From a virus: DNA of 33,515 nt. Position numbers and translations under genes: made by a program. The DNA is taken from IMG/VR virus record IMGVR_UViG_3300032229_000336, positions 1-33,515 of that record. One strand, written 5' to 3'. Below the pieces are notes generated by a model. It did no database searches and had not been told where the DNA came from. It was given only the letters and a program-made list of their open reading frames with translations. Shown here in pieces: positions 1 to 33,515 of this stretch; position 1 is the stretch's first letter; every line of letters begins with the position of its first letter.

Positions 1-123
1 GGCTGGCACCTACCTGATGCTGCCCGCGGCGAACGTCACGATCGAGGTGAACAACTACACGGGCACCGCGAATAGCTGGTCAACGCTTCTCGCCAACAAC
101 ACTGGTGGCACGCTGATCTCGGA
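1..123. repeat. terminal direct repeat, left copy
   Basis: The first 123 bases are identical to the last 123 bases of the window. The repeat lies inside a coding gene and joining the copies restores one continuous reading frame, so it marks a circular assembly rather than a duplicated gene. A true physical terminal repeat cannot be excluded from sequence alone, but a repeat this short inside a gene is what an assembler leaves on a circular or circularly permuted molecule. Confidence 0.97.
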
Positions 124-223
124 TGGGTTTAACGTGCGCGCGAATGCGGTCACGGGCACCCAGACGGTGACGCTGCTCACGGTGAATGGCGGTCAGGCGG
201 CGCCCGGCACCTTCACCTCGTAA
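1..223 (+). CDS. putative capsid decoration or head protein, 3' part (starts at 33259)
   Basis: This is the C-terminal half of the gene that begins at 33259. The frame runs from base 2 and ends with TAA at 221-223; internal ATG codons such as the one at base 17 are not its start. The visible part is rich in Asn, Thr, Val and Gly and looks like beta strands. The stop is followed at once by the AGGAGG site of the next gene, so the two are probably co-translated. Function is inferred from its position after the capsid gene. Confidence 0.85.
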   Translation, partial: AGTYLMLPAANVTIEVNNYTGTANSWSTLLANNTGGTLISDGFNVRANAVTGTQTVTLLTVNGGQAAPGTFTS

Positions 224-235
224 GGAGGCGTCCGC

Positions 236-670
236 ATGGCAAACGGCAATCGCGTCGGCGCTCTTACGCCCGACTCCTTCGATCGCATCGTCATTGGCGA
301 GGCGCATGGAGTGCCGGTCAACGCAACGGGCAATGCCGTGGCGACCATTCCGATTCTGTCGGGTGGCCTCACGCCTAACACCGGGGCTTACATCATCCGT
401 TCGATCACGGTGGTGAACGCCAACAAGAGCATTAACACGGCTAATGTTATTGTCCTGACCAGCAGCGACGGTAACACGAGCAACAACGTGTCCAACGCGA
501 CGGTGCTGTCTAACGTCACGGCTGCCACGACCAAGTGGCAGGATCTGACGTTGGCTGCCGCCGCCGCGACGGATGCGTTTACGGCTCAGGCCCTGTTCGT
601 GCGCGTCAACACGGCTGTTTCAGGTGGCACCTGCGACATTCGTGTTGTTGGGATGCCGGTGAACCTGTGA
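236..670 (+). CDS. putative virion structural protein
   Basis: The 144-residue protein starts at ATG 236, six bases after an AGGAGG site that overlaps the previous stop region. It is rich in Ala, Thr, Val and Asn, with an N-terminal segment MANGNRVGALTPDSFDRIVI and a C-terminal half of alternating hydrophobic and polar residues that looks beta-sheet rich. It lies between the capsid-proximal gene and the adaptor, so a head decoration or head fibre role fits. I do not recognise the family. Its stop TGA overlaps the GTG start of the next gene. Confidence 0.8.
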   Translation: MANGNRVGALTPDSFDRIVIGEAHGVPVNATGNAVATIPILSGGLTPNTGAYIIRSITVVNANKSINTANVIVLTSSDGNTSNNVSNATVLSNVTAATTKWQDLTLAAAAATDAFTAQALFVRVNTAVSGGTCDIRVVGMPVNL

Positions 671-1029
671 CCGATACCGTCTATGTGACCAACGTTGGCG
701 AAAAGCTCCTGACCGATGGTTGGGATGGGGTGAAGTACGTCTTCGAGCCGGGAAAAACGGTCGCTGTGCCGGTTTTCGTGGCTGGTCACATATTCGGGTA
801 CGGGTTTGAGGATAAAACGCCTCACGTGACACGGCTTGGTTGGGCTAAAACCACGAATGACATTCCAAGCGCGCTCGCGAACTTGGAAAACTTCGTGATT
901 TCCACCGAGCCGCCCGAAGTTCGGCCCCTTCAATTCCCCGGGGGACCGGACCTCACTGACCCTCCCTCGCCTGCGCACCTCAGGCGGGGGAGGCGAGGGG
1001 AAAGCGGCACCAATCATAGTCTGCAATGA
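667..1029 (+). CDS. small virion-associated protein of unknown function
   Basis: The start is taken as GTG 667, which overlaps the previous stop as GTGA, giving 120 residues. The N-terminal 80 residues (MTDTVYVTNVGEKLLTDGW, then a KYVFEPGKTVAVP segment) look like a compact beta domain. The last 40 residues are Pro, Gly and Arg rich and probably disordered. Their DNA carries a GC-rich inverted repeat (964-999). The position between head genes and the adaptor suggests a head completion role. No ATG start exists at the correct place, and the ribosome site is weak. Confidence 0.72.
   Translation: MTDTVYVTNVGEKLLTDGWDGVKYVFEPGKTVAVPVFVAGHIFGYGFEDKTPHVTRLGWAKTTNDIPSALANLENFVISTEPPEVRPLQFPGGPDLTDPPSPAHLRRGRRGESGTNHSLQ
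964..999. repeat. GC-rich inverted repeat inside a gene's 3' end
   Basis: CCCTCGCCT (964-972) pairs with AGGCGAGGG (991-999), a perfect nine-base stem. A competing inner hairpin GCCTG/CAGGC lies between the arms. There is no T-run after it, so it is not a normal intrinsic terminator. It falls in the low-complexity 3' end of the 667-1029 gene, 40 bases before the adaptor gene, where it could pause polymerase or protect the RNA. Confidence 0.6.
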
Positions 1030-1038
1030 GGTGCGTCG

Positions 1039-1677
1039 ATGGCTGTTACATTAGCGCAGTACATCACGCAGGTTAGGCGTCTGCTGCATGACGCAAACGG
1101 CAATTTCTGGACTGATCAGGAATTAACCGACTACATCAACGACGCTCGTAGCCGTCTTGTGCGCGATACGGGTTGTCTGCGCACGTTGCAAACCAGCGCG
1201 ACGGTGACCAGTCAGGAGACGTATGCTTTTTCGTCGCTGCCGGAAGGCAATAAGACGATGGATCTCCTGAACGTCAACCTCTACTGGGGCAACTCGCGCG
1301 TGCCGCTGCTGTATAGGCCGTGGACGGACTTTAACGCCCAACTGCGCTACTGGCAGAACTACACTGGGCGTCCGATTGCCTTCAGCATGTATGGCACCCG
1401 CACCTTCTATCTCGGGCCGATCCCGGATCAGGTGTACACGATCGAATTGGATACCGTGATCGAGCCGACGCCGCTGGTTAGCGCGAATGACGCCGACACG
1501 ATCCCTGACATCTGGACGCAGCCGGTTCCGTTTTACGCTTCGCACACGGCGAAGTTTAAGGAGCAGTCCTACGGCGAGTCCGAGATCTTCCATCAGCAGT
1601 ACATCAAGGAAGCTCAGAACCTGCTGGCGACCACCTTCACGCGCAGGTTGCCCACGGCTTACTCGCAGGCGTACTAA
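1039..1677 (+). CDS. head-tail adaptor (P22 gp4-like position)
   Basis: The 212-residue protein opens MAVTLAQYITQVRRLLHD and has the pattern of a family common in podoviruses: an N-terminal helical stretch with FWTDQELTDYINDARSRLVRD (residues near 28-48), then a beta-rich middle with many aromatics. Such proteins bind below the portal and connect it to the tail hub. It lies just before the tail-hub gene, which fits. The ATG at 1039 follows GAGGTGCGTCG. The assignment comes from family resemblance and gene order; exact homology to P22 gp4 is not shown. Confidence 0.75.
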   Translation: MAVTLAQYITQVRRLLHDANGNFWTDQELTDYINDARSRLVRDTGCLRTLQTSATVTSQETYAFSSLPEGNKTMDLLNVNLYWGNSRVPLLYRPWTDFNAQLRYWQNYTGRPIAFSMYGTRTFYLGPIPDQVYTIELDTVIEPTPLVSANDADTIPDIWTQPVPFYASHTAKFKEQSYGESEIFHQQYIKEAQNLLATTFTRRLPTAYSQAY

Positions 1678-1679
1678 GC

Positions 1680-3641
1680 ATGGCCGCCGCCGAGCAGCGC
1701 AAACAGTACCAGATCTCCAAGAGCTTCAAGGGGGTCAACACCCAGGCCAATCGCACTGCGATCGACCCGGATGAGTTTGCGTGGCTGGAAAATGTGCAGC
1801 CCATTGGCTTCGGCAATATCAAGTCGATACCCGCACAGACAACCGTTCAGGTGTCGAGCGCGCCGCTGGCGTGGAGCGGGACGGTCGAATCGCTGTACGA
1901 CGCCAACGTCAAAAACAAAGAGTATATCTTTGCGTTTTTTACGAATGGCGGGGCCGAGGCCTACAACGCGACTGATGGCACCAAGGTCACCATTGCCAAT
2001 GCCGGCAAGTTTTCCGCGGCGGGCGTTCGCATCGCGCAGTGGAAGAACGAGCGCATCCTGATCATCGACCCCACCAAGGGGCTCTTTAACTGGGATGGCA
2101 CCAACGTAGTCAGCATTGGCTCAATCTCTGACTACGGCATTACGAATGGCGGATCAGGCTACACGTCTGCGCCTTCGGTGTCGTTCAGTGCGCCCAGTGA
2201 GACGGGCGGCGTGCAGGCAACCGGCTCTGCGGTCATTGTCGCCAACGCTGTTGTGGGCATCAACATCACGGAACCAGGGTCGGGCTACACGTCGCCGCCG
2301 ACCGTGACGTTTGCCGGCGGTGGCGGTGCCAACGCGGCGGTGGTTACCTCCACCCTGACGTTTGCCACGGGCACTGTTGGCTGCATCGTTAAGAGCGGCG
2401 GAACGGGCTACGCTAACTCGTTCGCGGTCACCTTTTCGGGTGGCGGCGGCGCGAACGCCGCGGCCCAAGCAATCGTGTCGGGCGGCGCGGTCACCAAGAT
2501 TATTATGACCAACAGCGGTTCCGGTTACACCTCCGCGCCCACGGCCAACTTGTCGGCTGGCGCGGGCTCTGGTGCGATCGTTGAGGCGGTGGTCACCACT
2601 GAACCCAATACGGACGTGGCGACGTTCAGCGGGCGCGCTTGGGTGTCGCAGGGCCGTACGGTGTTTTACTCGGCGGCGGATAGCTACACCGATTTTGCGT
2701 CCGTGAGCGCCGGCAACATTCTGATCACCGACTCGACGTTGCACACCAATATATCGAGTCTGCTATCGGCCAATAACTTCCTCTACATTTTTGGCGCTGA
2801 CAGCATCAACGTGTTCTCAGATGTGCGCGTTGGTCAAGACGGCGTGACCGTCTTCACGAACACCAATGTGTCGGCGTCCGTAGGCACGAACCTTAAAAAG
2901 AGCGTGTACGCCTACTTCCGAAGCGTTGTGTTTATGAACGAGTACGGCATCTACGCGCTGGTCGGCTCGACCACGAGCAAGCTGTCGGACGCGCTCGACG
3001 GCATCTTCACGCTAATTGATTTTACGCAGCCGGTGTCGGGCGGGCAGGTGCTGGTCAACAACATCCTCTGCGCCGCGTGGTCGTTTACCTACAACGATCC
3101 GGCGGCAGGCCCGCGTCCGATTCAAGCGGTGTTTTTCAACAAGCGTTGGTTCATCACGAGCCAAGGCACGCTGACGAACATCACCAGCGCGCAGGTTGGT
3201 GGTGTCACCAACATTTACGGCACGGGCGGCACCAACCTCATTAAGCTGTACGCCAACAGCGCCTCTGGCACGCCGATCATTATTCGCAGCGCCCTATGGG
3301 CGTTGGGAGATCCGATCCGCGACAAGCAGGCGCTGAAGTTTGGCGTTGAGGCAACGCTGACGACGCCGGCCACGTTGTTGCTGACGGTAGACAGCGAGTA
3401 TGCGTCGAGCCCGCCCTATACGCTCGCGAACCTGATTACCTGGGTAAACAATTCCTTCCAAGCAGTGCCCTGGATCAACAATTCCAGCGTCCAAATTGGT
3501 TGGATTTTGGCGGGCTACCAACTGTATAAATCAGACGCGCAGCAGTACGGGAAATACCTGGGTTTCACGATCACGGCGAATGCGGTGGTGATGACGCTGC
3601 ACACGCTGGAACTGGAACACGAATTGAGAGCGAGGTTCTAA
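1680..3641 (+). CDS. tail hub / stabilisation protein with GSGYTSAP repeats
   Basis: This 653-residue protein begins with a FKGVNTQANRTAIDPDEFAW segment (residues 16-35) typical of P22 gp10-like packaged-DNA stabilisation or tail hub proteins, and it follows the adaptor after two bases. Residues about 150-305 are an inserted repeat region: four units near residues 154, 196, 237 and 276 built on a GSGYTSAPTVTFSGGGG pattern with a period near 41. The C-terminal part, with LTVDSEYASSPP and KYLGFTITA segments, resumes the hub fold. The role in closing the portal channel and holding fibres is inferred from family and order. Confidence 0.78.
   Translation: MAAAEQRKQYQISKSFKGVNTQANRTAIDPDEFAWLENVQPIGFGNIKSIPAQTTVQVSSAPLAWSGTVESLYDANVKNKEYIFAFFTNGGAEAYNATDGTKVTIANAGKFSAAGVRIAQWKNERILIIDPTKGLFNWDGTNVVSIGSISDYGITNGGSGYTSAPSVSFSAPSETGGVQATGSAVIVANAVVGINITEPGSGYTSPPTVTFAGGGGANAAVVTSTLTFATGTVGCIVKSGGTGYANSFAVTFSGGGGANAAAQAIVSGGAVTKIIMTNSGSGYTSAPTANLSAGAGSGAIVEAVVTTEPNTDVATFSGRAWVSQGRTVFYSAADSYTDFASVSAGNILITDSTLHTNISSLLSANNFLYIFGADSINVFSDVRVGQDGVTVFTNTNVSASVGTNLKKSVYAYFRSVVFMNEYGIYALVGSTTSKLSDALDGIFTLIDFTQPVSGGQVLVNNILCAAWSFTYNDPAAGPRPIQAVFFNKRWFITSQGTLTNITSAQVGGVTNIYGTGGTNLIKLYANSASGTPIIIRSALWALGDPIRDKQALKFGVEATLTTPATLLLTVDSEYASSPPYTLANLITWVNNSFQAVPWINNSSVQIGWILAGYQLYKSDAQQYGKYLGFTITANAVVMTLHTLELEHELRARF
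2127..2594 (+). repeat. protein-coding tandem repeats in the tail hub gene
   Basis: Four degenerate units of about 41 codons encode motifs ITNGGSGYTSAP, ITEPGSGYTSPP, VKSGGTGYANSF and MTNSGSGYTSAP, each followed by a short strand and a Gly-Ala-rich turn. The motif is familiar from phage tail and fibre proteins as a small beta module. Here it interrupts the hub. Confidence 0.75.
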
Positions 3642-3642
3642 G

Positions 3643-4797
3643 ATGCCTGTTCCGAACCAGTTTGCGAACGCTACCAGCGCGATTCCGCTGTCGCAGTTGG
3701 ACAACAACTTTGCGACGCCGATTACGATCGGCAACACGGCTGTTCAGCTTGGCAACACGGTGACCACGCTGAACAACATGACGCTGGCGAACGTCACGAT
3801 CAGTAGTGTGGCGGCGCCGATTACTGCTGCCCAAGGGGGCACCGGACTGACATCTCCGGGAGCCGCCGGCAACGTGCTGACAAGCAACGGCACCACTTGG
3901 CTTAGTCAGGCGGCTACCGCTGCGGGCGGCTCGAATGTGCAGACGTTTACGACATCTGGCACTTGGACGAAGCCCGCAAATGTAACAACCGTAATTGTTG
4001 AGGCGTGGGGCGGCGGCGGCGGTGGTGGCGGCGGAAATGTTAACTCTGGCACCACCGCTTCGTATGGCGGTAGTGGCGGCGGTGGCGGAGCTTACGCGGT
4101 TCGAAAGTTTGCGGCCGGCGATTTGCCCTCTACGGTTACTGTTACTGTTGGCGCTGGTGGAACAGGAGGGTCGGTAGGCCCCGCCACTTCAGGCGGCAAT
4201 GGCGGCAACACAACATTTGGCTCTTTTCTCTCTGCTTTTGGCGGTGGCGGCGGAAGGTTTGGCCACAACACATTCACATCAAATTTGAATGGTGCCGGTG
4301 GTGGCGTCTTGAGCGCCGCCAATGGGACCTCGCCGGGCGAACCCACACAGCCCAACCCCACCAGCGACCAGTTCGCCGCTCATTTTGGCGGAGGTTTATG
4401 GCCTTTTGCCGAGAGCGGTTTTGGCGGCGCCGGCGGCGGCAACATAAGCTCCGGCTTTTGCTCTTATCAAGGCGGCGCTGGTGGCGGTTCCGGCGGCGCT
4501 AGCGGCTCTGGTTTTGGCATAGGCTATGTGGGTGGATCTAACACAGGAACTCAAGGCGGCGGCGGAAGTCCTGGTCTTACCGAAGGCGGTGCCGGCAGCG
4601 ATGGAGCCGCTGGGGTTGGCTCGGGAGGTCGAGGCGGTGGCGGCGGCACTGGTGCGGTAAGCGTAAATGGCGGTAACGGCGGCAATGGCGGCCAAAATGG
4701 TGGCGGCGGCGGTGGTGGTGGCGCGGCGCGCACCGGATTCACCGCGGGTACTGGCGGCAATGGTGGAAACGGCACAGTTCGTGTTTATGCTGTGTGA
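3643..4797 (+). CDS. tail fibre / adhesin with polyglycine-rich domain
   Basis: The 384-residue protein has three parts. Residues 1-60 are an attachment-type segment with LGNTVTTLNNMTLANVTISS. Residues 60-95 carry the fibre motif AAQGGTGLTSPGAAGNVLTS. From residue 105 a GTWTKPAN motif opens a glycine-rich domain with long runs of Gly (123-130 and many later), ending NGTVRVYAV. GTWTKP-type glycine-rich domains are known at the tips of phage fibres, and in some adhesins such runs pack as polyglycine II helices. The following gene is a fibre assembly chaperone, which strongly supports host binding. The start ATG lies one base after the previous stop. Confidence 0.85.
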   Translation: MPVPNQFANATSAIPLSQLDNNFATPITIGNTAVQLGNTVTTLNNMTLANVTISSVAAPITAAQGGTGLTSPGAAGNVLTSNGTTWLSQAATAAGGSNVQTFTTSGTWTKPANVTTVIVEAWGGGGGGGGGNVNSGTTASYGGSGGGGGAYAVRKFAAGDLPSTVTVTVGAGGTGGSVGPATSGGNGGNTTFGSFLSAFGGGGGRFGHNTFTSNLNGAGGGVLSAANGTSPGEPTQPNPTSDQFAAHFGGGLWPFAESGFGGAGGGNISSGFCSYQGGAGGGSGGASGSGFGIGYVGGSNTGTQGGGGSPGLTEGGAGSDGAAGVGSGGRGGGGGTGAVSVNGGNGGNGGQNGGGGGGGGAARTGFTAGTGGNGGNGTVRVYAV

Positions 4798-4809
4798 GGA
4801 GAAGTCGTC

Positions 4810-5145
4810 ATGAGATACGCAATTATTGAAAACAACAAAGTAGTAAATGTTGTTGTTTCTGACTCTCTGCTTTCGGAAAACTGGATTGAGAGTAGGGACG
4901 CGAATCCGGGAGACGAATATGTGGACGGTCAATTTGTGAGGCCGCCTGAAGATTTTTCGGAATTGGCTAAGATAGCGCGGGCACAACGAAACGCTATGCT
5001 TTCCAAGTCCGATTGGACTCAACTCGCCGATGCGCCGGTCGATGACCTTTCGTGGGCGACCTATCGGCAAGCGTTGCGCGATGTGCCTGGGCAAGTAGGA
5101 TTTCCTTGGGAGATTCAGTGGCCTACGCCGCCCGGGGGTGCGTAA
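4810..5145 (+). CDS. tail fibre assembly chaperone-like protein
   Basis: The 111-residue protein opens with a small beta domain (MRYAIIENNKVVNVVVSDS) and closes with the conserved pattern RNAMLSKSDWTQLADAP, WATYRQALRDVP and FPWEIQWPTPP (residues 63-108). This end is the hallmark of proteins annotated as phage tail fibre assembly or XkdW/DUF4376-type. It stands directly after the polyglycine fibre gene with a GGAGAAG ribosome site, the usual arrangement for a chaperone and its fibre. The first 150 bases are more AT-rich than the neighbours, which suggests module exchange. Confidence 0.85.
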   Translation: MRYAIIENNKVVNVVVSDSLLSENWIESRDANPGDEYVDGQFVRPPEDFSELAKIARAQRNAMLSKSDWTQLADAPVDDLSWATYRQALRDVPGQVGFPWEIQWPTPPGGA

Positions 5146-5330
5146 TGCAGGATGACGCTGCCGAACACGCCAAGACCGTAGTGGATGCTCTGAGTATTGC
5201 GACTGTGATTGCGACCATTGCCGATATCCTGCCGTCAATGGCCGCGCTCTTTAGTATTGTGTGGTCCCTGATCCGCATCTGGGAAACCGATACCGTGCAA
5301 TCCTTGTTGGGAAGGAACCCACCGCAATGA
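5145..5330 (+). CDS. holin-like small membrane protein
   Basis: The 61-residue protein starts at ATG 5145, overlapping the previous TAA as TAATG. A short polar N-terminus with an acidic start (MQDDAAEHAKTVVDA) precedes a long hydrophobic stretch (residues 16-46) ending in IVWSLIRIW. A short tail with TVQSLLGR follows. This resembles small alphaproteobacterial phage holin-like proteins. It pairs with the next membrane protein; the endolysin is far downstream at 15683. Holin activity is inferred. Confidence 0.72.
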   Translation: MQDDAAEHAKTVVDALSIATVIATIADILPSMAALFSIVWSLIRIWETDTVQSLLGRNPPQ

Positions 5331-5494
5331 GCAAGGACATGTGGCTTGGCGTTGCCCGACACATTCTTACGGCAGTTGGCGGCGTTTTTGTTTCCCGCGG
5401 TGTGATTGACGCAGACACGGCCAACACGCTGGTCGGTGCGGTGATTACCCTCGGCGGCATTGCGTGGTCGATTGCGGACAAGAAGGGTCGCTGA
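5327..5494 (+). CDS. small membrane protein, Pam3 gp28-like (second lysis candidate)
   Basis: The ATG at 5327 overlaps the previous stop as ATGA. The 55-residue product opens MSKDMWLGVARHILTAVGG and contains two hydrophobic segments around a DADTA turn, ending WSIADKKGR. This pattern matches small phage membrane proteins often found in lysis cassettes (Pam3 gp28-type). Two overlapping small membrane proteins suggest a holin with a partner or antiholin. The function is inferred from family likeness and position. Confidence 0.75.
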   Translation: MSKDMWLGVARHILTAVGGVFVSRGVIDADTANTLVGAVITLGGIAWSIADKKGR

Positions 5495-5495
5495 G

Positions 5496-5825
5496 ATGGG
5501 TATCAACGCCTTCACCAAGATGGGCAACACGGTGACTTTCACCGCTGCCACAAGCGCGCCCACCCCGGTGCAGGCGGCCTCTAGCAGCCTTGGCGGCAAC
5601 CAGTACCGCATCATCAATGCGGGTAACGTTGTCGTGTTTCTGGGCTACGGCTCTACGTCTGCTGACGCCACCAACAATGCTGTCATCGTCTCATCCTCGC
5701 AGGCGGCGTTTCCGCTTCTGCCCGGCACTGACGAGATTCTGACGTTTGTGCCGAACGCATTCTTCACGGGCATCACGGGCAGCGGCACGGCGGCGATTTA
5801 CATCACCCCGGGCGACGGACTGTGA
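5496..5825 (+). CDS. tail-tip associated beta protein (paralogue of 14851-15177)
   Basis: The 109-residue protein starts at ATG 5496, one base after the previous stop. It is clearly paralogous to the protein at 14851-15177: both open MGI.AFT.MGNTVTF, share QYRI, VVFLG and FFTG, and end PGDG. It is predicted to be all beta. Each paralogue lies directly before a different fibre or receptor-binding-like gene, so it may be a connector or a small baseplate or fibre subunit. No named domain is recognised. Confidence 0.8.
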   Translation: MGINAFTKMGNTVTFTAATSAPTPVQAASSSLGGNQYRIINAGNVVVFLGYGSTSADATNNAVIVSSSQAAFPLLPGTDEILTFVPNAFFTGITGSGTAAIYITPGDGL

Positions 5826-5828
5826 TCC

Positions 5829-6683
5829 ATGCTGAAGGTAGCAAACACCTTAGGTGGCGGCGGTAACGGTACAGTTACTCTTGTCGCCACTGGCACGGGG
5901 TTAACCGGCGGTCCCATAACGACCTCTGGCACCATTAGCCTTGCCAACACGGCGGTGACCGCGGGCACTTACGGCAACGCGACCAACATCGTTCAAATTA
6001 CCGTTGATGCGCAGGGCCGCATCACGAGCGCCGCCAACGTGGTGATCAGCGCGGGCAATGGCACGGTTACGAGTGTAAACACCGGCACTGGCCTGACGGG
6101 CGGCCCGATCACCACTACAGGCACAATCAGCCTTGCGAACACTGCTGTGGCGGCGGGCAGCTATGGCGGGGCAGCGACGGTTGCCACCTTCACTGTGGAT
6201 GCGCAGGGCCGGCTGACGGCTGCTGCCAACGTCACGATCAGCATTGGCAATGCCAACCTTGCCAACAGCAGCACCACGCTGGGAAACGCGACCCTTACCC
6301 TTGGCTCGACCACCACGAGCGTTGGGAACCTTACCCTCACCAACGCTACCGTGAATGGCGCGGCTCTGGCGATTACGACCCGGACCTCGGCCTATACGGC
6401 TACAGCAACTGACGTAACCATCCTCGGCAACGCTACGACCGCAGCCTTCTCGGTTACGCTGCCCACGGCGGTGGGTGCGACCGGCAAGATCTACACGGTC
6501 AAGAAGATCGACAGTTCCGTCAACGCGGTCACGGTTGCCACAACGTCTGCGCAGACTATTGATGGGCAATCTACGGAGCCGCTGGCCCGCCAGTATGACG
6601 CGGTGACTGTTCAGTCTGACGGCGCGAACTGGTTTATTGTTAGCTTTGTTCCGGGCCGGAGTGGGGCCGGGGGCAGCTTCTAA
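5829..6683 (+). CDS. tail fibre-like protein with two 64-residue repeats
   Basis: The 284-residue protein contains two near-identical tandem units (residues 13-76 and 77-140), each carrying TGTGLTGGPITT, GTISLANTAV and VDAQGR. Next comes a Thr-rich segment with TTSVGNLTLTNATVNGA resembling the N-terminal segment of the 3643 fibre, then a beta domain (residues 185-280) like trimeric C-terminal domains of phage fibre proteins. It is probably a secondary fibre or a fibre shaft. The ATG at 5829 follows the previous stop by three bases. Confidence 0.8.
   Translation: MLKVANTLGGGGNGTVTLVATGTGLTGGPITTSGTISLANTAVTAGTYGNATNIVQITVDAQGRITSAANVVISAGNGTVTSVNTGTGLTGGPITTTGTISLANTAVAAGSYGGAATVATFTVDAQGRLTAAANVTISIGNANLANSSTTLGNATLTLGSTTTSVGNLTLTNATVNGAALAITTRTSAYTATATDVTILGNATTAAFSVTLPTAVGATGKIYTVKKIDSSVNAVTVATTSAQTIDGQSTEPLARQYDAVTVQSDGANWFIVSFVPGRSGAGGSF
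5865..6248 (+). repeat. tandem 192-bp coding repeat in fibre gene
   Basis: Two units, 5865-6056 and 6057-6248, encode 64 residues each with strong similarity (GTGLTGGPITT, SGTISLANTAV/TGTISLANTAV, VDAQGR). They probably form shaft modules that can vary in copy number by recombination. Confidence 0.75.
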
Positions 6684-7024
6684 TGGATTTTGACTCCCTA
6701 AGCGACGTGAAGTTTGGCGATTTGGACGGCTTGGACCAAATGCTTTTCGCCAACTTCGTGCAGCATAAGACGTTTAGGGAGGTTTTTTACTCGCAGGGAA
6801 TCGCGGTTCCGGCGTATCCTCTGGCAAATGCCGATCCCTCGAACTTGGACGATTGGCTGTTGGCGCATCAGGTAGAGCATCAGGCGTTTGCCTCCCTGCT
6901 GGGCCTCACCAATCCGTTCAACATCTTGGACGATGCGTGGGATAAGGAGGACGAGTTTTACAACTGGCTATCGCTGCATCTGACTATCCATCAGCAGATA
7001 GCGGAGCGATTGGGGCTTACGTGA
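6683..7024 (+). CDS. small helical protein with three His-containing repeats
   Basis: The 113-residue acidic protein starts at ATG 6683, overlapping the previous TAA as TAATG. It contains three related helical segments: LFANFVQHKTFREVFYSQGI (near 21-40), WLLAHQVEHQAFASLLGL (near 58-75) and WLSLHLTIHQQIAERLGL (near 95-112). Each has a conserved His about eight residues into the helix and the last two end in LGL. The family is not recognised. Its place between fibre and ejection genes suggests a virion or assembly role. Confidence 0.8.
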   Translation: MDFDSLSDVKFGDLDGLDQMLFANFVQHKTFREVFYSQGIAVPAYPLANADPSNLDDWLLAHQVEHQAFASLLGLTNPFNILDDAWDKEDEFYNWLSLHLTIHQQIAERLGLT

Positions 7025-7506
7025 TGTCTCAGACGATGCAGCAGCCGGCAGGCCGTTCCCCTGTAAAGGGCAAGGACACGGTGACCGTGCTGCGCGAGGT
7101 CATGTCTGAGCAGCTTGGCGATGAGCAGTCTGCCGAGGCGTTCATCGAGAACGTAGCCCGCCTTTGCCAGTCTGGCGCGATGAAGCCCATTCAGATTGGG
7201 AACACGGTGTTTCTCGTGCAGCACTACACGGCGAACGGGCAGCAAATGCTGCCGCAGGGCGCGGCTGAAGTGCATATGTTCTCAGCCGAGCCGTTTAGCG
7301 AGACGGTCAAACGCATGATGGTGCTGCCGAACACCATGCGAGAGCTGGGTTACCGCAGCTTTACGACTTACGTTCTCGATCAAGAGATGGCTAATTTGAT
7401 GCTGCAAATCCAGCAGCGTATCGGTATTCAGGGTCAGATCCGCCAGGACATGCAGTACATGGATGGTGAGATGACGCCGGTTTACCGGGTGGAGGCCGTT
7501 CTCTAA
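7024..7506 (+). CDS. conserved phage protein of unknown function, before ejection genes
   Basis: The ATG at 7024 overlaps the previous TGA (TGATG); a GTG three bases earlier is an alternative. The 160-residue product has a helical N-terminal third (DTVTVLREVMSEQLGDEQSA), a middle beta segment (MKPIQIGNTVFLVQHY) and a C-terminal segment with FTTYVLDQEMANLMLQIQQRIG. It may belong to the set of small internal or assembly proteins that precede podoviral ejection proteins. No domain is recognised. Confidence 0.8.
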   Translation: MSQTMQQPAGRSPVKGKDTVTVLREVMSEQLGDEQSAEAFIENVARLCQSGAMKPIQIGNTVFLVQHYTANGQQMLPQGAAEVHMFSAEPFSETVKRMMVLPNTMRELGYRSFTTYVLDQEMANLMLQIQQRIGIQGQIRQDMQYMDGEMTPVYRVEAVL

Positions 7507-9062
7507 TGGGTCGAAGGCGGAAAAAAAACAAAGGCGCGCAGATTGCCACGATTGCCGTGGCTGCTGTTGCCACGGTTGCGACGGCTGGCCTTGCTGCGGC
7601 GGGTGCTGCTGGCGCGATCGGCTCTAGTCTTGTTGGCGCTGCGGCTGCGGAAACCGTCATTATCGGTTCAGCCACGGTCGGAAATGTTATTGGCGGCGCG
7701 GTGATTGGCGCTGGCGTTGGCGCAACAACTGGCGCAGTGCAAGCCGGCATTGTTGGTGAAAACATTCTTGAGGGCGCTGTGCAGGGTGCGGGCGTCGGCG
7801 CGCTGAGTGGTGCGGCTGGCATGGTTGGCGCTGGTGTCGGCGGACAAGTTGCTTCGGCAGCGGGCATTGATCCGACCGCATCTGCGCTCGATGCGGGCCT
7901 TCAGAAAAGCATTGTACAGGCGTCGAAGGGTGCGACCGCCTTTGCGACCGGCGCTGCCGTGCAGGATCAGAATGTCGGCGAGTGGGCAGCTGTCGGCGCC
8001 ATCACTGGCGCGGCAACTCCGCTGGTTACTACGGGCACGACCGCGGCGTTTGGTCCCGGCACCACGGCCAACATAGCCGGTGGCGTTCTCGGTGGCGCGC
8101 TTGGCGGCGCTGGTGCGGCGGCTGTGTCTGGCGGCGATGTTGGGGCTGCGGCGTTGACGGGCGCTGGCACGGGCGGCGTTGGCGCGGCTGTGCAGCCTTA
8201 TGTGCAGCAGGCGCAGCAGGCCATTTTTGGCACTGGCGGCATTCAGAGTTCGCCTCAGGTTACTCAGGCCACGCAATCTGCGATCACGCAGGGCGTGAGC
8301 CCGACTTCGTTGTTGCAGCCTACCTCTGCTGACTTTCCCACGTTTACTGGCGACGAAAAGACTGTCTTTCAGGATGTGACGCCGGTTTATGAGGAAGGCG
8401 GCTACGGCGGTGGCTTTGCGCAAGTCGAGGTGCCGGGCGGTGGCCCTGGCCCTGATGCTTCTGCCTTCCAAGCCGAACTCGGCGCGGAGGAGGTGGCGGG
8501 CACCATCGAGGATCTTGCCCGCTTTCAGGCGGAACAGCGGTTGGGCGCTGAAAGGGAGTTTCAGACCAGCTTTGGCACGAGCAAAATTAGCCCGACCGAT
8601 CGGCTGATTCTCGAACAGACGGGGCTTATTCCGTTTGGTTCTGATCGTGGCGGCTTTCAGTTTGGTGGAGACGATGCCACCTCTCGCGGCGGCGGTCTTG
8701 CAAACATCAGCGAGACGCTCCCCAGTCGCGGCTTTCAGTTTGGCGGCGACGATACGTCGCGGCGCGTCACCACAAGTCCGATCGAGATTAGCGAGCGCAC
8801 TCGCGAGGGTGTGACCACCGCTCCGACCGCGCAGACAGGACGACCGCCGTCGCCGCGCGAGGAAGCCGTGCGCATTAGCCCGATTGTGAATGAACCGCGC
8901 ATTGGTCCGCGAGGCACGCAGGCTCAGGCTTCGACGCAGCCATTGCTGTCGGCGGGCGGTGATCCGGCCACCTCTGGCGGCATGTTCACGCAATTCGGCA
9001 CCAAGAATCAGGTTTGGAACGAGGCAACGCTCAGGCTTGCCGATGCGCTAGGATTGCTGTGA
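7506..9062 (+). CDS. Gly/Ala-rich internal virion (ejection) protein
   Basis: The 518-residue protein has a very basic N-terminus (MGRRRKKNKG) encoded over an A8 run, then about 220 residues of Ala, Gly and Val with glycine-zipper-like GAGVGA patterns that could insert in membranes, and then a polar half. The polar half holds two copies of a FQFGGDD motif (near residues 383 and 410). Long membrane-active, glycine-rich proteins next to an SLT-domain protein are typical of podoviral ejection proteins, which form a conduit through the cell envelope. The start overlaps the previous stop as TAATG. The function is inferred. Confidence 0.75.
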   Translation: MGRRRKKNKGAQIATIAVAAVATVATAGLAAAGAAGAIGSSLVGAAAAETVIIGSATVGNVIGGAVIGAGVGATTGAVQAGIVGENILEGAVQGAGVGALSGAAGMVGAGVGGQVASAAGIDPTASALDAGLQKSIVQASKGATAFATGAAVQDQNVGEWAAVGAITGAATPLVTTGTTAAFGPGTTANIAGGVLGGALGGAGAAAVSGGDVGAAALTGAGTGGVGAAVQPYVQQAQQAIFGTGGIQSSPQVTQATQSAITQGVSPTSLLQPTSADFPTFTGDEKTVFQDVTPVYEEGGYGGGFAQVEVPGGGPGPDASAFQAELGAEEVAGTIEDLARFQAEQRLGAEREFQTSFGTSKISPTDRLILEQTGLIPFGSDRGGFQFGGDDATSRGGGLANISETLPSRGFQFGGDDTSRRVTTSPIEISERTREGVTTAPTAQTGRPPSPREEAVRISPIVNEPRIGPRGTQAQASTQPLLSAGGDPATSGGMFTQFGTKNQVWNEATLRLADALGLL

Positions 9063-10117
9063 TGACGGCACTGACCAAGGTTCTCCGAACTGATGTGATG
9101 GCCGACCTAGATCTGAAGGCGCTGGCCCAGATCCTTCGCTCGCATGGCCGTGGCCGAGACACGGTGCTTGCGCACATCACGCCGCGTGAGGCGAAAATGC
9201 TGAAGGAGCAGGGCGGGTCTGGCACGATCAACCCAGCGACCGGCTTGCCTGAGTTTCAGGAGATGGACTTCGGCATGTTTGCCGAGGCGCCCGCTCAGGC
9301 ATTTGAGCCCGGCGGCGGCTATCAAGCCTACACCATGCCTGTTTACTCAGAGGGTGCGTTTACGCAGGAGCAAGTTCCGGGCGGGCCGGGCGGTGGGCCG
9401 CAGCAGCTTCCTGAAATACAGCTTCTGTCGGGTCAGCAGCCGGGCGGACAGGCGCCCTTTACGGCGGGAGCAGCGCAGGGCCCGAGCGTTCGCATTCCGC
9501 CGTCGCAGCTTAACCTGACGCCGCCCCAGAGCTTTGAGGCCGCTGTGGCCCAACCTTCGACGCCTCAGACGACCGAACCGCCGGGCTATTTTTCGCGTCT
9601 GGGCACGGCGCTTCAGACCCAGCTTTCCGACCCCGGCACTCTCGCTCGCCTCGGCCTTGGCCTTGGTATTGGCGGCCTAGGCGCGCTTCAAGCGCAACGC
9701 GGTGCGCAAGCGGCTCGCCGGTCGAGGGCTGAACTTTCGGCAATCGGTGAGCCATATCGCCGGCAAGGCCAAGAATTGATTGAGCAGGCGCGGCGCGGCG
9801 AACTGTCCCCAGCCTCCGCTCAGGCTATGCAGGCCGCTCAGGCGCGTATGGCTCAGGCAACGGCTGGTCGCGGCGGTGTTGGAGCCATGCAGGGCGCTGC
9901 CAATCTTGAAAGGCTGCGGGCGCAGCTTCTTCAGAGTCAGTATCAGCTTGGCCTGAACGTCGCGAATATTGGTGACCAGTATCTGCGCGGCGCCATCCAG
10001 AGCGGGTTGCAAGCCAACCAAGCACTTCAAACGGCCACCAACCAGTTCTACGGTGTGCTGGGCAGTGTTCTTGCCGGGCCCACGGGTCAGGCTGTTGCTT
10101 CCGCCGCGAGGGTCTGA
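9062..10117 (+). CDS. internal virion (ejection) protein
   Basis: The start is ATG 9062, overlapping the previous TGA (TGATG). The 351-residue product has an N-terminal helical domain with LKALAQILRSHGRGRDTVLA and a GGSGTINPATGLPEF motif (near residues 51-65), a motif I associate with podoviral internal proteins. A Pro/Gly/Gln-rich middle and a long helical C-terminal half with AQAARRSRAELSAIG and many Ala-Gln repeats follow. It lies between the glycine-rich and the SLT proteins, so a role in DNA ejection is likely. Confidence 0.75.
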   Translation: MTALTKVLRTDVMADLDLKALAQILRSHGRGRDTVLAHITPREAKMLKEQGGSGTINPATGLPEFQEMDFGMFAEAPAQAFEPGGGYQAYTMPVYSEGAFTQEQVPGGPGGGPQQLPEIQLLSGQQPGGQAPFTAGAAQGPSVRIPPSQLNLTPPQSFEAAVAQPSTPQTTEPPGYFSRLGTALQTQLSDPGTLARLGLGLGIGGLGALQAQRGAQAARRSRAELSAIGEPYRRQGQELIEQARRGELSPASAQAMQAAQARMAQATAGRGGVGAMQGAANLERLRAQLLQSQYQLGLNVANIGDQYLRGAIQSGLQANQALQTATNQFYGVLGSVLAGPTGQAVASAARV

Positions 10118-12108
10118 TGGTCGAGTCGGTCGTCGCTGATATCAGGCGTATCGCGCAAGAGGAGGGAGTTGATCCCGACCTCGCCGTGCGCGTTGCGGAG
10201 CGCGAGAGCCGTTTCCGGCAAGATGCCGTCAGCCCTAGGGGCGCTCGCGGCGTTATGCAGTTGATGCCCGATACGGCGCGCGAGCTGAACGTCGATATCA
10301 ACGACCCGCAGCAGAACATCCGTGGCGGCGTTCGTTATCTGGCGCGCCAGCTTAGGGACTTTGGAAGTCCCGAACTCGCTTTGGCCGCGTACAATGCCGG
10401 GCCGGGGCGCACCCGTGAGTTCATCCAGTCGGGGCGTGAGCTTCCCGCGGAAACGATTTCCTACGTGACGGCTCTGACGGGCGGCCAGCCTTCCGCGCGT
10501 CCTGCACTCACTGCGGGCGAACTGGAATCTATTTCGCCCCGCCAGCGTTCTTTGCTGCAACGCGAAGAATCCATTCGTGGCGAGATTGGCCGCAGCGCGG
10601 CACGAGAGGCGGAACTGACGGGCCGCCGCAATGAGTTAGTCGCGGGCGAAACTGCCGGCCTCGCGGGACGGGCGGCAGAAACGCAGCGCGAAGCGATCGC
10701 GTCTTATCAGGCCGAACGGCAAATGCCGCGCGAGTTTGCGCCCACGCAGGAGAACGCGGGCGATCTCGCGTCGCTGTTTGGTTTGCTTGGCGTGATCGGC
10801 ACGCTTGTTGGCGGCGGCGGAAAGCAGAATGCGGTTCTGGCGATGAACGCCATGACGGGCATGATGCAGGGTCACCGCCAAGGGCGCGCGGATCTCTATA
10901 ACCGTGAGCGCCAGATCTACGAGACTAACATGCGCCAGCTTGAGGCGCGCAATGGCGAATTGCGTCGCGATATGCAATCCGCCCTAGAGCTTGCGCGCAC
11001 CAACATGGATGCCGGTCTGGCGCGCGTGCGTGAAATGGCGGCACGGTACGACTCGCCTATTCTGCTAGAGCAGGCCCGGAGGGGCGACCTCCAAGGCGCT
11101 CTCGAAACCGTGCGCACCATGACGCAACTTGCCGGTCAGATCGACCAGCATGAGCGCACGCTTCGAGTGCAGGCCGAACAGCGCCTGTTGACGCAGGTGC
11201 AGCAGATTCAGGCTGAGACGCGACGCAACATTGCAGCGGCGGGCCCTGCGGTCGCGTCCGTGCTGGAAAACCAGAGTCCTGAGCAGCGCGCGCAGACAGA
11301 AGCCATTCTGGCGCGGACACGCTTCACGGCGGCAGACTCGAACACGGTGCGCGGCGCGTACACCGCCATTACCGGCACGGAACGCGTGGCGCAGATCATC
11401 GCGCAGAATCAGGATGCGATCGGCGTTTTGGCGGCTGCTGCGGCACGGTTTCGTGGCGATCGCGTTCTCAGTGCGTCGGAACTCTTGTTTGGCCGGGCGC
11501 GCGCCAGTCTGGATCAGGTCGCAAGCCTGCCGCCGGATCAGCGCGCTGCGCGTCAGTCTGAGATCTTGTCGGAGGCCAATCGCGCGATCGAGGATTATAC
11601 GGCGCAGTTGCAGCGCCTTGGCCGTCTCGATGGCGACGTGGTTGCGCGCGCGGCCCAGGTGCAGAAGGAACTGTTCTCTCTGGCCTTGGCTGACGCCGTT
11701 GGTACTGGCCGTCCGACCGTGTTCTTGGAACGCAGCCTTTCCAGCCTGTATGACCAAGCCCTGCGCCCCGCCACGCTGCTGGGCATCCTCAAGGGCCGTC
11801 AGCGTGAGGCGGTTGAGCGTCTGCCGCTGCGCGATGTTATTGGCCCTGAGACGATGGAAAACTGGCAGGATCGGTTCCCGCTTTATGCGTCGGGTTCGCC
11901 TGAGCGGTTCTTGCAGCGGTTCGGCACGCAAGCGCCGCCTCCTACCCCAGCGCCTCGTCAGCAGCGCCGCGGCACTCAGGCCCCGGCAACTACGCAGGCT
12001 CCTGCCGCCGGGCAGGTTGTGGATGCCGCGAACGAAGCGGAAGCAGGTGCGTTGCCGCCGGGCACGAGGTTTAGGTTGCCTGATGGGCGAACGGGGACGG
12101 TGCGCTAA
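10117..12108 (+). CDS. ejection protein with N-terminal lytic transglycosylase (SLT) domain
   Basis: Residues 1-110 form a soluble lytic transglycosylase domain. The catalytic Glu sits in an ERESRF motif (Glu30), then GVMQLMP (45-51) and AYNAGPGR (91-98), all in family order. The remaining 550 residues are mostly long amphipathic helices rich in Arg, Gln and Ala, with a Pro/Gln-rich tail. Podoviral ejection proteins such as T7 gp16 carry the same domain at the N-terminus and cut peptidoglycan locally during DNA entry. The start overlaps the previous stop as TGATG. It is distinct from the endolysin at 15683. Confidence 0.9.
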   Translation: MVESVVADIRRIAQEEGVDPDLAVRVAERESRFRQDAVSPRGARGVMQLMPDTARELNVDINDPQQNIRGGVRYLARQLRDFGSPELALAAYNAGPGRTREFIQSGRELPAETISYVTALTGGQPSARPALTAGELESISPRQRSLLQREESIRGEIGRSAAREAELTGRRNELVAGETAGLAGRAAETQREAIASYQAERQMPREFAPTQENAGDLASLFGLLGVIGTLVGGGGKQNAVLAMNAMTGMMQGHRQGRADLYNRERQIYETNMRQLEARNGELRRDMQSALELARTNMDAGLARVREMAARYDSPILLEQARRGDLQGALETVRTMTQLAGQIDQHERTLRVQAEQRLLTQVQQIQAETRRNIAAAGPAVASVLENQSPEQRAQTEAILARTRFTAADSNTVRGAYTAITGTERVAQIIAQNQDAIGVLAAAAARFRGDRVLSASELLFGRARASLDQVASLPPDQRAARQSEILSEANRAIEDYTAQLQRLGRLDGDVVARAAQVQKELFSLALADAVGTGRPTVFLERSLSSLYDQALRPATLLGILKGRQREAVERLPLRDVIGPETMENWQDRFPLYASGSPERFLQRFGTQAPPPTPAPRQQRRGTQAPATTQAPAAGQVVDAANEAEAGALPPGTRFRLPDGRTGTVR

Positions 12109-13628
12109 TGGCCCTAGAGTTTGATCCTCCTGCGACATCTAGGCTTGTCTTTGACGAGCCCGCTGCCGCGCCGGAGCCGCGCCCATCTTTGCGAGCGCAG
12201 CGCCAGGAGCTTGAAGCCGGTCTTTTGCGAGCCAGACAGACGATCGACCCGTTTTTCCGTGGTGCCGTAGGCGGCGCAGCCGGCCTTGTTGGCGGCGCTA
12301 TGGAACTTGCTCCCGGCGCGGTCGGGCGTTCCGGTGCGGCGGTGAGCCGTTTCGGCCAGGGCCAAGTGGCGCAGGCGACAGAGGAGTCGCCCGTCCTTGG
12401 CTTTGCCGGGTCTATGGCGCCCGCCCTGCTGCCTATTGGTCGAGTATTACAAGCTCCGACAATGGCTGGGCGCGTGAAGCGCGGCGCGACTGTGGGTGGC
12501 GCTTTTGGCGCTGCCACGCCCACGGGCGAAGAAGAATATGCCGAACGTGTGCCGGGCAAGGCGCTTGGAACTGCATTGGGCACGGTGTTGGGCGGTACGA
12601 TTCCCGCGGCCATCAGTGGTGGCCGAAGTGCAGTCAGGGGTATTCTTGGGCGCACTGAGCCGCAAGTCGAGCAAGTGGCGCAACGCGCCGAGCAGCTTGG
12701 CTTTAAGTTGGAGCCGATGCAGGTGCGCGCAGAGCGGCCCGGGGCATCCGCGGGGTTCGGCGCTGCGGCAGAAACCAACCAAGCCCTTGCCAACCGGCTT
12801 GTGACGGAAGCGGCGGGCAAGCGCGCTGCGGCTGTTACGCCGGAATACATTGGCGATCGTCTGCGCGATCTCGGCCGGAAGTATGATGACATTTACCTTG
12901 GCCCCGGCGGCGCCGCCTCGCCTCGGACCTTTAGGGTGGATTCCGCGACGGTCAACGCGCTGACGCCGATTGCTCAGTTGGAGCAGCGGTTGGCCGCGGG
13001 TGCCGTGCCCGGCGTACGCAACATCGCGACTGATCTGGTCGCGCAGTTTCAGGCCGCTCAGGCTCAAACGACCGGCGGACGCGTTACAGCGATCAAGGTG
13101 CCTGGAAGCGATCTCCAACGCCTGCGGTCGGAATTGACGCGGATCTATCGCACCTCGACCGACAACGTAGATCGCGGTGCGGCGATGAGCGTGCTGCGCG
13201 AACTGGACGCTAATATTGCTCGCAACCACCCGGATGTGGCCCGCGAGCTTGCAACGCTGAACCCGCAGTATCGCACTGTTCTGACGTTGGAGGCGCTGGC
13301 CCCAGCGCGCGGCAATGTCAGCCTTCAACAGCTTGGGCGATTCCTCGAAACCAAAGATCCGATGTTTGCCAGCGGGCGGTCGCAGCATCCGCTGGCGGAT
13401 CTCGGGCGCATGGGGTTGGATCTTGGCATTCGCTCCATCGATGAAGCTGCCACAAGGGTTGGCGCAGCGGGCGACGTGCCGCTTGGTCGCTTGGAGCGCG
13501 CTCTCGGCCTTATGGGCCGCACGCAGTACGGTCGTGGTCTTCAGCGCGGCACAAACCAGCCGCCTGCGCCGACCACAACAGTTACGCCGACCGTCCCGCT
13601 ACTCGGCGGCACCTCACCTGAGGAGTAA
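12108..13628 (+). CDS. internal virion / DNA ejection protein
   Basis: The 506-residue protein starts at ATG 12108 in a TAATG overlap. Residues 45-170 are Gly/Ala-rich with hydrophobic GGAAGLVGGA-like stretches that may enter membranes. The second half is helical, with VRNIATDLVAQFQAAQAQT and LQRLRSELTRIYRTSTDNVDRG segments, and the tail is Pro/Thr rich. It completes the set of three large helical proteins after the glycine-rich one, so I call it an ejection protein. No catalytic motif is visible. Confidence 0.75.
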   Translation: MALEFDPPATSRLVFDEPAAAPEPRPSLRAQRQELEAGLLRARQTIDPFFRGAVGGAAGLVGGAMELAPGAVGRSGAAVSRFGQGQVAQATEESPVLGFAGSMAPALLPIGRVLQAPTMAGRVKRGATVGGAFGAATPTGEEEYAERVPGKALGTALGTVLGGTIPAAISGGRSAVRGILGRTEPQVEQVAQRAEQLGFKLEPMQVRAERPGASAGFGAAAETNQALANRLVTEAAGKRAAAVTPEYIGDRLRDLGRKYDDIYLGPGGAASPRTFRVDSATVNALTPIAQLEQRLAAGAVPGVRNIATDLVAQFQAAQAQTTGGRVTAIKVPGSDLQRLRSELTRIYRTSTDNVDRGAAMSVLRELDANIARNHPDVARELATLNPQYRTVLTLEALAPARGNVSLQQLGRFLETKDPMFASGRSQHPLADLGRMGLDLGIRSIDEAATRVGAAGDVPLGRLERALGLMGRTQYGRGLQRGTNQPPAPTTTVTPTVPLLGGTSPEE

Positions 13629-13631
13629 CCC

Positions 13632-13784
13632 ATGCCCCTAAAGCGTGGCAGTAGCCAGAAGACCATTAGCTCCAACATCCGCAAGATGATGCGGGAGGGC
13701 TATAAGCAGCCTCAAGCTGTTGCAGCGTCATTGTCATCGGCAAGGAAATTTAAAAAACAGGCACGCCGCGTTGATGGGCGCTAA
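13632..13784 (+). CDS. small basic phage protein, [13 protein letters not shown] type
   Basis: This 50-residue gene has GGAGTAACCC before ATG 13632. The product opens [18 protein letters not shown], continues with a [18 protein letters not shown] helix and ends in a basic [10 protein letters not shown] tail. Short proteins with a [10 protein letters not shown]...GY.Q.QAVA.AL pattern are frequent in phages, usually with unknown function. Its 3' end overlaps the 3' end of the antisense HNH gene by 35 bases. Confidence 0.85.
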
Positions 13785-14193
13785 TCCGACCATGTTCTCG
13801 GATATGCAACACTCGCAAGTTTTCGAGCCTATTGTCCGTCTTGATACGATTGATGTGGTCCACATGCTCCCATGGCTGCAGCTTCCGACCAAGGTGTTGT
13901 TCCATAACCCACCGATGCTCGAAGTGGCGGACGCCATTTACGGTTATTCGGCGATATTTGCCGCTATTGTCTGCTCTCTGATTTTGGGAGTAGCACGCCT
14001 GGGAGCAGAACTTTTTGGTTTTTTCTCTGGATTTTGGGCACGCAAAAACAATTTTGCAGGTCAAGCACGTGATGGCGCCCTTCTGGTATTCGGCGCTCAT
14101 CCGGCAAACTTGCGAGCAAAATCGCGCTTTGTGCTTTCGGTATGCCTTAACTTTAAACAGGGTGTCGCAATGCCGGCAGCTCAGCGTGATCAT
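13750..14193 (-). CDS. HNH homing-type endonuclease, antisense in the late block
   Basis: The 147-residue product has two Cys4 zinc ribbons (Cys6, 9, 26, 30 and Cys43, 46, 63, 67) followed by an HNH core: [11 protein letters not shown] (93-103), then WEHVDHIN (108-115, with His110, Asp112, His113), NRLENL (121-126) and His130. It is the only minus-strand gene inside a 24-kb rightward block. The DNA is much more AT-rich than its surroundings. Both suggest a mobile free-standing homing endonuclease. I use ATG 14193; a longer frame upstream would run antisense through the next gene and looks like shadow. No strong ribosome site is seen. Confidence 0.88.
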
Positions 14194-14227
14194 CTGGATT
14201 TTGTAGCCGCAGAAGCAGGCCGTTGCA

Positions 14228-14434
14228 ATGGTTAAGAAGTCGAAGGGCCTAAACGTCGATCTGGAGTCGGCGGTCGCCCAACTGCTGAAGGAGGTCATGG
14301 CCGACCCGAATGCGAGCCTGACCGACAAAACCAAGGTCATCGACCGCGCGATCAACCTTGAGAAGATCAAGCAGAAGATCAGCGACGACGAGTGGGGTAG
14401 CGGCTTCATGAATATGGATGACGAGGGATCGTAA
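14228..14434 (+). CDS. small conserved phage protein of unknown function
   Basis: The 68-residue acidic protein opens [20 protein letters not shown] and is mostly two helices, with a [23 protein letters not shown] stretch, ending in [16 protein letters not shown]. Similar short proteins occur in many tailed phages near assembly genes; none has a function I know. It starts 34 bases beyond the HNH gene's start, on the opposite strand. The ribosome site is weak (GAAGCAGG). Confidence 0.75.
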
Positions 14435-14471
14435 ATGGCGTATCATCCCCGACGCTTTGAAGGGGAATCAC

Positions 14472-14696
14472 ATGGATATGACGTTGCGCGTCGTGCGGCT
14501 GGCCATGGAAGTTGTGGCCGATCGCACGTTTTCGATCCTCGCTATACTCATGACTTTTGCGCTATCGTGTTGGGCCATGTACGAACCCACGTACGAACGC
14601 CTTGGCATGGCCGCGTTTTTCGCCGTGGCGGTGTACATTCCGAGCCTGAGCCGCGAAAGGAAACAGCGTGATGGAAAAGCCGGTGAAGCCAATTAG
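14472..14696 (+). CDS. small two-helix membrane protein (lysis candidate)
   Basis: The 74-residue product is read from ATG 14472, preceded by GAAGGGGAATCAC. Two hydrophobic segments (near residues 20-36, FSILAILMTFALSCWAMY, and 44-58, AAFFAVAVYIPSL) are joined by a short polar loop, and the tail is charged. Position ahead of the endolysin suggests a holin, antiholin or pinholin. Two other small membrane proteins lie at 5145-5494, so which one triggers lysis cannot be told here. Confidence 0.7.
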   Translation: MDMTLRVVRLAMEVVADRTFSILAILMTFALSCWAMYEPTYERLGMAAFFAVAVYIPSLSRERKQRDGKAGEAN

Positions 14697-14847
14697 GCCG
14701 CAGATCCCGCAGGACACCTACGGGGCTGGCGGTGGCTACTTCACTCCGGGCAAGGTGCCGCCCGGCGGGTTCAACAGCATGTGGTGCTTCGACGGGTCGC
14801 ATAACCCGAAGAAGTCGCCCACGAGCAAGCCTGAGAAGAAGCTCTAA
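14671..14847 (+). CDS. small protein of unknown function
   Basis: The 58-residue gene begins at ATG 14671 after a GAAAGGAAACAGCGTG leader and overlaps the end of the membrane protein gene by 26 bases. The product (MEKPVKPIRPQIPQDTYGAG...) is rich in Pro, Gly and Lys, with a central GGYFTPGKVPPGGFNSMWC segment and a basic tail. It looks like a small virion or assembly protein and resembles no family I can name. The strong ribosome site supports it. Confidence 0.75.
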   Translation: MEKPVKPIRPQIPQDTYGAGGGYFTPGKVPPGGFNSMWCFDGSHNPKKSPTSKPEKKL

Positions 14848-14850
14848 GCC

Positions 14851-15177
14851 ATGGGTATTATGGCGTTCACCCCGATGGGGAACACGGTGACGTTTGTCGC
14901 GGGCACGACCCCGCCGACGCCCGTGCGCGCCTCATCCACGACGATCGGCGGCACGCAGTACCGCATCCACAATAGCGGTGCTGCGGTGGTGTTTCTTGGC
15001 TTTGGTGACACGGCCAACGCCGCAACCGCCATGGCGAACGCTTCGATTGCCGGTTCCACGATCACGATGGAGCCGAACAGCGTCGAGGTGTTTACCTTCA
15101 ACGCCAACGTGTTTTTCACGGGCGCGACGACCAGCGGCACCACGCGGGTCTACGTCACGCCGGGGGACGGTTCGTAA
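14851..15177 (+). CDS. tail-tip associated beta protein (paralogue of 5496-5825)
   Basis: The 108-residue protein is a paralogue of the one at 5496-5825, roughly half identical by eye (MGI.AFT.MGNTVTF at the start, QYRI, VVFLG.G, FFTG, PGDG at the end). It lies three bases after the previous stop and its own stop overlaps the next ATG (TAATG). It is followed by a receptor-binding-like protein, just as its paralogue is. The duplication suggests a small shared connector for two fibre types; this is inference. Confidence 0.8.
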   Translation: MGIMAFTPMGNTVTFVAGTTPPTPVRASSTTIGGTQYRIHNSGAAVVFLGFGDTANAATAMANASIAGSTITMEPNSVEVFTFNANVFFTGATTSGTTRVYVTPGDGS

Positions 15178-15686
15178 TGGTCTTCCGTGTTGCTGGGCGG
15201 CGCGGCGCAGCAGCCGGTTACGCCGGCTATTATGGCTCGTTCTTCAGCAACCAAGACCAGAGCGCCAGCGTGAACACGCCGACGCCTTTGACCGTCAACA
15301 ACACGGCAGAGGCTGATGGTGTCAGCATAGCGAACGATACGCTTGGACGCCCGACGCGCATTACGTTTACCAATGCCGGCACCTACAACATTCAGTTCAG
15401 CGCGCAGTTGCACCACAGGTCGGGTGGCGGCTCAGGCCAGTCTGTAGACATCTGGTTCCGCCTTAATGGCACAGACATTCCAAACAGCAACACCAAACTT
15501 CATGTAAATACCAGCAGCTCGTATGTTGTTGCCGCGTGGAACTTTGTGCAGACGGTTGCCTCGACAAACTACATCGAGATCTATTTTAAGACCGACAACG
15601 CGAACATCGTCTTTGAGCATGAGGACGCTTCGGCTAACAGTCCAGCGATCCCGTCAGTTATCATTACGGCGCAGCAGATCCGATGA
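15177..15686 (+). CDS. receptor-binding-like jelly-roll protein
   Basis: The 169-residue protein has a short Gly/Ala/Arg N-terminus with YAGYYGSFFSNQDQS, then a beta-rich domain with the pattern ITFTNAGTYNIQFSAQL, DIWFRLNGTDIPNS and YIEIYFKTDN. This layout is seen in phage receptor-binding and C1q/TNF-like trimeric jelly-roll domains. It is the third fibre-type gene in the genome, beside 3643 and 5829. The start overlaps the preceding stop as TAATG, and its stop overlaps the endolysin start as ATGA. Confidence 0.75.
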   Translation: MVFRVAGRRGAAAGYAGYYGSFFSNQDQSASVNTPTPLTVNNTAEADGVSIANDTLGRPTRITFTNAGTYNIQFSAQLHHRSGGGSGQSVDIWFRLNGTDIPNSNTKLHVNTSSSYVVAAWNFVQTVASTNYIEIYFKTDNANIVFEHEDASANSPAIPSVIITAQQIR

Positions 15687-16222
15687 AGTCTAACTTCCCT
15701 GTGGCCGTTGGCCGCGTCCTACGGCACGAAGGCGGCTTTGTTGACCACCCGCGAGATCCTGCGGGCGCGACCAACAAGGGCATCACCTTCGCTGCCCTGA
15801 CGCGCCTTCTTGGCCGCGTGGCGACCCTGGCCGACATCAAGAACGTGAGCGACATCCAGGCGATCACGATCTACCAGAGCCAGTATTGGGATCGGGTGAA
15901 GGGCAACGAGCTGCCGTCTGGCCTCGACTACGCCGTGTTCGACTTCGCCGTGAACAGCGGCCCTGACCGCGCCATCAAGATGCTTCAGCGCATGGTCGGC
16001 GCGGAGCCGGATGGGTCGATTGGCCCGAAGACGCTGGCGGCGGTCGAGGACTACGTTTCACGTGAAACGGTCGAGAAGGCCGTTAAGGACTATCAGGCGC
16101 AGCGCCTGCACTACCTGCAAGCCCTGCCGCACTTCGACGCCTTCGGAAAAGGTTGGACGCGGCGCGTGGCCGATGTCTTAGATGATGCGGTCATCATGGC
16201 GAAGGGCGATGGCGAGCGATAG
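15683..16222 (+). CDS. endolysin, GH108 muramidase
   Basis: The 179-residue protein belongs to the glycoside hydrolase 108 (ZliS/DUF847-type) family. RVLRHEGGFVDHPRDPAGAT carries the catalytic Glu16, followed by NKGIT. YDFAVNSGP-like residues (DFAVNSGPDRAIKMLQ) lead into the C-terminal peptidoglycan-binding part with DGSIGPKTL. It hydrolyses the glycan strand of peptidoglycan at the end of infection. There is no signal peptide, so it needs a holin. It starts in an ATGA overlap with the upstream gene. Confidence 0.93.
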   Translation: MKSNFPVAVGRVLRHEGGFVDHPRDPAGATNKGITFAALTRLLGRVATLADIKNVSDIQAITIYQSQYWDRVKGNELPSGLDYAVFDFAVNSGPDRAIKMLQRMVGAEPDGSIGPKTLAAVEDYVSRETVEKAVKDYQAQRLHYLQALPHFDAFGKGWTRRVADVLDDAVIMAKGDGER

Positions 16223-16466
16223 TCTGTCCGTCGGGCGCGGGGAAAAGCTGCCATCGCGGGAGGGCGCAGGCCTGACCGCCAAGGGGCGCGCGAAGTACAA
16301 CCGCGCCACCGGCAGCAAGCTCAAGGCGCCTGTGACCAAGGTGCGCACGAAAAAGGATGCCGCTCGCCGCAAGTCTTTTTGTGCGCGCATGAAGGGCGTG
16401 GTGCGTAAGGCCAAGGGGCCTGCGACGCGCGCCAAGGCATCCCTCAGAAGGTGGAAGTGCCGATGA
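16209..16466 (+). CDS. small basic DUF6321-like protein
   Basis: The gene is read from ATG 16209 (GAAGGGCG before it), overlapping the endolysin end by 14 bases, to give 85 residues. The pattern KLPSREGAGLTAKGRAKYNR, RRKSFCARMKGV and AKASLRRWKC is strongly conserved in a small phage family that I recall as DUF6321. It is highly basic with two Cys in the C-terminal half, so binding nucleic acid is plausible, but the function is unknown. Confidence 0.85.
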   Translation: MASDSLSVGRGEKLPSREGAGLTAKGRAKYNRATGSKLKAPVTKVRTKKDAARRKSFCARMKGVVRKAKGPATRAKASLRRWKCR

Positions 16467-16606
16467 AGCCCGGACTCTACGCCAACATCCACGCCAAGCG
16501 CGCCCGCATCAAGGCGGGCTCCAAGGAGCGGATGCGCAAGCCCGGCTCTAAGGGCGCTCCCACGGCAGCAGCGTTCCGCAAGAGCGCCCGCACGGCCAAG
16601 CGTTAA
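16463..16606 (+). CDS. small basic protein, last gene of the rightward block
   Basis: The 47-residue product opens MKPGLYANIHAKRARIKAGS and carries RMRKPGSKGAPTAAAFRKSA; about one third of residues are Lys or Arg. This MKPGLYANIHAKR pattern recurs in phages without known function. It overlaps the preceding gene (ATGA) and its last four bases overlap the end of the convergent leftward operon, so there is no room for a terminator between them. Confidence 0.85.
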   Translation: MKPGLYANIHAKRARIKAGSKERMRKPGSKGAPTAAAFRKSARTAKR

Positions 16607-16716
16607 AACGCCAGCCGAGTTATGTAGCCGAAGGTAGCGCCGAAGATCGCGCCACCAAGAAACACGATCAGCAGCAGCATGACGGCTGGTCCGAGATCCG
16701 GGTCGTTGCGCCTCAT
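16603..16716 (-). CDS. one-helix membrane peptide, last gene of the leftward block
   Basis: The 37-residue product has a charged N-terminus MRRNDPDLGPAV and one transmembrane helix of Leu, Ile, Val, Phe and Gly (residues about 11-31). Its ATG overlaps the glycosyltransferase stop as ATGA, which supports translation. It may anchor or partner the glycosyltransferase, or be a late-added membrane factor; nothing more can be said from sequence. Confidence 0.75.
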   Translation of the reverse strand: MRRNDPDLGPAVMLLLIVFLGGAIFGATFGYITRLAF

Positions 16717-17504
16717 CGCGGAGCGTCCTGAATGGGCTGGCCATCAAAGACGTAAGTGCCGCAGTGCGCCAGATTGACCCACGGCGCTGCGAACACCTGC
16801 CCGCCGTTCTTCCGCCACTGAATGCAGAAGTGATAGTCCTCGGACAGCAGGCGGTTGCTCTCAGGGCAGATGCTCACGTCGAAGTAGTTATGGATCTGCT
16901 CGCCCGTCAGCGTGCCCGACAGATCCACGACATCGTTCGTGTAGGCGGGCGTTACGGGTGCGAGCTTCTCGAACACCTCGCGCTTGATGAGCATACAGCC
17001 GGTGCCGCCTGCCAGGATCTCTAGCGGCTGGTTTGGCTGCACAGACACGCTCGCCTCGCCGTTCAGCAGGTTCACCACGAAGGCCGCGGTGTGGTGCTTC
17101 AGTTGATCAGGCGGCACGCCATGCTGCACCGCATTCGCCACTGACCACCAGTTGATCTCTTTTTTTGGATACAGGCCGCAGATGATGTCCTTATCGGCCA
17201 GCACCATGTCCAGCACCTGATTGGCGTCGAAGCGGATGTCGGCGTCGATGAACAGCAGGTGTGTGCAGTCGCCTTTGAGGAACAGGCGCGTAATCCCGTT
17301 GCGGGCGCGGTTGATCAGCGACTCGTTGAACATGAAGCTGAATTGCAGCCCCCATCCCCTCTGCGCCGCAGCGGCCTGAAGTTGGAACACGGACTGCGCG
17401 TAGAAGCCGAAGCACTGCCCGCCGTACATGGGCGTACCGAGGAAGATCTTGGGCGTCGGCGGTGCCTTCGGCTTGCGTGTCCGCGGCTTGGTGGCTTTGG
17501 TCAT
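16713..17504 (-). CDS. glycosyltransferase-like protein (GT-A fold)
   Basis: I read 263 residues from ATG 17504, which has AAGGAG at a good distance; the frame extends further upstream but without a better start. After a basic Pro-rich N-terminus the pattern is KIFLGTPMYGGQC, RARNGITRLFLKGDC and LLFIDADIRFD, with a DxD metal/nucleotide-sugar motif (Asp87-Asp89). Then come AGGTGCMLIKREVF and SEDYHFC (Glu222-Asp223), typical of family 2-like phage glycosyltransferases. It may modify host surface sugars or virion proteins. It is expressed with early genes rather than with fibre genes. Confidence 0.82.
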   Translation of the reverse strand: MTKATKPRTRKPKAPPTPKIFLGTPMYGGQCFGFYAQSVFQLQAAAAQRGWGLQFSFMFNESLINRARNGITRLFLKGDCTHLLFIDADIRFDANQVLDMVLADKDIICGLYPKKEINWWSVANAVQHGVPPDQLKHHTAAFVVNLLNGEASVSVQPNQPLEILAGGTGCMLIKREVFEKLAPVTPAYTNDVVDLSGTLTGEQIHNYFDVSICPESNRLLSEDYHFCIQWRKNGGQVFAAPWVNLAHCGTYVFDGQPIQDAPR

Positions 17505-17515
17505 TCCCCTACTCC

Positions 17516-17785
17516 TTATTTGCGCCGTGATGGCGCGAAGGTGCCCGTTGTGGACACGGTTGGCGTGCTGCGCTTCACGAGCGCGCGGAGGCGTTTGATC
17601 TCGGCGGCAGCCTCTTTCAGATCTTCGATCGTCGCTAGGCCGTAGGTGCCGGGATCGAGCGGGCGACACGTGACGGGATCGAGCGTGGCCCAGAGCAGGC
17701 GCTCGGCTATGTCATCCGCTGTGCGCTGTTGCTTGCAGCCGTTTCGGAAGCAATCAGCGTCGCCGCAATCGCACGCGATTAACAT
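17516..17785 (-). CDS. small Cys-motif protein of unknown function
   Basis: The 89-residue protein opens MLIACDCGDADCFRNGCKQQ; four Cys (residues 5, 7, 12, 17) form a possible small metal site. The middle forms an amphipathic helix (TIEDLKEAAAEIKRLRALV). GGAGG lies seven bases ahead of ATG 17785, and the gene overlaps the stop of the preceding one. Family and function are not recognised. Confidence 0.75.
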   Translation of the reverse strand: MLIACDCGDADCFRNGCKQQRTADDIAERLLWATLDPVTCRPLDPGTYGLATIEDLKEAAAEIKRLRALVKRSTPTVSTTGTFAPSRRK

Positions 17786-18030
17786 GCCTTATCCTCCCCG
17801 AGTGCATCCTTAGCAACGTTGATGCAGCCAGCATGTCCGACGCGGCTAAGGTTCAGGCTTTCCCCATCAACTCCACTGCTGGCGATCTGCAAGAGCGCAT
17901 CTCTCAGCCGGTCACGCTCGGCCAGTAGGGCGACCACATCACTGGCGAATTGCTCGTCTCCTGCCGTGTAGCCCATCGGGCCATCGCCTACGTCGCGCCA
18001 GCGGCGCAGCCGTTCCACGATATCACTCAT
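17779..18030 (-). CDS. small coiled-coil protein of unknown function
   Basis: Read from ATG 18030 (AAGGATACAGGAG leader) the product is 83 residues: MSDIVERLRRWRD, then a loop, then a helix LLAERDRLRDALLQIASSG. This type of short protein is common in alphaproteobacterial phages. It shares ERDRLRDAL with the gene upstream, and the matching DNA repeats a 15-mer three times in this region. It overlaps the upstream stop by eight bases. Confidence 0.72.
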   Translation of the reverse strand: MSDIVERLRRWRDVGDGPMGYTAGDEQFASDVVALLAERDRLRDALLQIASSGVDGESLNLSRVGHAGCINVAKDALGEDKAC

Positions 18031-18269
18031 CTCCTGTATCCTTGAGTGCGGTGCGGGCATGGCCTGCCGCTCGCATTAGCTGACCATGAATCCATTGCTC
18101 GTCTTCACCCGAAGCAAGGGAGGCGTTGGCCCAATCAACAACGCTCAACAATCCAGACAGCGCATCCCTCAGTCGGTCACGCTCGGCCTCGGCTTCGTGG
18201 AGGCGGGCAAACGCCCGTTCCAACTCACCGCAATGGCCGCAGGATGACGCAAGACGGTCACGCTCGGCC
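17909..18269 (-). repeat. 15-bp sequence repeated three times in coiled-coil genes
   Basis: CGGTCACGCTCGGCC occurs at 17909-17923, 18174-18188 and 18255-18269 (given on the plus strand). On the minus strand it encodes AERDR within two neighbouring genes. The spacing is not regular, so it most likely reflects duplication of a heptad segment rather than a regulatory array. Confidence 0.7.
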
Positions 18270-18346
18270 TCGACGCGCGCAAGACGTGCAGCTTGTGACG
18301 CCAAGGCTTCCAGAAGTTCAGTTCTGGTTGCGTTGTCTTCGGTCAT
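18023..18346 (-). CDS. coiled-coil protein with CGHC motif
   Basis: The 107-residue protein is largely one coiled coil: LLEALASQAARLARVEAERD, then SSCGHCGELERAF (Cys-Gly-His-Cys near residues 36-39), then AEAERDRLRDALSG. The CxxC-like site might bind a metal or be redox active. Its ATG overlaps the previous stop as ATGA. Function is not recognised. Confidence 0.72.
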   Translation of the reverse strand: MTEDNATRTELLEALASQAARLARVEAERDRLASSCGHCGELERAFARLHEAEAERDRLRDALSGLLSVVDWANASLASGEDEQWIHGQLMRAAGHARTALKDTGDE

Positions 18347-18534
18347 GCGCTGCCTCCGAACACCTCGATCAGATCCCGCTCGATCTGCGCCAGACGATTA
18401 CCAATAGCCTCGATCACGTCCGGGTTGTCCCCGTTCTCGCCGGTCGCGCGATCCAACAAGCTGGCCACGCGCTCTGCAATCATCAGTGCCACCGCAGCCG
18501 CTAGGTCGGCTCGCTCGTGCGTGTAGAGTCGCAT
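18343..18534 (-). CDS. small helical protein of unknown function
   Basis: The 63-residue acidic product opens MRLYTHERADLAAAVALMIA and contains two helices split by ENGDNPDVIEAIG. The ATG at 18534 follows AGAAGGGGACAAACA, a leader seen before other early genes here. It overlaps the nuclease gene by 34 bases and its stop overlaps the next start. The family is not recognised. Confidence 0.72.
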   Translation of the reverse strand: MRLYTHERADLAAAVALMIAERVASLLDRATGENGDNPDVIEAIGNRLAQIERDLIEVFGGSA

Positions 18535-18851
18535 TGTTTGTCCCCTTCTTTTATGAGCGGGAGGAAGTCAGTCAGCCGCAGGATGACGATCGCTTCCCGA
18601 CGATCACCGCGGGCCACCACAAGCGGCGTCTTCTGCCCCTTGCAGGCTTCAGTGCATTGATCGAGCCAATCGTACACAGCGATGCTCGCCCGGCGCTTGC
18701 ACTCGATCATGAAGTGTCCCAACGCAATGTCGTGCCCGCCATCGCGCCACTGATCGAGGTTGCGCTTGACCTGCTCGCCAAGCACCTCCTTGATCGTGTT
18801 CACCACCTCGCGCTCGAATACCGCACCCTTCGTGCGTTGGGACTTACTCAT
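18501..18851 (-). CDS. PDDEXK nuclease, resolvase-like
   Basis: The 116-residue product (ATG 18851; GTG 18854 is possible) carries the classic small nuclease pattern: KGAVFEREVVNTI with Glu14, GGHDIAL with Asp41, and FMIECKRR with Glu50 and Lys52. Such proteins (Holliday-junction resolvase or RusA/VRR-like phage nucleases) cut branched DNA. It fits a recombination operon with YqaJ, RecT and the SSB-like protein. The exact substrate is not known. The start overlaps the GapR-like stop as TGATG. Confidence 0.8.
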   Translation of the reverse strand: MSKSQRTKGAVFEREVVNTIKEVLGEQVKRNLDQWRDGGHDIALGHFMIECKRRASIAVYDWLDQCTEACKGQKTPLVVARGDRREAIVILRLTDFLPLIKEGDKQCDSTRTSEPT

Positions 18852-19075
18852 CACGCGGACTCGAACACAAACTCGTACTGGTCCGCGATCTCCTCGATCC
18901 GCTTCAGTTCCTCGCGGTCCTGCTTGCGGCGATGGATGACCTTCCTGATCGCCTTGATGCTCAGGCCAGACGCCTTGGCCTCCGTCAGAATGTCCTTCTG
19001 ATCGGACTTCAGCGTCTCGATCTCGCGCTCCAGCGCCTCAAGGCGCTCGATCACACTCTTAATCTTGTCGTCCAT
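18851..19075 (-). CDS. gapR: GapR-like nucleoid protein (DUF2312)
   Basis: The 74-residue protein has the GapR plan: a long N-terminal helix (VIERLEALEREIETLKSDQK), then ILTEAKASGLSIKAIRKVIH (about 29-48) and RRKQDREELKRIEEI. GapR, known from Caulobacter and other Alphaproteobacteria, clamps over-twisted DNA and aids topoisomerases ahead of forks. A phage copy in a recombination operon could help replication or compete with the host protein. The GAGGGG site lies before ATG 19075. The family call is strong; its action in the phage is inferred. Confidence 0.85.
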   Translation of the reverse strand: MDDKIKSVIERLEALEREIETLKSDQKDILTEAKASGLSIKAIRKVIHRRKQDREELKRIEEIADQYEFVFESA

Positions 19076-19096
19076 GGCGCATTCCCCTCATGCCCG

Positions 19097-19375
19097 TCAA
19101 AACGGGATGTCGCTGTCGATCTCGTTCTTGCTGCGGTACTCGCGCGTCTCCGGCTTCTTGTAGTTTGGATCAGGCTTCCAGTTGTCGATCCGCAGACCAA
19201 CGCGCGTGCCCCACGCATACTGATTCACCCAGCCGTTCAGCTTGACCGTCTCGCCGGCCTTGTAGTCCCGGTCCAACACGACCTCACCCTTGTAGTCGGG
19301 CTGCTTCTCGTTCGTCTTCTCGCCGCGCGCGCTGATCGAGCCCGTGCCCGGCTTGTGCTTGAAACCCTCAGTCAT
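19097..19375 (-). CDS. short SSB-like single-stranded DNA-binding protein
   Basis: Read from ATG 19375 the product has 92 residues. An N-terminal KPGTGSISARGEKTNEKQPD segment is followed by a small beta domain (KGEVVLDRDYKAGETVKLNGW, TRVGLRIDNWKP) compatible with a reduced OB fold. The protein ends DSDIPF, matching the acidic D-D-D-I-P-F tail by which SSB recruits partner proteins. It lies just downstream of RecT, overlapping its stop by eight bases. The tail is directly seen; ssDNA binding is inferred. Confidence 0.8.
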   Translation of the reverse strand: MTEGFKHKPGTGSISARGEKTNEKQPDYKGEVVLDRDYKAGETVKLNGWVNQYAWGTRVGLRIDNWKPDPNYKKPETREYRSKNEIDSDIPF

Positions 19376-20117
19376 CCGCCAACTCCTTCCGCAGTTCAGC
19401 CGCCAGCGTGTCGGGCAGGCTGGCAATCAGTTGCTCATTCGCCGTCCAAAGGCCGCGCATCTTGTCGCCCTTTTCGCCGACAGTCAGCTTCTCGGACATC
19501 AGAACCTTCTCGGCCACCTCGTTGAACATGGCGACCCAGCCCTCGACGCTTGCGGCCTTGTTGTAGGTTCCGCCACCCGGCAGCAGCACCGGATATGTCT
19601 CAGGCGTCGGCACGACCTCGGACACGACCGTCCTCATCTCGCGCGGCGGCATGTCCTGCACCTCCTCGGGCGTGTACACGCCGACGATGCAGCCCGGATA
19701 AACCGTGCGGATGCCCTCGCTGATGCAGCGGGCGCGGAGCATCGCGCGCGGATAGTTCCGCCAGTTGTCCTTGGTGGTCAGGCCGATCGCCTTGGCCTGC
19801 GCAAAGGTCCACGTGACCTCAAGCTCGCCGCCCTGCGGGTGCGAGAAGATGCCGCCGACCGCCTCGTCCGTGTACTTGGTCCACTTCACCGAGCCGCCGG
19901 CCTGCTGGAAGCGGGCAAGCATCGCGTCAGCCTTAAGCGCCGGGCGCCCCTGGATGACGTGGTAGTCGCGCATCGCCACAGCCGGGTGCAGGCCTTCGCC
20001 CTGGCACAGCAGCATGATGGCTAGAGCCTCGTCAGCACTCTTGAAGCCGAACATGCGAGACTTGGCAGCGACATCCGCCATAGCCCGCATGTCAGCAAAC
20101 GGCACGAGGTCGGTCAT
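19368..20117 (-). CDS. recT: RecT-family single-strand annealing protein
   Basis: The 249-residue protein shows the RecT/Redbeta pattern: KSADEALAIMLLCQGEGLHPA, MRDYHVIQGRPALKADAML (around 49-67), GGEL.VTWTFAQAKAIGL, and WRNYPRAMLRARCISEGIR followed by YPGCIVGVYTPEEV. It anneals complementary single strands and works with the YqaJ exonuclease encoded two genes upstream. A short helical tail ends ELADD. The start ATG overlaps the upstream stop as ATGA. Confidence 0.92.
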   Translation of the reverse strand: MTDLVPFADMRAMADVAAKSRMFGFKSADEALAIMLLCQGEGLHPAVAMRDYHVIQGRPALKADAMLARFQQAGGSVKWTKYTDEAVGGIFSHPQGGELEVTWTFAQAKAIGLTTKDNWRNYPRAMLRARCISEGIRTVYPGCIVGVYTPEEVQDMPPREMRTVVSEVVPTPETYPVLLPGGGTYNKAASVEGWVAMFNEVAEKVLMSEKLTVGEKGDKMRGLWTANEQLIASLPDTLAAELRKELADD

Positions 20118-20356
20118 GCCGCCTCCCCGATCCGCTTATGCAGATCATGCCGCACGTCCCTGCCGCCCTTCGCATCCTCAATCGTCTGCTGAAGGCTGGC
20201 GCGCGCCACGACGCCCATGCGGTTCACCCGCATCAGCTCGAAGTGCGTCTTGTTCGCCAGCTCACCGAGCGTGATGTCGCCCCACTCGTTGATGACAGCG
20301 TTGATCGCGTTCCGCTTGCACGTGGTCATGCTGATGGGAATGTCCTGCCACTTCAC
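20114..20356 (-). CDS. small helix-hairpin-helix protein, RpoA-CTD-like
   Basis: I choose GTG 20356 because AAGGAGA stands seven bases before it and the start overlaps the previous stop (GTGA). The 80-residue product has AINAVINEWGDITLGELANK, then HFELMRVNRMGVVARASLQQTI. This resembles the C-terminal domain of RNA polymerase alpha: a LGEL helix, a L.R..N.G turn and a closing helix. It could bind DNA or host polymerase partners. The likeness is by eye and the protein may instead be an unrelated HhH domain. Confidence 0.7.
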   Translation of the reverse strand: MKWQDIPISMTTCKRNAINAVINEWGDITLGELANKTHFELMRVNRMGVVARASLQQTIEDAKGGRDVRHDLHKRIGEAA

Positions 20357-20526
20357 TTGAAGTCTCCTTTCAAAAGTCGCGCGTAAAGCGCCATTGCATC
20401 CGAGGCCACGATTGCAGCGGCCTGCCACTGCTCGGCCTCGAACAAGTCGTTAAACACATCGCCCAGGATCTCGACCCGGACTGCCATGGCCAGCGCCTGC
20501 TGCCGCTGCTCCTGCGTCAGTTTCAT
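20353..20526 (-). CDS. small helical protein between exonuclease and annealing genes
   Basis: The 57-residue product is read from ATG 20526, which overlaps the YqaJ stop as ATGA; GGAGG lies upstream. It is MKLTQEQRQQALAMAVRVE followed by a second and third helix (VFNDLFEAEQWQAAAIV) and a basic KGDFK end. The family is not recognised. Its position inside the recombination genes may make it a small regulator or partner of them. Confidence 0.75.
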   Translation of the reverse strand: MKLTQEQRQQALAMAVRVEILGDVFNDLFEAEQWQAAAIVASDAMALYARLLKGDFK

Positions 20527-21419
20527 TTGACCAAGAACCTCCTGCTGCCGGGCTGCTCCACAACAAACTGCGCATAGAGTTCCGGCATCGCCTGTTGGAA
20601 CAGGCTGGCGCTGAACCGCTTGCTGCCCTTCGCCGCCTTCCACGTGGCGAGCGTCGTGCCATCGATCGACCGCAACTCGCTGTAGTTCTCCATCGAGCGT
20701 TGGATGAAGGTGGCAAGCCGCTCCTCCTTCTGTTCCAACTCTGCGATCGCCTCCTTGATAACCTTCAGATCCCGGCAGGCCTGCTCAGTGAGTGCGCCCG
20801 CCTCCTTGTAGTTGCCGTCATCCTTCGGCCAGACCATGCGGGCCTGGGTGGTGGACTCGGGGGCCGGCATCGTGCCGGTCCTCACGTGGCCCCAATAGAC
20901 GGCCATCCGCTTGACGTGTTCGTCCTTCATCTCCTCCGTGACCTCGATCTTGAAGTCGCGGAAGTGCTGGCCGCCGAACAGCACCGCCAGATAGACGGTA
21001 TCCACGCCGGCCACCGCGGCCTCATGGATGCACTGCGCGAGGTCGGCGGGAGGCACGCGCACCTCCTCGCCCGTTTCGGAAAACTTGGGCATGGCCGCGA
21101 GCGCGTAGTTCTTGCACTCGACCAGAACGCGGTTGTTCTCCGTGATGTAGTCAAAGTGCGAGCGCATCCACGATTCCCGCGGGTGCGTGCCAGCGACATC
21201 AAACTCCTTCAGCCGCTGCTGGTGCTTCTCCTCCCAGAGCTTCGCAATCACGGGCTGCATCACGTGGCCCATGCGGACAGGCTCTAATTCGGAAATGTCC
21301 TCTCGCGGCATCTTGCCCAGCTTGATGGCGACGGCCTCGAAGCCCTTGCCGTTGGCGACCATGCGCGAGTCGCCAGACCACCAAGCCGCGTTGCGCACCT
21401 CAGGCGCGAAGTCGCTCAT
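20523..21419 (-). CDS. YqaJ-type viral recombinase exonuclease
   Basis: The 298-residue protein has the order of YqaJ/lambda-exonuclease nucleases: an N-terminal RNAAWWSGDSRM motif, GHVMQPVIAKLWEE (51-64), then SHFDYIT with Asp90, and VLVECKN with Glu101 and Lys103, followed by LAQCIHEAAVAGVDTVYLAVL. It degrades one strand from double-strand ends, giving 3' single strands for the RecT protein to anneal. The C-terminal 90 residues are helical and charged. It overlaps its neighbours as ATGA on both sides. Confidence 0.92.
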   Translation of the reverse strand: MSDFAPEVRNAAWWSGDSRMVANGKGFEAVAIKLGKMPREDISELEPVRMGHVMQPVIAKLWEEKHQQRLKEFDVAGTHPRESWMRSHFDYITENNRVLVECKNYALAAMPKFSETGEEVRVPPADLAQCIHEAAVAGVDTVYLAVLFGGQHFRDFKIEVTEEMKDEHVKRMAVYWGHVRTGTMPAPESTTQARMVWPKDDGNYKEAGALTEQACRDLKVIKEAIAELEQKEERLATFIQRSMENYSELRSIDGTTLATWKAAKGSKRFSASLFQQAMPELYAQFVVEQPGSRRFLVK

Positions 21420-21745
21420 GACTGCGGGCCCACATCACGATCCGTCCTGAACTTGTAGTGCGCCAGATAAACGGCTTGAGCCGACCGCTTTAGGCGCTGC
21501 CCTATCGACTTGTAGCTGCGCCCCTCGGCGACCATAACCTTCAGCAGCTCAATCTCCTCTGCCGTCCAGTGCTTCCGAACACGGGGCGACCTGACTATCG
21601 GCGTAATGCAGGGCGGGCGATCCTCCTTGGGAGTCGCAGCGGCGTCGCCGGCCAGGAACGCATCCATCTCCCGCGCGAGAGCCATGGCCTCCTGGGCCGT
21701 CGTGGCCTTGGAGAAGGCCAGTTGCAGGATGTCCTCGCGGGTCAT
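21416..21745 (-). CDS. SANT/GcrA-like helix-turn-helix protein
   Basis: The 109-residue protein has a helical N-terminus (DILQLAFSKATTAQEAM), a Pro-rich linker and a C-terminal Myb/SANT-like domain: RKHWTAEEIELLKVMVAEG (58-75) and SYKSIGQRLKRSAQAVYLAH. The WT.EE.ELLK..…EG.S...I...L.RS..AV layout is that of GcrA-type and Myb-like DNA-binding domains found in Alphaproteobacteria. It may regulate transcription of this operon. GcrA identity is not established. Confidence 0.75.
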   Translation of the reverse strand: MTREDILQLAFSKATTAQEAMALAREMDAFLAGDAAATPKEDRPPCITPIVRSPRVRKHWTAEEIELLKVMVAEGRSYKSIGQRLKRSAQAVYLAHYKFRTDRDVGPQS

Positions 21746-21951
21746 GCGTCGTCTCCGAAGGCTGCGATGCGATCATGGATGCGCGTCAGGCCCTCGGCGC
21801 GGCTCAGGGCCAACTCAAGATCTTCCCGGGCCTGAAGCAGCCCGGCCAGCACGCCCCTTTGAAACCAGCAACGCGCCAGTTCCGCCGTGGCCTCTGCCTC
21901 CATACGTTCCATGTCAGCGGTATACTCTGCGCGCATCTGCTCCTCAGTCAT
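21742..21951 (-). CDS. small coiled-coil protein of unknown function
   Basis: From ATG 21951 the product has 69 residues: MTEEQMRAEYTADMERMEAE, a Cys-containing helix (ELARCWFQRGVLAGLLQ) and a tail ending FGDDA. It is nearly all helix. It overlaps the upstream stop by eight bases and its own stop overlaps the next start as ATGA, which supports it as a translated gene. The family is not recognised. Confidence 0.72.
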   Translation of the reverse strand: MTEEQMRAEYTADMERMEAEATAELARCWFQRGVLAGLLQAREDLELALSRAEGLTRIHDRIAAFGDDA

Positions 21952-22267
21952 CCTTGTCGCCCTCCCAGGCGTGATCGTCGGCCCAGTCCCAGGCGAGCGC
22001 GGACATGTCCCCGCAGGCATCCTCGGCGGCGTTGACGAGGCCATAGCGGCCCATGAGGACGGCGCGGACGGTCCCGTAACAGGACTGATCGTGCAGGCGG
22101 CGGATGGCGTGAGCGAACCGCTCGCACTCATCAAGCGCCTCCAAAAGCAGATCAATCTCGGGGTGACCTGAAGCGTGTCGCATCAGTTCATGCCGCGCCT
22201 TCGACACGTAAAGCGGCGGCGGTAGTGACGATCCTGCCGGCTGATCCGGCGTTAGCTTGAGTGCCAT
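21944..22267 (-). CDS. first gene of the leftward early operon, unknown function
   Basis: The 107-residue protein opens MALKLTPDQPAGSSLPPPLY and continues with helices containing EIDLLLEALDECERFAHAIR and an acidic Trp-rich end (LAWDWADDHAWEGDKDD). Its ATG at 22267 follows GCAAAGGGACAAACGA, the best copy of a leader motif reused in this genome. As the promoter-proximal gene it may be made early and in quantity. Function is not recognised. Confidence 0.78.
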   Translation of the reverse strand: MALKLTPDQPAGSSLPPPLYVSKARHELMRHASGHPEIDLLLEALDECERFAHAIRRLHDQSCYGTVRAVLMGRYGLVNAAEDACGDMSALAWDWADDHAWEGDKDD

Positions 22268-22396
22268 TCGTTTGTCCCTTTGCCTTGATGGCCCGATAAT
22301 CTTGTCTCATTCGGGCAGGGAACGCAAGAGGCAATCGCGCTTGATCTGGCGATATAATCTGATACACTCGGATAGTCGGCTGATGAGGGAGATATC
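22268..22396. promoter_or_regulatory. divergent early promoter/operator region
   Basis: The leftward operon (start 22267) and the rightward operon (start 22397) diverge here. For the right side, TTGATC (22341-22346), 16 bases, then TACACT (22363-22368) is a fair sigma70-type match; TATAAT also stands at 22353-22358 without a good -35. A perfect inverted repeat GCCCGA (22291-22296) / TCGGGC (22311-22316) lies on the leftward side and could be an operator. Promoter calls are by eye only. Confidence 0.6.
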
Positions 22397-22948
22397 ATGT
22401 CTGACAGGCAGATTCTGATACGGGTGGAAGCCCATGTTTATGAGCAATTACAAGAGGTTGCGAAGGCTCAGGAGCGTAGCGTGGCGTGGGTCGCGCGCAA
22501 GCTCGTCGAGGGTGTGCGATCCTCCTCCCCTCCTTCTTCCCCTAATGGTCCCCTCCCCCCCGCCTATATGTCTAACAATATATCCCCCCCTCCCTCCTTA
22601 ACCCCATTATCCTCCCCTCCTTCACTTGACGCTCGCAAGCGCGCCACGAGGCTCCCGGAGGGTTGGGAACCCACCCCGGAGATGGTGGCCTACGCCCGCG
22701 ACCAGGGACTCGACCCGCGCCGGGTGGCCGACGACTTCCGGGATTACTGGCGCGCCAAGGCCGGTCAGAGCGCCGCCAAGGTGGATTGGGGCGCCACTTG
22801 GAGGGGTTGGTGCCGGCGGGAGGCAGACCGCACTGCACGGGCTTCTGAGAGGCCGCAGCGGCTGTCCCCGTCGCAGTCGGTGCAAGTCGAGGCGTCGCGC
22901 CGGTTCATGGAGCATTTCGGCAAGCTGCGGGACGTTGACCATGAATGA
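22397..22948 (+). CDS. RHH plus DnaT-like fusion, probable replication initiator
   Basis: The 183-residue protein has three parts. Residues 1-40 look like a ribbon-helix-helix/Arc-type DNA-binding domain (RQILIRVEAHVYEQLQEVA, then SVAWVARKLVEGV). Residues 41-79 are a Ser/Pro linker encoded by pyrimidine-rich DNA. Residues 82-142 have TRLPEGWEPTPEM, GLDPRRVADDFRDYW, and KVDWGATWRGWCRR, the DnaT-like domain found in many phage replication proteins. GAGGGAGA stands before ATG 22397. With no polymerase or helicase in the genome it probably loads host machinery. Confidence 0.8.
   Translation: MSDRQILIRVEAHVYEQLQEVAKAQERSVAWVARKLVEGVRSSSPPSSPNGPLPPAYMSNNISPPPSLTPLSSPPSLDARKRATRLPEGWEPTPEMVAYARDQGLDPRRVADDFRDYWRAKAGQSAAKVDWGATWRGWCRREADRTARASERPQRLSPSQSVQVEASRRFMEHFGKLRDVDHE
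22519..22626 (+). other. pyrimidine-rich tract with AT island inside the initiator gene
   Basis: The linker codons form C/T-rich runs, including C7 runs, on the plus strand. In the middle is an AT-rich island with TATAT at 22565-22569 and ATATA at 22578-22582. Strong strand asymmetry with an embedded AT island inside an initiator gene recalls the lambda O gene, where the origin lies between the two domains. No clear iterons are visible, so origin function is only a hypothesis. Confidence 0.45.
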
Positions 22949-23438
22949 CCTCGTAGTCTCCCAACCGGCCAGCCTCCCGGCCATAGCCGACCGCGCCGCC
23001 GTCGAGCCCGAGCTGCCTCGCTTCATGATCGACGCCCTGGACTATGACCTCGAAACCGACCCATGGCGGCGGGACTTTCTTAGCCGACACGGCAAGGGGT
23101 TCTCGACGCGAGGATGGGACGCCGGGCAGATCGAGGCCGCCCAAGCCATCGCGCGCCGATACGCGGCCCTCCTGGCCCCGCCGCCTCTCGAACGCGTCAT
23201 CCAATGGCTCGACCTCGTGAACGTCCTCGTGGCGAATCCGAAGCCCGCCGAAGCCATCCGCACCTTCGCCATGGCGATGGGCGCGCTCGACATCCCGACC
23301 GGCTACTTCACGGCCAAGACGGCCACCGACATCGCCAAGGGAAGCCGGTTCTTCCCCACGGGCAAGGACATCCATGACGCCGCCGCCCCGCTCATGCGTC
23401 GCTGGCGCATCATCCACAACCGCCTGAAGGACATCTAA
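22941..23438 (+). CDS. early protein of unknown function, replication-linked by position
   Basis: The 165-residue protein starts at ATG 22941 and overlaps the initiator gene by eight bases. Visible segments are LPRFMIDALDYDLETDPWRRDF, WDAGQIEAAQAIARRYAALL, VIQWLDLVNVLVANPKP and HDAAAPLMRRWRIIHNRLKDI. It is helical, without ATP-binding or nuclease motifs. Co-translation with the RHH/DnaT-like protein suggests a role in replication. No family is recognised. Confidence 0.75.
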   Translation: MNDLVVSQPASLPAIADRAAVEPELPRFMIDALDYDLETDPWRRDFLSRHGKGFSTRGWDAGQIEAAQAIARRYAALLAPPPLERVIQWLDLVNVLVANPKPAEAIRTFAMAMGALDIPTGYFTAKTATDIAKGSRFFPTGKDIHDAAAPLMRRWRIIHNRLKDI

Positions 23439-23441
23439 GCC

Positions 23442-23921
23442 GTGCATCTCAGCACCGAAGCCGAAGCCTACCTCGACAACTTCCGGCGTTGCGTGACCGG
23501 CGGGGGCGACATCAAGCGCGCCGTGTCCGTCGCCAGACGCCACTGGCCGCCCGATGCCTGGGAGGCCCTGCAAGCCTACTTTCCCGAACACGCCCGCCAA
23601 GCGGACGACGACGCCAAGAACCGGATGTGGTGGGAGGAGCGCGTGGAACGCTTCGCCAAGATTCCGAACCACACCGAACGCTGGCGCGAGGTCACCGGCA
23701 TGATCGAGGTCCTTACCAGCCCCTCGGCCTATCCGCGTCCTTACCTCGTGGAGAAGCTGCGGACGATCGCCCATCACGCCGCCATGGCCGGGGCCGACAC
23801 CGACCCCACCAAGGTCTACCGCGCCAGCTCCGCAATGCTCGACACCATCGAGCGCATGATCCGGCAGGCCGCCGAGGCAAAAAAAGCCCCCAGCGCGGGG
23901 GCGCCAGGGGTCAAGGCTTAG
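23442..23921 (+). CDS. early protein of unknown function
   Basis: GTG 23442, three bases after the previous stop, is the only fitting start; the product is 159 residues. It is helical with Trp-rich stretches (VARRHWPPDAWEALQAYF, KNRMWWEERVERFAK) and ends in a low-complexity AEAKKAPSAGAPGVKA tail. The DNA for this tail contains a terminator acting on the opposite strand. It is the last gene of the rightward early block. Function is not recognised. Confidence 0.75.
   Translation: MHLSTEAEAYLDNFRRCVTGGGDIKRAVSVARRHWPPDAWEALQAYFPEHARQADDDAKNRMWWEERVERFAKIPNHTERWREVTGMIEVLTSPSAYPRPYLVEKLRTIAHHAAMAGADTDPTKVYRASSAMLDTIERMIRQAAEAKKAPSAGAPGVKA
23879..23902 (-). terminator. intrinsic terminator for the leftward small-gene operon
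   Basis: Read on the minus strand, GCCCCC, a GCGCT loop and GGGGGC make a perfect six-pair GC stem (23886-23891 with 23897-23902) followed by seven T (23885-23879). This is a textbook rho-independent terminator. It ends leftward transcripts coming from 24877-23994 and protects the convergent early genes. It lies inside the 3' coding end of the 23442-23921 gene. There is no T-run for the plus direction. Confidence 0.88.
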
Positions 23922-23928
23922 CAGGAAA

Positions 23929-23942
23929 CAAAGGGACAAACG
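23929..23942 (+). other. orphan copy of the early-gene leader motif
   Basis: CAAAGGGACAAACG here is identical over 14 bases to the leader directly before the 22267 gene (minus strand). Here no start codon follows at a usable distance; a GC hairpin CGCCGC-CCTA-GCGGCG (23943-23948/23953-23958) comes next. It may be the remnant of a lost gene start left by recombination between leaders. Confidence 0.55.
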
Positions 23943-23958
23943 CGCCGCCCTAGCGGCG
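23943..23958. repeat. perfect GC hairpin between convergent operons
   Basis: CGCCGC (23943-23948) and GCGGCG (23953-23958) form a six-pair stem with a CCTA loop. It follows the rightward early block and lies 35 bases from the end of the leftward gene. No T-run follows on either strand, so intrinsic termination is not shown, but it may stop 3' decay. Confidence 0.6.
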
Positions 23959-23993
23959 GCATACTCTGCCGCGATGGCGCGCGCGTTGTCCAC

Positions 23994-24185
23994 CTAATCC
24001 TTCCCCGCCGCGTCCACAAGCGTCGCGCAGACCTTGCCGCGCTCCATCCTGTAGAGCGCGCGCTCTAGGTCCGCGATGTCCCGCTGTAGCCTCCAATACT
24101 CGTTACTCTCGGGATGCGCCTGCCTCAGTAGCTGCTCGCGCACGGCAATGCGCGCCCTAAGCACGCCGGGAGTTTGCGGTATCAT
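23994..24185 (-). CDS. small helical protein of unknown function
   Basis: I use ATG 24185, which overlaps the previous stop as ATGA and has AAAGGA nine bases ahead; the frame could begin at GTG 24212. The 63-residue product is MIPQTPGVLRARIAVREQLL, followed by a helix with NEYWRLQRDIADLERALYRM, and a tail ending AAGKD. The pattern resembles small phage coiled-coil proteins of unknown role. The terminator at 23879-23902 lies about 90 bases past its stop. Confidence 0.75.
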   Translation of the reverse strand: MIPQTPGVLRARIAVREQLLRQAHPESNEYWRLQRDIADLERALYRMERGKVCATLVDAAGKD

Positions 24186-24328
24186 CGCGTCATATCCTTT
24201 AGCATCCACCACATTGCGGGCTGTTCGCGGGCGCGCTCGATCATGAGCGCTTGTGCCTCCGCGCGGTCAAACCGGATTGCCACCAGATACGGCGCGCTGA
24301 ACCCGGTCCACATCATCACGCCCCACAT
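24182..24328 (-). CDS. small protein, 48 residues, unknown function
   Basis: ATG 24328 opens a 48-codon frame: MWGVMMWTGFSAPYLVAIRF, then a charged helix DRAEAQALMIERAREQ, then PAMWWMLKDMTR. It starts two bases after the stop of another small frame and its stop overlaps the next start as ATGA, which is the pattern of a real translated operon gene. Met and Trp are very frequent. The family is not recognised. Confidence 0.7.
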   Translation of the reverse strand: MWGVMMWTGFSAPYLVAIRFDRAEAQALMIERAREQPAMWWMLKDMTR

Positions 24329-24330
24329 GG

Positions 24331-24438
24331 TCACACGTCCAATTCACTGCGCAGCCAGGACGCGGCCTCTTGCGCGTTCCATTCGACCGCAAACCACACC
24401 AGCCAACCCACAGTCAGCGCGCCATCGCGCGGGCGCAA
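24331..24438 (-). CDS. possible 35-residue small protein with TTG start
   Basis: A frame begins at TTG 24438, seven bases after a strong GGAGGA site that also covers the end of the previous gene, and ends two bases before the next ATG. The product, opening MRPRDGALTVGWLVWFAVEW, has a Trp-rich hydrophobic part and an amphipathic tail. A competing ATG frame at 24445 has its ribosome site too close. The call rests on spacing and is tentative. Confidence 0.5.
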   Translation of the reverse strand: MRPRDGALTVGWLVWFAVEWNAQEAASWLRSELDV

Positions 24439-24441
24439 GCG

Positions 24442-24723
24442 TCATTCCTCCGCGTAAGCCGATTCAATCCGCGCGCCGGTATGGTCGCAATACAGGCCCG
24501 CATCCTCCCAATTGATGTCGGCGCCCTCGGCGCGCCAACCGTCACGGGCGCCCTGCAAGGTGGAGCGTACGATTGCGGGCCAGTTGTCGCGCGCAGCAGC
24601 GCATGACAGCGCGGCGCCATCCGACATGACGATATAGAGCGGATACCCGCCCGGCCAAGCATAGCCGTTGCGGATTGCGTGCTTCACATTGCGCAACACG
24701 TGCGCAGCGCCAGACCTGTCCAT
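24442..24723 (-). CDS. conserved phage protein of unknown function
   Basis: The 93-residue protein contains HAIRNGYAWPGGYPLYIVMS, CAAARDNWPAIVRSTLQG and INWEDAGLYCDHTGARIESAY. This set, with the AWPGGYPLY motif and a C-terminal CxHTG..I.SAY, recurs in many phages as an uncharacterised family. Two Cys near the ends of the fold could bind metal. ATG 24723 follows AGGAAAGGGACATCCA, a variant of the early leader. It is encoded upstream of the terminator at 23879-23902. Confidence 0.82.
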   Translation of the reverse strand: MDRSGAAHVLRNVKHAIRNGYAWPGGYPLYIVMSDGAALSCAAARDNWPAIVRSTLQGARDGWRAEGADINWEDAGLYCDHTGARIESAYAEE

Positions 24724-24768
24724 TGGATGTCCCTTTCCTGCTAGTGCGAGCTAATGGCGCTCGGGAAA

Positions 24769-24788
24769 CCTGCGGCCGAAACCGCAGG
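24769..24788. repeat. inverted repeat between two leftward genes
   Basis: CCTGCGG (24769-24775) and CCGCAGG (24782-24788) form a seven-pair stem with a six-base loop. On the minus strand it is followed by TTTCCC, a very short T-run. It could be an attenuator or weak terminator between the tiny membrane peptide and the 24723 gene. Confidence 0.6.
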
Positions 24789-24799
24789 AAACCGGAACG

Positions 24800-24877
24800 T
24801 CACGTGATCACAAGCCAAGCGATAAGCGCTGCCAAAAGCAGCGCAAACGCCAGGGATTCGCCAAAGATTCGCAGCAT
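24800..24877 (-). CDS. tiny membrane peptide, 25 residues
   Basis: ATG 24877 follows TATAGGTGCAAC (AGGTG at a workable distance). The 25-residue product is almost entirely one hydrophobic helix of Ala, Leu, Ile and Val after an MLRIFGES start, and ends WLVIT. Peptides of this kind can act on the inner membrane, for example in host shutoff or superinfection control, but no role is shown. It would be the first gene of the leftward small operon. Confidence 0.58.
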   Translation of the reverse strand: MLRIFGESLAFALLLAALIAWLVIT

Positions 24878-24884
24878 GTTGCAC

Positions 24885-25062
24885 CTATATGTGAGCGGAA
24901 ACACCAGCGCTCCGCATAAGCGCACGTAAACATATCTCACGCTAAACGCAAGCGATATGCACATAGATATACGTTAAGTGTTGTCCATGTTTGAGAGAAA
25001 CCGTACCCCCTACATATATCCTATATGCATAGTGTATATCTGTGAGCGTATACGTTATGCGT
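24885..25062. promoter_or_regulatory. AT-rich regulatory region with repeats
   Basis: This stretch is far more AT-rich than the genome. TATACGTTA occurs at 24968-24976 and 25049-25057; the second lies in a CGTATACG palindrome (25047-25054). GTGAGCG follows TATAT-type sequence at 24892 and 25042, and its reverse-order relative CTCACGC stands at 24937. A possible rightward promoter is TTGAGA (24991-24996), 18 bases, TATATC (25015-25020); leftward, TGGACA on the minus strand near 24988 is a -35 candidate. It separates the leftward small genes from the late block, so it is a likely control or origin region. Confidence 0.5.
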
Positions 25063-25115
25063 TACCCTACCGCGCACGCAATCAGAGCGCCGGGTGTTAG
25101 GCGCCTACCGCGCCC

Positions 25116-25135
25116 TGCGGTAACAAGATACCGCA
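25116..25135. repeat. perfect 7-bp inverted repeat in the gene-free region
   Basis: TGCGGTA (25116-25122) and TACCGCA (25129-25135) enclose ACAAGA. The stem is short but perfect and is followed by an AT-rich TGTAATAATATAAC segment. It could be a protein-binding site or a weak RNA hairpin. Confidence 0.6.
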
Positions 25136-25202
25136 TGTAATAATATAACGGGGTAGGGGCACTGACGCCGTGCGCCGACACGCGGAGAGCTGCCGCGCGC
25201 CC

Positions 25203-25229
25203 GGGCAGGGATGGGCAATGGGCATTGGG
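25203..25229 (+). other. candidate G-quadruplex (five G3 runs)
   Basis: On the plus strand five GGG runs occur at 25203, 25208, 25213, 25220 and 25227, with spacers of 2, 2, 4 and 4 bases; GGGCA is repeated four times. This fits the usual G-quadruplex rule (four or more G3 runs, loops up to seven). It could also be an array of short binding sites. It lies 160 bases upstream of the HNH and packaging genes. Confidence 0.6.
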
Positions 25230-25391
25230 CACCAAGCGCGCCGCCGCAGCGCAGCCCGGCCGACTGGTGGTCCACAGGCCCCCTCGTGAACGTGCACCCC
25301 AACGTGATCCCCCCCATAGTTTTTTGGGCGGTTTACGCTTTTATTTTTCTACGCGTGTGACATGGTGCCCAAAACGCGGTGGAGTTTTGGC

Positions 25392-25829
25392 ATGTTGGAA
25401 TGCGTGGCGTGCAATCGCTCTTTGCCTGAGTCGGATTTTTATGCGTCCAACCGCAGTAGGTGTCGGGCGTGTTGTTTGGAGTACATGCGTGCGTACCGTG
25501 CCAAGCGCCGCGCTGAGAGTGCGGGGTCTAGGTCGCCGGATTGGAAGCGCAAAACTGCGGACATAGCGGCTTACAGGCGAGCTTGGGCTGCGGCGCACCC
25601 TGGTTATGCGACTCGGAAGAAGCGGGAGTGGTTAGAGCGCAATGCTGATCGCGCGCGGGCTAGGGCGCGTTATCGGGATGCGTTGAAGTCGGGGCGACTT
25701 GTGCGTCAGCCTTGTGAGGTTTGCGGCGCTGAGAAGGTGGATGGGCACCACGACGATTACTCGAAGCCTTTGGAGGTGCGGTGGCTTTGTCGGGAGCATC
25801 ACCTTCAAGCTCATCGCCGCGTTAAATAG
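25392..25829 (+). CDS. HNH endonuclease next to the terminase genes
   Basis: ATG 25392 has GGAG seven bases before it, better than the in-frame ATG 25362. The 145-residue product carries a zinc site (Cys4, 7, 24, 27) at the N-terminus, a basic helical middle, and the HNH core PCEVCGAEKVDGHHDDYSK (107-125) with WLCREHHLQAH. HNH proteins beside terminases help cos cleavage in some phages; homing activity is the other option. Being in the same direction and at the head of the packaging genes favours packaging. Confidence 0.85.
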   Translation: MLECVACNRSLPESDFYASNRSRCRACCLEYMRAYRAKRRAESAGSRSPDWKRKTADIAAYRRAWAAAHPGYATRKKREWLERNADRARARARYRDALKSGRLVRQPCEVCGAEKVDGHHDDYSKPLEVRWLCREHHLQAHRRVK

Positions 25830-25873
25830 TTTTTGCCTTGCCACCGCGTGAGGAGTATTTACGCTGTAAGTGT

Positions 25874-26278
25874 ATGGGGGTTGGTGGGGTGGTTGATTAC
25901 GCGGTGTTGGACCGGGTGTGTCAGATGTATGCGGGCAAGGTGCGCCTGCGTGAGATCTCGGTGCGTGCTGGGATCAGTTTGGCGCAGGTGTGTCGGTATT
26001 TGGTGAAGGCGCGTGAGTTGGGGGATGTGAGGGCGACGTTGCGTCGTCCTGCGGACTCGCGCAGTCGTGGTCAGTTGTTGCGCGAGATGTTTGAGGCGTC
26101 GGATGATGGGTTTGTAGCGGTTGATGATGCGGTGGAGATGTTTTGGCCGCGTGGGGTTGAGCGACCGAGTACGTGGAGGGTGTTGGTGCGTTTAGGTGTG
26201 ACGCACTGTCGGAAGCGGTTTGGGATGAAGGTGGAGTTTGACCGCGGTCGTCGTGGTTATGTGTGGGTGCGGCTGTGA
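25874..26278 (+). CDS. HTH protein before TerL, candidate small terminase subunit
   Basis: The frame opens at TTG 25838; I use ATG 25874, giving 134 residues, but the start is uncertain because GAGGAG lies at 25850. Residues about 20-50 form a helix-turn-helix (VRLREISVRAGISLAQVCRY). The C-terminal half has a second winged-type segment (VAVDDAVEMFWPRGVERPST, WRVLVRLGVTHCRKRF). Its stop overlaps the TerL start. A DNA-binding protein in this position is a good small-terminase candidate; sequence likeness to known TerS families is not evident. The DNA is very rich in G and T. Confidence 0.65.
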   Translation: MGVGGVVDYAVLDRVCQMYAGKVRLREISVRAGISLAQVCRYLVKARELGDVRATLRRPADSRSRGQLLREMFEASDDGFVAVDDAVEMFWPRGVERPSTWRVLVRLGVTHCRKRFGMKVEFDRGRRGYVWVRL

Positions 26279-28032
26279 AGTTTGATCTGCGGCGGTTTTA
26301 CCGCTTTTGCCAGCAGTTGCAGATTGAGACGAAGGAGCAGGGGCTTCGTCGGCTTGATACGTTGTTGGGCACGCAGACGTATGTGATGGATGAGATTGCC
26401 AAGGGGTTGGAGGAGGGTGCGCACCACTACGTCATCTTGAAGGGGCGTCAGTTGGGCATCACCACGATCAGCTTGGCGTTGGATTTGTATTGGGTGTTCA
26501 CGCATCCGGGTTTGGGTGCGACGTTGGTGACGGACACTGAGGAGAACCGGGAGATGTTCCGGTCTACCTTGGGCATGTACCACGAGCATCTGCCGCGTGA
26601 GTTTAAGATCCCGCTGGAGGGGCACAATCGGAATCAGTTGATTTTGAAGAACCGCTCGCGGCTGTTTTATCAGGTGGCGGGTTTGCGGGCGAAGGGAAGC
26701 CTGGGTCGCGGCAAGGCGATCACGTACTTGCATGGCACGGAGACGAGTTCATGGGGTGATGAGGAGGGTTTGGCGTCGCTGTTGGCTTCGCTCGCTGAAA
26801 CCAATCCAGACCGCTTGTATATGTTTGAGAGCACAGCGCGCGGCTTCAACATGTTCCATGACATGTATGTCACGGCCAAGCGGGCTCGGACGCAGCGCGC
26901 GATTTTCTGCGGCTGGTGGCGGAACCAGTTCTACTCGGTTGAGTCGGAGTCTGCGGTTTACAAGACGTATTGGGATGGAAGACTGACGCCTGAGGAGCGT
27001 GAGTGGGTTCGCGAGATTAAGAAGCTGTATGGCGTTGAGATCAACTCGCGGCAGATGGCGTGGTGGCGTTGGAAGCTGGCTGAGGGCATCCGCGACGACG
27101 CGTTGATGTATCAGGAGTTTCCGCCGACTGAGGACTACGCCTTTGTGATGACGGGCACGTCCTTCTTCAGCAATGCGCGTTGCACGGATGCGATAAAGGC
27201 GGCGAAGAAGGATGTCCCGGACTACTACCGCTATGTGATGGGTGCGACCTTCGTGGACACGGAGGTGATGAAGTCGCAGGAGCGGTTGGCGACGTTGCGC
27301 GTTTGGGAGGAGCCGGTTGACACGGGGTATTATGTGATCGGTGCTGACCCGGCGTATGGGTCGAGTGATTGGGCCGATCGCTTCGTGCTGACGGTTTACC
27401 GCTGTTATGCGGAGGGCATGGAGCAGGTTGCGGAGTTTGCGACCAGTGAGTTGAACACCTACCAGTTTGCGTGGGTGATTGCGCATTTGGCTGGCGCGTA
27501 TCGCAACAGCACGCTGAACTTGGAAGTGAATGGTCCGGGTCAGGCGGTCATCAATGAGCTGCGGAATTTGAAGCGGCAGGCGGCTTCGCTCGGTGGTCAG
27601 CCGGGCAAGGATCTGATGAACGTGCTGGGCCACATGCAGAATTACATGTGGCGGAAGAACGACACGCTGGGCGGCATCAGCAACAGCATTGGCTGGCTGA
27701 CCACGGGCCCGTCGAAGGAGCGGATGCTCAACTACATGAAGGACTACTTCGAGCGCGGCATGATGACGGTCCGCAGCACGGAGTTAATCGACGAGATGAA
27801 GTCCATTCGCCGGGATGGCGGGTCGATCCAGGCCTCTGGTCGCGGCAAGGATGACCGGGTGATTGCTTCGGCCTTGGCTGCTGCGGCCTATGCGGAGCAG
27901 GTGTGGCCACGTTTGGTGCAGATGAAGATCACGCGAGACAGCAATCGGGCGCAGGACACGAAGTCCGCGGTTGAGATTCAGGGCTCGCGGTCGGTGAGTG
28001 AGTACCTGAAGCGGATCGGGGTGGGCGGGTGA
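26275..28032 (+). CDS. terL: terminase large subunit
   Basis: The start is GTG 26275, overlapping the previous stop as GTGA, for 585 residues. The ATPase part has VILKGRQLGITT (53-64, Walker A type) and AITYLHGTETSSWGDEE (148-164, Walker B with catalytic acid). The nuclease part has YYVIGADPAYGSSDWADRF (near 352-370) and GRGKDDRVIASALAA (near 522-536), which supply metal-binding Asp residues. It pumps and cuts DNA at the portal. Length is normal for the family. Confidence 0.95.
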   Translation: MKFDLRRFYRFCQQLQIETKEQGLRRLDTLLGTQTYVMDEIAKGLEEGAHHYVILKGRQLGITTISLALDLYWVFTHPGLGATLVTDTEENREMFRSTLGMYHEHLPREFKIPLEGHNRNQLILKNRSRLFYQVAGLRAKGSLGRGKAITYLHGTETSSWGDEEGLASLLASLAETNPDRLYMFESTARGFNMFHDMYVTAKRARTQRAIFCGWWRNQFYSVESESAVYKTYWDGRLTPEEREWVREIKKLYGVEINSRQMAWWRWKLAEGIRDDALMYQEFPPTEDYAFVMTGTSFFSNARCTDAIKAAKKDVPDYYRYVMGATFVDTEVMKSQERLATLRVWEEPVDTGYYVIGADPAYGSSDWADRFVLTVYRCYAEGMEQVAEFATSELNTYQFAWVIAHLAGAYRNSTLNLEVNGPGQAVINELRNLKRQAASLGGQPGKDLMNVLGHMQNYMWRKNDTLGGISNSIGWLTTGPSKERMLNYMKDYFERGMMTVRSTELIDEMKSIRRDGGSIQASGRGKDDRVIASALAAAAYAEQVWPRLVQMKITRDSNRAQDTKSAVEIQGSRSVSEYLKRIGVGG

Positions 28033-28430
28033 CCGTTTACAGCAAGCGCGAGCTAAAGGAACGGATGCGGCGGTTCATGGCCGACCGTGATCGCGGCATT
28101 GGCTTGGCAATGTTTGCCGAGTTTGCGGGGGTTAGCCTCAACACCCTGAAGAACTACTTCGTTCACCAGACCTCTGACATCGACCCGAGCCTTCAGATTA
28201 GGATCAGTCGCGCCTTGCAGTCCTGGGAGAGCGGGGAGGTGGCGGTCATGATTGGGCCGAAGAACACCCGTTATTTGGCGTATCGCAAGGTAGCGAAGCC
28301 GAAGTTGGTGCGTCACATGGGTTTGAAGGTAACGCCGGAGGGGTTTCGGCTTGATGTGCGGGTCAGGAACAAGGCTGACTACGGCGAGCCGACGCTGATT
28401 GAGCAGATGGAGGGGAAAAATGGCTATTAA
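28029..28430 (+). CDS. HTH-domain protein after TerL
   Basis: GTG 28029 overlaps the TerL stop (GTGA). The 133-residue product begins MTVYSKRELKERMRRFMAD and has an HTH pattern GIGLAMFAEFAGVSLNTLKN (near 23-42), then LQIRISRALQSWESGEV. The C-terminal part is basic, with RYLAYRKVAKPKLVRHMG, and ends EGKNGY. It may be a packaging or regulatory DNA-binding protein. It is an alternative candidate for the small terminase. Confidence 0.75.
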   Translation: MTVYSKRELKERMRRFMADRDRGIGLAMFAEFAGVSLNTLKNYFVHQTSDIDPSLQIRISRALQSWESGEVAVMIGPKNTRYLAYRKVAKPKLVRHMGLKVTPEGFRLDVRVRNKADYGEPTLIEQMEGKNGY

Positions 28431-28875
28431 GCGGGACTACAAGTGCGAGCAGCACGGGTTTTTCGAGGCGTGGGAGGCTCAATGCCCGCACGGATGCCTC
28501 GACGGGATCATGATAGTCCACTTACAGGCCCCGAATTACCTATCTGACCGGACCAAGGGCTCTGACCGCACCCTCAGCGGCCTCGCGGACGAGTTTAAGA
28601 TGACCAACATTAAGTCCACGCGGGAGGGCGAGAATCAGGAGGGGTATTTTACCCGGAACAACGCCCCTGCGCCGAAGGAGGCGCCCCCTGAAGCTGGAAG
28701 CGGGGTTATCTGGGGCGGTCAGGGCGGCTTTCAGATGGGGAATATCTTGGGCGGTAATGCGTTCCGCTCTGTGCGTGGCGAAAATGTTGGCTTCAAGCCG
28801 GGTGAGGCTGGTAGGTTGTCCGGGCCCAGGACTGCATCGTATATGCCTGACCATGAGGGCCTGAAGATCAAATGA
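28420..28875 (+). CDS. zinc-ribbon-like phage protein of unknown function
   Basis: ATG 28420 follows GGAGGGG by a short gap and overlaps the previous gene by eleven bases. The 151-residue product opens MAIKRDYKCEQHGFFEAWEA followed by QCPHGC: Cys and His pairs (CxxH, CPHGC) form a likely zinc knuckle. The rest is polar, with a Gly-rich GVIWGGQGGFQMGNILGG segment. The same N-terminal pattern is seen in other podoviruses before the portal gene. The stop overlaps the portal start as ATGA. Confidence 0.8.
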   Translation: MAIKRDYKCEQHGFFEAWEAQCPHGCLDGIMIVHLQAPNYLSDRTKGSDRTLSGLADEFKMTNIKSTREGENQEGYFTRNNAPAPKEAPPEAGSGVIWGGQGGFQMGNILGGNAFRSVRGENVGFKPGEAGRLSGPRTASYMPDHEGLKIK

Positions 28876-30491
28876 TTATCCCGTCGAATGCCGATCAGCG
28901 CGAGGCGTTTTATCTAGATTTGATCGAGAAGTGCTATGCTTCGCGCGATGAGCGGCGGGGTGATTACCAGTCGCTGCGGTCGTACTTCCTGTTTGGCTCT
29001 GGGCCGAACGACTCGCCGGCCCACTACAACAAGATTTACCCGCACATCGACCAGCTTGTGTCGTTCATGTACTCGGCTGACACGACGCGCTTTAGCATCA
29101 GCCTTGGTGCTGCGGTGCCTGAGTCCGAGCATAGCAAGGTGCCGGTTTTGACGGCGGCGCTGAACGACGAGTGGAACAACAGCAACGCGGATCAGGTGTT
29201 TGGCATTGGCCTCACCTGGGCGTTTGTTTATTCGTCGTCCTACATCAAGCTGGTGCGGCGTGCGAACACGATCACGCCGTACATGGTGCATCCCGGCGAT
29301 GTCGGCGTGCTGCGCGAAGACGTGATGTACACGGATCGGCAGGAGGCGCTGGTCCACACCTACTACATCACGCGGTCGGATCTTGCGGCGCGGCTGTATG
29401 CGCACCCGAAGCGGGATCAGTTGCTGTCGCGCGTGACGCAGCAGAAGTACCGCCCGCAGGACATTCCGAACGGCGTGGACAAGATCATCATGTCGCAGGT
29501 GTCGCCTGACATCTACGGCAACGTGAATCTGGATCTGTCGGGCGTGAACCGCATGAAGCCGGTGGTGTCTGAGGACACGATCGAGATGCGGGAGTTGTAC
29601 GTTTGGAACGACGAGATCCGCGACTATCAGGTGGTGACGATCGCCGAGCCTGACGTGGTGATTTACGACCGCCCGAACGAGTCGATGTTCCTGAAGGGCG
29701 AACTGCCGTTCGTTCACATCTGCCCGAACCCGCTGCCTGAGTACTACTGGGGGCAGTCGGAAGTTTCGCGTCTCGTGTACCTGCAAGAGATGCGGAACAA
29801 GCGCATGGGCGAGATCTTGGATCTGCTGTCGAAGCAGGTGAGCCCGCCGACTGCGCTGACCGGCTTTACGGGCATCCTTGACGAGAAGAACTTTGCGCTG
29901 AACCGCGCGGGCGGTTTGCTGGCGACGGACATGCCGAACGCCAAGGTTGACCGCCTTGCTCCGCAGATGCCGCCTGATCTGTTTAGGGAGTTGAACGAGA
30001 TCGACTCGATGTTTGCGGAGGCGTCGGGCATTTCGTCGGTGCTGTCTGGCCGCGGTGAGACGGGTGTGCGGTCGCAGGGTCATGCGTCGCAGTTGGCGCG
30101 CCTTGGTTCGAGCCGCGCGAAGAAGCGCGCGCTGCTGGTCGAGGATTCGCTGGAGAAGATGGCGACCCTCTACCTGAAGGTTATGCAGACGGACGACGCG
30201 ACGGTTTACCGCGACTCGAATGGGATGAAGTTTATCGCGGAGCAGTTTACCAAGGACTTTGTGGTCAAGGTGGACGCTCACAGCAATTCGCCCATTTTCA
30301 TGGAGGATCTGCGGTCGTTGGCCTTCAATCTGTTCAAGGCCCAGGCTATCGACAAGGAGAGCCTGCTTGACTTGCTTGAGCCTCCCATGAAACAGTTGTT
30401 GAAGGACAAGTTGAAGAAGGCCGAGCAGAAGGGTGCCGAGTCGCCCCAACCGCAGGCTTCAGCGCCACCCGCTTTGAAGAGGGCTGGTTAA
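28872..30491 (+). CDS. portal protein
   Basis: The 539-residue protein lies directly after the packaging genes. It has the podoviral portal layout: helical N-terminus with YLDLIEKCYASRDERRGDYQ, a HYNKIYPHIDQLVSFMYSAD segment, a central wing with GELPFVHICPNPLPEYYWGQ and EVSRLVYLQEMRNKRMGEIL, then a long helix with ARLGSSRAKKRALLVEDSLE. A Lys-rich tail ends it. It forms the dodecameric DNA gate at the unique vertex, docking TerL and later the adaptor. The start overlaps the preceding stop as ATGA. Confidence 0.92.
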   Translation: MIIPSNADQREAFYLDLIEKCYASRDERRGDYQSLRSYFLFGSGPNDSPAHYNKIYPHIDQLVSFMYSADTTRFSISLGAAVPESEHSKVPVLTAALNDEWNNSNADQVFGIGLTWAFVYSSSYIKLVRRANTITPYMVHPGDVGVLREDVMYTDRQEALVHTYYITRSDLAARLYAHPKRDQLLSRVTQQKYRPQDIPNGVDKIIMSQVSPDIYGNVNLDLSGVNRMKPVVSEDTIEMRELYVWNDEIRDYQVVTIAEPDVVIYDRPNESMFLKGELPFVHICPNPLPEYYWGQSEVSRLVYLQEMRNKRMGEILDLLSKQVSPPTALTGFTGILDEKNFALNRAGGLLATDMPNAKVDRLAPQMPPDLFRELNEIDSMFAEASGISSVLSGRGETGVRSQGHASQLARLGSSRAKKRALLVEDSLEKMATLYLKVMQTDDATVYRDSNGMKFIAEQFTKDFVVKVDAHSNSPIFMEDLRSLAFNLFKAQAIDKESLLDLLEPPMKQLLKDKLKKAEQKGAESPQPQASAPPALKRAG

Positions 30492-30652
30492 TGCGTGGAA
30501 GCGGGACGATTAGCGGTGACCAACCGCGAGTAACGCAGGGCGATTTGCGGCGTGGTGACGCGCCGGCTTCTCTGCAATACCGCGTGACTTCAATGCGATC
30601 GCTGGATAACAATCGCTCTACGCGCTCCATGGGGCGCGACGGAAGGAGGTGA
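30491..30652 (+). CDS. small Arg-rich protein after the portal gene
   Basis: ATG 30491 overlaps the portal stop as TAATG, giving 53 residues: MRGSGTISGDQPRVTQGDLR, a polar middle and a basic end RSTRSMGRDGRR. The codons at its end form the AAGGAGGTGATT ribosome site of the next peptide. It is probably disordered. Overlap at both ends supports translation; function is not known. Confidence 0.65.
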   Translation: MRGSGTISGDQPRVTQGDLRRGDAPASLQYRVTSMRSLDNNRSTRSMGRDGRR

Positions 30653-30654
30653 TT
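30643..30654 (+). promoter_or_regulatory. near-perfect Shine-Dalgarno sequence
   Basis: AAGGAGGTGATT matches the complement of the bacterial 16S rRNA 3' end over at least eleven positions. The core AGGAGG is nine bases ahead of ATG 30659. Such a long match is unusual for this genome and points to very high expression of a 13-residue peptide. Confidence 0.8.
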
Positions 30655-30658
30655 GTTT

Positions 30659-30700
30659 ATGTACCGTGCGATGCGCAAGGCCAGGAAGACCCGCCGCTAA
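30659..30700 (+). CDS. 13-residue basic peptide MYRAMRKARKTRR
   Basis: The frame is only 14 codons with stop, but has the strongest ribosome site in the genome. Seven of 13 residues are Arg or Lys. Its TAA overlaps the next ATG (TAATG). The peptide could bind nucleic acid or the capsid interior, or the short frame may serve to control translation of later genes. Confidence 0.6.
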   Translation: MYRAMRKARKTRR

Positions 30701-30747
30701 TGCGGATGGTTGAGGGGAACCCACCTCAAACTGAAAGGAGGATCTAA
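30700..30747 (+). CDS. possible 15-residue peptide MRMVEGNPPQTERRI
   Basis: This frame begins in the TAATG overlap with the previous peptide and ends in a TAATG overlap with the next. Its last codons are the AGGAGG ribosome site of the next peptide, so its sequence may be constrained by that rather than by a protein function. It may be a translational bridge. Its own ribosome site is weak. Confidence 0.35.
   Translation: MRMVEGNPPQTERRI
30710..30729 (+). repeat. hairpin between the small peptide genes
   Basis: TTGAGG (30710-30715) pairs with CCTCAA (30724-30729) across an eight-base loop. It lies between two near-perfect ribosome sites. It may regulate access to the second site or stabilise the mRNA. 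No T-run follows, so it is not an intrinsic terminator. Confidence 0.6.
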
Positions 30748-30782
30748 TGGCTCGTCGTCGTGGCCGTAAGGCGAAGCGGTAA
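30747..30782 (+). CDS. 11-residue Arg-rich peptide MARRRGRKAKR
   Basis: AAAGGAGG stands five bases before ATG 30747. Eight of 11 residues are Arg or Lys, like a protamine or a nucleic-acid-binding tail. The combination of an excellent ribosome site, a basic product and the same arrangement 90 bases upstream argues against chance. The product is too short for any domain assignment. Confidence 0.6.
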   Translation: MARRRGRKAKR

Positions 30783-30910
30783 CTAATCCGCGGGGCGAAC
30801 CCGTTGATTCCGCTGTGCGCCGGGGGGACGCACGATGTAAAAATATCCTCCCATTTTATTTTTCTGGACTAGGTTCGTGGCTGTTTGTTACCAAGCCATT
30901 GGAGGTATTT
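30783..30910 (+). other. intergenic region before the proline-rich protein
   Basis: This 128-base spacer is one of the few gaps in the late block. It has a five-pair stem GTGCG/CGCAC (around 30815-30833) with a G6 loop, followed by TAAAAATAT and a T-rich segment. It could hold an RNA-processing site or an internal promoter, but I see no convincing -35/-10 pair. Confidence 0.4.
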
Positions 30911-31438
30911 ATGGCTGCGCCCAATGATCGTCTGATGGAGCTTTTGGCTCGCGGCCAGAACGCGCCTCGGGCTGGTGCTGCGCCTATGCCTGAGCCGACG
31001 CCCAATGATGTGACGCCGCCGATGGGCGCGCCCATGATGACCCCTGAGCCAAAGATGGGGAACAAGGAAGCTGCGCTGATCAACGTTGGTCTGGCGCTTG
31101 ATCTTCTTGAGCAGTCTTTGCCTGCCCTTGGTTCTGATTCGGACGAGGGCACGAAGGTTATGGCAGCGGTGAAGTCCCTCACGGGTATGATGCAGCCGCG
31201 GCAGGCTAAGACCGGCGAACTGAAGAATGCTGAGATCCTTCAGCTTTTGCAGAGCCTTCCGCAAGCGGGTGGCGCAACGCCTGAAGGTCGCGCTATGGCG
31301 GCAGCGCCGCCGATCCCTGGTATGGCAGGTGGGGCAATGCAGCCTCCGATGCCGCCAATGCCACCTCCGGGTGGCGCTGCTATGCCGCCGGCTGGCGGTG
31401 TCCCGATGCCGCCCGGTGGCGGCGCCATGCCTATGTAG
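30911..31438 (+). CDS. Pro/Met/Gly-rich protein, possible assembly factor
   Basis: ATG 30911 follows GGAGGTATTT. The 175-residue product has a Pro-rich N-terminus, a central helical domain (KEAALINVGLALDLLEQSLP, then KVMAAVKSLTGMM and LKNAEILQLLQSLPQ) and a C-terminal tail of repeated PPMPP, PPGGAAMPP and GGAMPM units. It lies between portal and scaffold and may help head assembly. No family is recognised. Confidence 0.78.
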   Translation: MAAPNDRLMELLARGQNAPRAGAAPMPEPTPNDVTPPMGAPMMTPEPKMGNKEAALINVGLALDLLEQSLPALGSDSDEGTKVMAAVKSLTGMMQPRQAKTGELKNAEILQLLQSLPQAGGATPEGRAMAAAPPIPGMAGGAMQPPMPPMPPPGGAAMPPAGGVPMPPGGGAMPM

Positions 31439-31448
31439 GAGAAAACGG

Positions 31449-31634
31449 ATGGATCTCTTTAAGCCTCGGGGCGCCGCGAGTGTTCGCCGCCCGACCGACA
31501 ACAACCAGATGAACGGCCAGATCTACAACACGCCGCGCTACGCGGAGATGGGTGGTCTGTCGGGTGCGGCTAAGGTCGGCACCAAGAACAAGATGGCCAT
31601 CAAGCCGCCGGGTGACGGCAAGCGCGTTATCTGA
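31449..31634 (+). CDS. small basic protein before scaffold
   Basis: The 61-residue gene has AGGAGA before ATG 31449. The product opens MDLFKPRGAASVRRPTDNNQ and contains NTPRYAEMGGLSGAAKVGTK and a basic end. It is probably disordered. Similar short proteins occur between portal and capsid genes, but I cannot name a family or function. Confidence 0.75.
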   Translation: MDLFKPRGAASVRRPTDNNQMNGQIYNTPRYAEMGGLSGAAKVGTKNKMAIKPPGDGKRVI

Positions 31635-31651
31635 ACTAGGAGTAGGGGAAT

Positions 31652-32191
31652 ATGTCGCTCGAAGATGTGTCGCCGGAAGCGCGGGATGAGCTTGCTCTCC
31701 TTGCGCGCCGGCTGTCGGAGAATCCTGCCACCCGCAAGGATTTCCTTCGTCTGACCAAGCGGGTTAGCCCAGATCTGCCGATTCCCGAGCTTGAGCTTGA
31801 GGATACGGTCACCAAGGCAAGCACGGCTGCGCAGCAGCGCATCGAGCGCCTTGAAGCCCAGCTTCGTGAGCGGGATGCCGTAAGCGAGCTTGAGAAGCGC
31901 CGTCAGTCGCTGGTCAAGAAGGGCAAGATTTCTGATGAGGCCGAGATCGAGCAGGTCGAAAAGATTATGCTTGAGAAGGGCATCACGAACCACGAAACCG
32001 CAGCGGAATACCATCGCTACATGCGTGAGGCTGCTGCGCCGAGTCCCATGGGTTACAACCGTAACGTCATGGACAACACGGCGCGCGCCACGCTGGCGAA
32101 CTACTGGAAGAATCCGCAGGTTGCGGCACGAGATGAGGCGTCGAAGGCCCTAATGGAACTGCGCGGGAAGCCGCGTCCCATTGGGCTTTAG
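31652..32191 (+). CDS. scaffolding protein
   Basis: The 179-residue protein lies directly before the major capsid gene, with AGGAGTAGGGGAAT ahead of ATG 31652. It is highly charged and helical, with a coiled coil STAAQQRIERLEAQLRERD (around 57-75), KRRQSLVKKGKISDEAEIEQ and a C-terminal helix rich in Ala and Arg. Podoviral scaffolds share this size, composition and place, and guide capsid assembly. The call rests on these features and not on sequence identity. Confidence 0.78.
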   Translation: MSLEDVSPEARDELALLARRLSENPATRKDFLRLTKRVSPDLPIPELELEDTVTKASTAAQQRIERLEAQLRERDAVSELEKRRQSLVKKGKISDEAEIEQVEKIMLEKGITNHETAAEYHRYMREAAAPSPMGYNRNVMDNTARATLANYWKNPQVAARDEASKALMELRGKPRPIGL

Positions 32192-32234
32192 GCGTTTCAT
32201 AGGGGAACATTGGTCTTAGCTTCGGAGATAAACC

Positions 32235-33245
32235 ATGCCGATCGGTGGTGGTATTCTTCCGGCGACGGGTAGTACGCAATTCACCGAGCTTACGTATGTA
32301 ACTCGGCGCGCGTTTATCCCGAAGCTGGTTGTTCAGCTTTATAACTCGACGCCGCTCATGGCGGCGCTGATCGCCAATAGCCAGTCGGCTACGGGCGGTG
32401 TGTCCTCTGTCACCGTGCCGGTGCAGGGCGCGCAGTTTGTTAACGCGCAGTGGTCTGACTACAGCGGCAGCTTCACGCAGCCGTCTGTGCAGCAGGGCGC
32501 GTATAACGCCGAGTTCAACCTCAAGCTCATGATTGCCCCTGTGCCGTTCCTCGGCATGGAAGGCGCTGTGCAGCAGGACCACGCGATCATCCCGCTCATC
32601 GAGGCTCGCATGAACGATGCGACCAACGTGATGATGGATGGTATGGCGACCGCGCTGTACAATAACACCACTAACCAGCAGGCCTTTACCGGCCTTCCGG
32701 CGGCGGTGGACGATGGCACCGGCACGGCGACGTACGGTAACATCAACCGCTCCACCTACACGTGGTGGAAGTCGAAGCAGTACGCGGCTGGCTCGGTGAA
32801 CCCGACCCGCCAAAACGTGCTTCAGTACATCAGCGGCACCGTGAAGAACGGCGCTGAGGTGCCGACCTTCGGCGTTTGCGGCTTTGGCACGTGGACCCTG
32901 CTCGCGCAGGACTACGTTGGTCAGGAGCAGTACGTCATCACGCCGGGTTCCGGCTTTGATGGCGATGCTAATGGCCCGCAGGCCGCGTTCCGCGCCCTGA
33001 TGGTCGCTGGCGTGCCGATTTACCCCGATCCGTACTGCCCTGAGGGGGTCATGTACTTCCTCAACACGAACTACCTGTCGCTGTACATCCACGACCAGGG
33101 TTCGTTCGTGTTCACGGGCTTTGAATCCACTCTGCCGAACTGGCAGATTGGCTATGTTGGTGCCGTTCTCATGATCGCGGAGCTTGTAAATACCAAGCCC
33201 AAGGCCATGACAAAGGTCACCGGCTACAACAGCCTGTCGATCTGA
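32235..33245 (+). CDS. major capsid protein (HK97-fold)
   Basis: The 336-residue protein follows the scaffold, with GGAGATAAACC before ATG 32235. It opens MPIGGGILPATGSTQFTELT and has ARMNDATNVMMDGMATALYN (around 127-146, the likely spine helix region), YGNINRSTYTWWKSKQYAAG and GVPIYPDPYCPEGVMYFLNT, a pattern typical of phage capsid proteins. It builds the icosahedral shell. Its stop is followed by the decoration-like gene that spans the circle junction. Confidence 0.9.
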   Translation: MPIGGGILPATGSTQFTELTYVTRRAFIPKLVVQLYNSTPLMAALIANSQSATGGVSSVTVPVQGAQFVNAQWSDYSGSFTQPSVQQGAYNAEFNLKLMIAPVPFLGMEGAVQQDHAIIPLIEARMNDATNVMMDGMATALYNNTTNQQAFTGLPAAVDDGTGTATYGNINRSTYTWWKSKQYAAGSVNPTRQNVLQYISGTVKNGAEVPTFGVCGFGTWTLLAQDYVGQEQYVITPGSGFDGDANGPQAAFRALMVAGVPIYPDPYCPEGVMYFLNTNYLSLYIHDQGSFVFTGFESTLPNWQIGYVGAVLMIAELVNTKPKAMTKVTGYNSLSI

Positions 33246-33258
33246 GGAGGATTGCACA

Positions 33259-33515
33259 ATGGCTCTCGGCCTTAACAAGATCCTCGTCGCAAACGTCTCC
33301 GCGAACACTGCCTCGGCTTATCTTCAGCCGGTCAGCGTGGCGAATGTGGGTGCCGGCAACTCCACTGCGATGCTTAACTCGCAGTTTATCCCGGCTGGCA
33401 CCTACCTGATGCTGCCCGCGGCGAACGTCACGATCGAGGTGAACAACTACACGGGCACCGCGAATAGCTGGTCAACGCTTCTCGCCAACAACACTGGTGG
33501 CACGCTGATCTCGGA
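33259..33515 (+). CDS. putative capsid decoration or head protein, 5' part (continues at base 1)
   Basis: The start codon ATG follows a GAGGAGG Shine-Dalgarno 13 bases after the major capsid protein stop. The protein is cut by the window edge and continues at bases 2-223. Joined over the circle it is 118 residues, opening MALGLNKILVANVSANTAS. It is rich in Thr, Asn, Val, Ala and Gly with few charged residues, a composition typical of beta-rich virion surface proteins. Its place directly after the capsid gene suggests a decoration or head-stabilising protein. That role is inferred from position; I recognise no named domain. Confidence 0.85.
   Translation, partial: MALGLNKILVANVSANTASAYLQPVSVANVGAGNSTAMLNSQFIPAGTYLMLPAANVTIEVNNYTGTANSWSTLLANNTGGTLIS
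33393..33515. repeat. terminal direct repeat, right copy
   Basis: This is an exact copy of bases 1-123. Collapsing it gives a circle of about 33,392 bp. The reading frame entering at 33259 continues without a break into the frame that ends at 223, which confirms the join. Confidence 0.97.

Follow-up and report, generated by a model that had tools for sequence, protein, structure and literature searches.

Conserved genes of 10–15 codons encoding arginine- and lysine-rich peptides between the portal and scaffold genes of a group of uncultured phages

The adenovirus core peptide mu (or X) is short and Arg-rich and accompanies packaged dsDNA, and protein J of phiX174 has a length of about 24–40 residues. 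Viral nucleic-acid-condensing proteins similar in composition to the peptides described below are known elsewhere (PMC13386984, PMC7096446, PMC6669607). In phiX174, the replicative form DNA is covered by approximately 120 copies of J, which also has a guiding role for the genome inside the virion (PMC13386984). A survey has shown that tailed phages cluster apart from the viruses that balance the charge of the genome by that of the capsid, with polyamines and ions being named as other counter-charges (PMC7096446). Here we describe a large group of phages, uncultured and mostly from freshwater, that carry, in the head gene cluster, two or three genes of 10–15 codons each, the predicted products of which are dominated by arginine and lysine.

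The locus lies in a virus record of 33,515 bp, the whole of which is referred to here as the window; a direct terminal repeat of 123 bp (positions 1–123 and 33393–33515) is what a circularly closed assembly should show. The genes of interest follow the order terminase, two small genes, portal, orf53, ORF A, ORF B, a 175-aa protein, a 61-aa protein, a putative scaffold and the capsid protein. An earlier reading of the DNA, made from the sequence only, had drawn attention to four linked short frames of 53, 13, 15 and 11 codons downstream of the portal gene. All four exist where it had placed them; TAATG overlaps join the portal gene to orf53, A to the 15-codon frame, and that frame to B. The features of the region are as follows:

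28872..30491, plus strand: portal protein, the upstream neighbour (Pfam SU10_portal, E 1.3e-11; PHROG portal).
30491..30652, plus strand: orf53, about 49–61 aa with a GDQPR motif; TAATG-coupled to the portal gene and present in most relatives.
30643..30654, plus strand: Shine-Dalgarno (SD) sequence of ORF A (AAGGAGGTGATT), the top of 41 scored starts.
30659..30700, plus strand: ORF A, 13 aa, MYRAMRKARKTRR; in 76/76 readable loci, with dN/dS of 0.03–0.20 and recovery in an SD-free pattern scan.
30700..30747 (stop included), plus strand: 15-codon frame between A and B, a spacer and not a gene; frame not retained in relatives, weak SD of −4.3.
30734..30741, plus strand: SD sequence of ORF B (AAAGGAGG), conserved in relatives.
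30747..30782, plus strand: ORF B, 11 aa, MARRRGRKAKR; in 74/76 readable loci, with recovery in pattern scans and a capsid-like synonymous rate.
30785..30809, plus strand: hairpin 1, directly 3' of ORF B, from folding; stem kept with changed sequence in relatives (by eye).
30814..30852, plus strand: H-type pseudoknot; 23 distinct relatives have the same geometry, but their paired sequences differ.
30814–30819/30829–30834 and 30822–30828/30846–30852, plus strand: stems 1 and 2 of the pseudoknot, from a per-sequence search.
30911..31438, plus strand: 175-aa protein, the next gene.
31652..32191, plus strand: putative scaffold protein, named by position; conserved, with no family match.
32235..33245, plus strand: major capsid protein (PHROG 9953, major head protein, E 4e-35).

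A gene further along the window matches Pfam SU10_adaptor; together with the SU10_portal match, this indicates that the group is distantly related to the SU10-kind podoviruses. Neither orf53 nor the putative scaffold matches any family in Pfam or PHROG. In tblastn searches the window's portal found no match among isolate phages, and its only matches among GenBank phages were two circular genomes of uncultured phages from Manatee Spring (MW202825 and MW202753); a megablast comparison with annotated phage records returned no match for the region. Genome contigs were searched with two portals for hosts or prophages, and none was found. Elsewhere in the window (1680–3641), a long protein with Gly-rich repeated segments matches many phage structural protein families.

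ORFs A and B are marked by their ribosome-binding sites. The SD of ORF A, which is formed by the last codons and stop of orf53 (GGA AGG AGG TGA), pairs with the anti-SD at −13.0 kcal/mol, the strongest value among 41 scored start regions of the window, and that of ORF B at −11.6, within the top four, as against only −6.6 for the major capsid gene. Both had been described as far stronger than the sites of other genes; they are strong, but a few other genes have comparable ones. When K/R-rich ORFs of 8–20 aa with GGAGG or AGGAG upstream were sought, A and B were the only ones in the window, and the same criterion yielded none in 60 dinucleotide shuffles of it. A simple scan of positions 30400–31000 for sigma-70 promoters and terminators returned none.

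A portal search recovered 80 relatives with 67–86% identity, which, once the window and both GenBank genomes are added, makes 83 loci. Seventy-six of these are readable, the others being four contigs that end inside the portal gene, two that end just after it, and L050, which carries an inserted 247-aa ORF ahead of orf53 (about 100–860 nt past the portal), with the tiny-ORF block shifted beyond it. ORF A is present in all 76 readable portal–scaffold gaps and ORF B, with a length of 10–14 aa in the relatives, in 74. The two loci lacking B are L078, where the contig stops 350 nt past the portal, and L049, which has the single peptide MYKSMMRMKGRKARR. This peptide, about 190 nt past the portal stop, resembles a fusion of A with a B/C-type peptide, as if by deletion between repeats. 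Approximately 20 loci possess a second B-type ORF, here termed ORF C, which is almost always MRRKGRKARR and is absent from the window; this third copy, found in many relatives, and a structured RNA directly 3' of the tiny ORFs go beyond what the earlier reading had noticed.

Across the relatives, the frames of A and B and their ribosome sites are conserved in the portal–scaffold gap. The frames are kept while the spacers between them diverge, which is the opposite of the pattern, spacing retained and frames lost, that the sequence-only reading had named as speaking against its own proposal. A and B are real tiny genes overlooked by gene callers; both are present but unannotated in MW202825 and MW202753. 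The portal–scaffold gap of these genomes bears annotated minus-strand hypothetical genes, which are probably spurious. The proposed chain of Arg-rich genes needs to be shortened, however: the 15-codon frame is not conserved in relatives and its SD is weak, and orf53, though conserved, belongs to a family that is not Arg-rich.

The specificity of the association emerged from degenerate back-translated patterns, which were scanned through the 2.9 million viral contigs of IMG/VR. All 68 stretches matching an SD plus an MRRKGRK-like pattern, all 57 matching an MYK-x-VKR-like pattern with no SD required, and all 30 matching an SD plus a MARR-x-GRKA-like pattern lie in the portal–scaffold gap of phages of this group, and an SD-like sequence occurs at every site of these three, including those of the SD-free ORF A pattern. 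A MARKARK-like pattern, again with no SD required, matched 18 stretches, of which 13 are in the gap, all with an SD; the other five show the background, as they are unrelated low-complexity protein starts outside recognised head clusters, with no kept SD. Beyond the pattern-fixed positions, the residues and stop codons of the matches agree too.

ORFs A and B evolve as protein-coding genes, a conclusion that we regard as firm. Changes were counted by parsimony on the portal tree for 69 distinct sequences, with an expected synonymous fraction of 0.24–0.30. For ORF A, the MYKSVKR type shows 27 synonymous (S) and 2 nonsynonymous (N) changes in the seven codons after the start (p 7e-14) and the window's clade S=18, N=7, with dN/dS of 0.03–0.20 and p from 2e-6 to 7e-14; ORF B is under weaker constraint than A (dN/dS 0.38–0.61, p 0.002–0.04; S=21, N=19 for its main type) and ORF C has S=3, N=0 (p 0.03), all of these p-values being indicative only, given the small counts on 10–15 codons and the relatedness of the sequences. 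The commonest replacement in B is K to R (14/38), and there is no acidic residue (D/E) in any of the distinct peptides of A (26), B (24) and C (3), in which K+R make up 46–70%.

In codon usage, CGA, AGA and AGG are absent from B and C and almost absent from A, and CGT/CGC, AAG and GGT/GGC are favoured by A, B, C and the capsid gene alike. B changes more slowly at synonymous sites than the portal gene, but the capsid gene is about as slow on the same tips; selection on codons is enough to account for this, without a further function at the RNA level. High expression, as had been suggested, is in keeping with the window's best SD and a capsid-like codon bias, and A and B are probably strongly expressed.

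More divergent loci provide a further perspective. In L133, with a portal 32% identical, a terminator-like hairpin of the intrinsic type follows the portal and precedes B (MRRKGRKAKR), the stop of which overlaps the start of the 175-aa homologue in a TAATG coupling; orf53 and A were not found in this locus. In L203 (portal 52% identical), where the portal gene too is trailed by a terminator-like hairpin, B (MARKARKSRKAKR) is on its own in front of another gene. In both loci B remains beside head genes, although the terminator parts it from the portal. The retention of B across different transcription layouts implies that a trans-acting peptide, and not local RNA, is kept. The similarity of the L133 and L203 peptides is partly due to selection by the search, since the patterns used fix part of the peptide; the C-terminal residues not fixed by the patterns, and the stops, still agree. 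In L146, L147, L149 and L150 no convincing ORF of this kind follows the portal, but the next head gene was not recognised there, so such genes may have been missed.

A conserved hairpin and pseudoknot (30785–30852 in the window) sit 3' of the last tiny ORF and before the next gene. The pseudoknot is built of a stem 1 of 5–7 bp, a loop 1 of 1–3 nt and a stem 2 of 7–8 bp, with no loop 2 and an AU-rich loop 3 of 7–12 nt. In a permissive search of 44 sequences, the score of the real sequence was reached by 39 of 880 shuffles, most of these stemming from sequences with an interrupted stem 2. Under strict geometry, the arm pairs of the 23 distinct sequences come in 14 versions for stem 1 and 12 for stem 2, and full pairing is seen for just 12–15% of swapped arms; this combination points to compensatory change. 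Pair counts on a MAFFT alignment gave no covariation above controls, as arms of differing length fall out of register there, and Rfam at gathering thresholds found nothing in the window. Inspection by eye revealed, in many relatives, a TTGACA promoter-like box directly after the pseudoknot, with a TATA-like box 17 nt beyond it in L071, L074 and L080; in some relatives with the TTGACA box, a plain strong hairpin replaces the pseudoknot. The pseudoknot probably marks or shields the 3' end of the mRNA upstream of it, an effect that would also favour peptide output. The A–B region itself folds no better than its shuffles (z 0.2). Upstream of B's SD, L082, L083, L080 and L203 share the motif GGG..TGGCTGC..CCC, with GTGGCC next in most, and this may be a second structured RNA.

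As the best reading of these observations, we propose with moderate confidence a protamine-like role in the head for A and B, and for C where present. As separate and apparently strongly translated genes, they would furnish Arg/Lys-dominated peptides of 10–15 residues along with the head proteins. These would bind nucleic acid or the negatively charged capsid interior, and could serve as protamine-like counter-ions that enter the head with the genome or are loaded onto it, or could line the capsid like protein J of phiX174. Coding conservation, position in the head cluster, charge, SD strength and codon bias support such a role, under which the peptides are predicted to bind DNA and to be present in the virion. 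Against it stand the motor by which tailed phages pump their DNA, their separation from viruses whose capsid charge tracks genome charge (PMC7096446), the lack of room for such genes in SU10 and phiEco32, to whose portal family the portal is related by Pfam, and the dN/dS of B, which is less extreme than that of A; furthermore, we know of no packaged DNA-binding protein as short as ten residues. The near-fixed start M-Y-[KR] of A hints at a protein partner, and hence A and B may differ in role. Only tentatively do we extend this to the more specific claim that the tailed phages of this group encode true mini-protamines packaged with the DNA, from genes of 10–15 codons in up to three copies, which would supply counter-charge or control of ejection.

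Ranking next is a function in structure or head assembly, in which A and B would attach to the portal, the scaffold or the capsid protein and serve there as pegs, cement or nucleators, with a charge meant for protein contact and not for DNA. The placement of the genes between portal and scaffold fits such a function, and in A the start just mentioned and the conserved non-basic positions suggest a specific partner. However, B is almost pure K/R/A/G and its commonest swaps are K to R, which fits charge better than shape, and we consider this explanation unlikely. Late in infection, the peptides might instead bind a component of the host, be it RNA, the ribosome, the nucleoid or an enzyme. Phage proteins that are small and basic are often directed at the host's machinery, and conservation in different layouts implies a trans-acting peptide; yet the peptide genes are fixed in the head cluster at every locus found, with none found elsewhere, and a host target appears distinctly improbable.

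We attach similarly little, or slightly less, weight to the view that these are cis-acting leader or coupling ORFs, in which it is the act of translating the Arg/Lys codons that regulates an RNA fold or the gene that follows, the peptide itself going unused. The hairpins and pseudoknot directly downstream, and the TAATG coupling of ORF B to the next gene in L133, are in its favour. Running counter to it are the selection on amino acids, the use of common rather than rare codons, the two or three copies, the TTGACA promoter-like box after the pseudoknot in many relatives, the absence of coupling in the window, in which 128 nt separate the end of B from the next start, and the persistence of the peptide while the layout varies. 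An amino-acid leader peptide or attenuator was considered as a candidate and rejected in view of the mixed K/R content, the common codons and a gene order that changes relative to terminators while the peptide stays. Finally, a non-coding RNA or DNA element with the frames as mere by-products would accord with the adjoining conserved RNA structure and with the slowness of B at synonymous sites relative to the portal, but is largely refuted, and very improbable, in the face of the in-frame excess of synonymous changes, a synonymous rate of B near that of the capsid gene, an A–B fold no better than shuffles, and frames that stay while spacers diverge.

With representatives on more than 100 phage contigs, and invisible to gene callers, A and B would rank among the shortest conserved protein genes known. 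Trypsin-based virion proteomics would miss them, because trypsin reduces K/R peptides to pieces only one to a few residues long. If packaged, they would constitute an exception to the assumption that motor-driven tailed phages need no condensing proteins, and two separable peptides would offer a simple test system for the effect of charge neutralisation on packaging pressure and on ejection. Should they be true mini-protamines, peptides would do here what polyamines and metal ions do in other tailed phages.

Among described phages, SU10 and phiEco32 (Kuravirus) share with this group the Pfam SU10_portal and SU10_adaptor matches and the order terminase, portal, scaffold and capsid. They differ in having 77-kb genomes and a next gene that begins 9 nt after the portal, which leaves no room for the tiny ORFs. 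The Kuravirus head module, as represented by SU10, was rejected as a counterpart, given that only the portal and adaptor profiles match and that tblastn of the portal finds nothing among isolate phages. As unannotated short conserved phage genes, A and B also resemble the contents of small-gene catalogues. Fremin et al. (2022) reportedly catalogued small genes of phages and microbiomes. GMSC covers proteins of 9–99 aa predicted by a modified Prodigal, with recovery falling drastically for 20-aa sequences (PMC11364881). Some peptides of the A/B type may sit unnamed in either catalogue; within the literature covered, which excludes most subscription journals, we found no report of conserved basic genes of 10–15 residues in tailed phages.

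The likeness to protein J of phiX174 is that of a very basic small viral protein produced alongside head proteins. J, however, belongs to an ssDNA phage without the packaging motor of tailed phages, and at 10–15 residues no claim of homology is possible, A and B being too short for homology statistics and for family libraries that start at 20 aa. The baculovirus P6.9 is comparable as a short Arg-rich protein that accompanies packaged dsDNA (PMC6669607). Both it and mu/X come from eukaryotic viruses and are longer than A and B, and mu is cut from a precursor, in contrast to the separate tiny ORFs A and B, each with its own SD. J, mu and P6.9 perform the function proposed here, in viruses that are unlike the tailed phages.
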